From Dysgonomonas sp. 25 (lineage in GTDB: Bacteria > Bacteroidota > Bacteroidia > Bacteroidales > Dysgonomonadaceae): a stretch of 64,000 nt of DNA. The notes under the pieces were generated by a model. That model was not told the origin of the DNA and did not search any database. It saw only the letters and a program-made list of their open reading frames with translations. Below are positions 1 to 64,000 of this stretch, piece after piece; the first letter of the stretch is position 1; every line of letters starts with the position of its first letter. The stretch lies in assembly GCF_010501075.1 (NCBI RefSeq), contig NZ_QVMN01000001.1:124001-188000 (forward strand), read 5' to 3'. The position numbers and the translations under genes were made by a program.

Positions 1-2562
1 TTTATATCCCGCATCTATCTGTTTAAAATCCATTAAGTCCTTTATTAATGAATTCATACGCTTGGCATTCAGATTAATTACGTTTATGTATTCCGCTATT
101 AATGGACTGACACCTTTTTGTTCGAGTATACGGTTACAAGGTCCGGAGATAAGCGTAAGAGGAGTGGCGAATTCGTGCGCTATATCAGTGAAAAAGTCTA
201 ATTTGGCCTCATATATTTCTTCCTTTTTTTGTTGCATTGCTCTGGCCGATTCCTCTGCTTTTTTTCTACGCCTGAGCTTTAATATCGCCCGAATGAAAAG
301 GACTGATACGAATGCAAGAATGAGAAAATAGGCAAAATAAGCCAATCCCGACCTGTACCACGGGGGAAGTATTATAATGGATATTCGTTGCAGATCACTA
401 TCTCTGTGGAGATCCTTATTATGATATTTCACATATAATTCATATCTCCCCGGATTCATATTGGTAAATGAGATAGCACCATCATTATTATTGTTGACCC
501 ATTGCCCGTCATCCCCTATTTTGTAATAATAGTTATAATTGCTTCCGTGCAAATAGTCTAATGCCAAGAATGTCAGAGTGAAAAAGTTTTGGTTATACCC
601 GAATATCAGTTCGTTTGTATTTTCCTTCCTGAAATCATTTATATTCCTGTTTATACCGAACAAAGAAAGCTTCTCCATTTTCAGTGTCGGCATATACTCC
701 GTTATTTCGGGGTGAGTAACATACAGTATTGTAGTGAAGCCATTTATGCCACCAAAAAACAGCAAGCCGCTTCTCTCGTCTTTAAAGGAAGAATTTGAAA
801 GATACTCTATACTGTTTAGCCCATACGATTCGTCGAAGTGCTGAAAAGAATTCACTTCTCGGTTATAGACCGATAACCCATCGCACGTGCTTAGCCAATA
901 ATGGTGCTCATATCCCGGCAGGATGTCCTTCGTATCAGTATTGTTAAGGACGGAATTGCTACTCACCTCATAATTGTGGTTGTATTCGGCTATACCAAAG
1001 TCTGTGGCTGCAATATAAGAGTTATCGTTCGCAGCTATTATTCGGTTTGCACTTCGAGATATCTCTTGTGGTATTGGAAACTCTATCAATCGGTCATTCT
1101 CTATTTTATATATGCCATTGCTCCGATTTATGAAGCAGACCTCGTTATGCATAGTAAAGATGGAAGAAAAACGATTGCGCGAGACTTTGTTTTCGTCAAT
1201 GGTAAAAAAACGAATGGAGCTTAACTCGGGAATGTTCTCCGTGGATGCGATTTCTACCTTTGCTATTCCCGCTTCGTAACAGGCAACCCAGAGGGTAGAG
1301 CCTTGCTGGTAGATAGCTTTGATGTGCTTTAAATAATTGTTCCCCGAGCCGAGTGGTATTATTCGGTTCAGCTTTTTCGAATAGAAAGCCAGTCCGGATT
1401 TGCAACCAATCCATATACCATGTTCAGAGCCATGGAATGAATATATTGTATCGTCAGGTAATCTCTCGCTAATATGTTCGCTATATATATTATCTGTTCC
1501 TTTTCGGAATGAGTAATTCGGTATCTTAATAATACCTTCCCCTTCTGTGCCTAACCAGAGAGTATTTTTCTCATCCATGTAAATGGCAGTCACAGGCTTT
1601 GTTACAGGATTGTGTAGGCCTGATAGAAGGTTGTTTTTTATAGCATACCTATCATATGAGTATGTATATAATCCCTCCGTATCCGTCCCTATCCATATCG
1701 ATTCCTGAAATTTATCTTTCAACAAACAATTGACCTGTTTATTTACCATGATTTGAGAAACCCCTTCATCCATAATTACATAAAGTCCTTTTTCCGTACC
1801 GAAATAGAACTCTTCCTTAAAAAATACGGCCGATGTAATATCGCCCTTGTCCAATAGTCCCTTACCGAGATCTTGGATTACGATTTGTTGATTGTCGGCC
1901 GATCTGAATTCAAGTAGAATATAGTTATTATCGATGAAGTAGAGATGATTATCTTGTGTGAAGCTGAATATGATAGCCGGAGCCAGCTTTATTTCAGGCT
2001 TTTCTTCCAATGCAATAGCGTTCGCTGTATATAAAATATCGAAGTTTCTTAGTCTCCCGTCCTGCATTACGACTCTGGCAACGTCTGTATCATCGATAAA
2101 GAATGTTTTGATTTCCTTCACTCTCAATCCGCTTAGCCGTATGTTGGCGAAATCCTTACTTTCCTTCATCTTATAATAGATATTGTTATTATCTTGAAGA
2201 AGAAAGTAATTGCCCTTACTGTCGGATGCTGAGAAAGCTATGTCGTTAAATTCCTGATAAAACTGTCCTTCAGCTTCTTTTAACCCATACAAGGTTTCCA
2301 TAAATACCTGATCGCCTATCGTTGCATGTATCTGCCGCACGCCTTTTATGGTATTCAGGGGGATTATATATTTACTATTATATCTATAAGCGCCCGTACT
2401 TGTTCCTAACCAAATCATCCCCTGGCTATCCTGAGCGATGGAACGTATACTTTTACCCGACGAGTCGCTATTAGGCGCCTTGCGGAGATTGTATGCATGA
2501 ACAGGCAACAACAGAAAAGAAGAAAAAAGAGATAGTAATAAGAATAATAATCGTTTCAACAT
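1..2562 (-). CDS. Periplasmic-sensor histidine kinase (two-component propeller type), 3' end outside window
   Basis: The reading frame is open from an ATG at 2562 to the left window edge (854 codons), so the gene is partial. It begins with a hydrophobic signal peptide (MLKRLLFLLLSLF). It then has many two-component-propeller repeats, visible as LWLG/IWLGT motifs (IWLGTSTG near the start, LWLGTEGEG near 1550). A Y_Y_Y-like domain follows (YYYKIGDDGQW, about residues 670-710), then one membrane segment at about residues 735-758, a short coiled linker, and a HisKA domain with the phosphoacceptor His at about 796 in DIAHEFATPL. This is the sensor half of the Bacteroidetes family that often continues into HATPase, receiver and AraC domains (HTCS). 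Whether this copy is a hybrid cannot be seen. It diverges from the S8 protease at 2814, a plausible target. Confidence 0.9.
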   Translation of the reverse strand, partial: MLKRLLFLLLSLFSSFLLLPVHAYNLRKAPNSDSSGKSIRSIAQDSQGMIWLGTSTGAYRYNSKYIIPLNTIKGVRQIHATIGDQVFMETLYGLKEAEGQFYQEFNDIAFSASDSKGNYFLLQDNNNIYYKMKESKDFANIRLSGLRVKEIKTFFIDDTDVARVVMQDGRLRNFDILYTANAIALEEKPEIKLAPAIIFSFTQDNHLYFIDNNYILLEFRSADNQQIVIQDLGKGLLDKGDITSAVFFKEEFYFGTEKGLYVIMDEGVSQIMVNKQVNCLLKDKFQESIWIGTDTEGLYTYSYDRYAIKNNLLSGLHNPVTKPVTAIYMDEKNTLWLGTEGEGIIKIPNYSFRKGTDNIYSEHISERLPDDTIYSFHGSEHGIWIGCKSGLAFYSKKLNRIIPLGSGNNYLKHIKAIYQQGSTLWVACYEAGIAKVEIASTENIPELSSIRFFTIDENKVSRNRFSSIFTMHNEVCFINRSNGIYKIENDRLIEFPIPQEISRSANRIIAANDNSYIAATDFGIAEYNHNYEVSSNSVLNNTDTKDILPGYEHHYWLSTCDGLSVYNREVNSFQHFDESYGLNSIEYLSNSSFKDERSGLLFFGGINGFTTILYVTHPEITEYMPTLKMEKLSLFGINRNINDFRKENTNELIFGYNQNFFTLTFLALDYLHGSNYNYYYKIGDDGQWVNNNNDGAISFTNMNPGRYELYVKYHNKDLHRDSDLQRISIIILPPWYRSGLAYFAYFLILAFVSVLFIRAILKLRRRKKAEESARAMQQKKEEIYEAKLDFFTDIAHEFATPLTLISGPCNRILEQKGVSPLIAEYINVINLNAKRMNSLIKDLMDFKQIDAGYK

Positions 2563-2710
2563 GGCTGTGAAGATATTGCTTAGTTATTGTTTATTGCTAA
2601 GTTGTTATTCACTACAAAGATAACCATAATGCAGTTATGGATAGTTGCAGAATAGTGCCAGATCTGTTGCATTTAGTGCCAAATGCATTGTGAAAGCGAA
2701 AAGGCTATTT

Positions 2711-2738
2711 TTTGTTAATACTATCCTCGATATATTTG
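2711..2738 (+). promoter_or_regulatory. Bacteroidetes-type promoter upstream of the S8 protease
   Basis: A TTTG at 2711-2714 and a perfect TAnnTTTG (TATATTTG, 2731-2738) are 16 nt apart, close to the Bacteroidetes -33/-7 layout. The site lies about 75 nt before the ATG at 2814 and makes the GTG at 2754 an unnecessary start. Confidence 0.6.
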
Positions 2739-2813
2739 CAAAAATGATTAGCAGTGGCGGCTTACGAAATACTTAAAAAGTACACAACGATACTATATTA
2801 TAATACAACCTAT

Positions 2814-4742
2814 ATGCAAAAGAAATATACTCTACTCTCTTCGCTGGCACTATCAGTGCTGCTATTATTAGCGGGAGGAAATCTACAGGCACAGGTGACT
2901 ATCGGTAGCACTACACCTCCCGTTTCCGGAGCTTTGCTCGACCTGAAAATGGATGGTGCTACGACCAAAGGCTTAGGGCTACCCCGTGTCAGCCTGCAAA
3001 AGACAACTACCCTGAAACCTTGCGCCGAAGAAACATACGGCACCAATGGCATAGACCACACGGGGCTTGTGGTGTACAATGTAGCCAAAGCTAACGATGT
3101 ATGCCCCGGCCTTTACGTTTGGTCGGGTACCGAATGGAATCGCCTTTATGGAAGCTGTTCGGCGCGCATGCAACTCGACAATTCGTTGCTGGTGCTGAAC
3201 AAAGGAACTAATCACCCCTTAACATTCTCTATATTGGATGACGACGGAGTCACCCGCAATTATACATGGACGTCCGATGCATCGTCTATCGCTTCGGTAA
3301 ACGCATCTGGGCAGGTGACTGCCCAGAATATCGGAACGGCACTCGTAAAAGTAGTATCGGATGATGCTCTAATCGAAGGTACTTGCAAAGTATTTGTCAC
3401 CGATATGCCGGCATTCAGCTACAAGTTCCGTATCTATCTTTCGGGCAAACCGGGTGTCAGTACCAATCCCACTACCTTTCTCACGCAAAAGGCAATCGAC
3501 CGGCGTCAACGTCAGAACATAGCTGTCGACTTTTCAGACCTGCCCGTATCGGTAGACTACGTCAAAGCTGTACAGGGGAAGGGTGGCGTAGTCGTTGCCA
3601 AAAGCAAATGGATAAACACAATGGCTGTGCATGTTACCTCCCCGGCAATGATAAACGATATATTATCGCTTCCCTTTGTCGAAGATGCTAAAATCGTTTG
3701 GCGGGGTACGGAATCTGCTTCGTCAGCCGATCCTCCTTCGACATCTTATCCTCGCCTTTCGCCCCCTTTCGTCTATACCAGCGACAACGATTACGGCAGT
3801 GCCAAAGTGAATATCGCCACCAGTAACGGGCAGATATTGCACCAATCCGGCTATACCGGAACAGGCATAGAAATAGCCTTGCTGGATGCGGGTTATAAGG
3901 ATTTGCACAATGTGGCATACCTCAACAATATTGATATAAAAGAGATACGATCGCTTGTAAATGGTTTGACTACCATCGACAATTCCAACCCCGATTATTA
4001 TCATGGAATCGAGATTCTCTCCCTTATGGGTAGCAACCAAAAGGGAACATTTGTGGGTACTGCCCCCAATGCATCTTACCGCCTTTATATGACCGAAGAT
4101 CCTCGAGGTTTCGATTACCCTATCGAAGAAGATTATATGGTTGCCGGTATGGAGCATGCCGACAGCATCGGGGTGGATATGCTTAATATTTCTTTAGGTT
4201 ATCATGCCTTTGGGACAGGAGTTGACGATTACACAAACAGTATGACTGATGGTTATATGGCTCACAGTTCGCGCGGAGTTACTCTGGCCGCAGAAAAAGG
4301 GATGTTTGTCGTCACAGCAGCGGGCAACGATGGTTCGTGGGTCGATCCGCCTTCCGATTCTCCGGGAGCATTGGCAGTAGGAGGTATCAATTCTTCTTCT
4401 GCTATCTGGGGATCGAGCAATCGGGGTATGACTTCTGACGGGCGCATCAAGCCGGATGTGGTAGCTTTAGGTGTATCCGTTCCGGTTATAAGTACCGATG
4501 GTAACAGTACGGGAAATATAACCTCTTCTTTCAGTGGTACGTCTTTTTCATCCCCTATTACATGCGGTTTGGCAGCTTGCCTCTGGCAGGCGTATCCTAA
4601 GCTGACCAGCAAAGAGTTGTTGCAAGTTATCAAAGAATCGTCCGACAGGTATGCTTCGCCGGCCTTACCGTATGGCTATGGCAAACCGGATTGGGCAGTA
4701 GCCCTTACGAAAGCTAAGGCTATATCGGATGCTAAACATTGA
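2814..4742 (+). CDS. Secreted subtilisin-like serine protease (S8) with adhesin-like N-terminus and Ig-like (Big_2) domain
   Basis: I start the protein (642 aa) at the ATG at 2814 because it begins directly with a signal peptide (MQKKYTLLSSLALSVLLLL...LQAQ). A longer GTG-started frame from 2754 adds a non-signal tail. After the signal comes a module seen in many Bacteroidetes surface proteins (VTIGSTTP, KGLGLPRV, TGLVVYN, GLYVWSGTEWN). An Ig-like Big_2 domain follows at about residues 115-200, then an inhibitor-like propeptide region and the S8 domain. The catalytic triad is Asp358 (LLDAGY), His397 (YHGIE) and Ser577 (SGTSFSSP), with the oxyanion Asn505 (AAGND). I see no obvious C-terminal type IX sorting domain. 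It is probably periplasmic or surface-exposed. It lies 51 bp before the DUF4886 lipoprotein, which also has an Ig-like domain, so the two may be co-transcribed. Confidence 0.9.
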   Translation: MQKKYTLLSSLALSVLLLLAGGNLQAQVTIGSTTPPVSGALLDLKMDGATTKGLGLPRVSLQKTTTLKPCAEETYGTNGIDHTGLVVYNVAKANDVCPGLYVWSGTEWNRLYGSCSARMQLDNSLLVLNKGTNHPLTFSILDDDGVTRNYTWTSDASSIASVNASGQVTAQNIGTALVKVVSDDALIEGTCKVFVTDMPAFSYKFRIYLSGKPGVSTNPTTFLTQKAIDRRQRQNIAVDFSDLPVSVDYVKAVQGKGGVVVAKSKWINTMAVHVTSPAMINDILSLPFVEDAKIVWRGTESASSADPPSTSYPRLSPPFVYTSDNDYGSAKVNIATSNGQILHQSGYTGTGIEIALLDAGYKDLHNVAYLNNIDIKEIRSLVNGLTTIDNSNPDYYHGIEILSLMGSNQKGTFVGTAPNASYRLYMTEDPRGFDYPIEEDYMVAGMEHADSIGVDMLNISLGYHAFGTGVDDYTNSMTDGYMAHSSRGVTLAAEKGMFVVTAAGNDGSWVDPPSDSPGALAVGGINSSSAIWGSSNRGMTSDGRIKPDVVALGVSVPVISTDGNSTGNITSSFSGTSFSSPITCGLAACLWQAYPKLTSKELLQVIKESSDRYASPALPYGYGKPDWAVALTKAKAISDAKH

Positions 4743-4793
4743 TATTTCCTTTATCCTGACACAAAAAGTAATATATTTAAACTATTAGAAATT

Positions 4794-5951
4794 ATGAAGA
4801 AATTAGAACAAACAATCAAAACATTAGTGTTATTGTTATTAGTCACTATGTCTACAGGGATGATATCATGTAGTAGTGACGATGATAAAGAACCACTCGT
4901 TCCGGAAGAGTATGTAACCTTAGACAAAGAATCCATTACGCTCGAAGTCGGAGAGGAAGATATTCTTATTCCTACCTTCTCGAGCGAAGCAGTCTCGCAA
5001 AAAAGCTTTATATGGACTGCCGTGCCGACAGATATTGTGAGCATTTTTATCAATCAGGATAACTCGATAAAGGTGACTGCCTTGAAAAAGGGTAATGTCG
5101 AAATTAAAATTGAGGCAGAAGACCATAGCGTTTCGGCAACTTGCCAGGTGCAGGTCGTACACAATCCTCAGGATGTGGTGCGTATCTTGGGCATAGGTAA
5201 TAGCTTTACGGACGATGCCATGCAAGACTATCTGAGCAATTTAGCAGCCGGCGGAGGTAAGAAACTGGTTGTTGCCCGCCTTACAATAGGAGGTGCTGAG
5301 TTGGATGACCATTTGGATCGTGCGAAACATGATAGTCCTGTTTATCAGTATTGGAAAAGAGATGAGGCCGGAAATGTTGTTGGAGCAGGAGGTAAAACCG
5401 TAAAAGAGATTCTTCAGTCCGAAGAATGGGACTATGTCAGCTTCCAACAGCAGAGCTGGTTGTCGGGGCAGGAAAAGTCATATTATTCTATTCCTCAATT
5501 AGTGAAATATGCTAAGGATAAGTCGATCAGTTCGAAGACGGAATATGCGATACTTCAGACATGGTCATTTGCTTATGATTATGGATACTCGGATTATGAT
5601 TATTACAAAAATAACCAGCTGGTTATGCTCGATTCGCTGACAAACGCTGCTTATAAAGCCAGCGAACTGGTTACTCCCAATCTACTTGTGATACCTGCCG
5701 GAACGGCTATCCAGAACGGCCGTACAAGTGTTGTAGGTGACAATTTCTGCCGTGATGGTTATCACCTAGATGTGAATATCGGGCGTTTTACAGTTGCCTG
5801 TACTTTATATGAAACGATTTTTGGGGATATCGAAGAGAATCCGTATAAGCCGGCGCATATATCGGATATCCATGCAGAAATAGCGAAGAATGCTGCTCGT
5901 CTGGCGGTTGCCAAACCTAAAGAGGTGACAAAGATGGTTGACTACCAGTAG
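4794..5951 (+). CDS. DUF4886 SGNH-like lipoprotein with N-terminal Ig-like (Big_2) domain
   Basis: This is a 385-aa lipoprotein: hydrophobic signal ending at GMISC (lipid Cys26) followed by an acidic SSDDDKE stretch typical of outer-membrane or surface lipoproteins. Residues about 40-125 form a Big_2-like domain (LDKESITLEVGEED ... TCQVQVV). From 130 on it matches DUF4886, an SGNH/GDSL-like esterase fold: GIGNSFTDD supplies the probable nucleophile Ser138 and RDGYHLD supplies the Asp321/His324 pair. The family is thought to act on acylated glycans, but the substrate is unknown here. It follows the S8 protease with a 51-bp gap and ends in a strong terminator, so the pair looks like one unit. 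Confidence 0.85.
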   Translation: MKKLEQTIKTLVLLLLVTMSTGMISCSSDDDKEPLVPEEYVTLDKESITLEVGEEDILIPTFSSEAVSQKSFIWTAVPTDIVSIFINQDNSIKVTALKKGNVEIKIEAEDHSVSATCQVQVVHNPQDVVRILGIGNSFTDDAMQDYLSNLAAGGGKKLVVARLTIGGAELDDHLDRAKHDSPVYQYWKRDEAGNVVGAGGKTVKEILQSEEWDYVSFQQQSWLSGQEKSYYSIPQLVKYAKDKSISSKTEYAILQTWSFAYDYGYSDYDYYKNNQLVMLDSLTNAAYKASELVTPNLLVIPAGTAIQNGRTSVVGDNFCRDGYHLDVNIGRFTVACTLYETIFGDIEENPYKPAHISDIHAEIAKNAARLAVAKPKEVTKMVDYQ

Positions 5952-5970
5952 ACACGATATCAGATTAAAG

Positions 5971-5996
5971 GAGGCACACTGAAAACAGTGTGCCTC
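5971..5996 (+). terminator. Intrinsic terminator after the DUF4886 gene
   Basis: A perfect 11-bp stem (GAGGCACACTG / CAGTGTGCCTC) with an AAAA loop lies 19 nt after the stop at 5951 and is followed by a T-rich run (TTGCTTTT). It could also serve the convergent gene ending at 6027. Confidence 0.85.
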
Positions 5997-6026
5997 TTGC
6001 TTTTCCCATATTGTTGAACCTTGTAT

Positions 6027-6713
6027 TTACCTTGGTGTGCAATAATCAAACTCGAAAGATTTGTCCCCGCTGAATGATTTCCACTTCAATTTCAGCTTGA
6101 CAGTACTTCCTCCTGTATCCGGCAGGCTCCTCAGGTCGAAGGCTATTAAAGCGTCTTTTTCTCTTCCATAGGTGTCGCCGTAGGCATTGTGCCTCATTTC
6201 TACTTCGTAAGGATTGGCAGGGTCTGTACTTGCTAACAGATTGACGAAATGAGCTTTGCCATAATCTCCATATATCGTCCTGAAGCGAAGTGTCAGGTAT
6301 CCATCCTCCACAAGGGTAACCCAGTCCCTGATTATTTCTACAGGATCAGTTCCGTATATGCTATCGTTATTCAATCCCATGTCGGGGGCAATAGCTTTTG
6401 TGCGGATACTATCTATCCAATTGATATAAACTGCCTTATCGTATCCACCGCTGGACTCGTTAACTTCTTTGAGGTTGACAAGTGCCCTTACTTCCTTATT
6501 TCCGTAGGGAGAAGAAGTTATATTGGTCGGCAATAGGGTAGTGCTGTCGTCTAATTGCATGTAGAACGAAGTTCCGCTGACCGGTTTTACTGTAACAAGC
6601 GCGTTGGGATATCTATCACTCCAAGTGTTATCATCATCATCTAAGCAAGATTGGAAAGTCATGCCAAGACATGCAATCCCCAAGGCTATGAATAAGAACT
6701 TTATTGCTTTCAT
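6027..6713 (-). CDS. NigD-like lipoprotein
   Basis: This is a 228-aa protein with a lipoprotein signal (lipid Cys in FQSCLDDDD, about residue 23) and an acidic stretch after it. The body fits the NigD-like family: 'YPNALVTVKP', 'FYMQLDDSTTL', and the C-terminal 'LRFRTIYG' and 'VKLKLKWKSFSGDKSFEF' segments. NigD was named from a bacteriocin locus of Prevotella, but the family is widespread in Bacteroidales with no settled function, so no bacteriocin role should be inferred. It is convergent with the DUF4886 gene and lies downstream of the SpmA/B-type gene on the same strand, with a 94-bp AT-rich gap. Confidence 0.8.
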   Translation of the reverse strand: MKAIKFLFIALGIACLGMTFQSCLDDDDNTWSDRYPNALVTVKPVSGTSFYMQLDDSTTLLPTNITSSPYGNKEVRALVNLKEVNESSGGYDKAVYINWIDSIRTKAIAPDMGLNNDSIYGTDPVEIIRDWVTLVEDGYLTLRFRTIYGDYGKAHFVNLLASTDPANPYEVEMRHNAYGDTYGREKDALIAFDLRSLPDTGGSTVKLKLKWKSFSGDKSFEFDYCTPR

Positions 6714-6807
6714 AATTCTAATGTTTGTATTGTTAATCTATATATTAGATGGTGAAGTTATTGAAAATGCTGCAAAGGGAAATGATAAAATATATTAATA
6801 ATCAAGA

Positions 6808-8040
6808 TTATCCAAAGAAGATATAGGCCAGAAAGACAGCAGCTATTATCCCTGCCAAGTCGGCAATAAGAGAGTAGGAGAGGACATAGCGTATCTTCTT
6901 TATCGAAACAGCCCCGAAATAGAGCACTACCACATAAAATGTCGTATCTGTCGTACCCTGCACAATGCAACTTAGCCGCCCGGCTAATGAATCCGCTCCA
7001 TACGTTCGCATGGCATCCACCATCATCCCGCGTGCGCCGCTGCCGCTCAACGGTTTCATTAGCATAGTCGGCAAAGCATCTACCCAGGCCGTATCTAACT
7101 CAAGGAGAGCAATAGCCGCCTTGATGCCGTCGATAAGGTAATCCATAGCCCCCGAAGCTCTGAATACACCTATGGCTACGAGGATGGCAATGAGGTAGGG
7201 GATTATCTTTATAGCTGTTTTGAAACCATCCTTTGCCCCATCGATAAAGGCATCGTAAACGTTTATCTTCTTACGCATACCGGCCACGATAAAGCCGCAT
7301 ATAACCAGCAGTAACAGTATGTTTGCTGCCGTGGTGGCATAGGCTGCTACTACCTCTCTGTCCATGGTGAGAAAGAGGCTTATCATACCGGCAACAAAGG
7401 CCAATATCGCCCCGAAAGGGATAAGGATAGCCCGGTTCCACAATTGTATCTTTTGTCTCACGGCGACAAGTGTTATAGCCGTCAGCGTAGACACCAATGT
7501 GGCGAGCAGGATGGGTATGAATACATCGGCAGGGGCGACTGCACCCAATTGGGCGCGGTACATCAGTATGGTTACAGGGATAAGCGTCAATCCCGATGCA
7601 TTGATAACCATAAACATAATCATCGAGTTGCTGGCTGTATCTTTCTGTGTATTCAGCTCTTGCAGTTCCTTCATCACATTCAGCCCTATCGGCGTAGCAG
7701 CATTATCCAGCCCCAACAGGTTTGCCGAGAAGTTCATAAACATCCTGCCGATAACAGGATGGTTCTTCGGTATCTCAGGGAATAGCTTGCCAAAGACAGG
7801 CGCCGCTATGCGGGCGAAGGCATTGATGACACCTCCCTGTTCCCCGATTCGCATAATGCCCAGCCAGAGGGCAAGGACACCCGTCAGGCCGATTGATACT
7901 TCGAATCCTGTGCGGGCAGACGAAAAGGTTGCATTTATGATGTCGGTAAAGACTTGGGTATCGCCCATGAAGAGCAGCTTTGCTAAAGCCACGATGAGAG
8001 CAACCAGGAAGAACCCTATCCAAATATAATTGAGTGTCAT
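6808..8040 (-). CDS. SpmA/SpmB-type nucleoside-recognition (Gate) domain membrane protein
   Basis: This is a 410-aa polytopic membrane protein whose halves match SpmA and SpmB of spore-forming Firmicutes, fused in one chain. The N-half has FSSARTGFEVSIGLTGVLALWLGIM and 'NLLGLDNAATPIG'; the C-half has 'MKPLSGSGARG' and 'STLTAITLV'-type Gate segments. These proteins carry the nucleoside-recognition/Gate fold shared with nucleoside and ferrous-iron transporters. In a non-sporulating Bacteroidales cell the substrate is unknown. The gene starts 5 nt after the stop of the C26-M19 peptidase fusion, so the two are almost certainly co-transcribed. A role in moving peptide or gamma-glutamyl compounds released by the peptidase is an inference from that pairing. 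Confidence 0.85.
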   Translation of the reverse strand: MTLNYIWIGFFLVALIVALAKLLFMGDTQVFTDIINATFSSARTGFEVSIGLTGVLALWLGIMRIGEQGGVINAFARIAAPVFGKLFPEIPKNHPVIGRMFMNFSANLLGLDNAATPIGLNVMKELQELNTQKDTASNSMIMFMVINASGLTLIPVTILMYRAQLGAVAPADVFIPILLATLVSTLTAITLVAVRQKIQLWNRAILIPFGAILAFVAGMISLFLTMDREVVAAYATTAANILLLLVICGFIVAGMRKKINVYDAFIDGAKDGFKTAIKIIPYLIAILVAIGVFRASGAMDYLIDGIKAAIALLELDTAWVDALPTMLMKPLSGSGARGMMVDAMRTYGADSLAGRLSCIVQGTTDTTFYVVVLYFGAVSIKKIRYVLSYSLIADLAGIIAAVFLAYIFFG

Positions 8041-8045
8041 TATTC

Positions 8046-9797
8046 CTATCTGTTAATGTTTTGAACAGCGGTCACAGCACGGCGGAGATTGCCTCCCCAT
8101 ATGGCGGCTATCTGTTCTTCTGTGTAACCTCTGCGCAATAGTTCTACCGTTATGTTGATAAGCTCGTTAGCCCCTTCGCAGCCTTCTATGCCGCCACCAC
8201 CGTCGAAGTCCGAACCTATACCTACAGCCTCTATGCCACCGATGCGGATAATATGCTCGATGTGGTCTACAGCATCCATTAAAGTTGCTTTACCTTCTTT
8301 CACCAGAAAGTCGCTGTACAGGCAGACCTGCACGACTCCTCCTGCCGAAGCGATAGCCCGTATCTGGTCGTCGGTCAGGTTACGCGGGTGATCGCAAAGT
8401 GCACGCGCCGAAGAATGTGAAGCTACGACAGGGACTGAACTATTCCCTATCACATCGTAGAATGTCGATTCCGAAGCATGCGAAAGGTCGATGACCATCC
8501 CAATCGCGTTCATACGTTCTACAACCTTTTCGCCGAATTGGCTCAATCCCGCGTGTAGAGGTTCTCCTATGGCAGAATCGCATATATCGTTTGCCCCGTT
8601 GTGGCAGAGTGTTAGGTACACGACACCCATCTTCCGGAAAAGGTCGAGATTATCGAGATTCCCTTCGAGGGCATGCCCGTTTTCTATGCCGAGGAAGATA
8701 GCTTTTCGCCCTTCCTTTTTCAGCTTATCTGCTTCGGCGAATGTACGTGCCTGTCCCACAAATAGATGGTTCTTCTCTATTTGCTTTTGCATGGCCGTCA
8801 GCAGGTTTTTGGCTTGAGCTGTTGCCTTATCAGACGGATAGCTTTGCGGTAGGTACGCTACAACAAATACGCTGTCCAACCTCCCTTCGTACATCTTCAC
8901 CAGGTCTACACAAGCCAGCGGCTCGCGGCGTCCGATGTCGATGGTATGTTCGGCAAAGAGCATGGGCGTATCGCAATGGGAATCGACAGTCAGGTTATCC
9001 CTGTGTATCTCCTTGGCTTGGCGGAAGAGTATCGCTTCGTCCACAAGGCGGCGAAAGAACCTTTTCATCCCTTCGTCACCACCTTCCGAGGCCATATTCT
9101 CGGGATGCCATTGTACGCCCAATATCCTGCGTTGAGGAAAGGCTTCTATTGCTTCCACTATTCCGTCAGGGGCGGTAGCGGTTACTTTGAAGCCCGGGGC
9201 TATCTGCTTGAGTGCCTGATGATGCCGTGAGTTGACGCTTATTTCTTCTTTCCCGAATATCTCTGATAATACCGAGCCGCTCTCGATACGTGCGGTATGC
9301 ACCGGTTTCTCCTTGTCGGTGAGGATGCTATGCGCCAGCGGTTCACCGGGATATTGCGAGGGTATATCCTGCCACATCCCTCCTCCGAAAGCTACATTCA
9401 TCACCTGCATTCCCCGGCAGATGCCGAAGATGGGCAGTTGCCTGTCCGAAGCTACTTTTAACAGCAGAAAGTCATATGTATCCCGCTCATGGTTAACGTC
9501 GGTCAGACCTTCGAGGTTGTCTTCGCCGAAATAGCGGGCATCTATATCCGAGCCTCCTGTGAGCAATAGCCCGTCTATGCGGTCGGCAATCTCGCGCAGG
9601 GCGTCTATGTCGTCCGTGGCAGGGATGAGGATTGGTATGCCTCCTGCCTCGAGCACTGCCTGTATATATGCTTCATGAAGCCGCGATGTCTGTTCGTCTA
9701 TATTGACCGAAAGGCCTATTATAGGATTCTGGCTACGCCTGCTGAGGGGCATCGAGCCGGAAGTAGCTGTTTTGAAGTCGATTATCTTGTCCAACAT
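8046..9797 (-). CDS. Fusion of C26 gamma-glutamyl hydrolase and M19 membrane-dipeptidase domains
   Basis: This 583-aa protein has two complete enzymes. Residues about 24-260 are a class I glutamine-amidotransferase-like peptidase C26 (PuuD type) with nucleophile Cys127 (FGICRGMQ) and His231/Glu233 (QWHPE). Residues about 268-583 are an M19 renal-dipeptidase-type metallopeptidase with zinc ligands His274/Asp276 (DSHCDTP), Glu372 (GIENGH), His440 (DLSH), His461 (SHSSAR) and Asp530 (GSDFDGG). I start it at the ATG at 9797 because the TAnnTTTG element at 9822-9829 lies inside the longer frame that begins at 9881. No signal peptide is visible, so it is probably cytoplasmic. It would cleave gamma-glutamyl bonds and dipeptides (possibly of cell-wall or glutathione origin); the substrates are inferred only from the families. 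Confidence 0.9.
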   Translation of the reverse strand: MLDKIIDFKTATSGSMPLSRRSQNPIIGLSVNIDEQTSRLHEAYIQAVLEAGGIPILIPATDDIDALREIADRIDGLLLTGGSDIDARYFGEDNLEGLTDVNHERDTYDFLLLKVASDRQLPIFGICRGMQVMNVAFGGGMWQDIPSQYPGEPLAHSILTDKEKPVHTARIESGSVLSEIFGKEEISVNSRHHQALKQIAPGFKVTATAPDGIVEAIEAFPQRRILGVQWHPENMASEGGDEGMKRFFRRLVDEAILFRQAKEIHRDNLTVDSHCDTPMLFAEHTIDIGRREPLACVDLVKMYEGRLDSVFVVAYLPQSYPSDKATAQAKNLLTAMQKQIEKNHLFVGQARTFAEADKLKKEGRKAIFLGIENGHALEGNLDNLDLFRKMGVVYLTLCHNGANDICDSAIGEPLHAGLSQFGEKVVERMNAIGMVIDLSHASESTFYDVIGNSSVPVVASHSSARALCDHPRNLTDDQIRAIASAGGVVQVCLYSDFLVKEGKATLMDAVDHIEHIIRIGGIEAVGIGSDFDGGGGIEGCEGANELINITVELLRRGYTEEQIAAIWGGNLRRAVTAVQNINR

Positions 9798-9821
9798 GTA
9801 TTTGGGGTTATATGGTATGTA

Positions 9822-9829
9822 CAAATATA
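9822..9829 (-). promoter_or_regulatory. -7 promoter element of the C26-M19 / SpmAB operon
   Basis: On the minus strand this reads TATATTTG, a perfect TAnnTTTG, 25 nt upstream of the ATG at 9797. It sets the start and excludes the longer frame. Confidence 0.6.
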
Positions 9830-9976
9830 CGAAAGATGCATAAAAGCGCATAATATATATCTGGCAAAATATCCTCCCCAAAAAAGTTACAACCGTGTCA
9901 CTTTCTTGTCACCCTATTGTTACTTTTGTGTAGGGTTTTATTCGTTTATTATGAGGTAGTTAGTGTGTTTTTATGT

Positions 9977-10024
9977 AAAAAAAGTATATATCTATTGTTG
10001 TATTTTTCATTGAGTTACTTTTAG
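9977..10024. repeat. Degenerate copy of the GTAAC-ended dispersed repeat
   Basis: It reads AAAAAAAGTA ... TTTTTCATTGAGTTACTTTT, matching the ends and middle of the better copies at 10230, 26405, 26560 and 55857, but with a worn left arm. Confidence 0.6.
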
Positions 10025-10031
10025 CCCCCGG

Positions 10032-10048
10032 CCTCCCCCAAGGGGAGG
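10032..10048. repeat. Short GC-rich hairpin
   Basis: CCTCCCC and GGGGAGG flank a CAA loop, a perfect 7-bp stem in an AT-rich gap. It resembles the G/C-rich short palindromes common between Bacteroidetes genes; it does not follow a gene closely enough to be called a terminator. Confidence 0.5.
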
Positions 10049-10196
10049 GTTATTTGTCACTGTCATACTGAGCGAAGCGAATTAACAATCGAGGAGCGCA
10101 GGCGACTCAAGTATCTCATCTCATTCTTGTGTAGGGGCAAATAAACATTTGCCCGTATATATCTGTTTTCAAGCAGAACAAAATGTAGTCTTTTTA

Positions 10197-11145
10197 GAGA
10201 AGAGATCCCTCGCCTCCGTTCGGGATGACAACAAAAAGTAACATTTCTCTACTCATTTTCGATGTTTTTACCGAGTTACTTTTTCTTGCTTTTGTCATGT
10301 TGAGTGAAACGAAACATCTCACCGCGCAATTGGGAAGAGACTTCTCACCTTCGTTCGAAGTGACAAAAAAGTAGCAAAACTTTATTTATTTCGAACGTTT
10401 TTTGTTGATGTTACTTTTCCTCAGTGTGCCTCAGTGCCTTCTTCGTGGAACTCAGTGTCGCCTTTTCTTCCTCATTATTATTTGGAAGAGATCCCTCACC
10501 TTCCTTCGGGATGACAAAAAAAGTAACATTCCTCTACTCATTTTCGATGTTTTTACCGAGTTACTTTTTCTTGCTTTTGTCATGTTGAGTGAAACGAAAC
10601 ATCTCACCGCGCAATTGGGAAGAGACTTCTCACCTTCGTTCGAAGTGACAAAAAAGTAGCAAAACTTTATTTATTTCGAACGTTTTTTGTTGATGTTACT
10701 TTTCCTCAGTGTGCCTCAGTGCCTTCTTCGTGGAACTCAGTGTCGCCTTTTCTTCCTCATTATTATTTGGAAGAGATCCCTCACCTTCCTTCGGGATGAC
10801 AAAAAAAGTAACATTCCTCTACTCATTTTCGATGTTTTTACCGAGTTACTTTTTCTTGCTTTTGTCATGTTGAGTGAAACGAAACATCTCACCGCGCAAT
10901 TGGGAAGAGACTTCTCACCTTCGTTCGAAGTGACAAAAAAGTAGCAAAACTTTATTTATTTCGAACGTTTTTTGTTGATGTTACTTTTCCTCAGTGTGCC
11001 TCAGTGCCTTCTTCGTGGAACTCAGTGTCACCTTTTCTTCCTCATTATTATTTGGAAGAGATCCCTCGCCTCTGCTCGGGATGACAAAAAAAGTAACATT
11101 TCTCTACTCATTTTCGATGTTTTTTATCGGGTTACTTTTCTTTCT
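10197..11145. repeat. 285-bp tandem repeat, three full units plus a partial fourth
   Basis: Identical landmarks recur exactly 285 bp apart: AAAAAGTAACATT at about 10232, 10517, 10802 and 11087, and a TTG/ATG-started 85-codon open frame at 10402, 10687 and (shortened) 10972. Each unit has three modules in fixed order. The first is a hairpin block with AAAAAGTAAC / GTTACTTTTT ends. The second is a block opening TGTCATGTTGAGTGAAACG and closing GAAGTGACA. The third is a CTCAGTGTGCCTCAGTGCC block followed by GAGATCCCTCACC...GGGATGACA. Units 2 and 3 are almost identical; the outer copies differ at a few bases, as expected of recent internal duplication. The repeated open frame is a by-product, not a gene family. 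Confidence 0.9.
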
Positions 11146-11230
11146 CTCTTATAAACTCGTAACTAATAAACTTGTATACTCGTTTACTTGTCAACTTGTA
11201 TACTTATAAATAAATACAGATAAAGTTATC
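11146..11230. repeat. AT-rich repeat with CTTGTA/CTCGTA iterations
   Basis: Short repeats of the type AACTCGTAACT, AACTTGTATAC, CTCGTTTACTTGT follow the tandem array up to the 3' end of the radical SAM gene. Related sequence recurs at 26771-26817 and 56070-56125, again next to the GTAAC-ended repeat, so it is probably part of the same composite element. Confidence 0.55.
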
Positions 11231-11243
11231 TCTTTGCAGTTAA

Positions 11244-12263
11244 TTATTGTAAGATTTCTTTTTCCGTCATTATCGGGTCTACATGCCCCAATCCCAAGCC
11301 ACATTGCTCCGAAGCAGCGCGGCAACCCCCGCGACATTTTTCCCATTTACTGCATTGCGCACAGTATTCGGGCACAATTTCGTTCCATGAGTTTGCATAC
11401 GGCGAATACAATATTTCTTCGATAGACTGTTCGAATATGTTCCCTGCAACTACCGGAGAATGATTGCACAGGCGTATGTTTCCGTTGATATCCATCGTGA
11501 TAGGCTTCCATAAAACATTGTCCGAGCAGTGCCCGAACATAATATTGTAATAGTCCGAAGGATCGAGCAGGCAATCCGGCGAACATACATTCGACGATAT
11601 AACCAAATCCAATTCCTCCGCCTTTTGGTTGGCGATTTCAAAAGCCTTCCGCAGCTGCGAATGCGTAGCCGATACCGAAGCCGGTTCAGCCGTTCCGCAA
11701 CCGCCGATATTGTATCGGTTCATCATTATACGTCGCAGGCCGAGCGCATCGATAAAATCGAGCGTGTCGCCCAGCACTTCGATGTTGTATTTGGTGAGGA
11801 CGATAACGGGTACGGGGTAGCCTTTCAGCTGTTGTACGGCGCGGATAGAAGCGATAGATTTTCGCCAGCTACCTTTTACTTGCGTGATATTGTCGTGTAT
11901 TGCCTCCTCTGCCGAGTGTATCGGAAACTCGAAAAGGGTTATGCCCATTTTGATGAGGCTTTGGTAATCGCTTTCCGTGCCTTTGAAGCCGTTGCTGATA
12001 ACGGTAACAGTTTTCCCCTCCATGCGGCAGAAAAGGGCTATCTCTTTCAATCGCTGGGCGACAAAAGGTTCTCCGCCTGTGAGGGTTACATTCTGTACCT
12101 CGATTTGTGCGAAAAGCTGCCTCAATGCTTTTATCGCTTTCGGGTACGAATCGAAAGTTTTCCGTTCGGCACCGGGAATTTTCCATACATTGTAGCAGTA
12201 ACGGCAGGCAAGGTTGCATTTGTCCGTCAATTCTAACGCTATATTCGGTAATTGGAGTTTCAT
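11244..12263 (-). CDS. Radical SAM/SPASM enzyme associated with the TCY-lipoprotein array
   Basis: This 339-aa protein has the radical SAM 4Fe-4S motif Cys16-x3-Cys20-x2-Cys23 (CNLACRYC) and the SAM-contacting GGEP at 63-66. The C-terminal SPASM region has Cys246 and Cys266 (HCSD ... GNIRLCNH), then Cys301, 304, 310, 314 and 321 (YCAQCSKWEKCRGGC), enough for two auxiliary clusters as in anaerobic sulfatase-maturing and RiPP-modifying enzymes. I start it at the ATG at 12263; a TTG four codons earlier is also possible. The gene begins 12 nt after the stop of the last of five TCY-motif lipoproteins and is probably the last gene of that operon. Modification of the lipoproteins, for example at their repeated Cys-Tyr pairs, is an inference from this arrangement; the exact reaction is unknown. 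Confidence 0.9.
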   Translation of the reverse strand: MKLQLPNIALELTDKCNLACRYCYNVWKIPGAERKTFDSYPKAIKALRQLFAQIEVQNVTLTGGEPFVAQRLKEIALFCRMEGKTVTVISNGFKGTESDYQSLIKMGITLFEFPIHSAEEAIHDNITQVKGSWRKSIASIRAVQQLKGYPVPVIVLTKYNIEVLGDTLDFIDALGLRRIMMNRYNIGGCGTAEPASVSATHSQLRKAFEIANQKAEELDLVISSNVCSPDCLLDPSDYYNIMFGHCSDNVLWKPITMDINGNIRLCNHSPVVAGNIFEQSIEEILYSPYANSWNEIVPEYCAQCSKWEKCRGGCRAASEQCGLGLGHVDPIMTEKEILQ

Positions 12264-12275
12264 CAGATAATACAA

Positions 12276-13448
12276 TTAAGGTAGTTTGAACTCAACCGCA
12301 AGGGTTATTACAGTTTTGACAGCTTCGCTGTTGTGCATGCCCGGCTCCCATTTGCCGGAGGTGGAGAGTACTCTGAGTGCTTCCTTATCTGCGTCGGGCG
12401 AGAGTTTAGTCAGCACCTTTTTGTTTACTATTTTTCCTTTTTTGTCTATGGCAAAGCTAAGGATAACTTCGCCTTCGACTTTATCTTTTAGCATACGCTC
12501 GTTGTACTGAATGTTGCTTTCCATCCATGCCCGGAAGCGATCAAGGTCTCCCTCCGGCGACGCGGGAGCTATTTGCACTTCGTTGTATGCGAACTTTGTT
12601 ATTTTTTTTGGCTGGTAGGGAGTTGATGGAACAATAACTACATCATAACATAGAATCATTTCTTTTTCCATCATTACGATGGGCTTACTACTGCCTATTA
12701 TGTTCGGAGTTCTGATTTCTTGTGTCTCGAATCCGACATACGAAAAGATAAGTATATCATTCCTTTTGGCTTTCAGAACGAATTTTCCGTCTACGTCCGT
12801 CAATACTCCAGTTGTTCCTCCTTTTATTGAAATAGAAAGGTACGCGATCGGTTCACTTCTTTCATCTACTACCTGTCCTTTTACTTCTATTTCCTCTGCA
12901 ATGCTTGGGGAAACGGTAATTTTATAACATGTTACACGGGGATGGATATTTACGACTGAATCTTCAAACGGTTCTTCTTCTAATATTATCGGCTTATTCT
13001 GAATCTCTGTTATGGCAATTTCTTTCGATACAAAGCCGGGATACGAAAATACGAGCGAATCGTTCCTGTTCACCTGCAGGCTGAAATTCCCATTTATATC
13101 AGCAGTGGCTATATCGTTCGGTTTATCTTTGATGCTGATTCTTGCGCCCGGGATAGGTTGGTTAAGGTTATCTTTTATATTTCCCCTGATGGTCAATGTA
13201 TCAGAATTTTCTCCCTCTAAGGGCTCTATGGCTATGATGTAACAGGTGACATCAGTTATTGGTTTGTGTGGTATTACATTGGGGTCTACGGCTTCCTTTT
13301 TTGAAGATTTGCAACCCGCTGATGCTACTAATCCCAAGATTAATGTGCCCAGCAATAATTTGTATTTAACAACAAATGGTGCTCCGTTCGTCTTATCCGA
13401 AAGGAAAGAGAAAAAGCGGAACAGGATATGATACGTCTTGATTTTCAT
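12276..13448 (-). CDS. TCY-motif lipoprotein with two carboxypeptidase-regulatory-like domains and a TonB C-terminal domain
   Basis: This 390-aa protein is the largest of five tandem paralogs. It shares the family N-terminus (MKIKTYHILFRFFSFLSDKT..., hydrophobic segment at 31-44, putative lipid Cys46 in ASAGC). Two CarboxypepD_reg-like beta-sandwich domains follow at about 85-155 and 187-258 (GNFSLQVNRNDSLVFSYPGF; GKFVLKAKRNDILIFSYVGF), then a TonB C-terminal-like domain at about 295-390 (EGEVILSFAIDKKGKI). A Cys-Tyr motif sits before each domain: Cys69-Tyr70 (VTCYIIAIEP), Cys174-Tyr175 (VTCYKITVSP) and Cys267-Tyr268 (LCYDVVIVP). It has no proline-rich TonB arm or ExbB-type anchor, so a real energy-transducer role is doubtful. 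It starts 3 nt after the stop of the upstream paralog and ends 12 nt before the radical SAM gene. Confidence 0.85.
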   Translation of the reverse strand: MKIKTYHILFRFFSFLSDKTNGAPFVVKYKLLLGTLILGLVASAGCKSSKKEAVDPNVIPHKPITDVTCYIIAIEPLEGENSDTLTIRGNIKDNLNQPIPGARISIKDKPNDIATADINGNFSLQVNRNDSLVFSYPGFVSKEIAITEIQNKPIILEEEPFEDSVVNIHPRVTCYKITVSPSIAEEIEVKGQVVDERSEPIAYLSISIKGGTTGVLTDVDGKFVLKAKRNDILIFSYVGFETQEIRTPNIIGSSKPIVMMEKEMILCYDVVIVPSTPYQPKKITKFAYNEVQIAPASPEGDLDRFRAWMESNIQYNERMLKDKVEGEVILSFAIDKKGKIVNKKVLTKLSPDADKEALRVLSTSGKWEPGMHNSEAVKTVITLAVEFKLP

Positions 13449-13451
13449 TTT

Positions 13452-13946
13452 TCATTTATTTTTAGTTACAACAACATAGCACGTAATAAGAAAATCACCG
13501 GAGACAGCGGCTGTGTCTTCTTCCATTATTATCGGAGTATTATTGCTGATAATATCTGAAACTGAAATTTCTTTTGTTTTCATCCCTATTAGAGAGAATA
13601 TAAGCGTATCATTTTTTTGTGCTTGTATAGTGAATTTTCCCGACACATCTGCCATTGTATTATACTCTTCTTTCTCTTTAATGACAACGGATGCCCCTAT
13701 TACAGGTTCTTCATTTTTGTCTATAATAGTTCCATTGATAGTTTTTTCGTCTACAATGCCTGATGCAGTAATTGGATTGTCGTATGTTACTCCCTTCCCC
13801 GACGATTTGCAGCTCGCAGTGGTTACTAATCCCAAGATCAATGTGCCCAGCAATAATTTGTATTTAACAAAGAATGGTGCTCCGTCCGTCTTATCCGAAA
13901 GGAAAGAGAAAAAGCGGAACAGGATATGGCATGTTTTGATTTTCAT
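13452..13946 (-). CDS. Short TCY-motif lipoprotein with one carboxypeptidase-regulatory-like domain
   Basis: This 164-aa paralog has the shared N-terminus (MKIKTCHILFRFF, LSDKT at 16-20) and putative lipid Cys46 (TTASC). One CarboxypepD_reg-like domain follows at about 69-140 (NGTIIDKNEEPVIGASVVIK, GKFTIQAQKNDTLIFSL). It has no TonB domain and ends with a single Cys156-Tyr157 motif (LITCYVVVTKNK). The motif therefore lies at the very C-terminus here but between domains in the neighbours, which argues that it is a separate element and not part of either fold. The first 45 codons are nearly identical in DNA to those of the downstream and upstream copies. It is 3 nt upstream of the 390-aa paralog, surely in the same transcript. 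Confidence 0.8.
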   Translation of the reverse strand: MKIKTCHILFRFFSFLSDKTDGAPFFVKYKLLLGTLILGLVTTASCKSSGKGVTYDNPITASGIVDEKTINGTIIDKNEEPVIGASVVIKEKEEYNTMADVSGKFTIQAQKNDTLIFSLIGMKTKEISVSDIISNNTPIIMEEDTAAVSGDFLITCYVVVTKNK

Positions 13947-13993
13947 AGCTTTGCCTCTATTTATGTGGTTTGATAATTACGAAGATATACATT

Positions 13994-14713
13994 TTAGTCT
14001 TGTGGTAACCTAAAAACAACCGGTATTGTAACTTTGGTTTTCACTTTAAACCCTTTATATTCTCCCGGAGTCCAGTCTGGAGACAGTTTCAATAATCTCA
14101 TTACCTCTTTGTCGGCATCGGGCGAGAAAGTACGAAGGATATTTATATTGGTGATTTTCCCTTTTTTATCAATAATGAAGCGTATTGTAACCCGTCCTTG
14201 TTCTTCGTTTACTATCATACTTTCGGGATATTCGATATTTTCACATATCCATTCGGTAAATTTTTTCAGATTGCCTACAGGGGAGACAGGAGTTTTCTTT
14301 AGTTCTTCGTATTCGTATATTTTGTCCCGCTCCATATCAGAAAAAGCTGGCATATAGCATGTTTCGATTTGTTCAGGTTGGGAGGCTATCGTATCATAGC
14401 AGGTAATAATCGCCGGAGGAGGAATCTTCGGAACTTTTGCAGAAACAAGCTTGGGAGATATATGTTCCCCGATGGTGTCTTTTGTTGCCGAAACGGTTGT
14501 ATCATTGGATAATACCTTGATGGTATTGGCCTTCGCCGGTTCTTCCTCGTTGCAGGTTGCTACAGCTTTGGGCTTATGGCACGAAGTGGCGGATAATCCC
14601 AAGATCAGTGTGCCCAACATCAACTTGTATTTTACCACGAAAGGCGCTCCGTTCGTCTTATCCGAAAGGAAAGAGAAAAAGCGGAACAGGATATGGCATG
14701 TTTTGATTTTCAT
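13994..14713 (-). CDS. TCY-motif lipoprotein with TonB C-terminal domain
   Basis: This 239-aa paralog has the shared N-terminus, putative lipid Cys45 (SATSC), then HKPKAVATC with Cys54 followed by Asn instead of Tyr. A low-complexity Thr/Ser/Pro-rich linker leads to two motifs: Cys105-Tyr106 (AIITCYDTIA) and Cys119-Tyr120 (IETCYMPAF). Residues about 143-239 form a TonB C-terminal-like domain (GRVTIRFIIDKKGKITN, LSPDWTPGEYKG, VFRLPQD). It is separated from each neighbour by a 47-bp spacer that is almost identical on both sides, showing that the duplication unit is gene plus leader. No TonB-like membrane anchor is present. Confidence 0.8.
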   Translation of the reverse strand: MKIKTCHILFRFFSFLSDKTNGAPFVVKYKLMLGTLILGLSATSCHKPKAVATCNEEEPAKANTIKVLSNDTTVSATKDTIGEHISPKLVSAKVPKIPPPAIITCYDTIASQPEQIETCYMPAFSDMERDKIYEYEELKKTPVSPVGNLKKFTEWICENIEYPESMIVNEEQGRVTIRFIIDKKGKITNINILRTFSPDADKEVMRLLKLSPDWTPGEYKGFKVKTKVTIPVVFRLPQD

Positions 14714-14760
14714 AGCTTTGCCTCTATTTATGTGGTTCGATAACTACGAAGATATACATT

Positions 14761-15327
14761 TTAGTCTTGTGGTAACCTAAAAACAACCGGTATTGTAACT
14801 TCGGTATTCATCCTATACCCTCTATGTTCTCCCGGCCTCCAGGCTTTAGACAACTTCAACAATCTCATTACCTCTTTGTCGGCATCGGGCGAAAAAGTAC
14901 GGAGGATATTTATATTGGTGATTTTCCCTTTTTTATCGATAATGAAGCGTACTGTAACCCGTCCTTGTTCTTCGTTTGCGATCATACTTTCGGGATATTC
15001 GATATTTTCGCGCATCCATTCGGTAAATTTATCTATGTCCCCTACAGGAGATACAGGAGGGGTTTCGATTACTCCGTATGGGAGTACCTCATTTTCGCTC
15101 ACATCAGGAGAAACGTATATATTATAACATGTATCGACTTGTTCGGGCTTGGGTACTACCTCGTTACAGGTTGCTACAGCTTTGGGCTTATGGCACGAAG
15201 TAGCGGATAATCCGATAATCAGCATCCCCAACATCAACTTGTATTTTATCATGGAAGGTGCTCCGTTCGTCTTGTCTGACAGAAAGGGAAAAAAGCGAAA
15301 TAGGGTATGATATGTCTTGGTTTTCAT
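14761..15327 (-). CDS. Short TCY-motif lipoprotein with TonB C-terminal domain
   Basis: This 188-aa paralog has the shared N-terminus (slightly diverged: MKTKTYHTLFRFFPFLSDKT), putative lipid Cys45 (SATSC), Cys54 with Asn after it (AVATCNE), then one full motif at Cys67-Tyr68 (VDTCYNIYVSP). The linker is much shorter than in the flanking copies. The TonB C-terminal-like domain is nearly the same as in the 239-aa copy (GRVTVRFIIDKKGKITN, WRPGEHRGYRMNTEV). The preceding 76-bp gap contains a degraded piece of another paralog, so the array has lost at least one member here. Confidence 0.8.
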   Translation of the reverse strand: MKTKTYHTLFRFFPFLSDKTNGAPSMIKYKLMLGMLIIGLSATSCHKPKAVATCNEVVPKPEQVDTCYNIYVSPDVSENEVLPYGVIETPPVSPVGDIDKFTEWMRENIEYPESMIANEEQGRVTVRFIIDKKGKITNINILRTFSPDADKEVMRLLKLSKAWRPGEHRGYRMNTEVTIPVVFRLPQD

Positions 15328-15341
15328 GATTTTGCCTCTAT

Positions 15342-15443
15342 TTATGTGGTTTGTAATCTCATCACTTCTTTATCGGCATCCGGCGAGAAGGTACGGAGGG
15401 ATATTATATGGGTAGTTTTTCCGTTTCTGCCGATGGTGAAACG
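15342..15443 (-). pseudogene. Remnant of a further TCY-lipoprotein TonB domain
   Basis: In one minus-strand frame this stretch reads RFTIGRNGKTTH, then LRTFSPDADKEVMRL, then TAA. This matches the middle of the paralogs' TonB domain (RFIIDKKGKITN, LRTFSPDADKEVMRLL). Both sides are cut: the upstream side joins directly to the last codons of the 252-aa gene, and the downstream side joins to the conserved CACATAAATAGAGGCAAA leader after MRL. Two deletions inside the array explain it. Confidence 0.75.
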
Positions 15444-16162
15444 TCGTCTTTTGGTAATCTAAAAATAATCGGTATGGTGATTTTGGTTTTCACTTTATGC
15501 CCTCTATGTTTTCCCGGCGTCCAGTCTGGAGACAACTTTAATACTCTTATTACCTCTTTGTCGGCATCGGGCGAGAAAGTACGGAGGATATTTATATCGG
15601 TTATTTTTCCTTCTTTGTCTATGATGAAACGTACCATAACCCGCCCTTGTTCTCCATTTTTCAGCATGCTTTCGGGATATTCGATATTTTCACCTATCCA
15701 CTTAAAAAATTCCTCCAGGTTTCCGACAGGAGATACAGGAGGGGTTTCCATTCCTTCGTATGGGAATATTTCGTCCTGCTTGGGATCTGGTACAACCGGA
15801 TCAGGGTAGGCTGGCATATAGCATGTCGGTTCGGGTATTGTTATCTCATAACAGCTAATAATAAAAGTCGTTTCAGGAGCTTCTACAGGAACAGGTTTGG
15901 GAGATGTATGTTTGCCGATCGTGTCTTTTGTTGCCGAGACGGTTGTATCTTTAGCAGATAACACCTCGATGGTATCGACATTCACTGGTTCTATCTCGTA
16001 ACAGGTTACTATAGCTCTGGACTTATGGCACGATGTAGCAGATAGCCCGATAATCAGCGTGCCCAACATCAACTTGTATTTTACGAATAACGAAGAGCCG
16101 TTTGTCTTATCAGACAAGAACGAAAACAAGCGGAATAGTATCTTGTACGATTGCATTTTCAT
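15404..16162 (-). CDS. TCY-motif lipoprotein with TonB C-terminal domain and chimeric C-terminus (first gene of the array)
   Basis: This 252-aa paralog is the first gene of the array in transcription order. It has the shared N-terminus (MKMQSYKILFRLFSFLSDKT), putative lipid Cys45 and three motifs: Cys54-Tyr55 (IVTCYEIEP), Cys104-Tyr105 (IISCYEITIP) and Cys114-Tyr115 (PTCYMPAYP). The TonB C-terminal-like domain covers about 145-240. Its sisters stop after VFRLPQD; this one runs on for twelve codons (DVSPSAETEKLPI region). Those codons are read out of frame from a remnant of another paralog, so the tail is a deletion scar. No convincing promoter is visible in the 92-bp gap upstream; a weak TATCTTAG on the minus strand near 16225 is the nearest candidate. 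Confidence 0.8.
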   Translation of the reverse strand: MKMQSYKILFRLFSFLSDKTNGSSLFVKYKLMLGTLIIGLSATSCHKSRAIVTCYEIEPVNVDTIEVLSAKDTTVSATKDTIGKHTSPKPVPVEAPETTFIISCYEITIPEPTCYMPAYPDPVVPDPKQDEIFPYEGMETPPVSPVGNLEEFFKWIGENIEYPESMLKNGEQGRVMVRFIIDKEGKITDINILRTFSPDADKEVIRVLKLSPDWTPGKHRGHKVKTKITIPIIFRLPKDDVSPSAETEKLPI

Positions 16163-16254
16163 AGTTGAAATAGTTTTGTTCTCTATTATAGAGGTGCTGT
16201 AAATGAAATTTCCACAAGCTAAGATACTATTTTTTCTGTTTTTATGCTAATCGC

Positions 16255-18585
16255 TTATATTTCATCCGATAAAGAATAAGGTTTTTCCTGATCCGTAAAT
16301 AATCGTTTTGTATTCGGTTTAGAAGTCATTTCAAACTCGAGCTCAGCTCCGTTGCGTATATCTTCGTAGGTAATATATGCTTTGGTATAAGGCTTCCCGT
16401 TTAGCTTTACCGATTTTACGTAGCGCATTTTGTCGCTTACTTTATCAGCTTTTATGGTCAGATATTTGCCATCCCCGACGTTGACTTTCATATAAGGAAA
16501 ATAAGGTGCTCCCAAGACATATTGGTTTGTACCCGGGCATACCGGATAAAAGCCCATTGCCGAGAATATATACCATGCCGACATTTGGCCACAGTCGTCG
16601 TTTCCGCATAATCCGTCGATAGCGTTCAGGTACATGCGATTCATGATTTCGCGTACCCAGTATTGCGTTTTCCACGGTTGTGACGTCCATGCATACAGGT
16701 AAGCTATATGGTGGCTGGGTTCGTTTCCGTGAACGTAGTTTCCTAATATCCCTTCGCGGGTTACGTCTTCCGTATGTTCGAAAAATTCATCGGGCAAGTG
16801 CATGGTAAAGATAGAATCGAGGCGCCCGGTGAATTGTTTTTCTCCTCCCATCTGCTGCATAAGTCCTTTGACATCATGCGGAACATAAAACGAATAATTC
16901 CACGAATTACCTTCTATAAATCCTTGCCCGTGTGTATCTAATAAGCTGAAAGACGTTTTCCAGCTGCCATCTTTCAACTTAGCGCGTACAAACTGCAGTT
17001 CGGGATCGAATACATTCCGGTAGTTTTGTGCCCGCTTTTTATATGCTTCGGCAATAGCACCGGTCTTGTAACCCATACGCTTGGCTGTATTGTATATTGT
17101 CCAGTCGTCATAAGCATATTCGAGCGTGATGGATGAGCCGCTTGCATTTCTATCGAAAGGTACATAACCCAATTGTTTGTATTCGGCAATGCCATCGTAA
17201 TAGTTGACATTCGAACTGTTGATCATGGCTTCCAACGCTTTTTCCCTATCTATTGCAATATTTTTGTCTATAGCATCCGCCAATACCGATACCGAATGGT
17301 AGCCTATCATACACCAGTTTTCGTTCCCCATGTGCGACCATACAGGCAATGCTTTGTGCACACTCTGGCTGTAGTGAGCCAGCATGGAGTTGGTGATATC
17401 CCGGCTTCTTTCCCTGTTGATAATATTAAATAGCGGATGAAGCGCTCTGTATGTGTCCCATACGGAGAATACGGTATAATTCGTGAAGCCGTCAGCTTGG
17501 TGAATATTGTGGTCAATGCCTCTGTATTCTCCATCTACGTCCATATAGACCGAAGGGTTTATCATTGTGTGATAGAGGGATGTATAAAGCATTGCTTTGT
17601 TATCTTCGTTGCCTTTCACCTCTATCACATCCAATTCCTTTTCCCATTTGGCGGATGCTTCCTGTGCCAATTGTTCGAATGACTTATTTTGTGCTTCAGC
17701 TTCGAGGTTTTTGATGGCTCCCTGTGTGCTGACAGCCGATAAGGCGACTTTCACGACGAGCGGCAAGGGGGCGTCTCCAAATTCAAAATGGCATACAATC
17801 TTTCTTCCGGCTATTTCGGGGAAATTGTTTTGCAAATCGAATTTTCGCCAGAAGCCCATGTACTTGGGCTTTTCCCTATCCACATAACCATAATTCAGAA
17901 TCGGTTTCGACAGCGAAATCGCAAAGTAAGTATAATTCTCCCTTGCCCATCCGTTGGTTATGCGGTAACCGGTTATCAGGGTATCATTCTCGACGCGAAG
18001 GCTTGCCCAGAGGACTTTTCCGTCATAATTGTAAATACCATGAACGAGGTCTAACAAGAGCTTCTGTTCCTCCCGTTCCGGATAAGTATATTTATGAACA
18101 CCAACCCTTTCAGTGGCAGTCAATTGGGCTTTCACCTTATAATCGTCGAGTGTTACTTCGTAATATCCTGCCGATGCTTTCTCTGTATCATGCGAAAAAC
18201 GAGACCTGTAGCCCGAATCGGGATCTTGAGCTGTGCCCGGATTAAACTTCAATTTGCCGGTTACAGGCATAATCAGTATGTCGCCCAAATCGGAGTGCCC
18301 TGTCCCGCTAAAGTGGGTATGGCTGAACCCAACAATCGTTTTATCGTCGTATTGATATCCTGCACAGTATTTATAGGTATCTTTATTATATACACCATTG
18401 ATGTTTTGCGGGATTGTGTCGGTGTCGGGACTTAATTGTACACCTCCATGAGGTACGCATGCTCCCGGGAATGTGTGCCCCATTTTTACGGTACCGATCA
18501 TGGGTTTAACGTACGATGCTTTGTTTTGTGAAATCACTGCACAACTCATCGAGAGTAGTAGTAGGGATAGAATGCTTTTTTTCAT
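16255..18585 (-). CDS. GH92 family exo-alpha-mannosidase
   Basis: This 776-aa protein has a signal peptide (MKKSILSLLLLSMSCAVISQ) and then the GH92 N-terminal beta-sandwich (YVKPMIGTVKMGHTFPGACVPHGGVQLSPDT) and catalytic (alpha/alpha)6 barrel. The hallmark segments EGNSWNYSFYVPHD and GNDDCGQMSAW (661-671) are intact. GH92 enzymes are calcium-dependent, inverting exo-mannosidases acting on N-glycans or yeast mannan; the linkage preference cannot be read from sequence. It is probably periplasmic. It is downstream of mnmE on the same strand (46-bp gap) and has no SusC/SusD pair beside it, so it is an orphan CAZyme in this window. Confidence 0.93.
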   Translation of the reverse strand: MKKSILSLLLLSMSCAVISQNKASYVKPMIGTVKMGHTFPGACVPHGGVQLSPDTDTIPQNINGVYNKDTYKYCAGYQYDDKTIVGFSHTHFSGTGHSDLGDILIMPVTGKLKFNPGTAQDPDSGYRSRFSHDTEKASAGYYEVTLDDYKVKAQLTATERVGVHKYTYPEREEQKLLLDLVHGIYNYDGKVLWASLRVENDTLITGYRITNGWARENYTYFAISLSKPILNYGYVDREKPKYMGFWRKFDLQNNFPEIAGRKIVCHFEFGDAPLPLVVKVALSAVSTQGAIKNLEAEAQNKSFEQLAQEASAKWEKELDVIEVKGNEDNKAMLYTSLYHTMINPSVYMDVDGEYRGIDHNIHQADGFTNYTVFSVWDTYRALHPLFNIINRERSRDITNSMLAHYSQSVHKALPVWSHMGNENWCMIGYHSVSVLADAIDKNIAIDREKALEAMINSSNVNYYDGIAEYKQLGYVPFDRNASGSSITLEYAYDDWTIYNTAKRMGYKTGAIAEAYKKRAQNYRNVFDPELQFVRAKLKDGSWKTSFSLLDTHGQGFIEGNSWNYSFYVPHDVKGLMQQMGGEKQFTGRLDSIFTMHLPDEFFEHTEDVTREGILGNYVHGNEPSHHIAYLYAWTSQPWKTQYWVREIMNRMYLNAIDGLCGNDDCGQMSAWYIFSAMGFYPVCPGTNQYVLGAPYFPYMKVNVGDGKYLTIKADKVSDKMRYVKSVKLNGKPYTKAYITYEDIRNGAELEFEMTSKPNTKRLFTDQEKPYSLSDEI

Positions 18586-18631
18586 AAGTGAGTATTAAAA
18601 TATAGAGGTTGTTTTTATCTTTTTTCGTTGC

Positions 18632-20026
18632 CTATTTGCCGATACAGAACTTCTCAAAGATATTGCCCAAAACCTCATCCGTAGAAATCTGCCCTGTTAT
18701 CTCACCTAAATAGTGCATACATTCGCGGATGTCTTGCGAAAGAAAGTCACCCGAGATATTCAGGTCTAACCCTTCCTGTACGCGCTGTATTGCTTGAAGA
18801 GCCTTATCTAGAGCCTCGTAGTGACGAAGATTGGTGATGATTACATCCTGTTCGCCAATTTCAGGAATATTAGCGGCTTCGATCAGTTTATGCTCTAATT
18901 GGCTTATTCCATCATTGTATTTAGCCGAGATAAATACCCTGTCGGATACCTCGTCTTTCAGCAGGCTATCCTTAATGGCCTTTCTTTCAGCCGAAACGGC
19001 ATCCACTTTGTTGAATACCAATATCAGTTTCTTATCCTTCACCAGCGGTAGAATCTTTTCGGACAAGGACAAAATGTATTCGTTATCGGTCACAGCATCG
19101 ACCAGCCAAAGGACAATAGATGCCTGCTCCAGTTTTTTGTATGTAAGGTTGATCCCTATATTCTCTATTTCGTCCGAAGTGTCCCGTATTCCGGCCGTAT
19201 CTATCAGACGGAAAAGCACCCCTTGTATATTGATGGTGTCTTCGATGACATCGCGCGTTGTACCATGTATATCCGAAACAATGGCTTTCTCCTCATGTAG
19301 CAGGCAATTGAGCAGGGTAGACTTCCCTGTATTTGTTTCTCCCACAATGGCAACCGGAATCCCGTTTTTGACGGCATTACCTAAATTAAAAGATTCAGCC
19401 AGCTTTTTTATGTGAGACTCAATATCATTCGCAAGCTCCTTCAATCGCAGACGGTTAGCAAATTCGACATCTTCTTCCGAGAAGTCCAATTCTAATTCTA
19501 TCAACGACGTGAAATCCAGCAACTCGTTTCTTAACTGCAAAAGCCTGTTGCTGATACCTCCCCGCATCTGATTCATCGCTAAACGATGCGTTGAAGCCGA
19601 GTTGGATGCTATAAGGTCGGCAACCGATTCTGCTTGCGATAGGTCCATCTTGCCATTTGTGAATGCTCGTTGGGTAAATTCCCCCGGACGGGCTAACACA
19701 GCGCCTTTTTGTAAGAGCAATTGCAAAATCCGTTGTTGTATATATGTCGAACCGTGGCAGGAAATCTCTACGCTATCTTCACCCGTAAAGGAATGAGGTG
19801 CTTTGAAGATGGTCACTAAAACATCATCAATGACTTCTCCATTGTTGACTATCGAGCCAAAATGCACTGTATTGGCATGTTGCCTACTTAACATCTTATC
19901 TGCCGGAGAGACAAATACTTTGTCGACCAACTCGATACAACCTTCACCCGATAACCTGATAATAGCTATCCCGCCAACACCTTGGGCGGTAGATACGGCA
20001 GCAATGATATGATTGGGTAATTCCAT
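18632..20026 (-). CDS. mnmE: tRNA uridine-5-carboxymethylaminomethyl modification GTPase MnmE
   Basis: This is the full-length 464-aa MnmE (TrmE). With MnmG it makes the cmnm5 modification at the wobble uridine of certain tRNAs. The N-terminal formyl-THF-binding domain covers about 1-120. The G domain has a P-loop at 229-236 (GETNTGKS), switch GTTRD near 255-259 and DTAG at 276-279. The C-terminal FCIGK (460-464) supplies the conserved catalytic Cys. The first Met (MELPNHIIAAVSTAQGVGGIAIIRLSG) is the family's usual start. The gene is cytoplasmic and essential-like; its neighbours give no further functional hint. Confidence 0.97.
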   Translation of the reverse strand: MELPNHIIAAVSTAQGVGGIAIIRLSGEGCIELVDKVFVSPADKMLSRQHANTVHFGSIVNNGEVIDDVLVTIFKAPHSFTGEDSVEISCHGSTYIQQRILQLLLQKGAVLARPGEFTQRAFTNGKMDLSQAESVADLIASNSASTHRLAMNQMRGGISNRLLQLRNELLDFTSLIELELDFSEEDVEFANRLRLKELANDIESHIKKLAESFNLGNAVKNGIPVAIVGETNTGKSTLLNCLLHEEKAIVSDIHGTTRDVIEDTINIQGVLFRLIDTAGIRDTSDEIENIGINLTYKKLEQASIVLWLVDAVTDNEYILSLSEKILPLVKDKKLILVFNKVDAVSAERKAIKDSLLKDEVSDRVFISAKYNDGISQLEHKLIEAANIPEIGEQDVIITNLRHYEALDKALQAIQRVQEGLDLNISGDFLSQDIRECMHYLGEITGQISTDEVLGNIFEKFCIGK

Positions 20027-20071
20027 TCTTTATGGTCTTTAAGTCCTTAATACTTTCTGTAAAGTTACTAA

Positions 20072-20695
20072 TTATTCATTTATTAAGTCTTGAAATAAAG
20101 CAATAAATTGCCCTACGTGGAAGCCATCCATCAATGCATGATGAACATGTATAGCTACAGGCATCGTCATTTTACCGTCCTTTTCTTTCATCTTCCCGAA
20201 TGTTATTTTGGGACAGCTGTCTTTCCTGCTTAACATCCTTGCATGCGAGAAACTGGTGAAATCGACCCAAGGGAGCGATGAATAATGTATCACATTTTCG
20301 TTGTAAACACCCCGGATAAGATGGGTGCTATTTTGTACATTCTCAACTTCCTGCTTGGCTTCTTTCATAAATAATGCCATATCTTCATGATATTTCATAT
20401 AGGCGAAACCGAATGTCCCGTCAGCCCTGCCGATAGTTGGCGCGGCATCGATTACATCGTAAATGTAAACTTTATCATTCTCGATGATATATCTGAATGG
20501 CTCCGTTCGGTTCGCTGCCATAAGTGATTTATGCAGATAATATAAAAAGAAGGAATAATTTTCTTCTTTACATTTCTGATATGCTTTAGTACAATCGATA
20601 TCGACACATACCCCGAAAAAAGGCTCGTCAAAATCCTTAAAGAACAGGTAATGTTCCTTACGGTTCCACGTCTCGATTGTTAATTCATGTTTCAT
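20072..20695 (-). CDS. Chloramphenicol acetyltransferase-like protein
   Basis: This 207-aa protein belongs to the type A CAT fold: early FxVCVDIDCT strand, 'FSHARMLSRKD', and the catalytic HHALMDG at 185-191 (family HHxxxDG) near the C-terminus. The length is that of trimeric CAT. Many chromosomal Bacteroidetes homologs exist whose substrates are unknown, so resistance should not be assumed. Classic chloramphenicol-pocket residues cannot be verified by eye. It stands alone between mnmE and the porin gene with no mobile element nearby. Confidence 0.8.
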   Translation of the reverse strand: MKHELTIETWNRKEHYLFFKDFDEPFFGVCVDIDCTKAYQKCKEENYSFFLYYLHKSLMAANRTEPFRYIIENDKVYIYDVIDAAPTIGRADGTFGFAYMKYHEDMALFMKEAKQEVENVQNSTHLIRGVYNENVIHYSSLPWVDFTSFSHARMLSRKDSCPKITFGKMKEKDGKMTMPVAIHVHHALMDGFHVGQFIALFQDLINE

Positions 20696-20734
20696 GATCC
20701 ATTTTAGTTTTAATTCGACATTATCAATGCCTGT

Positions 20735-21877
20735 TTAAAAGACGATTTGTAGTTGCGCCATTACCTGATGACTGTTTTTCTGATCCCATTTCTCCGAATA
20801 GTCCGAATAGAGGTAATTTAGCTGTATACGGCAATTTGTGTAGAAATAGTAATCGGCACCGATAAGATAATCAAGCACTTCGCTATTACTTTCTTTATCC
20901 TGATTGAAATAATCCACTTTACCTACCAGATTCAGTTTCGTTGGCAAGATATAATATTTTGCCGTTCCGTACAAACCTTCCTTGTCTGTTTTTCCATCTT
21001 TACCCCGAAGCCATTCCGAACGGACATATAACCGATCCGAACGATATTCTCCACCGATAGACCACCGATTGCGGACATGCGTATCTTCTACAGCCTCGTG
21101 AGGCAGCTTGTAAGTTGCTTCTCCCCAAATGGCGCTCCCGCCGACTTTCAGTCCCTTTATGGGTTGAAAGAGAATTGTTCCGGCGAGATTCTTCGAATTG
21201 TCTTTGTCCGAAGTATTCATTCCAGCCCCTTGAAAGAGCCCGATTTTATAGTCTATCAAATCGTTAAGTGCATTACCCGATACTTGTACACCCAAATCCC
21301 TTCCGCTGTTATTGATGCCATTCTGGTATTGCATAACATCGTCTCCCATACCGGCCAAGGCAGACACCGAACGGGTATTGAAAACGGTTTCGAGCGCAGT
21401 AGCCGAATAAGGATTTTCGATTGTATAAGGTACTTTGAACTGCCCTAAGCGGATATTGGCTTCTTTTATGGGTGTCCAGTCTATGTAGTACTCGTAGACC
21501 ATCGGGTTAACGAATTCGCTCATAAAGAAATAGCTGAGCTTGTCGGTCAACTGTCCCCGGGCGTGAAGATAGACCACTCTTGTCCGGGTATTGTGTTTGA
21601 CTGCTTTGGTATTGTCATAGGTGTGCAGGAATAGCCCGTAACCGCCTATTTGCAGATAAGGGGTGTTGTTGAAGATGGAGCGCACTTTGGCGGCTGCTTC
21701 CTCTATCTTGTTATTGTCTGGTTTGGCAGCGCTTTCCTTCAATAGCTCGTCTGCTTCTTCCTGTGTGAGTACTTGTTTTTCGACCAGCTTTTGCAATAGC
21801 CCGCTGTTTACATCGTTTTGGGCATAAATAGTTGACGTGAATAGAATTAAGATCAGAATGAATAATAGCTTCTTCAT
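20735..21877 (-). CDS. OprO/OprP-like outer-membrane porin
   Basis: This 380-aa protein has a signal peptide (MKKLLFILILILFTSTIYAQ), a short coiled-coil start typical of the family (LLQKLVEKQVLTQEEADELLKE), and then alternating beta strands. It ends in aromatic/hydrophobic VMAQLQIVF, the outer-membrane barrel signature. It resembles phosphate-selective porin family members, though the anion preference is unknown. It is the last gene of a compact run (nucleoside phosphorylase, SanA-like protein, porin) with 16 bp after the SanA-like gene. Confidence 0.8.
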   Translation of the reverse strand: MKKLLFILILILFTSTIYAQNDVNSGLLQKLVEKQVLTQEEADELLKESAAKPDNNKIEEAAAKVRSIFNNTPYLQIGGYGLFLHTYDNTKAVKHNTRTRVVYLHARGQLTDKLSYFFMSEFVNPMVYEYYIDWTPIKEANIRLGQFKVPYTIENPYSATALETVFNTRSVSALAGMGDDVMQYQNGINNSGRDLGVQVSGNALNDLIDYKIGLFQGAGMNTSDKDNSKNLAGTILFQPIKGLKVGGSAIWGEATYKLPHEAVEDTHVRNRWSIGGEYRSDRLYVRSEWLRGKDGKTDKEGLYGTAKYYILPTKLNLVGKVDYFNQDKESNSEVLDYLIGADYYFYTNCRIQLNYLYSDYSEKWDQKNSHQVMAQLQIVF

Positions 21878-21893
21878 TTAATATATACTGTTT

Positions 21894-22571
21894 TTAATCT
21901 GTTTTGATTTCAATGGGTTCGCCCAGAAATTTAGGCTGTTTCCCTGTGACTATATCGACAAAGACTTTGACACGGGCAAACCGTTCCCTTATTTTGGTTT
22001 TCAGTGACTTCCGGTTCAGGCTTATATCTTTTGCATTGTACCCGTAAGCAGTGATGCCATGATGCTGTGCGATGTATATTGCCCGTTGATTATGAAACTC
22101 TTGGGAGATAATAATAATCGAATCCTGCCCGAAAACTTTTTTCATTCTCACTACCGAATCCAATGTGCGGAATCCGGCATAATCGAAATGGATAATACTG
22201 TCGGGGATTCCCTTTTCAACCAACGCATTATACATGTCGCGCGGTTCGTTGTACGAAGCATGCCCGTTGTCACCGCTGACTATAAAAGCTTTCACTTTGC
22301 CGGCATCGTAAAGTTCCTTTGCCGCCTGAATACGGTAGGTGAAATAGCCGTTAGGAGTGCCACGGCGCAAATAACGGGCTGTACCTAATACCAGTCCGAC
22401 CTTTTGCGGGGGGATGCTATCGGCATTGTCGTATATATAGGATTCCGTAGTCTTGTTGATCTGCGAATTGGAAAAGAATAGCATAAAAGCGACAGATAAT
22501 ACCCCAAAAGCTATGGCATAGAGGCTATAGCGGACTATTTTCTTAGCTCGTCGTTTAATGTTTCTCTCCAT
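21894..22571 (-). CDS. SanA/ElyC/YdcF-family (DUF218) membrane protein
   Basis: This 225-aa protein has one N-terminal membrane anchor (about residues 14-33) after a basic MERNIKRRAKK, then a periplasmic DUF218 domain: GLVLGTARYLRRGTPNGYF, VSGDNGHASYNEPRDM, and IIISQEFHNQRAIYIAQHHG. Escherichia coli SanA and YdcF relatives influence envelope barrier function and vancomycin sensitivity at high temperature; the biochemical activity is unclear. It starts 4 nt after the stop of the nucleoside phosphorylase gene and ends 16 nt before the porin, so the three are likely co-transcribed. Confidence 0.85.
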   Translation of the reverse strand: MERNIKRRAKKIVRYSLYAIAFGVLSVAFMLFFSNSQINKTTESYIYDNADSIPPQKVGLVLGTARYLRRGTPNGYFTYRIQAAKELYDAGKVKAFIVSGDNGHASYNEPRDMYNALVEKGIPDSIIHFDYAGFRTLDSVVRMKKVFGQDSIIIISQEFHNQRAIYIAQHHGITAYGYNAKDISLNRKSLKTKIRERFARVKVFVDIVTGKQPKFLGEPIEIKTD

Positions 22572-22575
22572 TCAA

Positions 22576-23442
22576 TCAGATGCGTTCCAGAACGGTTTTG
22601 ATTAAGCCTTCTATCGAACCTTTGTAGTTGGCATTGGAGTCTCCAGCAATACGGTTGGCAATGATGGTGCAGATAGTCATCGCTCGATGTCCCATTAATC
22701 TGCCTAATCCGGCTAACGGTGCGCTTTCCATCTCGTAATTGGTTATGCTGTCTTCGCCGAAGCGGAACGATTCGATTTTACTGTTTAAGTCGGGATTGGC
22801 TAACGGAAGACGCACATATCTCCCCTGAGGGCCATAGAAGCCGATAGCGGATATCGTAACGCCTTTTATCATATCGTAGCCTATGCGGTCTACCAGTTCC
22901 TCGTCAGCTTTAACGACGTATGGTGCGCAATGGAGTGGCGACCAGTTTACATGCTTTTTGAAAGCTTCTTCGAAAGCCGCATCGGTAACAGTGTTGCGTC
23001 CTTCGTAATAGTTGAGTACACCGTCGAAACCGATAGAATGGGCGGCAACAACATACGAACCGATAGGGCAGTGGGGCTGTAATCCTCCCGATGTACCTAC
23101 CCGAACCATTGTCAGCTGTTTAAAGTCTTTTTTTATCTCGCGGGTATTGAAATCGACATTGGCCAATGCATCCAATTCCGTGATGACAATATCCATATTG
23201 TCAGGGCCTATGCCATGCGACAAAGCAGTGATTCGCTTTCCTTTGTATGTTCCGGTGATGGTATGAAACTCGCGGCTTTGCACCTCGCACTCGATGCTGT
23301 CGAAGAATGAAGCCGTCAGTGTCACCCTTTCGGGGTCACCCATCATAATGATTTTATCGGACAACTGTTCCGGCTTGATGTGTAGGTGAAAGACACTGCC
23401 ATCGTCGTTGATTATCAGTTCGGAATCGGGTATTATTCTCAT
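22576..23442 (-). CDS. Nucleoside phosphorylase (uridine phosphorylase-like)
   Basis: This 288-aa protein is a PNP/UDP family phosphorylase. It releases ribose-1-phosphate and a base from a nucleoside. Visible landmarks are MMGDPERV, the phosphate-binding 'MVRVGTSGGLQP' and 'NYEMESAPLAGLG' (the family's purine/pyrimidine-ribose contact ExE-type motif). The PxxCPIGS wording and length fit uridine phosphorylase better than purine nucleoside phosphorylase, but specificity is not certain. I start it at ATG 23442, since a TTG at 23466 sits too close to the TATCTTTG promoter at 23470-23477. Confidence 0.85.
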   Translation of the reverse strand: MRIIPDSELIINDDGSVFHLHIKPEQLSDKIIMMGDPERVTLTASFFDSIECEVQSREFHTITGTYKGKRITALSHGIGPDNMDIVITELDALANVDFNTREIKKDFKQLTMVRVGTSGGLQPHCPIGSYVVAAHSIGFDGVLNYYEGRNTVTDAAFEEAFKKHVNWSPLHCAPYVVKADEELVDRIGYDMIKGVTISAIGFYGPQGRYVRLPLANPDLNSKIESFRFGEDSITNYEMESAPLAGLGRLMGHRAMTICTIIANRIAGDSNANYKGSIEGLIKTVLERI

Positions 23443-23469
23443 AGTCTTAAAAATATCTTTGATCAATTA

Positions 23470-23477
23470 CAAAGATA
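23470..23477 (-). promoter_or_regulatory. -7 element for the nucleoside phosphorylase operon
   Basis: Minus-strand TATCTTTG, a perfect TAnnTTTG, 27 nt before the ATG at 23442. It forms one half of a divergent promoter region with the rlmH element at 23536. Confidence 0.6.
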
Positions 23478-23535
23478 CAGAATCATTCATACAATAAAAA
23501 GCTTCGGGACAGGGAAAATCACCCTGATAATTTCC

Positions 23536-23543
23536 TATCTTTG
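23536..23543 (+). promoter_or_regulatory. -7 element for rlmH
   Basis: TATCTTTG, a perfect TAnnTTTG, 28 nt before the rlmH ATG at 23572. No clear TTTG is seen at the -33 position. Confidence 0.6.
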
Positions 23544-23571
23544 CCGGATACCTAACCATTATGATAGATAA

Positions 23572-24045
23572 ATGAAAATCGTTTTGTTAGCCATAGGTAA
23601 GACCGATGCCCGCTACTTCATCGATGCGATAGACGAATATCGTAAACGCCTCGAGCATTATATCCCGTTCGAGATACAGGTAATCCCCGATATCAAGAAT
23701 ACCAAAAATCTCACTGTCGAACAGCAAAAGGATAGGGAAGGGGAGCTGATTCTCAAAAGCTTTCAGGCAGGAGACTATCTGGTATTGCTCGACGATAAAG
23801 GCAAGGAATATACTTCCATGAAGTTTGCCGAATACATCGAACGCAAAACGCATACGGTTGCCAAGCGGCTGATATTTGCTATCGGAGGGCCTTATGGCTT
23901 TTCGCAGGCGGTGTATGACAAAGCGAATGAGAAGCTTACCCTTTCGCGGATGACCTTTTCGCACCAGATGGTCCGGTTGATATTTGTCGAGCAGCTTTAT
24001 AGGGCGATGACTATTCTTAACAACGAGCCCTATCATCACGAGTGA
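23572..24045 (+). CDS. rlmH: 23S rRNA (pseudouridine1915-N3)-methyltransferase RlmH
   Basis: This 157-aa SPOUT methyltransferase has the usual RlmH length. It methylates pseudouridine 1915 in helix 69 of 23S rRNA in assembled 70S ribosomes. The sequence shows the SAM-binding IFAIGGPYGFS and the knotted C-terminus LSRMTFSHQMVRLIFVEQLYRA ... YHHE (seen as separate segments). It is convergent with the permease gene ending at 24049, with only 3 bp between stops, and has its own promoter. Confidence 0.96.
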   Translation: MKIVLLAIGKTDARYFIDAIDEYRKRLEHYIPFEIQVIPDIKNTKNLTVEQQKDREGELILKSFQAGDYLVLLDDKGKEYTSMKFAEYIERKTHTVAKRLIFAIGGPYGFSQAVYDKANEKLTLSRMTFSHQMVRLIFVEQLYRAMTILNNEPYHHE

Positions 24046-24048
24046 CGG

Positions 24049-25296
24049 CTATTCGTATCGTATCGATTTGGCAGGCGAAATCTTGGATATGAGGTAGGAA
24101 GGGATTATCATCGTTGCCACCGTTACGACTAACGTGCCGATATTCAGTAGTATCCAGTACAGTATATTTGTTTCTACCGGTACTTGCGTGACATAGTAGT
24201 TGTTAGGGTCGAGTTTGAGTATCCCAGTGTACTTCTGTATTACGATGATGGCTACAGCAATTATATTTCCCCATATCATTCCTTTTATAACCAAAAACGA
24301 AGCTACATACAAGAATGTCTTGCGGATGCTGCCGTTGCGCATACCCATTGTTTTCAGCGTTCCGATAAGGTTGGTATTTTCGAGGATGATAATCAATAAG
24401 CCCGACGTCATTGTGAAGCCCGAGATAGCCAGCATCAGCAGGATGATGACAACCACATTCATATCCAGCAAATCGAGCCAGCCGAAGATATTCGGATTCA
24501 TCTCCTTGATGGAGCGGGTGTAAAAGGCATTGCCTTCGCGGTCGCGATGTCCCAGCATTTCGAAGAAGAGTTCATCCCTTATGCTGTCTAACTCATCATA
24601 GTCCTCTACCAGAATTTCTATGCCGCTGACTTTGTCCTTCTCCCAGCCCTGAAGGCGTTGAATGATGCTGATATCGGTTATCAGGTAAAGTTTGTCATAC
24701 TCTTCGAAGTTGGTACTGTATATCCCCGAGATGGTAAACTTTCGGGGGCGGGCACTCGATTCCTGAATGAAATAGGATATAAAGGTGTCTCCCAGACTAA
24801 GTTCCAGTTTATCAGCTATGTATTTCGATATAATGGCTTTGTTCCCTGTGGTATCGTTGGGGGCGAGAATATCGCCTTCCACCATGTTCTTTCGGAAGAA
24901 ATCCCAGTCGTAGTCAGCGCCTACGCCTTTGAACATCACCCCTTGAAAGTCGTTATCCGTTTTGATGATGCCCGACATATTGGCGTATAGCTCGGTATGC
25001 TTTACTCCGGGAAATTGCTGGATGGTATCGATTATTCCGGGCGTGACGCATATTGCTCCATAATCGAGCGTGCCATTGTCACTCAGGCTCGAAATCTGTA
25101 TGTGCGAGCCGAAACCGATGACTTTATTGCGGACTTCCTTTTTGAATCCGATGACGATAGACAGCGCCAGCGTCATAGCAGCTAAGCCGATGGCTACTCC
25201 TGCAATGGCAATTTTGATGGCAGGGGAGGAGACACGCTTCTCGCCCTTTTGCCGGCTGAAGTAGATTCGTTTAGCTATGAATAATTCGAGATTCAA
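24049..25296 (-). CDS. LolC/LolE-type ABC permease (FtsX family)
   Basis: This 415-aa protein has an N-terminal cytoplasmic stretch with FIAKRIYFSRQKGEKRVSSP, a first membrane helix (IAIAGVAIGLAAMTLALSI), a large periplasmic MacB-like domain (about 60-270), and a FtsX domain with three helices at about 275-400. This is the LolC/LolE layout, the permease that extracts lipoproteins from the inner membrane together with an ATPase LolD. No lolD is in the window. The gene starts 22 nt after ruvB stops and is probably co-transcribed with it. Other MacB-type export roles are possible. Confidence 0.85.
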   Translation of the reverse strand: MNLELFIAKRIYFSRQKGEKRVSSPAIKIAIAGVAIGLAAMTLALSIVIGFKKEVRNKVIGFGSHIQISSLSDNGTLDYGAICVTPGIIDTIQQFPGVKHTELYANMSGIIKTDNDFQGVMFKGVGADYDWDFFRKNMVEGDILAPNDTTGNKAIISKYIADKLELSLGDTFISYFIQESSARPRKFTISGIYSTNFEEYDKLYLITDISIIQRLQGWEKDKVSGIEILVEDYDELDSIRDELFFEMLGHRDREGNAFYTRSIKEMNPNIFGWLDLLDMNVVVIILLMLAISGFTMTSGLLIIILENTNLIGTLKTMGMRNGSIRKTFLYVASFLVIKGMIWGNIIAVAIIVIQKYTGILKLDPNNYYVTQVPVETNILYWILLNIGTLVVTVATMIIPSYLISKISPAKSIRYE

Positions 25297-25318
25297 AATA
25301 GTCGTTTATTAGTTAGGT

Positions 25319-26341
25319 TCAGAATAAAAATCCTTGTTCGCTATCTCTGGTTCTTCCCAGATGTTTGTATGCCAGTTCGGTAACTTCGCGTCCGCGGGGG
25401 GTACGCTTCATAAATCCCTCTTTGATAAGGAATGGCTCGTACACTTCCTCTATCGTTCCGCTATCTTCGCCCAATGCTGTGGCAATGGTCGAAATGCCAA
25501 CAGGCCCTCCTTTGAACTTGTCGATGATGATAGTCAGTATCTTGTTGTCGACTTCATCTAAGCCGTATTTGTCTATATTCAGCGCTTCGAGGGAGAAGCG
25601 GGCAATCTCGCGGTCTATCTTTCCTGTCCCTTTCACCTGTGCAAAGTCGCGCACACGGCGAAGCAAGGCATTCGCGATGCGGGGCGTTCCCCGGCTGCGT
25701 GAAGCAATCTCTCCGGCAGCTTCGGTGCTGCAAGGCACATCCAATATATTGGCCGAGCGGAGGATAATATTCGTCAGTGTATCTATATCGTAATACTCGA
25801 GGTGCATATTGATGCCGAAGCGTGCTCGTAACGGGCTCGTTAATAGACCACTACGTGTTGTTGCACCTACCAAGGTAAACGGATTCAGTTCTATCTGGAC
25901 GGAACGGGCACTTGGACCTTTATCTATCATAATGTCGATGCGGTAATCCTCCATCGCGCTGTAGAGGTATTCTTCTACTACGGGCGACAAGCGGTGTATC
26001 TCGTCGATAAACAAGACATCGTTCGGTTCGAGCGAAGTCAACAATCCGGCTAAATCTCCCGGTTTATCCAACACAGGGCCGGAAGTCACCTTGAATCCTA
26101 CGCCCAGTTCGTTGGCAATAATGTTGGACAGGGTAGTCTTACCCAATCCCGGAGGGCCATGAAGCAGGGTGTGGTCGAGCGATTCGCCGCGCATGCGGGC
26201 AGCCGTGACAAAGACCTGCAAGTTTTCTACTACCTTGCTTTGTCCGCTGAAACTGCCGAATGTGAGCGGACGAAGGGCATTTTCGAAGTCCTTCTCGCTA
26301 TCGTTAATATGTTCTCTCCGTATGTCGAATGATTCTTCCAT
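25319..26341 (-). CDS. ruvB: Holliday junction branch migration ATPase RuvB
   Basis: This 340-aa protein is a full-length RuvB, the hexameric motor that drives branch migration with RuvA. Walker A is at 62-70 (GPPGLGKTT), Walker B at about 113-116 (FIDEIHR), sensor I follows in LVGATTRSG, and the arginine finger in RARFG. The C-terminal winged helix ends [16 protein letters not shown]. The minus-strand TAAATTTG at 26353-26360 is just 12 nt before the ATG, giving a very short leader. The FtsX-type gene follows. Confidence 0.97.
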
Positions 26342-26352
26342 AAGTTGCGGAG

Positions 26353-26360
26353 CAAATTTA
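26353..26360 (-). promoter_or_regulatory. -7 element for ruvB
   Basis: Minus-strand TAAATTTG (TAnnTTTG) lies 11 nt from the ruvB ATG. If real, the transcript would have only a few untranslated bases. Confidence 0.45.
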
Positions 26361-26398
26361 CAAGATTATTTCGGAATTATCGCATATTTCCCAATGAG

Positions 26399-26857
26399 CT
26401 CTTCCAAAAAAGTAACATACCTCTACTTATTTTCGATGTTTTTCGTTAAGTTACTTTTTATTACTTAACCATGAAGGGCATGAGGGTTCTACACAAAGTT
26501 CACAAAGAAACAAATTTAACCACGGAGTATCACAGAGTTCTTCACGGAGTACCTCGAATAAAAAAGTAACATACCTCTACTCAATTTCAGCATTTTTCAT
26601 TGAGTTACTTTTTTTCAGTGTGCCTCATAGCCTTCTCAGTGAAACTCAGTGTCATCTTTTTTTTCTCACACTATCAGCAAGAAATCCCTCGCATTTGCTC
26701 GGGATGACAAAACTCCCCAAAAAGTAACATATCTCTACTTGTTTCGAACGTTTTTGTCGAGTTACTTTTTCTCGTAACTTGTAACTGTGCGAAGCACGAA
26801 GTAACTTGTAACTATGTTTAAAACATAGATAAAGTTTCCATAATAAAATACAAAAGA
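26399..26857. repeat. Composite dispersed-repeat cluster between rpsP and ruvB
   Basis: Three copies of the GTAAC-ended hairpin repeat lie here (about 26405-26462, 26560-26613, 26718-26772), each with AAAAAGTAAC on the left and GTTACTTTTT on the right. Between them are an ACCATGAAGGGCATGAGG / ACCACGGAGTATCACAGAG block (26468-26556) and a TTCAGTGTGCCTCATAG block ending GGGATGAC (26613-26710). The latter is the same pair of modules as in the 285-bp array. After them comes GTAACTTGTAACTGTGC-GAAGCAC repeated sequence (26771-26817). The gene-less gap 26342-26909 holds nothing else apart from the ruvB promoter and the rpsP terminator. Confidence 0.8.
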
Positions 26858-26885
26858 AAAGGACGAAACCAAAGTCTCGTCCTTT
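26858..26885 (-). terminator. Intrinsic terminator of rpsP
   Basis: AAAGGACGA and TCGTCCTTT form a 9-bp stem with a 10-nt loop. On the minus strand it is followed by TTCTTTTG, T-rich, and begins 25 nt after the rpsP stop at 26910. Confidence 0.8.
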
Positions 26886-26909
26886 CCATATCTTGTTTTA
26901 GTTCTATCC

Positions 26910-27500
26910 TTATTCAGCAGCAGCCTCAGGAGTTTCTGTTGCAGCTTCTGCTTCCGGAGCGGCAGTTTCTTCAACAACAGGAGCCTCTTCAGCCGGAGCA
27001 GCTTCTACTGCGGCCTCTGCCTCTGCTTCTACTACATTAGCTTCCGCTTTCTTTTGCGCTACAGCTTCTGCTTTCGCTTTGTTTGCAGCTTTTTCTGCAT
27101 CTAAACGTGCTTTTTCAGCAGCTTTAGTTTCAGCAGCCTTTTTATTGGCAAATGCTTCTAAGCCTTTTTCTTTATCTGCTTTCCATGCTTCAAATTTCTT
27201 TTCAGCTTCAGTTTCGTTGAAAGCACCTTTTCTAACACCACCGAGGAGGTGTTTTTTCAACAATACACCTTCTTTAGAAAGGATAGTACGTGCTGTATCG
27301 GTTGGTTGCGCACCAACAGTCAGCCAATACAATGCTCTGTCGAAATTGAGAGATACTGTTGCAGGCTCGGTGTTTGGGTTGTATGTACCCAATTTTTCGA
27401 TGAATTTACCATCACGTGGAGCTCTGCTGTCAGCAGCTACTATGTGGTAGAACGGATAGTCTTTACGACCTTTTCTTTGTAAGCGAATTTTAGTTGCCAT
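26910..27500 (-). CDS. rpsP: 30S ribosomal protein S16 with long Ala/Glu-rich tail
   Basis: The first 80-85 residues are a normal bS16 ([26 protein letters not shown] split across its conserved core, then EKLGTYNP and [20 protein letters not shown]). The chain continues to 196 aa with a charged then Ala/Glu-rich, low-complexity tail (repeats of [13 protein letters not shown]). bS16 of most bacteria is 80-90 aa; Bacteroidetes versions are known to be longer. It is an early-binding small-subunit assembly protein. It is monocistronic here: promoter at 27551-27558 and terminator at 26858. Confidence 0.95.
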
Positions 27501-27550
27501 TTTCTTTAAAAATTAATGTTAATTAATACATAATTGTTATTAATGCGGCG

Positions 27551-27558
27551 CAAAGATA
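27551..27558 (-). promoter_or_regulatory. -7 element for rpsP
   Basis: Minus-strand TATCTTTG, a perfect TAnnTTTG, about 50 nt before the rpsP ATG at 27500. Confidence 0.6.
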
Positions 27559-27590
27559 GGAATAACTTTTGGATAAGTCACACAAAACAA

Positions 27591-27623
27591 AGAAGAAATT
27601 GCCCAAAAAGAGCAATTTCTTCT
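27591..27623 (-). terminator. Intrinsic terminator of the glycogen operon
   Basis: AGAAGAAATTGC and GCAATTTCTTCT make a perfect 12-bp stem around a 9-nt loop, 22 nt past the phosphorylase stop; the minus strand continues TTTGTTTTGTG. Confidence 0.85.
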
Positions 27624-27645
27624 GATTATAGTTATCGATTGAGGA

Positions 27646-30228
27646 TTAGCACCAATGGATGTAGGCAAAATCCTGCTTATGTGCCATGTATTTATTGACA
27701 GGGTAGATACGATAAGCAATCTTGCTTGCACCGGCCACTTTGGCTTCCTGCTCCAATTCGAAATAGAGCTTCGTGCCTTCCTTCTTCACTAATTTGAAAG
27801 GAGTAGCTTCGATGAACTTGTCGATTTGTTTATCCGCATCATGCTGAACCATAACGAGGTCTACACCTAAATCGCCTATTATATCTTTTTTGTCGACAAT
27901 TACTTTGGATATAACCTTGTCGCCTTTAGCAAAATAGATAGAGGTAACAGGCTGAGAAGCAGAGTTCTTACCGATGGTTTCTATCATATCTACTTTGATA
28001 TGATCCCATTTGGCAGCCGTGTCTTCTTTCCATGCCGCCAACTCTTTTGCTACCTTGAAGTTATCGGCCATAACAAGGTTGTGACGTTCTGTCAAAGGCT
28101 TGTAGAAACGGTTGATATAATCATCGATCATTCTTTTTGTTGTATATTCCGGAGCGATTTGAGCAATCGAATTTTTGATGTATTGTATCCACTCAGGAGA
28201 ATATCCTTTTGAGTTGCGGGCATAATACAACGGAATAATCTTGTTCTCGAGAATCGAATATATTTTCGATGCATCCAATTCGTCCTGATACTGCTGATTT
28301 TCGTACGTACGTTTGTCAGTCAAACACCATCCGGCATTCTCGCGATATCCTTCGTACCACCATCCGTCGAGAACGGAGAAGTTCAATACACCGTTCATTT
28401 CGGCTTTCTCACCCGACGTACCCGATGCTTCCAACGGACGGGTAGGGGTGTTCAACCATACATCTACTCCCGAAATCAAGCGTTTAGCCAGACGCATATC
28501 GTAGTTTTCGAGGAAAATGATTTTTCCTAAGAACTCAGGACGGCGCGAGATCTCAACAATTTGCTTGATCAAGCCTTGTCCGGCTCCGTCGGCAGGGTGA
28601 GCCTTTCCGGTATAGAGGAATTGTATCGGATATTTTTCGTTGTTTACAATCTTAGCTAAGCGGGCAAGATCGGTAAACAGCAAGTGTGCACGTTTGTAAG
28701 TAGCAAAGCGGCGTCCAAAACCTATCAACAGGGCATCAGGATTGATGTGCTCTGCCAAATCCATGATTTTGGAAGGTTCTTTCTGGTTTTTGATCCATCC
28801 GGATTGTACTTCCGCTTTTACGTAATCGATCAAGCGTTTTTTCAGGGAAGAACGTACTTTCCATATTTCTTCATCCGAAACATCGTAAATTTTGCTCCAG
28901 ATGTCGTGATTCGACTGGTCGTTGTAGAAGTTTTTGTCGAAATTCTTTTCGTATAGCAACTTCATATCTTTAGCAGTCCATGTAGGCATGTGTACACCAT
29001 TCGTAACGTATCCCACATAAACTTCTTCAGGGAAATAGCCCGGCCACATAGGTGCAAACATGTGTTGCGAAACTTCGCCATGTAACTTACTTACGCCATT
29101 TGCTTCGAGACAAGTATTCAAGGCAAAAGTACTCATACAGAATTTCTCGCCCGATCCGGGTACTGTACGTCCCATATCTACGAAATCCTGCCATGAAATA
29201 CCAAGGCGTGCCGGATAGCTGCCTAAATATTTGCCTAACAGGCCTTCGTCGAAATAGTCGTGTCCGGCAGGTACAGGTGTGTGTACAGTATATAATCCGG
29301 AGGCGCGTACAACTTCCAGTGCCTGATTGAATGTCAACCCTTCGTGTTCGATAAGGTCTACCAATCGCTGAACGTTGATAAGGGCAGCGTGTCCCTCGTT
29401 GCAGTGATATATATCTTTCTTTATATCTAACTTATTGAGCAAATGCATACCGCCTATACCGAGCAGGTATTCCTGTTTCAAACGGTTTTCCCAGTCGCCG
29501 CCATATAATTGGTGCGTGATAGAGCGGTCGAATTCGCTATTGAGGTCGATGTCGGTATCCAAGAGGTATAGTTTTATACGTCCCACATTCACTACCCATA
29601 CATTGGCATAAACCGAACGATCGGGATAAGGCACTGCCAGAATCATCTGTTTTCCGTCCTCGTTTAATACCTGTTCTATCGGAAGTTCGCCGAAGTCCTG
29701 CGGGATATAGTTCGCTACCTGTTGTCCGTCAGGCGAAATCGTTTGAGTGAAATAGCCATAACGATAAAGGAATCCTACCCCTACCAGGTCGACATGGCTG
29801 TCGCTGGCTTCTTTGAGGTAGTCGCCTGCTAAAACACCGAGACCTCCTGAATATATTTTCAATACATTCGTAAACCCGTATTCCATACTGAAATAGGCTA
29901 CGGATGGCTTGGATGTATCGAATTCTTCGCTCATATATTTATCGAAACTCTTTACGACCTTTTTGGTCAACGCCATAAGTTCGCTGTCTTTCAATATTTC
30001 TTGTACGCGGTCGTACGACAATTTCTGAAGCAGTACAACCGGATTATGTTCGGTCTTTTTCCATAATTCGGGATCAAGTTTATAAAAGAGGTCTGTTGCC
30101 TCGTAATTCCATACCCACCATAAATTGTGTGCCAACTTCTCGAGTTTTATCAACTCGTCGGGCAAGTTGACCTGTGTGTAGACATTGCGCCATGTAGGTG
30201 AATTGGCTGAACTTGTTTTGATTCTCAT
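27646..30228 (-). CDS. glgP: Alpha-glucan (glycogen) phosphorylase, GT35
   Basis: This 860-aa protein is of the shorter, Thermus-type alpha-glucan phosphorylase class. It releases glucose-1-phosphate from glycogen ends. The N-terminus ([17 protein letters not shown]) and YFSMEYGF are family landmarks; CNEGHAAL and [12 protein letters not shown]-like segments mark the active site. The pyridoxal-phosphate lysine lies in [12 protein letters not shown]. It has no extra regulatory N-terminal extension of the animal type. It begins 30 nt after the glycogen synthase stop, so storage and mobilisation enzymes share a transcript. Confidence 0.92.
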
Positions 30229-30258
30229 AATCTTTTAATTGTATAATAGTTAATGTAA

Positions 30259-31908
30259 TTATGCTTTCTGAAGATTGTTTAATGCTATATTGTAGGCATC
30301 CTGATAATAGCTGAAGAAGTGTGCCCAATCGGCTAACGCAGCCCGTTCGAGGGCGGCCTGACGCAGGAGGGCTTCATCTTGTTCGCTTTTGGTTGTCATT
30401 TCGAATACGCGATTGCATATATCTTCCGATATTTCGATGAAATTATAGTCGTCGCGGGTAATAACTTCGGCGCCATCGTTCATGCCCCGTTTGTCGCCCA
30501 AGCGTTTCATCCACAAGCCGAATCCGGCAAGGGTAGTAGTGATGGTCGGCACGGAGAAGGCAATACTTTCGTGTGGAGTATAGCCCCACGGCTCGTAATA
30601 GGACGGGAATACGGTAACATCCATACCGATAAGTAAGTCGTAATATGTTTTGTTGAATATTCCGTCATTTCCATTCAGGTAGGAAGGGACAAAAATAACC
30701 TTTACCTTATCTTCTTTCCTGTTATTTATATTCAGGTAGCTGAGCTGATTCAGAATAGAATCGTGATTCATATTCTTGAGCCAGTGCGTAATATTGGGAT
30801 GAATGAGGGGTGTTTCCGGCTTTTTCTTCGAGCGCAGTTCCTCCTGCAAATCCTGCCGTGGCGAATCAATCCATGCCGGAACCATAATAAAGGCAATAAC
30901 GTCCTTGTTCAGTTGCTCTATGTGGTTCAAGCGTCCCATGGAATCGACAAAAACGTCCAATCCCTTGTTGCGGTATTCGTAGCGTCCGCTTGTAGCTACC
31001 AGCAACACATCGGGATCAATACTATATCCCAACAGCTTCTCGGCAACGTTAATCAACGTCTTGCGGGCAGCTTTGCGTTTCTTCTCATGTTCTTTCCCTA
31101 CGGGGATGAAGTCTTTCTCGAATCCGTTAGGAGTGACTACCGGTTCGCGTTGCAGCAATTGCTTGCATTCGCGGGCGGTAATCTCGCTCACCGTAGTGAA
31201 GCAATCGGCATTCTGAGCAGCAGCTTTTTCTACCGAGTGTTTACTTACGACATTGAGTTCGCGTGCCATCTGGTCGCCGTCGTACGAATGGAGGTAGTTA
31301 TACAACGGTTTGCCGTTGCCTGCAATGGAGCGTCCCACGGTTGTGGCATGGGTTGTGAAAAGCGTACCTACTTTGGGCAGATGCGATTTTACATATAATA
31401 GTCCCATTCCCAGCATCCACTCGTTGAAGTGGGCGATGACATTCTTTTTGGAAAGCTTGAAGTGTTTGTAGAAACTCTCCATCACCACGCCTGTGGCATA
31501 GGCGAACATACAGGCTTCGTCGTAATCGCCGTATGCGTCTAATGAATCGACATGGTATTTATTCCACATCTCGCCATAGATGTCATTTTTCTTTGCATAG
31601 AATTGCTCGAAATCGACCAATACGGTAATCGGTGCTCCGGGTACATCCCAGCGGCCGATTTTTATTTTCAGGTTATCTTTTTGTGTGGCTGTTTTTTTCC
31701 ATCCTTCCAATAAGGATTTATCTTCTTTGAACCAAGGGCATTTTTTATCTTTCCATACATCCGGCCCTATAAATATGACCTTGTCTGTGTATGTGTCCTG
31801 CATAACTTTTGCTCTTGTCGATAAGACAGTATATATTCCCCCTACTTTATTGCAAACTTCCCAACTGGTTTCGAATATATAATCAATCTTGTAATTATTA
31901 TCTGACAT
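30259..31908 (-). CDS. Glycogen synthase of the eukaryote-like GT3 type
   Basis: This 549-aa protein begins with YIFETSWEVCNKVGGIYTVL, matching animal/fungal glycogen synthase (FEVAWEVxNKVGGIYTVI), not bacterial GlgA (GT5). Later landmarks are 'VAHFNEWMLGMGLLY', 'TTHATTVGRSIAGNG', the N-rich 'TPNGFEKDF', and 'FPSYYEPWGYTPHESIAF', which carries the catalytic E-x7-E. GT3 enzymes in animals use UDP-glucose; the donor used here is not certain. It is cytoplasmic. The gene leads a two-gene operon with the phosphorylase, ending in the terminator at 27591. Confidence 0.9.
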   Translation of the reverse strand: MSDNNYKIDYIFETSWEVCNKVGGIYTVLSTRAKVMQDTYTDKVIFIGPDVWKDKKCPWFKEDKSLLEGWKKTATQKDNLKIKIGRWDVPGAPITVLVDFEQFYAKKNDIYGEMWNKYHVDSLDAYGDYDEACMFAYATGVVMESFYKHFKLSKKNVIAHFNEWMLGMGLLYVKSHLPKVGTLFTTHATTVGRSIAGNGKPLYNYLHSYDGDQMARELNVVSKHSVEKAAAQNADCFTTVSEITARECKQLLQREPVVTPNGFEKDFIPVGKEHEKKRKAARKTLINVAEKLLGYSIDPDVLLVATSGRYEYRNKGLDVFVDSMGRLNHIEQLNKDVIAFIMVPAWIDSPRQDLQEELRSKKKPETPLIHPNITHWLKNMNHDSILNQLSYLNINNRKEDKVKVIFVPSYLNGNDGIFNKTYYDLLIGMDVTVFPSYYEPWGYTPHESIAFSVPTITTTLAGFGLWMKRLGDKRGMNDGAEVITRDDYNFIEISEDICNRVFEMTTKSEQDEALLRQAALERAALADWAHFFSYYQDAYNIALNNLQKA

Positions 31909-31981
31909 AGTTTTTTATTTGTCTATTTTAAGTTTTTGTAGTTAATCTTCCATAAAAAGAGGAAGACCAATGTCTTTTTCG

Positions 31982-31989
31982 TATCTTTG
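31982..31989 (+). promoter_or_regulatory. -7 element for the 92-aa hypothetical / acyltransferase pair
   Basis: TATCTTTG at 31982-31989 overlaps the longest open frame, so translation should begin downstream, at the ATG at 32050. Confidence 0.55.
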
Positions 31990-32049
31990 TATATGAATGT
32001 TCTAAAAACGGCTCTTAATGAACCGGTAAAATTACAACTATTTTTTGAT

Positions 32050-32328
32050 ATGAGTAGCAGACGAAATTTGAAAAAAAACATAAATAAAACAATCGGTATT
32101 TTATTTGCTGACTGTTTGATATACAAACTCTACGTTGTGGATGCAGACCAACAGGCTGCCGACACTGTTATAGATAAATTGTTAGAAGTGCAATCTGAAT
32201 TTACAAAACGCGTTTCTATCAACGAAGGAAAAGAAGTAAAAGGCCGCGTAAGCCAATATTACAAAAAGCTGAAATCTGATTTTGCCCAAAAGATAAATGA
32301 GATAGGCCAAGAAATCGCATCCCTTTAA
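32050..32328 (+). CDS. Conserved-looking small hypothetical protein
   Basis: This 92-aa protein is charged and predicted mostly helical, with no signal peptide or membrane segment (SSRRNLKKNINKTIGILFADCLIYKLYVVDADQQAADTV in pieces, ending IGQEIASL). I do not recognise a domain. The start at ATG 32050 follows the promoter at 31982-31989; an in-frame upstream ATG lies inside or next to that element. Its stop codon touches the ATG of the acyltransferase gene (TAAATG), so translation is probably coupled and a shared process is likely. Confidence 0.7.
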   Translation: MSSRRNLKKNINKTIGILFADCLIYKLYVVDADQQAADTVIDKLLEVQSEFTKRVSINEGKEVKGRVSQYYKKLKSDFAQKINEIGQEIASL

Positions 32329-32871
32329 ATGAGAATTATATGTAAGCTCATCCTGCGTATGATAGGATGGAGGATAGCCGGAAACACTGACTATCCGGCT
32401 AAGTGTGTTATTTGTGTCGCTCCTCATACGAGTAATTTCGATTTGTTTGTGGGATTGCTGGTCTATACTGCGATGGGACGCCGCTCGTACTTTTTTATTA
32501 AGAAAGATTGGTTCTTCTTCCCGATGAATTTGATATTTAGATGGTTAGGCGGAATACCGGTCGACAGGTCGAAGAAAACATCGCTGACCGAGCAGGTTGC
32601 GGAGGAATTTAAGAAGCGCGATAAATTCCAGATTGCTATCACTCCCGAAGCTACCCGCAAACCGAATGCCGAATGGAAGCGTGGTTTCTACTTTATAGCT
32701 GTGGCGGCCGAAGTGCCTATTGTCATAGCATCGATTGACTATAAGCGTAAGGTGGTGGATTTTATGGATACTTTCTATCCTACGGGTGATGCCGACAAGG
32801 ATATAGAAACGATAAAAAGCTACTACACCGACGTTACGGCAAAGCACCCCGAACGGTTTACCCTTTACTGA
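32329..32871 (+). CDS. PlsC-like glycerolipid acyltransferase
   Basis: This 180-aa protein shows the acyltransferase motif I HTSNFD (HX4D, family catalytic pair), a hydrophobic stretch, then GGIPVDRSKK (motif II-like) and ITPEATRKP (motif III region, usually EGTR). It resembles short 1-acyl-glycerol-3-phosphate acyltransferases of Bacteroidetes. The acyl acceptor is unknown; ornithine- or glycine-lipid synthesis are alternatives to phospholipid. Its 3' end overlaps the convergent menE by 14 bp. Confidence 0.85.
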   Translation: MRIICKLILRMIGWRIAGNTDYPAKCVICVAPHTSNFDLFVGLLVYTAMGRRSYFFIKKDWFFFPMNLIFRWLGGIPVDRSKKTSLTEQVAEEFKKRDKFQIAITPEATRKPNAEWKRGFYFIAVAAEVPIVIASIDYKRKVVDFMDTFYPTGDADKDIETIKSYYTDVTAKHPERFTLY

Positions 32872-33910
32872 TTAATTCTTTCAGTTTCTTTCGGTTTATC
32901 TTACCTGTTTCGGTGAGTGGGATTGTTGTTACCATCACTTTCCGTGGACGGTGATATTTGGGAAGCGCATCTAATTTTTCTTCGTCTATCGCCTTTTCGG
33001 TAGCCAATACGATTATTTCGCCTAATTTGCTGTCCGGTAGCGAACTGATTGCGAATGGAATATCTTTCAATATGGATTTCAGCTCGTTTTCTATCATTTC
33101 CGCCTGAATCTTAATCCCCCCCGAATTAATAATATTATCCCTGCGCCCGATAATAGAGAATGTACCGTCCTCGTGTATTTCGGTTATGTCGTTCGTATAC
33201 AATCGTTCATCGGCTACTAAAGGTGCATCGATGATGAGCGCATTGTCCGCATCTAATGAGATAGTGACGGACGGGAATAAGCGATATGCCGCGCTTTTGT
33301 CCTCCCCGCTTAATTTGCGCAGGGCGATATGTGAGAGCGTTTCGGTCATGCCATAGGTAGAGTAAATATCGTTCGGCATGCCTGCTAATTGTGTCGCCAA
33401 CCCTTCGTCGATAGCTCCCCCTCCGATAATAAGGGAGTTGATTTTTGCTAACCGCTCTCTTTCTGTTTCATTCTCTAATGAGTTTTGCACCTGCAAGGGA
33501 ATCATCGCTGCAAAATCGAAAGATATATCAGTGTCTATTAACGGGTGTCCATCCGGCTGGATGGGGTATAAATCCAGTTCCGCATAAAGCGCGCGAACGA
33601 CCACCATCTTTCCGGCGATATAGTCCAATGGCAGACACAGTAAGGCCTTGTTTCCGGCTTGCAGATTAAGAAATGAACATGTCAATCGGGCGCTGTTCAG
33701 CATGCGTTCTTTCGATACCTGCATCGGCTTAGGCGTTCCCGTCGAGCCTGATGTTTGCACGGTGAGGGTAGGGGAATCGCTGAACCATTCGTGCAGAAAG
33801 GTATATAATTTGCCATGAAAAGCCGATTTATCGGCAAATGGCGGTCGTTCATTACCTAAGAAAGCTTCTTCCGTATATTTTACCCCCTCTATGGTTATAC
33901 TTCCTGTCAT
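32858..33910 (-). CDS. menE: o-succinylbenzoate-CoA ligase MenE
   Basis: This 350-aa ANL-superfamily ligase has TSGSTGTPK (AMP-binding P-loop), YSTYGMTETLSH (A5 motif) and GRRDNIINSGG (A8 hinge), then PLTETGKINRKKLKEL with the catalytic Lys near the C-terminus. It activates o-succinylbenzoate to its CoA thioester in menaquinone synthesis. It is shorter than full-length acyl-CoA ligases, as usual for Bacteroidetes MenE. The ATG overlaps the menC stop by 4 bp (33907-33910), a classic coupled pair. Confidence 0.93.
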   Translation of the reverse strand: MTGSITIEGVKYTEEAFLGNERPPFADKSAFHGKLYTFLHEWFSDSPTLTVQTSGSTGTPKPMQVSKERMLNSARLTCSFLNLQAGNKALLCLPLDYIAGKMVVVRALYAELDLYPIQPDGHPLIDTDISFDFAAMIPLQVQNSLENETERERLAKINSLIIGGGAIDEGLATQLAGMPNDIYSTYGMTETLSHIALRKLSGEDKSAAYRLFPSVTISLDADNALIIDAPLVADERLYTNDITEIHEDGTFSIIGRRDNIINSGGIKIQAEMIENELKSILKDIPFAISSLPDSKLGEIIVLATEKAIDEEKLDALPKYHRPRKVMVTTIPLTETGKINRKKLKELISKG

Positions 33911-34962
33911 AGTGCAAACAGTTTATTATCAGGAAAGTCCCCTTTCGGATCGAACCATAAGTTATCTCCTTTTATTTCCAGCGGCATAGCGATGTTATTG
34001 GTATATAACATACCCGTTCCAAGTCCTTGCGGCAGTGTATTGCCGAAGGTCGAACACCATTGGGCAATACAGTTCAGTCCGATATTCGACTCCAAAGCGG
34101 AAGTTATCCACCAATCAATCTGCATCGTTTCTGCCAGATTAATCCATTCGGTTGCACCGCTCAACCCTCCGTGCAAGGTAGGTTTGAGGATGATGTATTG
34201 CGGTTTTATCGTGTCTAATAGTCGCTCTTTATCAGCCGGATTATTCCAGCCTATCAATTCCTCGTCTAATGCAATGGGCAGAGGTGTTTGGGCGGTTAGT
34301 TTCGCCATCTCCTCCCATTGTCCGGCGCGGATAGGTTGCTCTATGGAATGGAGGTCGAGCTCGGAGAGGCGTTTCAGTTTCTCTAAGGCATCTTTGGGAG
34401 CGAAAGCTCCGTTAGCATCTACCCGTAAAGTGATTTCTTTGGCAGAGAAATGCTTGCGGATGTGGCGCAGTAAATCCAACTCTTTTTCGAAATCTATTGC
34501 ACCGATTTTCAGCTTGATACACTGGAATCCTTGCTGCATTTTCTGCTCTATCTGTTCCAGCATGAAAGTATATTCACCCATCCAGATTAGTCCGTTGATG
34601 GGTATTCCCGCTTCTCCTCTCGTGAAGGGGGTATCGAACAGTTCGAAACTTTTACGATTGTAGTGTAACATGGCCGTTTCCAGCCCGAAAAGTATAGACG
34701 GATAGTTTCGTAGCGATTCTGTATCTAATGCCTGCTTTTCCTCCAATTGCGCACAAAAGGAGGCAAGGGTTGCTTCATAGTTCTCGTTGTAATCGGCACT
34801 CAAATCGAATAGGGGAGCACATTCGCCTATTCCGTAATGGCCGTTGTCGTCGGAGTTATAGATGACGATGTACCAAATTTTATGCTCGTTGTAAACGCCC
34901 CGCGATGTTCCTGCCGGACGTTTGAATTGTAGGGTATATGGGATTATTCTGGTTTTAAGCAT
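33907..34962 (-). CDS. menC: o-succinylbenzoate synthase MenC
   Basis: This 351-aa enolase-superfamily enzyme has the KxK-type acid/base (CIKLKIGA), the metal ligands in RVDANG, SIEQPI and ALDEEL, and the second-side lysine in YIILKPTL. It dehydrates SHCHC to o-succinylbenzoate for menaquinone, the quinone of anaerobic Bacteroidales. The capping domain start (YTLQFKRPAGTSRGVYNE) fits the family. A TATTTTTG -7 element at 34985-34992 gives the menCE pair its own promoter; menF/D/H/B are outside the window. Confidence 0.93.
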   Translation of the reverse strand: MLKTRIIPYTLQFKRPAGTSRGVYNEHKIWYIVIYNSDDNGHYGIGECAPLFDLSADYNENYEATLASFCAQLEEKQALDTESLRNYPSILFGLETAMLHYNRKSFELFDTPFTRGEAGIPINGLIWMGEYTFMLEQIEQKMQQGFQCIKLKIGAIDFEKELDLLRHIRKHFSAKEITLRVDANGAFAPKDALEKLKRLSELDLHSIEQPIRAGQWEEMAKLTAQTPLPIALDEELIGWNNPADKERLLDTIKPQYIILKPTLHGGLSGATEWINLAETMQIDWWITSALESNIGLNCIAQWCSTFGNTLPQGLGTGMLYTNNIAMPLEIKGDNLWFDPKGDFPDNKLFAL

Positions 34963-34984
34963 ATACTATCAAAATATAGATAGA

Positions 34985-34992
34985 CAAAAATA
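34985..34992 (-). promoter_or_regulatory. -7 element for menCE
   Basis: Minus-strand TATTTTTG (TAnnTTTG) 22 nt before the menC ATG at 34962, in the short gap after the DHA2 transporter. Confidence 0.5.
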
Positions 34993-34996
34993 CAAT

Positions 34997-36397
34997 TTAC
35001 TTTTTATTCCGTACCGAATTTCCGTCATCAGGTTTCAATTTGCTGTAGCCATAAAGGTGTATTGCCGCCAATATAGACACAAATATGAATGCTAACCGGA
35101 AATCGGGAACGGTATAATCCCCCGCAGTGCCCCCGTTGAGGACGTTTGAGAACCGGAGGAGTACGGCTCCCATCGCAATACCCAACCCCGACGACATTTG
35201 CTGTATGGTGCTATATAACGAGTTGGCAGGCGTCATTTTATCCGAAGGCACATCGCTGAATGCCAGTGTTGTAATACTCGTGAACTGCATCGAACGTGTC
35301 ATCCCCGACAAGAACATTACCAATACTATCAGCCAGACGGGCGTCGTTGGTAACAGGAAAGCTGTGCAGAGGGTGAAAAATGCCATCAGGATACCGTTCA
35401 CTATCAATATGTTGCGGAACGGAAAATGGCGGATTGTCCACACCGTAGCCGTTTTCATACTCAGGTTGCCCGCCATTGTGGCAACGAATAATAGCCCCGA
35501 TTCGAAAGGGCTTAGCCCGAATCCTATCTGAAACATTAGCGGTACCAGATAAGGCGCTACACCTATTATCATGCGTGTGATAGTACCCATCGTGATGGTC
35601 ATGCGATAGGTGTCGATTCTTAATATAGAATAGTCTATCAACGGGTTGGAAGTATGCTTCGAGTATTTGACATTCAGATAGATAAGCGATACACTGACAA
35701 TAATCATCACTATCGGAATCCAGAAATGCACTTCCGTATGACTGAACATCTCTACGCCATACATAAATCCGGCAAAGCCCAAACCGCTCAATATGAATCC
35801 GACTTTATCGAAACGCTTCTTGATGTCTTTTTCTTCTTTTTCTTTAGGCATATTGTTCCATGCCAGTATAATACAGAAGATACTGATAGGAATATTGAGC
35901 AGGAATATCCAGTGCCACGACCAGTAAGTTGTCAGGTATCCTCCGATAAGAGGCCCTAATATAGGCGCTATCAGGGCAGGTACGGTTATCGTATTCATGG
36001 CGGAAACAAGTTCCCCCTTAGAAGTCGATTTCAATACAGCCAGACGCCCTACGGGAGTCATCATAGCGCCTGCCATCCCTTGCATAACGCGGAAAATAAC
36101 AAACTGCGTGAGGTTTTGCGATGTCCCGCACAAAACGGATGCTATAATAAAGAAGACGATTGCCGCACAGAATACCTTTCTTGTGCCGAAGCGGTCGGCT
36201 ATCCATCCACTGACGGGGATAAATATAGCCAATGCAATCATATAGGAGGTAATCCCGGCACTTAGATGGATAACGTCTGTCCCGAACGAGTGTGCCATAG
36301 CAGGGACAGCTGTATTTACAGCGGTCGTGTCGAGGTTTTGCATGAAAAATGCGACTGCTACCGTCAGGGCTATAGTTGTAGAACGTTTGAGAGCCAT
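34997..36397 (-). CDS. DHA2-family (EmrB/QacA-type) MFS multidrug transporter
   Basis: This 466-aa polytopic inner-membrane protein has the DHA2 N-terminus (FMQNLDTTAVNTAVPAMAHSFG, with the Asp in the first helix), motif A (GWIADRFGTRKVFC) and motif C-like GPLIGGYL. The length and number of hydrophobic segments fit 14 helices, proton-driven efflux. No EmrA-type membrane-fusion protein or TolC gene is adjacent. It has a putative promoter at 36423-36430 and lies just upstream of menC, with no clear link to menaquinone. Confidence 0.88.
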   Translation of the reverse strand: MALKRSTTIALTVAVAFFMQNLDTTAVNTAVPAMAHSFGTDVIHLSAGITSYMIALAIFIPVSGWIADRFGTRKVFCAAIVFFIIASVLCGTSQNLTQFVIFRVMQGMAGAMMTPVGRLAVLKSTSKGELVSAMNTITVPALIAPILGPLIGGYLTTYWSWHWIFLLNIPISIFCIILAWNNMPKEKEEKDIKKRFDKVGFILSGLGFAGFMYGVEMFSHTEVHFWIPIVMIIVSVSLIYLNVKYSKHTSNPLIDYSILRIDTYRMTITMGTITRMIIGVAPYLVPLMFQIGFGLSPFESGLLFVATMAGNLSMKTATVWTIRHFPFRNILIVNGILMAFFTLCTAFLLPTTPVWLIVLVMFLSGMTRSMQFTSITTLAFSDVPSDKMTPANSLYSTIQQMSSGLGIAMGAVLLRFSNVLNGGTAGDYTVPDFRLAFIFVSILAAIHLYGYSKLKPDDGNSVRNKK

Positions 36398-36422
36398 CCT
36401 GCAGGATTTAATAATTGAACTA

Positions 36423-36430
36423 CAAAGTTA
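36423..36430 (-). promoter_or_regulatory. -7 element for the DHA2 transporter
   Basis: Minus-strand TAACTTTG (TAnnTTTG) 25 nt before the ATG at 36397. Confidence 0.5.
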
Positions 36431-36481
36431 ACAATCCAGAACTCGTATTGTTGTGTTTCAGGCAAAAAGTGACATGAAAAC

Positions 36482-36518
36482 AAAACAGGGAAAGGCTTCT
36501 GAATACCTTCCCCCGTTT
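36482..36518 (-). terminator. Terminator of the glucuronate/PUL operon
   Basis: AAAC-A-GGGAAAGG and CCTTCCCC-C-GTTT pair around a 10-nt loop with a one-base bulge, 24 nt past the DUF1080 stop; the minus strand runs on with TTTTGTTTTC. It marks the end of the long same-strand run from 54174. Confidence 0.65.
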
Positions 36519-36541
36519 ATGTTGAAATACTAACAATTAAA

Positions 36542-37282
36542 CTAATCTAACACTTTGATTTTTATGTTTTTGAAATATACTTCGTCGCCGTGATCCTGCA
36601 ACAGGATATTCCCTTCGGTCAGGTTTCCGAAGTTAGGCCAGTTTTTATATTTGCTGTAAGCTACCAACGAATTGAACATCTGGGTATTCCGTTCGTATTC
36701 TACAACCTTTACACCGTTCAGCCAGTGTTCTACCTTATTGCCCATAACGACAACCATAGCCGTATTGAAATCGTTGAAATAGAACTTGAAAGCTCCTCCT
36801 CTTTCCGAAGGAATCAGGTCGTACAACGATGCCAGTGTCCTGTTCCCTTTTACGCCCATTTTGGCATCCGGATGGCGTTCGTCATCCAATATCTGAAATT
36901 CGCACCCGATAGCCGAGCCTTCGCCTTTGTTCAGGTCGGAATTGACGAAATATTTAATGCCGCTGTTAGCGCCCGGTGTGATTTTGAAATCGACTTTCAG
37001 TATAAAGTTTTTATACTTTTGAATTGTAACGATGTCGCCGCCATTAGACGATTCTCCGCCGCCACTTTTGTGTACTTTCAGCACGCCGTCTTTTATACTC
37101 CATCCTTTTTGCGGGAATGTGCTCAATTTGGCGCCTCGCCATCCGTTGGTTGTTTTCCCGTCCCATAGCAGTGACCATCCTTCGCGGATTTCCTGCTCGG
37201 TGAGTCGGTTATCGAAATTCTGGGCAGTTACGCCTGCCGCAAAAGGGAGTAGCAATAATAGCAATAATAATTGTTTCTTCAT
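36542..37282 (-). CDS. DUF1080 (3-keto-disaccharide hydrolase) family secreted protein
   Basis: This 246-aa protein has a signal peptide ([21 protein letters not shown]) and one DUF1080 concanavalin-like domain: [36 protein letters not shown], and [13 protein letters not shown]. The family includes enzymes that break 3-keto-glycosides made by partner oxidoreductases. That link fits here, because two exported Gfo/Idh/MocA oxidoreductases are in the same operon. The specific substrate is not known. It is the last gene of the fourteen-gene locus, 29 bp after the nearer oxidoreductase, followed by a terminator. Confidence 0.88.
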
Positions 37283-37311
37283 TTTAGTCTTATTCCTTTA
37301 AATAGTTAAAC

Positions 37312-38742
37312 TTATATCTTGTAAAATTCTTCCCATCCTTTACGCGGTGGAACACCGGCAAGCATCGCATTTCCAAACTCGTTGTTTGTTATCTGTTTGC
37401 TGGCACGGTCGAATTTGATAGGCGCATTCAAGCGTTGTACCAATACGCCTAAAGAGAATACCTGGCTCAATGGTCCGTGTATCTCGAATGGTGAGCGTGT
37501 TTTCTCTTCGCCGCGACAGGCCAACAAGAAGTTGGCAAAGTGATTGGATGTACTCTTCTGTACTTCAGGCAGTTTCGATGCCATTTCTTTCGCTTTTTCT
37601 TCAGGGATGATAGACAATGTGCTGCCGTGGCTCGCTCCTTTGAATATCAGTTCGTCGCTGTAGATAATCTTACCCGGATTCAGTTTTGCCGGTTGTATTT
37701 TACCGCCTGCGACGGTTGGAATATTCGGGTCGAGTTCCGATACGCCATATCCTGCCGGAACAGGAGGAATATTGTTTACCCCGTCGTACCACGTGATGTC
37801 CATTGCCGGCATATCGCCCCGTCGGGGGAAGCGGAACTGGATGGTAGAGGACATCGGAAAGAAGTAATCGTTGTGCCCTTCCAGTTTGACCGGGATAACT
37901 TCGTATGGTAATCCCAATTCGAGGAATTCGTGCACCGTGTCTATAATATGTGCTCCCCAGTCTCCCAGAGCGCCCATCCCGAAATCGTACCAGCAACGCC
38001 AGTTTCCGTGGTGATACTTGTTGCTATAATCATGGTAAGGTTTGGCCATTAGCCAGGTATCCCAATCCATACCTTGCGGTATCGGTTGTCCTTCGGGTGC
38101 TTTGTAGATATTGGTATCCCATCCGTGCCAACGGCGCGGGTTATTCATGTGTGCTACTACTTCGGTAACGTTCTTGATGATACCGGCATCTTTCCATGCT
38201 TTGAACTGGAAATAGTTGGCCTCGGAGTGTCCTTGATTACCCACTTGAGTTACGACATTCGGATGCTTTTTGGCAGCCTCCATCATCAGTTCCACTTCGT
38301 AGAATGTACAAGCCATTGGTTTTTCCACGTATACATGCTTGCCCAATGCCAGCGCCATCATACAGATAGGGAAGTGCGAGTGATCGGGCGTTCCTACGGA
38401 AACTGCTTCGATTTCGTTGCCCATCTTGTCGAACATCTCGCGGAAGTCCTTGAAACGCTTCGCTTTGGGGTACTTATTCATTATCTCCTGTGTATGTTTG
38501 GCTCCCATATCTACGTCGCACAAGGCAACAACATTGGCAAAGCCTGTTTTTTCAAATTCCTTGATAATATCCCCGCCCCGGTAGCCTATACCTACACAAG
38601 CGAGATTGACTTTTTTATTGGCACCGTTCACTCTCCGATAACTGTCGGCATCCATAGCCTTCAATGTACCGCCTACTCCGTTTACGGTAAGCCCTGCAGC
38701 GGCTAATCCTGCTGTCCTTAAAAAATTTCTACGTGTTACCAT
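37312..38742 (-). CDS. Tat-exported Gfo/Idh/MocA oxidoreductase (A)
   Basis: This 476-aa protein starts with a twin-arginine signal (MVTRRNFLRTAGLAAAGLT), then a Rossmann fold (VNLACVGIGYRGGDIIKEF) and the family EKP motif intact (KHVYVEKPMACT). The C-terminal alpha/beta domain has GDWGAHIIDTVHEF. Such exported NAD(P)-type oxidoreductases keep a tightly bound cofactor. Members have been shown to oxidise C3 of sugars, and GH109 is a related activity. It sits between the ApbE-like gene (18 bp) and the DUF1080 gene (29 bp), which suggests a 3-keto-glycoside route, by inference. Confidence 0.88.
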   Translation of the reverse strand: MVTRRNFLRTAGLAAAGLTVNGVGGTLKAMDADSYRRVNGANKKVNLACVGIGYRGGDIIKEFEKTGFANVVALCDVDMGAKHTQEIMNKYPKAKRFKDFREMFDKMGNEIEAVSVGTPDHSHFPICMMALALGKHVYVEKPMACTFYEVELMMEAAKKHPNVVTQVGNQGHSEANYFQFKAWKDAGIIKNVTEVVAHMNNPRRWHGWDTNIYKAPEGQPIPQGMDWDTWLMAKPYHDYSNKYHHGNWRCWYDFGMGALGDWGAHIIDTVHEFLELGLPYEVIPVKLEGHNDYFFPMSSTIQFRFPRRGDMPAMDITWYDGVNNIPPVPAGYGVSELDPNIPTVAGGKIQPAKLNPGKIIYSDELIFKGASHGSTLSIIPEEKAKEMASKLPEVQKSTSNHFANFLLACRGEEKTRSPFEIHGPLSQVFSLGVLVQRLNAPIKFDRASKQITNNEFGNAMLAGVPPRKGWEEFYKI

Positions 38743-38760
38743 TTTTTTTATTCTTTATTA

Positions 38761-39594
38761 TTAATGAATATTTATATGATTGATTACTGTTGCTTCAAAA
38801 TTCTTTAATATCTCTTCCTGATAGCTGTCGGGCGCGGCAAACAAGCCGGTAGACAGTGCTTCGCCGTCGGTCGCTTTTTTTGTTTTCACCGAAATCGTTT
38901 TTGCTCCTTCGACATACTGGTGCGAATAAGGCGATACGATATGCTTCCGTTCGGTCGTATTGTTGCCCGATGTGGTGAGGCATTCATTCTCGAGCTTTAC
39001 ACTCTTGGCTGAATGAGATGAATCAAATCCGACTTCCCATCCTACCCCGTGGGGGTGGTTGCCCAATCCCAATACCGAGCTGTTGCCTATATTTATAAGA
39101 GCATTAGCCATGTTATGGTTATACAAAATATCTCTTGTTGCTTCTATGGCATACCCTTTGAGGTAGCCCGAGAGATTGATTTTTATTCCTTCTTTGCGAA
39201 AGGAAATAGTCCTATTCTGTTCCGATAGGGTTATATGTTTTATTGTGTCTGCGGCATGGTTCTCCGAAGCGAATGTTACGTCGAAATATCCGGCTGTCAG
39301 GTTGTTGTATGATATGCATTGACTAACTAAACCGAAAAGTTCGTCGCTTATAGCGACTGGGTGCTGATATGCCGTATTATTGACAAGCGAAAGCTCGCTC
39401 GACGGGTCGAAATAATTGGCAGTCTTTTCCAACTGATGCAGCCTGTCGTATATTGTTTCGGCAATTTGTTTGAGTTCGTTTTCCTCCCGGTCGCATAATA
39501 TGATATCGATACGGGTATTCATCAGGCTGAACCAAGCGTACAGCATGCTCTTGTCCGTATCGATTTGCTTATATATGTTACCGATTCGTTTCAC
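38761..39594 (-). CDS. ApbE-like protein (FAD:protein FMN transferase family), no signal peptide
   Basis: This 277-aa protein aligns along its length with ApbE: LMNTRIDIIL (family MGT start), LSGYLKGYAIE (family LGGIAKGYAVD), INIGNSSVLGLG, LTTSGNN ... HIVSPYSHQ (family ATSGxYxx...HIxDPxTG) and ATDGEALSTGLFAA (family ADALSTALF). Several usual residues differ, notably Gly-Gly-Asp/Asn near INIGN and the Asp of the ADALST motif, where Glu is present. ApbE normally attaches FMN to Ser/Thr of exported redox proteins and is itself exported; no signal peptide is visible here. It may be a diverged or inactive member, or act on an unrecognised partner. It is between a small membrane protein and oxidoreductase A. 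Confidence 0.75.
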   Translation of the reverse strand: MKRIGNIYKQIDTDKSMLYAWFSLMNTRIDIILCDREENELKQIAETIYDRLHQLEKTANYFDPSSELSLVNNTAYQHPVAISDELFGLVSQCISYNNLTAGYFDVTFASENHAADTIKHITLSEQNRTISFRKEGIKINLSGYLKGYAIEATRDILYNHNMANALINIGNSSVLGLGNHPHGVGWEVGFDSSHSAKSVKLENECLTTSGNNTTERKHIVSPYSHQYVEGAKTISVKTKKATDGEALSTGLFAAPDSYQEEILKNFEATVINHINIH

Positions 39595-39599
39595 GTTTG

Positions 39600-39848
39600 T
39601 TACCTTGCCTTTTTAGGTTTAACCAGCGATTTCACTCCGTAAAAGATAATACGGATAATACTCCAGATGATATATAGCACAATAGCTGCCACCGTGACAT
39701 AGCCTAATGACGTGAATAGTTCGCTGAAAGATGTATTTCTATACGTCATTATAGCATATACATTGGCAAGGTTGGCAATGACAAAGCAGATTATAAATGT
39801 TATAATCTCTATTTTCTTACGTCTGGCTGAGATGATAGTATCTTTCAT
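39600..39848 (-). CDS. Small two-helix membrane protein
   Basis: This 82-aa protein has a basic start (MKDTIISARRKKIE), two membrane helices at about 14-34 and 48-70, and a basic end (SLVKPKKAR), so both ends should face the cytoplasm. I do not recognise the family. Its ATG overlaps the stop of oxidoreductase B by 4 bp (39845-39848) and the ApbE-like gene starts 5 nt later, so it is translated as part of this redox set. A role as an anchor or electron-transfer partner is only a guess from position; no haem or quinone motif is seen. Confidence 0.75.
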   Translation of the reverse strand: MKDTIISARRKKIEIITFIICFVIANLANVYAIMTYRNTSFSELFTSLGYVTVAAIVLYIIWSIIRIIFYGVKSLVKPKKAR

Positions 39849-41143
39849 GGGATAACAGTTTGTCTTCTGTGATTTAGATAATCGAGTTTAAATTCATCAG
39901 GGAAAGTGAGTGTTCTTTCCTCTACAAGCGCTTGGTCGCCTAAGAGCGTCATGGCACTTGCATAATATCCTTCCTCTGCAATCTTAGGCGGTTGTTGCCC
40001 GGTTATAGCAGCTTCAACAAAAGCATCCATCAACAGGTCTGTACCATCCGATTTCGGCTTTTCACCCAGAATATATTCCCCTTTGTTTTCCTGTGCCGTT
40101 TCGGGCGCCCAGCTTGTTCCGGCAAAAGGCAATGTGCCGAATACGCTGTGCTCGGTATCGTTTACCATGCGTAGGAATGCAGGGGCAGGAGGGGTGGTTT
40201 CGAAATAATATTTCCCTTTTTCGGGTTCGATGGTTCCCAGATTACCCAATATCTGTTCTTCGAGGCCGTAGAATTTATTGGAGATAACCGAATCGAAGGT
40301 CATCTTCACACCATTGTCGAAGACGTAGATACAACTTATATTGTCGAATACTTCGCGTCCGTCGTGCCAGTATGTTATCGCGCCGTGTCCCATCACTTTG
40401 TCGGGGATGGATTGCATCGCCCAGCTTCCCACTTGCAATTGATGTCCAGCAAGTTCGGTCATCAGGCCTTTGGAATATTCGCGATAGAGGCGCCAGTTGA
40501 TTTGGCGTTCCAGTTCGGGCGAAGGTACATTCCGCCTCCAGTCTCCGTTCCTGTACCAGAAAGTGCGTATAGCCTCTATTTCGCCGAACGTGCCTGCATG
40601 TATCATTTCCATAGCTTTGATATAGCGCGGATCGAACAAGCGTTGCTGGCCGGAGAAGAATACCTTTCCGGTTGACTTGTGTTTGTTATATATTTTGAAG
40701 CATTCTTCGATGTTGAAGCCTATAGTCTTTTCACACAAAACATGTTTTCCGGCATCGAAAGCATCCAATGCGATTTGGCAATGCGTATAGAGCGGGGTAG
40801 CTATCACTACGGCATCTATGCTTTTATCTTCCAGTAGTTTTCGGTAATCCGTATAAACCGCAGCCTTAGGCACTTTCTTCAATGCTTCATCAATCGAAGG
40901 CTGATATATATCGCAAATAGCTGTAATTTCAGCTTTCGGATTATTGAGCAGGAAACCCATCAGATGGCGTCCGCGCGAACCGGGACCTATAATCCCTATG
41001 CGGACGACGGAATTTCCTGTGTGTTTTTCTTCGGAAAAGGCGGATAGCCATGGGCTCGAGAGCAGGAGTGTTCCGGCGCTTACTAAGCCTATTTTCTTCA
41101 GAAAATTACGTCTGTCTAATGAAATTTCGTCCATAGTATTCAT
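39845..41143 (-). CDS. Tat-exported Gfo/Idh/MocA oxidoreductase (B)
   Basis: This 432-aa protein has a twin-arginine signal (LDRRNFLKKIGLVSAGTLLL), a Rossmann domain (VRIGIIGPGSRGRHLMGFL, ITAICDIYQ), and an EKT in place of the usual EKP (HVLCEKTIGFN). The C-terminal domain includes ELAGHQLQVGSWAMQ. It differs clearly from oxidoreductase A, so the two are not recent duplicates and may oxidise different positions or sugars. It follows susD across a strong hairpin at 41154-41184 and overlaps the small membrane protein by 4 bp. The ATG at 41134 (MDEIS) is an equally possible start. Confidence 0.87.
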   Translation of the reverse strand: MNTMDEISLDRRNFLKKIGLVSAGTLLLSSPWLSAFSEEKHTGNSVVRIGIIGPGSRGRHLMGFLLNNPKAEITAICDIYQPSIDEALKKVPKAAVYTDYRKLLEDKSIDAVVIATPLYTHCQIALDAFDAGKHVLCEKTIGFNIEECFKIYNKHKSTGKVFFSGQQRLFDPRYIKAMEMIHAGTFGEIEAIRTFWYRNGDWRRNVPSPELERQINWRLYREYSKGLMTELAGHQLQVGSWAMQSIPDKVMGHGAITYWHDGREVFDNISCIYVFDNGVKMTFDSVISNKFYGLEEQILGNLGTIEPEKGKYYFETTPPAPAFLRMVNDTEHSVFGTLPFAGTSWAPETAQENKGEYILGEKPKSDGTDLLMDAFVEAAITGQQPPKIAEEGYYASAMTLLGDQALVEERTLTFPDEFKLDYLNHRRQTVIP

Positions 41144-41153
41144 CTTTTTTTAA

Positions 41154-41184
41154 TAGACTGACAGGCATTATACCTGCCAGTCTA
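41154..41184 (-). promoter_or_regulatory. Strong hairpin between susD and the downstream oxidoreductase
   Basis: TAGACTGACAGG and CCTGCCAGTCTA form a 12-bp stem (one G-U in RNA) around a 7-nt loop. On the minus strand the next bases are TTAAAAAAA, not a U tract, so it is not a canonical terminator. It may be a 3'-stabilising or partially terminating structure that lets SusCD be expressed above the genes behind it. Confidence 0.65.
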
Positions 41185-41215
41185 TAATGAAATTAACCTT
41201 TTTATTATGAGAAAA

Positions 41216-43135
41216 TTATCTGTCGACTCCGGCAGGTCCCATAACCGTTCCTGTAGGAGGTACCGTTAATGGTGGCTGATTATTTTCAGCACCCGGATAG
41301 CCTATATTCTGGTTGATTACGCCTTGTGTATTCAATGATATTTCAGACGCAGGTATCGGCCAAAGTACATGGTGTACACTGATTTTGTAGTTGGCGTTAT
41401 TCCCAAAATTCACTTTGTTGTAGAAGTTGTTGCGTGAATTAACCCAATCCCACCAGAAGTTGTAACCCTCTTGTTTGATATTCGAATTAGTTCCGCCCGG
41501 TCCGGAGAAGTCGGTTAAAGAGTAAACTCTTCCGCCGAAAACTTCGCATGATTTTCCTGATTTGGCAAAAGTGTAGGCTATACGAACGATTTCGGTGTGG
41601 CGGGCTTCTTCGTAGAATAACTCGCGGGCACGTTCGTTCAGTATTTCCCCGATATTGATATCGGCAGCAGTCAACGGATCTGCTCCGGCACGTGTGCGCA
41701 CATTATTGATAGCTGTGGCGGCAGGGCCTAATTCGCCTTTCCAGTAATGAGCTTCGGCAAGTAATAACCAGGCTTCGGCGCTACGATAGATATACCAAGG
41801 GCTATCGCCACCGTCCCATCTTGTTCTCAACGGATCGGGCACGAATGTCTTGTAGTGAGGCCATGCATACCATACGCGCATAGAGTCGAGTTTGGATATA
41901 CTTACGGGCAACTGGATATTTTGTCCATACCAAGGGTCGTTGTTTCTTTTCAGCGAAGGCTCGTTATATTGCAAGTCGCTGGTATGTTTCCAACTGTCGT
42001 TGTTATAAATACCTCGCAGGTCGTTTGCTTCTTTCAGTCCCCATATGTCATAGGCAAAATAGTCGGAAGTACGCACGCGACCGATTCCTCGTCCGTATGT
42101 CTGGTTGAGGTTCATTAACGGATTTGTTTCGCCATCAGCAAGTTTACCTTCAGTTGTACCTGTTTTCCCGGTCGGGGTTTTTATAGCCGAACTATTCCAG
42201 AAAGGTACGCAACCGCGCATAATATCCATTTTGGTCGAACCTTCGATACCTGTGTAAGATACTACATACATGATACCTTCGGTATTGGCAGGATCTGTCT
42301 TAGCTTCCACACTGTGCAGGTCGTGCATCAGGTTGGTATTCGGCTTCGTCTTATTGGCTGTGAATCGTTGAGTCATCAGCGGATAAGCAGCAGTTACTTC
42401 CTGTCCTACTTGTATAGCTCTGTCGTAATCGCCCAATTCGATGCATATTTTCATCAACAGCATACCACAGGCACCTTTAGATGTTTTTCCTCTGAGCACA
42501 TTCTGAGGAACCCACTCGTAAGCAAATTCAAGGTCTTTTTTCATCCTTTCCAAGATACTCCATCTGTCATAGGTGCGAAGGTTTACAACTGGGCCGGTAA
42601 TTTCCCAGTCGATATAAGGAACATCTCCGAATTGGTGTGTCAGTTTGTAATAGCGGTAGGCGCGTTGGAAATAGGCTGCACCTAATACAGCATTTTTTTC
42701 ATTCTGATCTTTAAATTCGGCATCGTCGAGTCTTGAAATGACTAAGTTCGCATATTTAATGGCACTGTATCCTTCGTTCCAGTACCAACCTATTCTGGTA
42801 TGGTCAGTACCATCGAGGTTCGCGTCTGGTAAAATGGCAATATCCATATTTTTTTGTGGCGAACTTCTATCCGTACAACCATTCACAGCAATATCCGAAT
42901 GTATTATTTCGGTTTGTATCGGCGCTGCTTCGCCGGTGTATTCGTGCCGCATATTCCTTTCGGCAGCGGCCAATCCTGCATACAAGCCTTCGGCATTTGT
43001 AAAGGAATTTTCAGGCGTATAAAGAGATAGAGGTTTCGGATCGAGCCACGAATCGCTACAACCAGCCAATACGGCTATGAATGTAATAGATGCGATTATG
43101 CATTTGTGTATGTTATTTATTTTCATATTACTCAT
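41216..43135 (-). CDS. SusD/RagB-family outer-membrane glycan-binding lipoprotein
   Basis: This 639-aa protein has a lipoprotein signal (lipid Cys in VLAGCSDSWLDPKPLS, about residue 26), then the SusD N-terminal region with TPR-like helices (AAYFQRAYRYYKLTHQFGDVPY) and the C-terminal SusD domain (WLLLAEAHYWKGELGPAATAINNVRTRAGA; ILNERARELFYEEARH). It forms the lid of the SusC transporter at the cell surface. It starts 15 nt after susC stops. Its ligand is unknown, but the genes around it point to a glucuronate-containing glycan. A second ATG at 43126 is also possible. Confidence 0.95.
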   Translation of the reverse strand: MSNMKINNIHKCIIASITFIAVLAGCSDSWLDPKPLSLYTPENSFTNAEGLYAGLAAAERNMRHEYTGEAAPIQTEIIHSDIAVNGCTDRSSPQKNMDIAILPDANLDGTDHTRIGWYWNEGYSAIKYANLVISRLDDAEFKDQNEKNAVLGAAYFQRAYRYYKLTHQFGDVPYIDWEITGPVVNLRTYDRWSILERMKKDLEFAYEWVPQNVLRGKTSKGACGMLLMKICIELGDYDRAIQVGQEVTAAYPLMTQRFTANKTKPNTNLMHDLHSVEAKTDPANTEGIMYVVSYTGIEGSTKMDIMRGCVPFWNSSAIKTPTGKTGTTEGKLADGETNPLMNLNQTYGRGIGRVRTSDYFAYDIWGLKEANDLRGIYNNDSWKHTSDLQYNEPSLKRNNDPWYGQNIQLPVSISKLDSMRVWYAWPHYKTFVPDPLRTRWDGGDSPWYIYRSAEAWLLLAEAHYWKGELGPAATAINNVRTRAGADPLTAADINIGEILNERARELFYEEARHTEIVRIAYTFAKSGKSCEVFGGRVYSLTDFSGPGGTNSNIKQEGYNFWWDWVNSRNNFYNKVNFGNNANYKISVHHVLWPIPASEISLNTQGVINQNIGYPGAENNQPPLTVPPTGTVMGPAGVDR

Positions 43136-43150
43136 TTTTTTAGTTAGAAA

Positions 43151-46100
43151 TTACAAAGTGAAATTAACTCCAATCGTGAAAGTCCTTCCGTATGGTTCAC
43201 CTGTTTCAGCATCCCAGTTATTTTTCCAGTCCGGAGCAAAAACAGCAACATTGCGAATAGAACCAGTCAATCGCATGTCCTTGACAAGGAACCTACTAAG
43301 GAATTTCTGAGGAACATAGTAAGATAATGTTATATTATCCAGACGGATGAATGATCTGTTTACCCAGTTTGTTCCTTTATTATTCGATTTGATACGTGCA
43401 TAATCGTTTATCGGATTTTCCGGTGTCCAGCGTGGGTAGTCATAATTGCTTTCGCGTTCGGCCAACCAGTTGTTTGCTGCATCGTTAAAGGTATTATGTT
43501 GTCCCCATAATGAATATACCATGAATGAAAGCTCAAAATCATTATATATCCTGAAGTTGTTGCGAAGTGACCAACGGAAACGAGGCGTCTTGTACTTTTG
43601 GAAGCGTTTGTCTTTGTCTGTTAATAAGCCATCTCCATCTTGATCGACGTATTTGAAATCACCTGGTTGTAATCCATATTTGGCTGCTTCAGTTTCTTCT
43701 CCTATCTGCCATACTCCATCGCGCACATAGCCGTATATCTGATCCGGGTCGCGTCCTATAAACCAACTGTTTTTGGTGTCGTCGGCCTCTCGTTGTCCGA
43801 TGACGTTCCCGAACTCGTCGACGATGTCAATCTTGTCACCATACAATTTGGTTAGCTTACGTCTGTTCAGAGAGAAAGTACCGGTAGCATGCCATTCGAA
43901 ATTATCGATTTTCATAATTTTTGCATTCAATGAAATCTCAATTCCTTTATTATCGATTTTACCCAAGTTTGCTTCAATATTTTGGTAACCTGAAACTCTT
44001 GGTAGTTCGCGTGTTACCAACAGGTCATTTGTTTCCTTCTTGTAAATATCAATCGAACCTCCAAGAATATCATGGAATATGGAAAAATCGAGACCTAAGT
44101 TATACGATTCGGTATTTTCCCATTTCAGGCTATAGTTTGCCATTTTTTTTACATATAATTGAGAGATCAGTTCTATGTTTCCGTTTGTATCGATAATAGG
44201 AGTCAGTCCGGAAGTCAAGTCGGCTAATGCGGCATATGAGCCGATATCACTGTTACCGTTTTCTCCCCACGAGAAACGTAATTTACCATACGTCATCCAA
44301 GGAGCAAGTTTTTCTCCGAATTTTTCACCCGTGAAAACCCAACCTAAGGCTACAGCCGGGAATGTTGCATGCGGATTATCTTTTCCGAAAGCCGAATACC
44401 CGTCGCGGCGAACGGAAGTTGTGAGCATATACTTGTTCATGTAAGAATAGAACAAGCGTCCCATTAATGCATCACGCGTGTTGTATGTATCGTTGCTGTA
44501 AGCTTTTGGTATTGTTCCGGCTCCCATGTGGTGATAACCTAATTGGTCGTTCGGCCTGAATTGGCTGGTACGGGATTCTGTTCTCCAGAATTGATTTTTC
44601 TCGGCGTTTATCAATCCTGTGAATTCTACATTGTGTTTCTTGTCAAATTCCATCTTCCAGCGGAATACGTTGTCTACTTGCCAGTTGCTCCATTTTTCGT
44701 GTGTTCTTTCGGCATCAGCCTCTTTTCGTCCGATATGTTCAGTCGAGTTGTGGTTGAAGAACTCTTTCCATCTGAGGTGTGGCGTAAAGTTCACTTGATA
44801 TTCGAACCCATATGGCAAATTCAGCCTTCCGAACATCGTTCCATTGAGAGTGGTTATTTTTTCTTTCCTGTCGGTGTACAGATTGTCGTAGAACGGGTTC
44901 TTTGACGCTGTATCACCAGTAGGATAAAGCTGATATGGGTCGCCGTCGATGCCTATCGTATTGGCTGCGTATGGCGACAATCTTCTTGCTTGTCCCCAAT
45001 CGGCAGTAAGATAGCCTTCATTTCTCATGGCGAAGTTCATGTTCATTCCTATTGTAATATACTTATTGATATTAGACTCCAGGTTTAAGCGGCTTGTCAA
45101 TCTTGTGAAACGGTCGCCTACATAAAGGCTTTCTCTGTCTTGCCAGCCTACCGACCAATAATAAGAACCCTGTTCATTCCGGTTCGAAATACTTGCCGAA
45201 TAGTCTTGTTGTACTCCTGTGTGGAATACCTGATTTTCCCAATTAGTTGTTTTTCCGGCTAAAAAGTTTTCTTGTTCCGGAGTTGAAAAATCAAGTCGGG
45301 TTACCCATGCCAAAAGTAGTTCTTCTTCTGTTACTGATGGCACAGGTGTTCCCTGGTTGTAGTTGTACCAATCTAATTGGCTTACACCATCCAGTTTTCG
45401 CGGATCGGTATACATTTGCGGGAACCGTTGTTTATCGGCATCCGATTGCGAGCCGTTCTTTAAATCCTGACGCATTTTTATATAACCTTCAGGACTAAGC
45501 ACTTTTCGTTGGTCTGCCATTGTAACCCATCCCATGCTGGCATTGAAGTTTACAACAGGCTTTCCTGTGTTTTTCCCTTTTTGAGTCATAATCACAATAA
45601 CACCATATCCGGATTTTGCCCCGTATACGGCAGCCGAACTGGCATCTTTGAGTACGTCTACCGAAGCGATATCATTCGGGTTCAAGTCGCTCAGGTCACC
45701 ATCATAAATCACTCCATCCACAACAATCAGGGGTTCGCCACCGTCTTTTAGTGTCCCTTTTCCTCTAATCATGAGGCTGGATGCACCTTTTGCTTTTCCA
45801 TCGACACCGATGTTAAGCCCGGCAACGTTTGCTCTCAAAAGATCCTGCACCGAACGCGGAGCTTCTGTCTGCAATTTATCTGTTCGCAGAGATGAAATTG
45901 CTCCTGTCAGATCGCGTTTTTTGGCTGTACCGTATCCGATAACAACTACTTCGTCGAGGCTCAATTCATTCTCTTCCAATACAACTCTGTATTCAGATGT
46001 GTTTCCGATAGTTATCTCTTGTGTTCGGTATCCGAGATAAGAAACAGTAAATACACCTTTAGTAGGGACTTCCAATTCGAATCTTCCGTCCAGATCAGTC

Positions 46101-46270
46101 ATGACGCCTGTCGATGTACCTTTTACGGCAACAGTAGCGCCAATCACAGGCTCTTCTTTTTCGTCCAATACTATACCCGAAATGCTTTTTGTTACGGTTT
46201 GAGCATTTACAGATAAGCATAGGAAACTGCATAGCAGCAATAGGGATAAATGTTTTAATTTAATACTCAT
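43151..46270 (-). CDS. SusC/RagA-family TonB-dependent outer-membrane transporter
   Basis: This 1039-aa protein has a signal peptide (MSIKLKHLSLLLLCSFLCLSVNAQ), a CarboxypepD_reg-like domain (SGIVLDEKEEPVIGATVAVKG), the SusC-type TonB box region (SLDEVVVIGYGTAKKRDLTGAISS), the plug (APRSVQDLLRANVAGLNI ... GEPLIVVDG) and a 22-strand barrel ending TIGVNFTL. I use the ATG at 46270; the longer frame starts with TTG. It imports the oligosaccharide captured by SusD with TonB energy. It is 75 bp after the hexuronate MFS gene and shows no separate -7 element that convinces me. Confidence 0.95.
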   Translation of the reverse strand: MSIKLKHLSLLLLCSFLCLSVNAQTVTKSISGIVLDEKEEPVIGATVAVKGTSTGVMTDLDGRFELEVPTKGVFTVSYLGYRTQEITIGNTSEYRVVLEENELSLDEVVVIGYGTAKKRDLTGAISSLRTDKLQTEAPRSVQDLLRANVAGLNIGVDGKAKGASSLMIRGKGTLKDGGEPLIVVDGVIYDGDLSDLNPNDIASVDVLKDASSAAVYGAKSGYGVIVIMTQKGKNTGKPVVNFNASMGWVTMADQRKVLSPEGYIKMRQDLKNGSQSDADKQRFPQMYTDPRKLDGVSQLDWYNYNQGTPVPSVTEEELLLAWVTRLDFSTPEQENFLAGKTTNWENQVFHTGVQQDYSASISNRNEQGSYYWSVGWQDRESLYVGDRFTRLTSRLNLESNINKYITIGMNMNFAMRNEGYLTADWGQARRLSPYAANTIGIDGDPYQLYPTGDTASKNPFYDNLYTDRKEKITTLNGTMFGRLNLPYGFEYQVNFTPHLRWKEFFNHNSTEHIGRKEADAERTHEKWSNWQVDNVFRWKMEFDKKHNVEFTGLINAEKNQFWRTESRTSQFRPNDQLGYHHMGAGTIPKAYSNDTYNTRDALMGRLFYSYMNKYMLTTSVRRDGYSAFGKDNPHATFPAVALGWVFTGEKFGEKLAPWMTYGKLRFSWGENGNSDIGSYAALADLTSGLTPIIDTNGNIELISQLYVKKMANYSLKWENTESYNLGLDFSIFHDILGGSIDIYKKETNDLLVTRELPRVSGYQNIEANLGKIDNKGIEISLNAKIMKIDNFEWHATGTFSLNRRKLTKLYGDKIDIVDEFGNVIGQREADDTKNSWFIGRDPDQIYGYVRDGVWQIGEETEAAKYGLQPGDFKYVDQDGDGLLTDKDKRFQKYKTPRFRWSLRNNFRIYNDFELSFMVYSLWGQHNTFNDAANNWLAERESNYDYPRWTPENPINDYARIKSNNKGTNWVNRSFIRLDNITLSYYVPQKFLSRFLVKDMRLTGSIRNVAVFAPDWKNNWDAETGEPYGRTFTIGVNFTL

Positions 46271-46345
46271 AATCAAATAGATTAAGGTTAATAATACTTA
46301 TTTTACTCATTAGGGACTGGTGATTTGTCTCAGTTAATTATATAT

Positions 46346-47770
46346 TTATAAATCGTCGATAGGTTTGAATGCCGGTACCAGAAATCTCATTATCAGCCAG
46401 CCTACTATATAGGCCAATGCGCAGAATGTGAATACAATACTGTACCCGGTCGATTTAGTACCCCATTCCACAAAGCTGTAATCGAAAAGCATTCCGCTAC
46501 CTTTTTGCAGGAAGAAGGAGCCGAGTCCTCCGGCCATTCCGCCGATACCCGTAATGGTTGCAATCGCTTTTTTTGGGAACATGTCGCCTACAGTAGAAAA
46601 GATATTGGCTGACCACGCCTGATGTGCCGAGCCTCCGATACCGATAAGTATTATTGGTATCCAATAGCCGCTCTCTCCCAAAATAGCGAGGTGTCCGAGT
46701 GGTTGTGCCAATAATATCAGTATAGGGAATAAGGCTATGATGAGCATTGCCTTCATCCGTCCGGCGTAAGGATTCATTCCTTTGTTGATGAAATAGGTCG
46801 GAAACTTTCCTCCGAATACCGACCCGAATACGGTAATGGTATAGAGAATACCTATTGGTAGTGCCATATCGGTTGTTTCCATCCCATATTCGGCGCCCAA
46901 GTAAGCAGGCGTCCAGAAGAGGAAAAACCACCATACACCGTCGGTCATAAACTTACCGAGTGCAAATGCCCATGTCTGTCGGTATTTGAAACACTTGATA
47001 AAAGGGACTTTCTCTTCTTTCTTTGTTGGTTCTTCTTCCTCATAGTCCTGATTGATGTAGGCCCGTTCGGCATCATTCATTTTGTTGTTCTTTTCCGGCG
47101 ATTTATATAGCAATAGCCAAAAGAACAGCCAGATAAACCCGGTTGCGCCCACAATGATAAAGGCCATCTCCCATCCCCATGCCGCAGCAATGAAAGGAAC
47201 GGTAAGAGGTGCAAGTATTGCCCCGATATTACATCCCGAGTTGAATATACCGGTAGCGAAAGCCCGGTCTCGCTTAGGAAAGTAATCGGCTGTCGCTTTG
47301 ATGGCTGCGGGGAAGTTTCCTGCCTCGCCAAAGGCAAGAAAAGAGCGTGCTATGACGAACATCAGGATACTTGTTCCGGCTATCGAAGCTATCAATGTGG
47401 CATCAGTCGTGTTCCGCATCGTTTCGGTGTCGGAGATTCCAAGTATACTCTCCGTGAAAGTTCCGCACAGGGCATGAAGGCAGGCAGCAAAAGACCATAC
47501 AGCAATAGCGATGGCGTATCCTTTTTTTGTGCCGAGTTTATCGATAAAGCGTCCGGCAAACAACAGGGATATGGCATATGCCAATGAGAAGATGGAAGTT
47601 ATCGTTCCATAATCGCTGTCGGTCCAATGGAAGTCTTTTTCCAATATTGGTTGTAACAATGACAATACTTGCCGGTCGAGGTAGTTGATGGTAGTAGCGA
47701 AGAACAATAAGGCACATATCGTCCAGCGGTAGTTCGTCATTTTCTCAATTACATTCTTTGATGTTTTCAT
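46346..47770 (-). CDS. Hexuronate MFS transporter (ExuT-like, ACS family)
   Basis: This 474-aa inner-membrane protein starts like ExuT/GarP (YRWTICALLFFATTINYLDRQVLSLL), has motif A-type (GRFIDKLGTKKGY) and the long 'GEAGNFPAAIKATADYFPKRDRAFATGIFNSGCNIGA' region in pieces typical of the anion:cation symporter group. It would carry D-glucuronate (proton symport) across the inner membrane. It sits between KDPG aldolase (21 bp) and susC, linking outer-membrane import with the cytosolic uronate pathway. Confidence 0.92.
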   Translation of the reverse strand: MKTSKNVIEKMTNYRWTICALLFFATTINYLDRQVLSLLQPILEKDFHWTDSDYGTITSIFSLAYAISLLFAGRFIDKLGTKKGYAIAIAVWSFAACLHALCGTFTESILGISDTETMRNTTDATLIASIAGTSILMFVIARSFLAFGEAGNFPAAIKATADYFPKRDRAFATGIFNSGCNIGAILAPLTVPFIAAAWGWEMAFIIVGATGFIWLFFWLLLYKSPEKNNKMNDAERAYINQDYEEEEPTKKEEKVPFIKCFKYRQTWAFALGKFMTDGVWWFFLFWTPAYLGAEYGMETTDMALPIGILYTITVFGSVFGGKFPTYFINKGMNPYAGRMKAMLIIALFPILILLAQPLGHLAILGESGYWIPIILIGIGGSAHQAWSANIFSTVGDMFPKKAIATITGIGGMAGGLGSFFLQKGSGMLFDYSFVEWGTKSTGYSIVFTFCALAYIVGWLIMRFLVPAFKPIDDL

Positions 47771-47791
47771 GGATTATTTCAGGCTTTTTAT

Positions 47792-48460
47792 TTATTCTCT
47801 TGCCTTTTCTACTATGGCAAGCGTTGTTTGGCACAATTGCGTTATTTTATCCCATTCCTTCGCCGCTATTACTTCTTTCGGGAAAAGGTTCGAGCCCATT
47901 CCCACACACATAACCCCCGCTTTGAACCAGCTTTGCAGGTTTTCGCTCGTCGGGGATACACCTCCCGTTACCATCAGATTCGACCAAGGCATAGGTGCTT
48001 TGATGCTTTTCACGAATTGAGGTCCGACTACATCACCGGGGAATATTTTGATGATGTCGGCGCCTAATTCCTGTGCATAACCCACTTCGGTAGCCGTGGC
48101 ACAGCCGGGGATATAAGGTATCAGCCGGCGGTTGCAGACCTTGAATATATCGGGATTCAAAAGAGGGCCTACTATAAAATTGGCTCCCATTTGCAGGTAC
48201 AAAGAAGCTGTACCTGCATCGAGAATAGATCCCACACCTAATACCATTTGTGGGCATTCCCGGGAGCTCCATTTGATTAATTCACTAAATACTTCGTGTG
48301 CAAAATCACCGCGATTTGTAAATTCGAATACTCTTATTCCTCCATCATAACAGGCTTTTACGACTTGCTTTGCTACTTCGATGTCGCTGTGATAGAATAC
48401 TGGTACGATCGCTGTTTGAGCGATTGCCTGGTATGTATGTATTTTACTGAACTTAGCCAT
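47792..48460 (-). CDS. KDPG / 4-hydroxy-2-oxoglutarate aldolase
   Basis: This 222-aa class I aldolase splits 2-keto-3-deoxy-6-phosphogluconate into pyruvate and glyceraldehyde-3-phosphate. [17 protein letters not shown] covers the active-site Glu region, [11 protein letters not shown] follows, and [13 protein letters not shown] plus '[14 protein letters not shown]' include the phosphate-binding and Lys segments; the Schiff-base lysine is expected in the '[23 protein letters not shown]' region. It is the last step of the glucuronate route encoded by its upstream neighbours, and starts 25 nt after kdgK. Confidence 0.92.
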
Positions 48461-48485
48461 ATCGTATGTTTTAATTTGTTATTAT

Positions 48486-49523
48486 TTAGCGCGATACACG
48501 TCCCGAGCCGTCTCCTTTCATCAGATTTTCGACTTCGGAGACGGTCGCCAGATTGAAATCGCCATAGATTGTATGCTTCAGGCAAGAGGCAGCCACAGCA
48601 AATTCCAACGCTTTCTGGTCGTCCTGCGGATAGGTGAGTAAGCCATAGATAAGTCCGCCCATAAAGGAATCGCCACCGCCTACACGGTCTACGATGTGTG
48701 TGATGTCATAGCGTTTCGATTGGTATAGCTTGTCCGAATACAAGCATCCGCCCCAAGTGTTGTGATTGGCATTGATAGAGCCGCGAAGGGTGATAATCAC
48801 TTTCTTCGCTCTGGGGAATCGCTTCATCAGTTGCGTACATACGGATTCGAATTCGGCTGCATCGACTTCTCCGCCTGTATGCGCTACATCGAAACCTTCG
48901 GGTTTGATACCGAATACTTTTTCGGCATCTTCTTCATTTCCTAAGATGATATCGCACCCTTCGACTAATGCAGGCATTATATCGGATGCTGTCTTGCCGT
49001 ATCTCCAGAGGTTTTTGCGATAATTCAGGTCTGTGGAGACGGTTACACCCATTTCGTTGGCTACCTTAATAGCTTCGAGGCAGGCATCGGCAGCGCCTTG
49101 CGATAGGGCAGGGGTGATGCCTGTCCAATGGAACCATCCGGCATCGCGGAAGATTTCTTTCCAGTCTATCATACCCGGTTTAATCTCGGCTATGGCAGAA
49201 TTGGCACGGTCGTAAACCACTTTCGAGGCACGGGCGACAGCTCCTGTTTCGAGGAAGTAAATGCCTACGCGCTCGCCACCCCTGATGATGCGGCTTGTGC
49301 TTACGTTATATTTTCTCAGTTCGGCGATACACCAATCGGCAATATCGTTCTGAGGCAGCCGGGTGACAAATTCGGTCGGCATACCGTAATTGGCAAGCGA
49401 TACGGCCACATTCGCCTCGCCGCCGCCAAAGGTTGCATTCAGTGTATTGGATTGGACGAAACGCTGATAGCCCGGTGTTGCCAGCCGTAGCATGATTTCG
49501 CCGAAGGTTACTATTTTTTTCAT
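48486..49523 (-). CDS. kdgK: 2-dehydro-3-deoxygluconokinase KdgK
   Basis: This 345-aa PfkB-family kinase phosphorylates KDG to KDPG. It opens with VTFGEIMLRLATPGYQRF, has the substrate-side 'GGGEANVAVSLANYG' and the C-terminal PfkB signature around 'DRVGGGDSFMGGLIYGLL', where Asp of GGGDSF is the catalytic base. The DLNYRKNLW segment is typical of KDG kinases. It starts 6 nt after uxaC stops and is 25 nt ahead of the aldolase. Confidence 0.92.
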   Translation of the reverse strand: MKKIVTFGEIMLRLATPGYQRFVQSNTLNATFGGGEANVAVSLANYGMPTEFVTRLPQNDIADWCIAELRKYNVSTSRIIRGGERVGIYFLETGAVARASKVVYDRANSAIAEIKPGMIDWKEIFRDAGWFHWTGITPALSQGAADACLEAIKVANEMGVTVSTDLNYRKNLWRYGKTASDIMPALVEGCDIILGNEEDAEKVFGIKPEGFDVAHTGGEVDAAEFESVCTQLMKRFPRAKKVIITLRGSINANHNTWGGCLYSDKLYQSKRYDITHIVDRVGGGDSFMGGLIYGLLTYPQDDQKALEFAVAASCLKHTIYGDFNLATVSEVENLMKGDGSGRVSR

Positions 49524-49529
49524 GGATGA

Positions 49530-50936
<1,407 letters not shown>

Positions 50937-50942
50937 AGTATG

Positions 50943-52118
50943 CTATTTTTTGTATAGTGTTTTTGCTATTCCAAGTTCCAATCCCCGCAGTTCGGCCAGT
51001 CCGCGCAAGCGTCCGATACACGAATATCCCGGATTTGTTTTTTTGTGCAAATCGTCAATCATCTGATGTCCGTGGTCGGGGCGGAAGGGGATGGTTATTC
51101 CGCGTCGCTGCTGCAATTCGAGCAGGTTTTTCATAACGTTGTACATATCCACATCACCCTCTAAATGGTTGGCTTCGTAGAAGTTTCCTTCCTCGTCGCG
51201 CTTTGTCGAGCGCAGGTGTACGAAGTTTATCCTGTCGCCCAGCCGGGTAACCATTCCGGCGAGGTCGTTGTCGGCTCTTACGCCGAATGAGCCTGTACAA
51301 AAACAAAGTCCGTTGGATTCGTTCGGTACGGCTTCTACCAATCTGACGAAATCCCGCTCGGTGCTTAATATGCGAGGCAATCCCAATATAGGGTAGGGTG
51401 GATCATCGGCATGGATAACCAGTTTTACTCCCGCTTCGTCGGCAACAGGCGCAATCTCTTTCAGGAAGAGGATTAAATTCCGACGTAATTGTTCTTCGTC
51501 TATATCTTTGTAGCGGTCTAATTGTGCCTGAAACTCTTCGAGTGTAAAGCTCTCCTCTGCGCCCGGTAAACCGGCTATCATATTGCGTGTGAGGGTTTCT
51601 ATATCTTCGGCAGTCATAGCTTCATAGCGGCTTTTAGCCTTTGCTATTTCAGCAGCTGTATATTCCTTTTCTACACCCGGACGTTTCAGTATAAATAGGT
51701 CGAAAGCTACGAATGCAGCCCGCTCGAAACGCAGAGCTTTGGAGCCATCGGGCATTGTATAGGCAAGGTCTGTACGCGTCCAGTCGAGCACAGGCATAAA
51801 GTTGTAGGTAATAATCTTTATACCGCACTGCGACAGGTTTCGGATACTCTCTTTGTAATTTTCGATATATTCCGCATAATTGCCTTCGCGTGTCTTGATA
51901 TACTCGTGTACAGGCACGCTTTCCACAACCGACCATTTCAGTCCGGCTGCTTCTATGATGCTTTTGCGTTGTTGTATCTCCTCTATAGTCCATACGTCCC
52001 CATTCTTTATCTGGTGCAGCGCTGTGACTATACCTGTCGCGCCTGCCTGCCTGATATCAGAAAGGGAAACCGGGTCATTCGGCCCATACCATCGCCATGT
52101 TTGTTCACTTAGTATCAT
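50943..52118 (-). CDS. uxuA: Mannonate dehydratase UxuA
   Basis: This 391-aa TIM-barrel enzyme removes water from D-mannonate to give KDG. It shows [15 protein letters not shown], the metal-ligand segments '[18 protein letters not shown]' and '[13 protein letters not shown]', and '[15 protein letters not shown]'. I use the ATG at 52118; the longer frame passes through the operator at 52135-52148 and the -7 site at 52158. It begins the second transcription unit of the locus, with two LacI-type palindromes in the 154-bp gap before it. Confidence 0.96.
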
Positions 52119-52134
52119 CTTATATTTTATATTA

Positions 52135-52148
52135 TGTGTGCGCACACA
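52135..52148. promoter_or_regulatory. LacI-type operator O1 at the uxuA transcription start
   Basis: TGTGTGCGCACACA is a perfect 14-bp palindrome with the central CG pair typical of LacI/GalR-family sites. It lies just downstream of the -7 element at 52158-52165, where binding would block initiation. Confidence 0.8.
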
Positions 52149-52157
52149 AATGATGTG

Positions 52158-52165
52158 CAAAAATA
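52158..52165 (-). promoter_or_regulatory. -7 element for uxuA
   Basis: Minus-strand TATTTTTG (TAnnTTTG) 40 nt before the uxuA ATG. A TTTG-like TTTTTTTG lies about 23 nt further upstream, somewhat far for the -33 element. Confidence 0.55.
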
Positions 52166-52234
52166 TTATCCCAATTATTTTTAAGACCTCAAAAAAATTA
52201 ATATATGATAAACCGAATTATCTTTTTATTAATA

Positions 52235-52246
52235 TGTGCGCGCACA
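52235..52246. promoter_or_regulatory. LacI-type operator O2 upstream of uxuA
   Basis: TGTGCGCGCACA is a 12-bp palindrome; the flanking ACA extends the right half to match O1. Its centre is 99 bp from O1's centre, so the two could be bridged by one repressor tetramer. Confidence 0.75.
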
Positions 52247-52272
52247 CAATTTTAAATAATATTACCTGTTAT

Positions 52273-53088
52273 TCAAATTGAGAATGCATTGAAACCTCCA
52301 TCTACTTCAATGATAGAGCCATTTACAAAAGAGGATGCATCACTTGCTAAGTAATGGATTATTCCCAATAGTTCATCCGCCTCGCCAAAACGATGGAAAG
52401 GCGTATGAGCCAATATCGATTGGGCGCGTTCGCTATACGAACCGTCGCTGTTCAGCATCAGATCGTGATTCTGGGTAGTGATAAAGAAGCCTGGAGCGAT
52501 AGCGTTCACCCTGAACTGGTCACCGAACTTGCCCGATAATTCACCAGCCATGTATTGGGTGAAATTGGCAACAGCCGCTTTGGCTATACCATATCCCATC
52601 ACACGGGTAAGTGGGCGGAACGATGACATGGATGCTATATTGATTATATTTCCTTTTCCGTTATCGACCATGCTTTTGGCAAAGGTCAGGGATGGCAATA
52701 TCGTACCGAAAAGGTTAAGGTCTATGACCTTCCTCAAATCCTCGACATTGACATCGAATATCGTTTTATCAGCCGGAATGGTTGCTCCCGGCATATTTCC
52801 TCCGGCAGCATTGATAAGGATGTCTATCTTTCCATATAGCTCTAATATAGCGGTATTGCAACGTTCTAAGTCTTCTTTGCTCATCACATTGCACGAGAAG
52901 AACGAAGCCTCTCCGCCTGTGGATTTGATGGTATTGGCCAGTAAGTCGCCTTTTTCCCTCGACCGTCCCAATATAGCTATGTAAGCCCCTTCGGAAGCCA
53001 GATACTTGGCTATGTTGGAGCCTAATATACCATATCCTCCTGTGATGACGACAACCTTTCCCTCTATTCTAAATAGCTCATTCTTCAT
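52273..53088 (-). CDS. SDR-family fructuronate (mannonate) oxidoreductase
   Basis: This 271-aa short-chain dehydrogenase has the cofactor loop TGGYGILGSN, NAAGG, the catalytic Ser in IASMSS and YGIAK (YxxxK). The C-terminal 'GSIIEVDGGFNAF' is typical. In Bacillus, the uronate reductase UxuB (YjmF) is an SDR protein instead of the long-chain E. coli UxuB; its position between lacI and uxuA makes D-fructuronate to D-mannonate the obvious role here, since the locus has no other candidate for that step. It starts 3 nt after the lacI stop, so it shares the lacI promoter. Confidence 0.88.
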   Translation of the reverse strand: MKNELFRIEGKVVVITGGYGILGSNIAKYLASEGAYIAILGRSREKGDLLANTIKSTGGEASFFSCNVMSKEDLERCNTAILELYGKIDILINAAGGNMPGATIPADKTIFDVNVEDLRKVIDLNLFGTILPSLTFAKSMVDNGKGNIINIASMSSFRPLTRVMGYGIAKAAVANFTQYMAGELSGKFGDQFRVNAIAPGFFITTQNHDLMLNSDGSYSERAQSILAHTPFHRFGEADELLGIIHYLASDASSFVNGSIIEVDGGFNAFSI

Positions 53089-53091
53089 CGG

Positions 53092-54174
53092 TTATGATTT
53101 ATGGTTGTTATAGTAATCTACATTCTCTTTTATCAGTATATCTATAGGCATATAGTTGTCCTTGGATATAGTCTCGTTGAACAGCCTGTAATTGCCGAGC
53201 GCCATAAGGGCGTTATAACCTTGCTCGCCGGGGCGCTGGGATAGGAGATAGGTGATTTTCCCTTCCTTCAAAGGTTCGGTATTACTGTCTATCGCATCAT
53301 GGCCAATCAGCTTCACTTTCTTGCACAGTGCCGGATCTACCATTTCTAATAGCTTGACAAGCTCGTACGTCCGCGAGTTGAGAACAATTCCTCCGATTTG
53401 AAGCATCTCGTTTTGCTCGCGTAGAAACGCTTCGAGGCGGGTAACACTTTCTTCTGCATTGTCGGGATCTAACTCTAAGTGGTAAACCTTGTTCTTATAC
53501 CCGTTCTCCTGCATGTACTGCATGAATCCCGTCTCACGGGCTTTCATCTGTACCGATATTTCGCTGTATGTCAGTTTTATGTGAGCAAAGAAGATGGAGG
53601 CATCGTGCCCAATCTCGTTCAAGAGCAACTTGGCGGCAACCTGTCCGCTGGCAGACGAGTCTCCCCCGAAGTAGGCATAGTTGTTCTGCCCCGATATATT
53701 GGAGTCGATGTATATATAAGGTATTTCGCCTGCATCCAAAGTCTGGGACAACTCGATAACGTGTTCTCCCATCAGGGTGGCGATGATGATGCCGTCGAAG
53801 TCCTTCTTTAGTAGCTCTTTGGAAGTGTCTATAAAGGATTGTTTGTCGTGCTGGTCGAAGTAGAAGTACCTGATATTGATATTGAACTTGCTAAGCTCGT
53901 CCAGCCCCCTGTTGATGCCTTCGCGGACTAACTCCCAGTAACTGCCCGGGGTGAAGGTCGGTATAATAGCGGCAAAGGTATATTTCTTCTTCGAGGCGAG
54001 GACACGGGCAACCATATTGGGCTTATATCCAATCTCTTTCAATACTTTCTCTACCCGTATGCGCTTATTTTCGGACACATGCCCCCTGTTATGCAAGACG
54101 CGATCGACCGTTCCGACTGACACTTCTGCCATCCGGGCGATATCGATAATCCGTACATTTGTTTTAGGTGTCAT
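53092..54174 (-). CDS. LacI-family transcriptional regulator of the glucuronate locus
   Basis: This 360-aa regulator has an N-terminal helix-turn-helix (VRIIDIARMAEVSVGTVDRVL, then HNRGHVSENKR) and hinge, then a periplasmic-binding-protein-like sensor domain. I start it at ATG 54174; the longer frame would run through the operator at 54193-54206. The sensor's ligand is not known; a glucuronate-pathway intermediate is likely. Operators lie upstream of itself and of uxuA, so it is probably an autoregulated local repressor. The SDR gene follows 3 nt after its stop. Confidence 0.93.
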   Translation of the reverse strand: MTPKTNVRIIDIARMAEVSVGTVDRVLHNRGHVSENKRIRVEKVLKEIGYKPNMVARVLASKKKYTFAAIIPTFTPGSYWELVREGINRGLDELSKFNINIRYFYFDQHDKQSFIDTSKELLKKDFDGIIIATLMGEHVIELSQTLDAGEIPYIYIDSNISGQNNYAYFGGDSSASGQVAAKLLLNEIGHDASIFFAHIKLTYSEISVQMKARETGFMQYMQENGYKNKVYHLELDPDNAEESVTRLEAFLREQNEMLQIGGIVLNSRTYELVKLLEMVDPALCKKVKLIGHDAIDSNTEPLKEGKITYLLSQRPGEQGYNALMALGNYRLFNETISKDNYMPIDILIKENVDYYNNHKS

Positions 54175-54192
54175 GTCTGGTAAATTAGGCTC

Positions 54193-54206
54193 TGTGTGCG
54201 CACACA
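54193..54206. promoter_or_regulatory. LacI-type operator O3 upstream of lacI
   Basis: TGTGTGCGCACACA, identical to O1, 18 nt before the lacI ATG and downstream of its -7 elements. This is the arrangement expected for autorepression. Confidence 0.8.
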
Positions 54207-54219
54207 ATTCGGCGCAAAA

Positions 54220-54241
54220 CAAAATTATTTGTACAAATATA
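54220..54241 (-). promoter_or_regulatory. Candidate -7 elements for lacI
   Basis: Two minus-strand TAnnTTTG matches are present: TAATTTTG (54220-54227) and TATATTTG (54234-54241). Either puts the start site near O3. Upstream to 54461, the gap between lacI and the dGTPase gene shows nothing else I can name. Confidence 0.55.
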
Positions 54242-54461
54242 ACATATTTTTGAATAAAAAAAATTAATAAGCTGAAATTTCAAAAAATTATACAAAAAAG
54301 CACAGAATAGTTTTGTATACGAATTTACGAAATAAGGGAAAGAGCGGGTAGGTCTTCAGTGCGTAGATAATTCTTGCCTTATCCGGTATTTAAATTTAAC
54401 ACAATACTTCTTCTGAAAAGACAATCAGATGGCAATATTTTCAAATATACCTGATTCTTTG

Positions 54462-54469
54462 TACTTTTG
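54462..54469 (+). promoter_or_regulatory. -7 element for dgt
   Basis: TACTTTTG (TAnnTTTG) 24 nt before the ATG at 54494. It overlaps the TTG at 54467 that starts the longest frame, which rules that start out. Confidence 0.6.
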
Positions 54470-54493
54470 ACGTTTCATGAAATATATCGACTT

Positions 54494-55822
54494 ATGAATT
54501 GGACGCAATTACTTTCTACAATACGCTTCGGTATGGAAGAATACCACGACGAGAAGAAGCACGACCGGACAGACTTTCAGCGCGATTATGACCGCCTGAT
54601 ATTTTCGTCACCCTTTCGTCGCTTACAGAATAAGACGCAGGTATTCCCCCTTCCGGGAAGTATATTCGTCCACAACCGCCTGACGCATAGCATCGAGGTA
54701 TCGAGCGTAGGGCGGTCGCTCGGCGTGATTGTCGGTAAAGAACTTCGAGCGAAAGAGCCCAATTCGGAAGCCGCTTTTGAGGAAATCAGTTCGATTGTTG
54801 CCGCAGCCTGTCTGGCACACGATTTAGGTAACCCACCTTTCGGTCATTCGGGCGAAAAAGCTATCACAAGCTACTTTACGGAGGGTAGGGGACAACATCT
54901 CGAAAAGGCCGTGAGAGACGAGGGTGGACGCTGGGAAGACTTTACGCGTTTCGAAGGGAATGCCAATTCTATCCGCTTGCTTATCCACCAATTCAAGGGA
55001 CGGCGCGAAGGTGGTTTTGCGATGACATATTCCATGTTGGCATCTATCGCCAAATATCCTTATGCTTCGACAGGAGGAGGAAAGAAAGGTAAATTCGGTT
55101 TCTTTCAGGCCGAAGAAGCGAGCTTCAGGAAAATAGCCGACCGATTGGGGCTGATACGTCTGCACGAACAGCCGTTGTCGTATGCCCGTCATCCGCTTGT
55201 TTATCTGGTGGAGGCTGCCGACGATATCTGTTATGAGATAATGGACATCGAAGATGCTCATAAATTGGGACTGCTGACAACGGACGAAACGAAAGAGATG
55301 TTTCTCAACTTTTTCGAAGCGGATCGCCAGCAGAAGATGCACAAGACAATGCAGCGCGTGACCGATGTCAACGAGCAGATAGCTTACCTGCGTTCGTCGG
55401 TTATCGGCTTGCTGATAGAAGAATGTGCACGGGCTTTTCTGGCAAATGAGGAGCTTATTCTTGCCGGAGAGTTCGACGGTTCGCTTATCAAGTATATAAG
55501 CGATTTGCCCCGAAAGGCTTACGGCGAATGTGCCGATATCAGCTTCCGGCGTATCTATAAATCCAAAGACGTGGTCGACATTGAGTTGGCCGGTCATCGG
55601 ATTATCGGTTTCCTGCTCGATACTTTTGTTTCGGCTATTGAGCAGCCCGAAGCCAATTACTCCAAATTGCTGTTGAGCCGTATCCCTGAGCAATTCGAAG
55701 TAGATTCCCCTTCCCTATACACCCGTATTTTGGCGGTACTCGATTTTGTGTCGGGTATGACGGATGTTTATGCGCTCGACCTCTACCGCAAAATTACAGG
55801 CATGAGCCTGCCAACGGTGTAA
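54494..55822 (+). CDS. dgt: Deoxyguanosinetriphosphate triphosphohydrolase (dGTPase, HD domain)
   Basis: This 442-aa HD-domain protein hydrolyses dGTP to deoxyguanosine and triphosphate. Motifs are RRLQNKTQVFP, HNRLTHSIEVSSVGRSLG (first HD His), AHDLGNPPFGHSGE (HD pair), and later 'HPLVYLVEAADDICYEIMDIEDAH'. I start it at ATG 54494, just after the -7 element. Subtype (dGTP-specific or broad dNTPase) cannot be told from sequence. It is monocistronic; a repeat cluster follows. Confidence 0.93.
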   Translation: MNWTQLLSTIRFGMEEYHDEKKHDRTDFQRDYDRLIFSSPFRRLQNKTQVFPLPGSIFVHNRLTHSIEVSSVGRSLGVIVGKELRAKEPNSEAAFEEISSIVAAACLAHDLGNPPFGHSGEKAITSYFTEGRGQHLEKAVRDEGGRWEDFTRFEGNANSIRLLIHQFKGRREGGFAMTYSMLASIAKYPYASTGGGKKGKFGFFQAEEASFRKIADRLGLIRLHEQPLSYARHPLVYLVEAADDICYEIMDIEDAHKLGLLTTDETKEMFLNFFEADRQQKMHKTMQRVTDVNEQIAYLRSSVIGLLIEECARAFLANEELILAGEFDGSLIKYISDLPRKAYGECADISFRRIYKSKDVVDIELAGHRIIGFLLDTFVSAIEQPEANYSKLLLSRIPEQFEVDSPSLYTRILAVLDFVSGMTDVYALDLYRKITGMSLPTV

Positions 55823-56215
55823 CTATTAAATCTTTGTTTATCAATATTAATTGAGCAAAAAAGTAACAAACCTCTACTCGTTTTTGCTGTTTTTATAGAA
55901 TTACTTTTTATTACCTAACCACGAAGAACACAAAGATTCTACACCAAGCTCGCTAAGAGCAGACACGCTTGTCATGCCGACGATAGGAGGCATCTCGCCT
56001 TGTGGATGGAAAGAAATCCCTCACTTCCGTTCGGGATGATAATAAAAAGTAACACAAGTATACTTATTTCTTGTCAACTTGTTTACTTGTAACTGTGCGA
56101 AGCACGAAGTAACTCGTAACTATAAAAATATAGATAAAATAATTTGTGATTCATCGTCATTGTTCGGTGGTTTTTACGTTTTTTCGCACTTTTAGGCAGG
56201 ATATAACAATAAAAA
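55823..56215. repeat. Composite dispersed-repeat cluster between dgt and the ctp-type gene
   Basis: It holds one GTAAC-ended hairpin repeat (about 55857-55912), an ACCACGAAGAACACAAAG block (55917-55965) and a TGTCATGCCGACG... GGGATGAT block (about 55971-56041). The GTAACTGTGCGAAGCACGAAGTAACTCGTAAC block (as pieces within 56085-56123) matches 26781-26815. These are the same modules, in the same order, as at 26399 and in the 285-bp array. The rest of the gap is AT-rich with no gene. Confidence 0.75.
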
Positions 56216-56269
56216 ATGTTTCCTTTGCAACTTGGAATATTGAACAAACAACAAAATATATCATTTTAC

Positions 56270-57988
56270 ATGAAAATAAAACTGGTTTTTTCTGCCGTTT
56301 TTGTTTTACTCTTTGCCGGTATAACGACGCTGAATGCGCAGGAAGAAAAGAATAAAGAGCAGGAACGCTATTTCGAAATCAATAAAAACATTGACATATT
56401 CAATACATTGCTTCGCGAGTTGGATATGTTTTATGTGGATTCCATCGATTTGCAAAAGACGGTGAAAGCGGGTATCGATAATATGCTGTATACGCTCGAT
56501 CCATATACCGAATATTACGACGAAGAGGCCACCAAACAGTTTACCACAATGACTACGGGCGAATATGCCGGCGTAGGGGCGGGTATTTTGTATAAGGATG
56601 ATAGAATCATATTCAGCGAGCCATTTGAAGGTAAGCCTGCTGCAAAAGCCGGGATAAAGGCTGGTGATATTATCCTTGCCATTGATGGCGTAGATATGAC
56701 AAAAACCGAGAAGGTAGAAGGCGAAACGTATGGCCGCTCATTGAGTAATTATGTAAGTTCGCACCTGAAAGGACAGCCGGGTACAACTATTACCATAAAA
56801 GTTGAACGTCTTGGAGAAAAGAAACCGCTGACATTCAAAGTTACCCGCGAAAAAATATCGATGGATATTATTCCATATTATGGCATTGTTGCCGATGGGG
56901 TAGGATATATCAACCTGACGACTTTCACGAATAAAAGTGCTGCCGAAGTAAAAGAAGCTTTTATGAGCATGAAAAAAGAGGGTATTACCTCTTTGGTATT
57001 CGATGTCCGTTCCAATGGCGGTGGGGTGCTTGAAGATGCGGTACAGATTGTGAATATGTTCGTGCCAAAAGGAAAAGTCGTACTTTCGACCAAAGGAAAG
57101 CTGAAACAATGGGATCGTACCTATCGTACAACCTTGGAACCAATCGATATGGATATCCCGCTTGTCGTATTAGTGGATAAAAACTCGGCTTCGGCTTCCG
57201 AGATTCTGGCCGGATCGTTGCAGGATATGGACAGGGCGGTGCTTATCGGCGAACGCACATTCGGAAAAGGATTGGTACAATCACCGCGCGAATTACCCTA
57301 TAACAGCAGCTTTAAACTGACAACATCGAAATATTACATCCCGAGCGGACGATGTGTGCAGGCGATCGACTATTCGCACCGTAATGCCGATGGCAGCGTT
57401 GCCCGTACGCCCGACAGCCTGACTACCGTTTTCCATACGGAGATAGGACGTCCTGTGCGCGATGGGGGAGGCGTAACGCCGGATATCACGTTGGGTGAAG
57501 AAAAAGTAGTGACGATCTGCTATTACCTCGAAAATCAGTTTATTGTCTTCGATTGGGTAAGCAACTGGATGCTAAAGCATAAAACTATCGCTCCGGCAAA
57601 AGAATTTACGATTACGGATGCCGATTACGAAGATTTCAAAGCTTTTGTGAAATCCAAAGACTTCGAATATGACCGTATGAGCGAAAAGAGCATGCAATCG
57701 TTGAAAGAAGTAATGGAATTCGAAGGTTATATGAAAACGGCCGAGGCTGAATTCAAAGCATTGGAAGCTATGCTGAAACCTGATTTGGAACGCGATCTCG
57801 AAATCTTCAAGGAAGATATTGTAGCACAGATAAATGAAGAAATCGCTAAGCGCTACTATTACCAGAAAGGACAATATATTGTATCTTTGCGCAGGGATAG
57901 CGCGGTGAAGAAGGCACTCGAAGTATTGGCTAATCCCGACGAATACAGGAAAATACTTTCAGCACCGGAGAATAAGGAAAATAATTAA
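56270..57988 (+). CDS. C-terminal processing (S41A, CtpA-type) protease with PDZ domain
   Basis: This 572-aa protein begins with a signal peptide (MKIKLVFSAVFVLLFAGITTLNAQ), then a tail-specific protease cap, a PDZ domain at about 85-170 (GIKAGDIILAIDGVDMT), and the S41 catalytic core. The nucleophile Ser lies in DKNSASASEILAG and the Lys in ERTFGKGLVQ. Such periplasmic proteases trim the C-termini of exported proteins. I use ATG 56270 because only that start exposes the signal peptide; a weak -7-like TTCCTTTG overlaps the longer start at 56216. The DUF4290 gene follows after 27 bp. Confidence 0.92.
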   Translation: MKIKLVFSAVFVLLFAGITTLNAQEEKNKEQERYFEINKNIDIFNTLLRELDMFYVDSIDLQKTVKAGIDNMLYTLDPYTEYYDEEATKQFTTMTTGEYAGVGAGILYKDDRIIFSEPFEGKPAAKAGIKAGDIILAIDGVDMTKTEKVEGETYGRSLSNYVSSHLKGQPGTTITIKVERLGEKKPLTFKVTREKISMDIIPYYGIVADGVGYINLTTFTNKSAAEVKEAFMSMKKEGITSLVFDVRSNGGGVLEDAVQIVNMFVPKGKVVLSTKGKLKQWDRTYRTTLEPIDMDIPLVVLVDKNSASASEILAGSLQDMDRAVLIGERTFGKGLVQSPRELPYNSSFKLTTSKYYIPSGRCVQAIDYSHRNADGSVARTPDSLTTVFHTEIGRPVRDGGGVTPDITLGEEKVVTICYYLENQFIVFDWVSNWMLKHKTIAPAKEFTITDADYEDFKAFVKSKDFEYDRMSEKSMQSLKEVMEFEGYMKTAEAEFKALEAMLKPDLERDLEIFKEDIVAQINEEIAKRYYYQKGQYIVSLRRDSAVKKALEVLANPDEYRKILSAPENKENN

Positions 57989-58015
57989 GAATAACAAAAC
58001 AGGCTCAAAAAAACA

Positions 58016-58615
58016 ATGGAATATAATACGCAGTTAAAAAAACTTGCATTGCCCGAGTACGGCAGGAATATACAAAATATGGTCGATTATTGCCTGACAC
58101 TAAAAGACCGTGAGGAGCGTACGCATTGCGCGCATGCTATTATCAATATTATGGGAAATCTTTTTCCGCATCTGCGCGATGTGAACGATTTCAAGCATAT
58201 CTTATGGGATCATCTGGCTATTATGTCCGATTTCCAGTTGGATATAGACTATCCGTACGAAATAATCAAGAAGGAGGAACTCTATTCTAAACCCGGAAAG
58301 TTGGATTACAGCCATCCGACGATGCATTATCGCCACTATGGTAAAAACCTCGAAAGGATGATTCAGATACTTTCTGACGGAGAGATTCAAACGCCGGAGG
58401 AGCGCGAACAGTTCCTTTGGTTGGTGCTTACCCACATGAAAAAATCGTATATGCAATGGAACAAAGAGGTGGACGACGAAAAAATCGTATATGATTTGTA
58501 CGAATTGTCTAACCACAAAGTCGATTTGCGCGGTACGGATATCAAGCTGCCGGATATGAAAGATATGCTTATCCAGCGCAGCAATAACAATAATCAGAAG
58601 AAAAAGAAAAAATAA
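58016..58615 (+). CDS. DUF4290 protein
   Basis: This 199-aa protein matches DUF4290, a Bacteroidetes family: 'LALPEYGRNIQNMVDYCL', 'HCAHAIINIMGNLFPHLRD', 'KLWDHLAIMS'-type HILWDHLAIM and 'SHPTMHYRHYGKNLERMI'. No signal peptide is present; the C-terminus is Asn/Lys-rich (NNNNQKKKKK). Its function is unknown. It sits between the protease (27 bp) and rimM (2 bp), so translation is tightly coupled with rimM and a link to ribosome assembly is possible. Confidence 0.85.
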   Translation: MEYNTQLKKLALPEYGRNIQNMVDYCLTLKDREERTHCAHAIINIMGNLFPHLRDVNDFKHILWDHLAIMSDFQLDIDYPYEIIKKEELYSKPGKLDYSHPTMHYRHYGKNLERMIQILSDGEIQTPEEREQFLWLVLTHMKKSYMQWNKEVDDEKIVYDLYELSNHKVDLRGTDIKLPDMKDMLIQRSNNNNQKKKKK

Positions 58616-58617
58616 CG

Positions 58618-59136
58618 ATGATTCGGGAAAGCGAAGTTTTCAAAATAGGTAAATTCACTAAGCCTCACGGGGTGAAAGGAGAGATTGCTTTTTCTTTTGA
58701 GAACGACGTTTTCGACCGCGTCGATTGTCCTTATTTGGTCTGCCAGATAGATGGCATCTTCGTCCCATTCTTTATAGAGGAATACCGCTTCAAAGGAAAA
58801 GAGACAGCCTTAATCACATTCGAAGACGTCGATTCGGAAGAGAAAGCCCAGCGTTTTTCGGGGTTGGACGTTTATTTTCCCCGTTCGTATGTTGCCGAAG
58901 AAGATATACATCCCGAGGATTCGTGGAATTATTTTATCGGATTCACGGTGGTGGATAAGACAAAAGGGCAATTAGGTACAATCACTTCCGTCGATACGGC
59001 GACTATCAATACGCTGTTTGTTGTAGAGGGCGGAGACGAAGAATACCTGATTCCGGCAGTTGAAGAATTTATTACACAAATGGATTCAGCTAAGAAAATC
59101 CTACGCGTAAGCCTGCCCGAAGGATTGATAGAGTAG
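58618..59136 (+). CDS. rimM: 16S rRNA-processing / ribosome maturation factor RimM
   Basis: This 172-aa protein has the RimM N-terminal domain (KIGKFTKPHGVKGEIAFSF) and a PRC barrel (WNYFIGFTVVDKTKGQLG ... EEYLIPAVEEFI). It assists 30S head assembly and binds uS19. It starts 2 nt after the DUF4290 gene. rpsP, often next to rimM in other bacteria, is 32 kb away here. Confidence 0.95.
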   Translation: MIRESEVFKIGKFTKPHGVKGEIAFSFENDVFDRVDCPYLVCQIDGIFVPFFIEEYRFKGKETALITFEDVDSEEKAQRFSGLDVYFPRSYVAEEDIHPEDSWNYFIGFTVVDKTKGQLGTITSVDTATINTLFVVEGGDEEYLIPAVEEFITQMDSAKKILRVSLPEGLIE

Positions 59137-59138
59137 GG

Positions 59139-60080
59139 CTATACCTTCTTTTTATTCAGTATTTCATTTACAATCTGCGATAATTGCTCCGGCGACTTTA
59201 TTTTAGCAATATCCATATACGACAGATACCATCGGGCAAAACGTTCGGGCGAGAATACCATAAAATGCAGCTCGACAACATCTCCGTCTTTATGTGCCTT
59301 TTCCAAGACTAATCCCTGATAGTATTTGCTATCGTCTATTATAGGTAGATCGGCTTTGTTCACTTCCACGATGACTTCCATCAGTTCGGTTTCTTCTTCC
59401 AAGCTCTTTAAAAAAGAATCGAGCGGAGGATGCTTTTTATCGATAGGGAGGTCTGTCTGCTTAATATCTTTTATGCGCGATATTCTGAAAGTCCTGTATT
59501 CTTCCCGATAGTTACAGAAGGCGACTAAATACCAATTGGACATAGAGAAAAAAATGCCGACAGGTTCTACCATCCTTATAGTCGTTTCGTTACTGCTATA
59601 GGCATGATAGGTCAGTTCCACCTTATTGCAGGCGGCTATACTGTTCATCAGGATATGCAGATAATTGTATGCGTCGGCAGTAGTAGGAGGATGAGAATCG
59701 AATATTCCGATATTCTTATTCATATCAATAATGATATCCTTTTCGGATACGTTCATCACAGCTCTTATCTTATCCACGCCCGATTTGTAGCTTGCCCGTA
59801 TGCCAGAGTCGGTAAAGTTGTCTACCAACTTTTCGGCTGCCAGAAAGGCAAATGCTTCTTCCTGTGTGAACATAAGCGGAGGTAATTTGTAGCCTTCGAC
59901 CAAAGAATAGCCTGCCTTAGAATCGCCCGATATAGGGATTCCTGCTTCTTCCAGTGCTCGAATATCCCGGTAAACGGTGCGGATGCCGATGCCGAAGCGC
60001 TCCGTAATTTGTTTGGGCTTCACCATCGTATACGATTGCAGCATGGTCAGTATGGCGGAAAGACGGTCTATCCTGTTCAT
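59139..60080 (-). CDS. YafY-type transcriptional regulator (HTH + WYL)
   Basis: This 313-aa regulator has an N-terminal DeoR-like winged helix-turn-helix (KQITERFGIGIRTVYRDIRALEEAG) and a WYL domain at about 140-225 (FFSMSNWYLVAFCNYREEYRTFRISRIKD), then a WCX tail. WYL domains bind small ligands or nucleic acid. The stop is 2 bp from the convergent rimM stop. Its own -7 element is at 60101-60108. The upstream VOC gene may be a target; YafY genes often regulate neighbours. Confidence 0.9.
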   Translation of the reverse strand: MNRIDRLSAILTMLQSYTMVKPKQITERFGIGIRTVYRDIRALEEAGIPISGDSKAGYSLVEGYKLPPLMFTQEEAFAFLAAEKLVDNFTDSGIRASYKSGVDKIRAVMNVSEKDIIIDMNKNIGIFDSHPPTTADAYNYLHILMNSIAACNKVELTYHAYSSNETTIRMVEPVGIFFSMSNWYLVAFCNYREEYRTFRISRIKDIKQTDLPIDKKHPPLDSFLKSLEEETELMEVIVEVNKADLPIIDDSKYYQGLVLEKAHKDGDVVELHFMVFSPERFARWYLSYMDIAKIKSPEQLSQIVNEILNKKKV

Positions 60081-60100
60081 TGTTTTAGAGATTGATACGA

Positions 60101-60108
60101 CAAAGATA
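60101..60108 (-). promoter_or_regulatory. -7 element for the WYL regulator
   Basis: Minus-strand TATCTTTG, a perfect TAnnTTTG, 20 nt before the ATG at 60080. Confidence 0.6.
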
Positions 60109-60137
60109 AGGTTAGCAGCTTTTATCCTGCTAACCTT
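60108..60137. terminator. Hairpin after the VOC protein gene
   Basis: AAGGTTAGCAG and CTGCTAACCTT form an 11-bp stem with an 8-nt loop, beginning 11 nt beyond the VOC stop at 60149. The T run (CTTTTT) is on the plus-strand side, so termination of minus-strand transcripts is less certain. Confidence 0.6.
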
Positions 60138-60148
60138 TTTACTATAAA

Positions 60149-60568
60149 TTATCCTTCATAATCATCGTCCGACATCATGATAATCCACGGAATGCCATAC
60201 TTGTCGGTCACTTCACCTATACCCTCGGTGAAAAATGTTTTTACAAAAGGCATTGTGATTGTTCCGTTTTCGGCAAAAGCATCGAATACCCGCTTACATT
60301 CCTGTAAATCATCGAATGATAAGACTAACTTATTGTTATTCCCTGCTGTTACTTTCTCGTTATGATTGGCATCCTCTCCGGCTATCACGAAGTGAGGCGT
60401 TTTTATCTCTATGTAGCCGATTTTACCTTTGTCTTCTTCGGCCAGCCCCGCTATTTTTTCTTCTTCTTTTCGGAATAGGAATCCTACTTCACCCTTCAAT
60501 GTCTGGCAATAAAAATTAGATGCTTCTTCACATGTTCCCGGGAATACTAAATGTACTTTCAATTTCAT
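60149..60568 (-). CDS. VOC-superfamily (PhnB/glyoxalase-like) protein
   Basis: This 139-aa protein resembles PhnB/3-demethylubiquinone-methyltransferase-type VOC proteins: LKVHLVFPGTCEEASNFYCQTLKGE, 'VIAGEDANH', 'LVLSFDDLQECKRVFDAF' and 'KTFFTEGIGEVTDKYGIPWIIM'. The usual metal-binding His/Glu pattern is incomplete, so it may be a binding rather than catalytic member. Its function is unknown. It has a TATTTTTG element at 60611-60618. Confidence 0.8.
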   Translation of the reverse strand: MKLKVHLVFPGTCEEASNFYCQTLKGEVGFLFRKEEEKIAGLAEEDKGKIGYIEIKTPHFVIAGEDANHNEKVTAGNNNKLVLSFDDLQECKRVFDAFAENGTITMPFVKTFFTEGIGEVTDKYGIPWIIMMSDDDYEG

Positions 60569-60610
60569 CGTTTTGTTCGATTTAGATTATTAATAAATGA
60601 TTATCGGGAA

Positions 60611-60618
60611 CAAAAATA
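60611..60618 (-). promoter_or_regulatory. -7 element for the VOC gene
   Basis: Minus-strand TATTTTTG (TAnnTTTG) 42 nt before the ATG at 60568. Confidence 0.5.
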
Positions 60619-60642
60619 GGATGGCACAGTGACAACCCTATG

Positions 60643-61167
60643 TCACGGTTTTAGGCTCTCTTTGAAAAAACTTTTTATTTTTAGTTGACTTTTGGGTACA
60701 AATTTATTCGTGCGGATATATTTTTCGCCTTTATATAGAAATGAAGACGGAGGTGAGTAAATAATGAAATCCTTGTAAATCTTATTGGGGATTATAGTAT
60801 CTGTCCCGGGCATTTTGACAATCCTTTCGTCATAGACTTTATATTCAAGAAATAACGAATCGTTTTTTATGTTTGCTATATTTCCTCTCATTTTATAGAA
60901 GCCGTGTTCTGTGTAGAATAAGATAGAGTCACATTTTGGAAGCAATGTGTTGGATGTACTGATAGCCATAAAAGCGCTGTCGGTTATATAAAATGTTTCG
61001 AAACAACCAAAGGTGAAATTCTCTCCATCATCACATGGGATTCGCTCCCATTCGATATTTTCAGGAATCCATATACCATTCAGGGATATATCCTTATTGG
61101 TTTGCCCATAAGCAAAAGTAGTAATGGACAAGAATAGAATAATTGTGTATATTGTTTTTAAACTCAT
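60643..61167 (-). CDS. Secreted hypothetical protein
   Basis: This 174-aa protein starts at ATG 61167 with a signal peptide (MSLKTIYTIILFLSITTFAYGQ), followed by a small beta-rich domain with LNGIWIPENIEWE, a Cys pair (IPCDDGENFTFGCFE), and a basic C-terminus. The longer frame to 61218 overlaps the divergent promoter. I do not recognise a family; the start GIW... resembles lipocalin-like (DUF4488-type) periplasmic proteins. No neighbour explains its role. Confidence 0.65.
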   Translation of the reverse strand: MSLKTIYTIILFLSITTFAYGQTNKDISLNGIWIPENIEWERIPCDDGENFTFGCFETFYITDSAFMAISTSNTLLPKCDSILFYTEHGFYKMRGNIANIKNDSLFLEYKVYDERIVKMPGTDTIIPNKIYKDFIIYSPPSSFLYKGEKYIRTNKFVPKSQLKIKSFFKESLKP

Positions 61168-61202
61168 ATATGCAAATATCAATAAATAAACTGAAAAATG
61201 CT

Positions 61203-61210
61203 TACTTTTG
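61203..61210 (+). promoter_or_regulatory. -7 element for the GNAT / deacetylase pair
   Basis: TACTTTTG (TAnnTTTG), 30 nt before the ATG at 61240. It lies inside the longer frame starting at 61198, so that start is unlikely. Confidence 0.55.
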
Positions 61211-61239
61211 ACAAACAATTAATCGCTGACAGAAGATTT

Positions 61240-62067
61240 ATGGATTATGCGCTGAAAGAAATAACTGTAGATGAAGAATCGTTGAAAGAAATTACCGCAT
61301 TTCTGCAAGAATCTTTTCCTAAGAACAAGAAATTTACCCTCGATTTTGTGCGGTGGCAATATACACAGAATCCGTTGGGGCAAATGCGTGGGTATAATGC
61401 CTACGATAACGGGAAAATAATATCTCATTTCGCAGGATTGCCCATCGATATGAATCTTTTCGGGAAGGAGCGCAAAGGTTTGTTGTGTATCAATGTCTCT
61501 ACCAACGAGAATTATCGGGGCAAGAAGCTGTTTACCCTTCTGGGCGAAAAGACGATTGAATATGCCCAAGCAAACGGCTACGACTTTATGATTGCCGTCC
61601 CTAACGCCAACAGCTCGCATGCTTTCCTCAAATACTTCGGCTTTTATCTCATTTCTCCACTGACGGTCAAATTGGGCGTCGGAAAGAATATTTATTCCGA
61701 CAAAGCTTTTAATTGCTACAAAACGTGGGACGAAAACCAAATGCACTGGCGATTGCAGAATCCTGATAATAAATATCACTTTACCAGAAAATTCATCTCG
61801 ACACCTATATCCTATTTCTTCAAAACCCTGTCGAAGAATCCTTTACCTGATGCTGTCGCGCATATTGCTTCGTCCGGTATCGGCTTCCGCCCTTATAACC
61901 TGTATATCGGTTTGGGTGCTGAAACAAAGAAAGGATGGTACATAAATATACCGTCTTTTGTCAAACGCCCTCCGTTTAACTTGGTATTCAGGGATTTGAC
62001 AGGTGAAATACCTGCGATTAAAAAAGAAGATATTTTCCTCCAACTAATTGATTTGGACACTATATGA
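61240..62067 (+). CDS. GNAT-family N-acetyltransferase
   Basis: This 275-aa protein shows a GNAT fold: 'GLLCINVSTNENYRGKKLFTLLGEKTIEYAQANGYDFMIAVPN', with the acetyl-CoA loop R/G-x-x-G/A as NYRGKKL, and 'AFLKYFGFYLISPL'. The C-terminal half has a second, less clear domain (about 170-275). I take ATG 61240 on promoter grounds. It overlaps the deacetylase gene by 4 bp (62064-62067), so the two are translationally coupled, as for paired cell-surface polysaccharide modification enzymes. The acceptor is unknown. Confidence 0.8.
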   Translation: MDYALKEITVDEESLKEITAFLQESFPKNKKFTLDFVRWQYTQNPLGQMRGYNAYDNGKIISHFAGLPIDMNLFGKERKGLLCINVSTNENYRGKKLFTLLGEKTIEYAQANGYDFMIAVPNANSSHAFLKYFGFYLISPLTVKLGVGKNIYSDKAFNCYKTWDENQMHWRLQNPDNKYHFTRKFISTPISYFFKTLSKNPLPDAVAHIASSGIGFRPYNLYIGLGAETKKGWYINIPSFVKRPPFNLVFRDLTGEIPAIKKEDIFLQLIDLDTI

Positions 62068-62921
62068 AAACAAAACAACTCAATATCCTTTCGTTTGACA
62101 TCGAAGAGTGGTATCATTTCGATATTTTCTCTTCGGAGGAGACGTGGCTCGATTATCCGCCGCGTATCGACGAATATTTGCCCCGCATACTGGATATATT
62201 AGACAAACACCAGACCAAAGCAACCTTTTTCTGCTTGGGATGGATTGCCCGTACTTATCCCGATGTGTTGAAACGGATACAGCAACGCGGACACGAACTG
62301 GCATGCCACAGCGATAAGCATTTCTTTGTGCGTGAGATGACGCCCGAATCGTTCGACGAGGATTTAAGGGTATCCAAAGACAGCATAGAGCAAGTGACAG
62401 GCGAAAAGATAACCTCGTTCCGTGCTCCCGCATTCAGTATTTCCGAAGATTCCCTTTGGGCATTCGAAGTATTGGCTAAAAATGGTATTGAGAACGATTG
62501 TTCCATATTTCCTACCACCCGTAGCTTCGGTGGCTTCCCATCTTTTGGCGAGGCTACTCCGGCAATACTAAACTATAAAGGGCATCAGCTTCGCGAATTT
62601 CCTATCAGCACAGGAAAGCTATTGGGCAAACAATTGGTTTTCGGTGGGGGAGGGTATTTCCGTTTGTTTCCGTATTGGTATATAAAAAAGGAAATGAAGA
62701 AGCTCGATTATAACATGACTTATCTGCACATGCGCGACTTCGATTACGAGCAGCCTCGTTTTAATCACCTGTCGGCCATGCGCAAATTCAAATCCTATTA
62801 CGGAATAAAAGGAGCTTATCCGAAATTCGAAAAGATGTTGCGCGATTTCAACTGGATGGACTTGTCACAAGCCATCGAAAGCATAGACTGGAATACAATC
62901 AGAACCATAGAACTAAAATAA
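62064..62921 (+). CDS. NodB-type polysaccharide deacetylase
   Basis: This 285-aa protein has the NodB catalytic sites: SFDIEEWYH (catalytic Asp and metal Asp), 'KATFFCLGWIA', HELACHSDKH (the two metal His), and RAPAFSISEDS (catalytic base region). The C-terminal DUF3473-like part (SAMRKFKSYYGIKGAYPKFEKM) resembles deacetylases in exopolysaccharide loci. No signal peptide is visible, so it probably acts on a cytoplasmic lipid-linked sugar. It overlaps the GNAT gene and precedes the DJ-1 gene by 8 bp. Confidence 0.9.
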   Translation: MKTKQLNILSFDIEEWYHFDIFSSEETWLDYPPRIDEYLPRILDILDKHQTKATFFCLGWIARTYPDVLKRIQQRGHELACHSDKHFFVREMTPESFDEDLRVSKDSIEQVTGEKITSFRAPAFSISEDSLWAFEVLAKNGIENDCSIFPTTRSFGGFPSFGEATPAILNYKGHQLREFPISTGKLLGKQLVFGGGGYFRLFPYWYIKKEMKKLDYNMTYLHMRDFDYEQPRFNHLSAMRKFKSYYGIKGAYPKFEKMLRDFNWMDLSQAIESIDWNTIRTIELK

Positions 62922-62929
62922 TAATATCA

Positions 62930-63535
62930 ATGAAGAAAGAAGTCATATTTGTCATACTCAACGAATTTGCCGAGTGGGAAGGTTCATTTCTTGGCACCTC
63001 GTTACGTGCAGGTGTAAAACCCGGAAATCCTATTAAATATGCCGTGAAAACGATGTCTGTAACAAAAGAACCGCTAATGTCTATCACCGGATTCAGGGTA
63101 ATGGCGGATTATGATATAAACTCGTTCCCTCAAGACTACACAGCATTAATATTAATCGGTGGAATGTCCTGGTTTACAGAAGAAGCGAAGCAACTTGTGC
63201 CTATCGTAGAAAAAGCGATAAGGGAAGGCAAAATAGTCGGAGGCATCTGCAATGCTTCGGTATTCCTGGGTTGTCATGGCTTCCTGAATAATGTGAAGCA
63301 TACGAGCAATACCGTCGAATATCTGAAACAATACGCAGGAGATAATTATACGAACGAAGCCGGTTATATCGAACGGCAGGCTGTTGCCGATAAGAATATC
63401 GTTACGGCAAACGGAACAGGTTATCTCGAGTTTATGAAAGAGGTGCTTCTTTTGCTCGATGCCGATACACCGGAAATCATAGACGAAGCATATCGGTTCT
63501 ATAAATACGGATTATACCCGGTAACAGAAAAATAA
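62930..63535 (+). CDS. DJ-1/PfpI-family protein
   Basis: This 201-aa protein has the DJ-1/PfpI fold: 'IFVILNEFAEWEGSFLGTSL', 'TALILIGGMSWF', and the nucleophile Cys in the elbow VGGICNASVFL, followed by HTSNTVEYLKQY. Relatives range from glyoxalase III and protease-like to ThiJ-type proteins; which activity applies cannot be told. It follows the deacetylase by 8 bp and precedes the Gfo/Idh gene by 5 bp, in the same direction. Confidence 0.85.
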   Translation: MKKEVIFVILNEFAEWEGSFLGTSLRAGVKPGNPIKYAVKTMSVTKEPLMSITGFRVMADYDINSFPQDYTALILIGGMSWFTEEAKQLVPIVEKAIREGKIVGGICNASVFLGCHGFLNNVKHTSNTVEYLKQYAGDNYTNEAGYIERQAVADKNIVTANGTGYLEFMKEVLLLLDADTPEIIDEAYRFYKYGLYPVTEK

Positions 63536-63540
63536 CAGCT

Positions 63541-64000
63541 ATGAAAATTAATGTAGGACTTTTAGCATACGGCATGTCGGGAAAGATATTCCATGCGCCG
63601 TTTTTTGATAAACATGCAGGCTTCAACCTATATGCCATAACGGAACGTACCACCAAGAAGGCGCAAAAAGACTATCCTTCTTTGATAAGTTACGATTCGA
63701 TAGACGAACTGCTCAATGACGAATCCATCGGCTTGGTTGTTGTCAATACGCCTAATTATCTTCATTACGAGCATGTAGAAGCGGCTTTGAAAAAGGGCAA
63801 GCATGTTCTGGTCGAAAAGCCTTTCACGCCTACCGTAAAGCAGGCGCAGGAATTGTTCGATTTAGCCGATAAGGTAGGCAAAAAGATATTCTTTTATCAG
63901 AATCGCCGTTGGGACAGCGATTTCCTTTCCATCAAAAAAGTAATCGAAAGCGGGCAACTCGGCAAACTGAACGAACTGCATATCCGCTACGACAGATACC
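63541..64000 (+). CDS. Gfo/Idh/MocA oxidoreductase (5' part; 3' end outside window)
   Basis: The ATG at 63541 opens a frame of 153 codons running off the right edge. It shows the Rossmann NAD site (VGLLAYGMSGKIFHAPFF), the intact EKP (HVLVEKPFTPT), and 'FFYQNRRWDSDF'. Unlike the two oxidoreductases of the glucuronate locus it has no signal sequence, so it is cytoplasmic. It resembles YhhX/YdgJ-type scyllo-inositol or sugar dehydrogenases. It is in a run with DJ-1 and the deacetylase. Confidence 0.88.
   Translation, partial: MKINVGLLAYGMSGKIFHAPFFDKHAGFNLYAITERTTKKAQKDYPSLISYDSIDELLNDESIGLVVVNTPNYLHYEHVEAALKKGKHVLVEKPFTPTVKQAQELFDLADKVGKKIFFYQNRRWDSDFLSIKKVIESGQLGKLNELHIRYDRY

Follow-up and report, generated by a model that had tools for sequence, protein, structure and literature searches.

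We propose, with a probability of roughly 0.8, that a radical SAM/SPASM enzyme and the five lipoproteins encoded next to it constitute a two-component post-translational modification system, in which a leader-guided enzyme would modify Cys-Tyr (CY) sites of the lipoproteins before their export. The genes lie within a 64,000-nucleotide stretch of Dysgonomonas sp. 25 DNA (contig NZ_QVMN01000001.1, positions 124,001 to 188,000), hereafter the window. The proposal builds on computed genes, motifs, domains, a predicted fold, co-occurrence and a tree, and the scans of NCBIfam and Pfam gave no name for the pair, a predicted maturase-substrate system.

Five lipoproteins and an adjacent enzyme

All six genes are on the minus strand. 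Lipoprotein 1 (252 aa, 15404..16162) carries CY at residues 54, 104 and 114, lipoprotein 2 (188 aa, 14761..15327) at residue 67, and lipoprotein 3 (239 aa, 13994..14713) at residues 105 and 119; TonB_C is the only Pfam domain of these three. Lipoprotein 4 (164 aa, 13452..13946) has one CarboxypepD_reg-type domain and a CY at residue 156, near its C-terminus, while lipoprotein 5 (390 aa, 12276..13448) combines two such domains with TonB_C and has CY at residues 69, 174 and 267. A leftover TonB_C-coding segment, ISLRTFSPDADKEVMRL (15354..15404, minus strand), sits between lipoproteins 1 and 2, and given this scrap the array seems to have recombined. The enzyme (339 aa, 11244..12263), assigned by Pfam and cysteine motifs, starts at the ATG at 12263 and not at the mechanically chosen TTG at 12275, which leaves a gap of 12 nt to the stop of the preceding lipoprotein gene.

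The N-terminus, residues 1–45/46 and ending at the lipobox Cys, is common to the five lipoproteins; of the 24 columns that are invariant in their alignment, 23 fall inside residues 1–40. Judged by eye, the lipobox Cys follows a hydrophobic stretch as C45 or C46 in all five (C46 in lipoprotein 5), and the leader consensus upstream of the lipobox reads LFRxFSFLSDKTNGxxxFVKYKLLLGTLI. AxA|Q-like sites replace the lipobox in the exported proteins of some relatives. The open reading frames, the alignment and Pfam confirm what a preliminary description had read from the sequence, namely five same-strand paralogs with a shared 45-residue N-terminus and differing C-terminal parts, followed at 12 nt by a SPASM enzyme. 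Two features are RiPP-like: the paralogous putative precursors have a common conserved leader and a variable remainder, and, in terms of gene adjacency only, the enzyme is encoded beside them. In the loci read, we noticed no neighbouring gene for a peptidase, and the CY segments of the window proteins remain joined to their domains.

Could the CY dipeptides be the sites on which the enzyme acts? The ten copies are located in linkers between or beside the domains. Leaving aside the lipobox cysteines and the Cys6 that two of the leaders contain, the only other cysteines are those of two ATCNE and one WICEN segments. Two sites have decayed to TCN, so some CY copies are not kept. Among 37 proteins defined by the leader pattern (window and relatives), all 37 contain CY, and Tyr follows 70 of the 93 post-signal cysteines; this set was drawn from loci found through enzyme searches or through a leader query with one CY near its end, with open reading frames cut by a contig end skipped, and is therefore nearly, not wholly, blind to CY. 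A reading of DVVIV/EVVVV, which follows the last CY in the Dysgonomonas proteins, as a TonB box was rejected, since these segments are absent in other phyla.

Co-occurrence of the enzyme and Cys-aromatic proteins

We found an exported Cys-aromatic protein adjacent to 40 of 44 related enzymes (39 with CY and one with a Cys-His, CH, array), using a 6 kb upstream range and a neighbour detector devised after the motif had been seen. The four enzymes lacking one have less than 450 nt of contig upstream, and none was found in the 1.5–8 kb of contig downstream of them either. The 44 comprise 32 of 74 loci (at least 38% identity, with the 261-nt match L103 removed) together with 12 of 26 places from the order sample. 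The 14 omitted places are the window itself, L108–L113 (judged from identical precursors to be the same records as loci already counted), the contig-edge fragment L125 and the low-scoring L126–L131, in which the enzymes of L126–L130 are 99.7–100% identical to sister-clade enzymes and L131 falls outside that assignment. Merging two near-duplicate pairs (L056/L114 and L070/L107, 98–99% identical) gives 39 of 42.

With one detector and a 1.5 kb upstream range, CY was found beside 39 of the 44 enzymes, each of the other 17 Cys-x dipeptides beside at most 13, and the x-Tyr controls SY, AY and TY beside 21, 7 and 6, respectively. Control loci had a detected neighbour in one of 23 cases for sister-clade enzymes and in none of six TIGR04133 loci. 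These results indicate that CY beside the enzymes exceeds chance. At genome level, 24 of 393 order-sample genomes had an enzyme match and five a leader match (one weak and far from the enzyme); all five also had the enzyme, and no genome among the 393 had the leader without it. Similarly, within the genus, the full-length enzyme was present in 8 of 25 genomes and the leader in all eight of these, the sole further leader match being 27 residues long in a 55%-complete genome. Neither situation that the preliminary description had named as refuting, orthologs mostly beside unrelated genes or a widespread array lacking a radical SAM gene, was observed in the genomes covered, and the pairing recurs in distant bacteria. 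One related enzyme (L133 in G459, 269 bits) had no CY protein on the same strand within 1.5 kb; this enzyme adjoins another radical SAM gene. Plasmid carriage was rejected, with no tblastn match at E ≤ 1e-30 among 72,556 plasmid records.

The substrate motif is tracked by the enzyme across a tree of the 74 loci, minus eight that were short, partial or below 25% identity, plus the window; the tree was midpoint-rooted for drawing and carried warnings for long branches and uneven letter make-up. L082 and L089, in which a stray CY accompanies a W motif, were labelled W, and the labelling missed a CY in L038, L041 and L071 that was seen by eye. In the outer CY clade, no CY neighbour was found for L072, L077 and L080, and L063, L064, L068 and L069 rest on a single CY. 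The view of the lipoproteins as putative precursors and of the enzyme as their candidate maturase, also put forward in the preliminary description, is strongly supported by the 40 of 44 enzymes with such a neighbour and the position of the misses at contig edges. Its further contrast of exported proteins with small peptides fits the multi-domain proteins of the window but not some relatives, whose CY proteins are tandem runs of small precursors of 67–128 aa (L036, L037, L058, L059 and L118).

Proposed mechanism and chemistry

The enzyme matches Radical_SAM (PF04055, 7.7e-20) and SPASM (PF13186, 2.1e-6) and shows the CxxxCxxC core together with all of the SPASM cysteines (C-x14-G-x4-C ... CxxC-x5-C-x3-C ... 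C). Its predicted fold resembles solved SPASM peptide-modifying enzymes; the fold matches were tied and named no reaction. It begins at the radical SAM core, without the N-terminal extension that is the position of an RRE. Neither an RRE nor a PqqD-like partner was noticed in the loci read, a point against the proposed system.

Modification as such, its timing, leader recognition, the kind of chemistry and an envelope role are our inferences from these data. The five lipoproteins would be the substrates, and their common leader would act both as the region recognised and as a lipoprotein signal peptide. The enzyme would locate them in the cytoplasm through this leader and modify the repeated [T/S/M/L]CY sites within the flexible linkers; modification prior to export is the most likely timing. 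Sec export, signal cleavage and lipidation would then place the modified proteins, with their TonB_C and CarboxypepD_reg domains retained, in the envelope. Alternatively, the enzyme may produce a small molecule or have its target elsewhere, with unmodified CY binding metal or haem in the neighbouring envelope proteins. Cofactor enzymes (PqqE, NirJ, AhbD) account for several of the named profiles closest to it, and a multi-Cys linker could bind metal. We nevertheless regard this as improbable, as the enzyme tracks the substrate motif, the small array precursors resemble RiPP precursors, and no further recurring biosynthetic gene was noticed beside the pair in an informal inspection of the loci read.

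For the reaction itself, an oxidation that affects only the Cys and its aromatic neighbour, for example a cross-link through the Cys sulfur, appears most likely. This is favoured by a natural Tyr-to-His exchange, the precursor of L118 being a CH array, and by CY copies at the extreme C-terminus, where L049 (...NTCYF) and L047 (...NTCYY) have one residue and then a stop. The same two sites, having no Tyr+2, would, if modified, argue against a cyclophane of the kind in which a triceptide-type maturase attaches the ring of Tyr or His to the beta carbon two residues on. According to a review (PMC11002830), other SPASM enzymes form such links on both Tyr and His, and a change of His to Tyr is accepted by ScaB; the Tyr/His exchange in L118 agrees with this. 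Cys is, however, fixed as strongly as the aromatic residue, whereas Tyr+2 varies (P 27, V 22, I 17, T 12, A 10 and M 9 of 116, in sequences chosen for CY and informative for flanking residues only). The Tyr+2 cyclophane was thus rejected as first choice and seems rather unlikely. Oxidation of the Cys side chain alone, of the formylglycine type or to a thioaldehyde, in export-bound proteins, as by anSME, is given a small probability.

Radical chemistry would thereby act on whole lipoproteins of the envelope that contain TonB and carboxypeptidase-like domains, and not on small peptides alone, at a compact motif (CY/CH) that is directly testable and has a natural substitution. Tentatively, and with less confidence than in the pair itself, the loci may represent an undescribed multi-phylum class of proteins modified by radical SAM enzymes. 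In this class the signal peptide would serve as leader, each CY or CH would be joined into an internal Cys-Tyr or Cys-His unit, and many copies of the unit would be carried by surface or periplasmic lipoproteins, small or multi-domain; the sister clade would do likewise at W-x2-FK-x2-W in a different exported protein.

Comparison with known systems

We found no catalogued system that fits the CY pair, and no description of it was found in the open-licence papers searched, in agreement with the earlier remark that the TCY array had no described match. The same remark had pointed to TIGR04133/TIGR04134, a radical SAM/lipoprotein pair of Bacteroidetes that is also present in the genus and has the same order, lipoprotein genes directly 5' of a SPASM-type radical SAM gene. 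Membership was rejected and is extremely unlikely: the enzyme scores 57 bits against TIGR04133 (curated cut-off 425) and is 21% identical to a true member, and two of the five lipoproteins score 18.5 and 18.9 bits against TIGR04134 (cut-off 39.8), with the other three unlisted at E ≤ 1. Furthermore, the true TIGR04133 partners have a different N-terminus and YGTP in place of CY (six loci read in the genus), and both systems are present in G010 and G018. The best NCBIfam scores were to GeoRSP (TIGR04303, 89 bits, cut-off 400) and PqqE (TIGR02109, 86 bits, cut-off 381), a likeness that rests on profile scores; both assignments were rejected as under the curated cut-offs.

The sactipeptide maturases SkfB and SuiB, and anSME, share the fold and the auxiliary-cluster cysteines, but the 339-aa CY enzyme has no N-terminal extension and its putative substrates are envelope proteins with another motif. 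The triceptide (3-CyFE) maturases share the SPASM enzyme and a Tyr or His aromatic (PMC11002830), and differ from the CY system with its fixed Cys before the aromatic and no fixed Tyr+2. In bufferins, Sec signal peptides, some of them of lipoproteins, replace the classic leader of precursors whose Cys is modified (PMC12452194). The signal peptide stands in the leader position there, as proposed for the CY proteins; the modification is made by an MNIO with a partner protein and not by a radical SAM enzyme, and a copper role is reported for bufferins. If the prediction is true, a radical SAM example would join this short list of modified Sec-exported precursors.

The lipoprotein array and its enzyme

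Five lipoprotein genes lie in tandem on the minus strand (15404–16162, 14761–15327, 13994–14713, 13452–13946 and 12276–13448, the last encoding 390 aa), followed on the same strand by a radical SAM/SPASM enzyme gene (11244–12263) whose ATG lies 12 nt after the last lipoprotein stop. ORF analysis and alignment confirmed the preliminary description of five paralogs with a common 45-residue N-terminus (the leader), as residues 1 to 45 or 46 are common to all and end at the lipobox Cys. The differing C-terminal parts were likewise confirmed by Pfam matches: three of the five carry TonB_C only, one carries one CarboxypepD_reg-type domain, and one carries two such domains plus TonB_C.

The five proteins contain 10 Cys-Tyr (CY) dipeptides, the presumed modification sites, every one outside the best Pfam stretches shown; a TIGR04056 (SusC/RagA) stretch, residues 187–282 of the 390-aa lipoprotein, covers the third CY of that protein. 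In its AlphaFold2 model (mean pLDDT 68.9, eight rows), the CY residues 69, 174 and 267 fall within segments of pLDDT <50 (16–74, 155–183 and 264–281), which separate the better-modelled domains.

The array has apparently expanded and recombined through duplication, because a 51-nt TonB_C-coding scrap lies between the first two lipoprotein genes and stretches of 200–300 nt are 65–88% alike. The five leader matches in this genome are all inside the locus, and the closest enzyme relatives are, by name, Dysgonomonas. Immediately 3' of the enzyme gene, at 10233–11102, are three apparently noncoding 285-nt tandem repeats, 97–100% alike.

Neighbours of the related enzymes

Do related enzymes also adjoin exported CY proteins? 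Species genomes scanned with the enzyme alignment yielded 74 loci; 32 with at least 38% identity and 12 enzymes from an order-wide search (393 genomes) form our adjacency set of 44. A single detector found a neighbouring exported Cys-aromatic protein at 40 of these (39/42 after merging two near-identical pairs), namely CY at 39 and Cys-His (CH) in place of CY at L118, in five tandem proteins of 75–81 aa. The neighbours adjoin the enzyme on the upstream side; a downstream position is seen at L038, at L052 and for one of the two in L042. None was found at L046, L051, L056 and L114, where the upstream contig extends only 449, 130, 7 and 46 nt. The proposed precursor-plus-maturase arrangement is supported by this adjacency.

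With a detector of the same kind but narrower range, CY was found at 39 of the 44 related enzymes, compared with 1/23 sister-clade and 0/6 true TIGR04133 loci. At the same 44 loci, the best of 17 other Cys-x dipeptides tried was CD (13/44), and the x-Tyr controls SY, TY and AY reached 21, 6 and 7. By site count, CY led with 102, SY had 42, and the next Cys-x dipeptide was CG with 19.

Among 117 CY sites tallied in a set chosen for CY, the position before Cys holds T at 59, M at 20, S at 15 and L at 9. Downstream of Tyr the sequence is variable, with Pro six residues from the Cys (+6) at 40 sites and seven (+7) at 30. Two proteins end one residue after a CY, one site each (L049, ...TCYF; L047, ...TCYY), and these few cases, together with the CH array of L118, point to a putative modification confined to the Cys-aromatic pair.

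In a tree of 67 enzymes, one branch (support 100/98) parts the CY-neighbour enzymes (44 rows, 36 scored CY and 8 none) from the sister clade, whose neighbours carry W-x2-FK-x2-W (23 rows, 17 W and 6 none). Of the eight CY-side rows scored none, three (L038, L041 and L071) proved to have CY when read by eye, two (L046 and L051) lie at contig edges, and no CY neighbour was found at L072, L077 and L080. The outer CY clade consists of MAG contigs titled Myxococcota, Chloroflexota, Planctomycetota, Bacillota and others, labels that may be wrong; its evidence is strongest where each protein has two to five CY (L065, L067, L073 and L081) and weak where there is a single CY (L063, L064, L068 and L069).

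Two further proteins deserve mention. At L071:6294–6746 (Bacillota), a 150-aa protein with five CY sites and no signal peptide adjoins two neighbouring radical SAM genes and looks like a classic RiPP precursor. At L072:7598–8341 (Armatimonadota), the enzyme-adjoining protein is repetitive (CVTHNN and CIAHYN, for example) and may carry a further form of a Cys plus aromatic/His motif.

The gene just upstream of sister-clade enzymes encodes a 289–531-aa protein, exported by its look. In 19 of 23 loci (L075, L078, L079, L083, L084, L085, L086, L088, L089 and L092–L101), this directly upstream partner carries W-x2-[FLY]-x3-W-x2-[LI], mostly W-x2-FK-x2-W-x2-LD-x-[IV]-x-P. The pair spans several phyla by title and is a second uncatalogued radical SAM/exported-protein pair; when two of the W-type proteins were scanned against NCBIfam and Pfam, neither reached the cut-off of any family.

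Co-occurrence of leader and enzyme

In a test in which CY plays almost no part, proteins were selected solely on the Bacteroidales leader pattern; 37 remained once duplicates were removed. All 37 contain CY, and Tyr follows 70 of their 93 post-signal Cys. The window lipoprotein at 14761–15327 is outside the pattern, yet it too has CY.

Leader and enzyme were compared across genus and order, as the preliminary description proposed. Eight of 25 genus genomes have a full-length enzyme, and all eight have the leader (hypergeometric estimate 8e-6, kinship ignored). A 55%-complete genus genome gave a 27-residue leader-like match, and no such CY protein was seen within 1.5 kb of it. Another genus genome, G021, has just a broken remnant of the enzyme gene, at the end of a contig (L010:111–413), and no leader protein was found in it.

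In the order sample (393 genomes), enzyme matches at E<=1e-60 occur in 24 genomes; for four of these the sole matches are enzymes of sister-clade type, and one place, L131, is unclassified. The leader occurs in five, all among the 24, and in one of these, G181, its match is weak (3e-6) and on a different contig from the enzyme. Genomes with the enzyme but without this leader are no contradiction, since in many other lineages that have the enzyme the leader is of another type, which includes an additional hydrophobic helix. In the phylum sample (395 genomes), three genomes passed the same threshold: the one that holds the window; G583 (L132), which has the CY protein of L060; and G459 (L133), where the enzyme adjoins another radical SAM gene and no same-strand CY protein was found within 1.5 kb.

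Because orphan CY lipoproteins sit away from the enzyme in enzyme-bearing genomes (L012:706–1725, L014:1501–1827 and leader matches in G253), the enzyme may act in trans.

Proposed route and known systems

Most likely, the adjacent enzyme would modify CY in the cytoplasm with the leader as guide, and Sec export and then lipidation would follow. The nearest working precedent for modified, Sec-exported precursors is the bufferins; according to PMC12452194, their precursors carry signal peptides for the Sec route, in some cases lipoprotein signal peptides. The TonB_C and CarboxypepD_reg domains suit an envelope location. In the window lipoproteins no acidic stretch, the signal for surface export, follows the lipobox Cys, which hints that they face the periplasmic side.

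Radical SAM genes adjoining lipoprotein genes are, as a general kind, already catalogued as TIGR04133/TIGR04134, and 17 of 61 relatives have an enzyme that scores above the TIGR04133 cut-off. We made the comparison called for by the preliminary description: partner lipoproteins at the six true TIGR04133 loci read carry YGTP and in no case CY, whereas the partners here carry CY. A description of the CY system was not found in the open-licence papers searched. Since eight CY-/CH-type precursors met no family cut-off in the NCBIfam and Pfam scan, and since the YGTP partners lack CY, we regard the CY pair as a new form within the catalogued radical SAM/lipoprotein kind.
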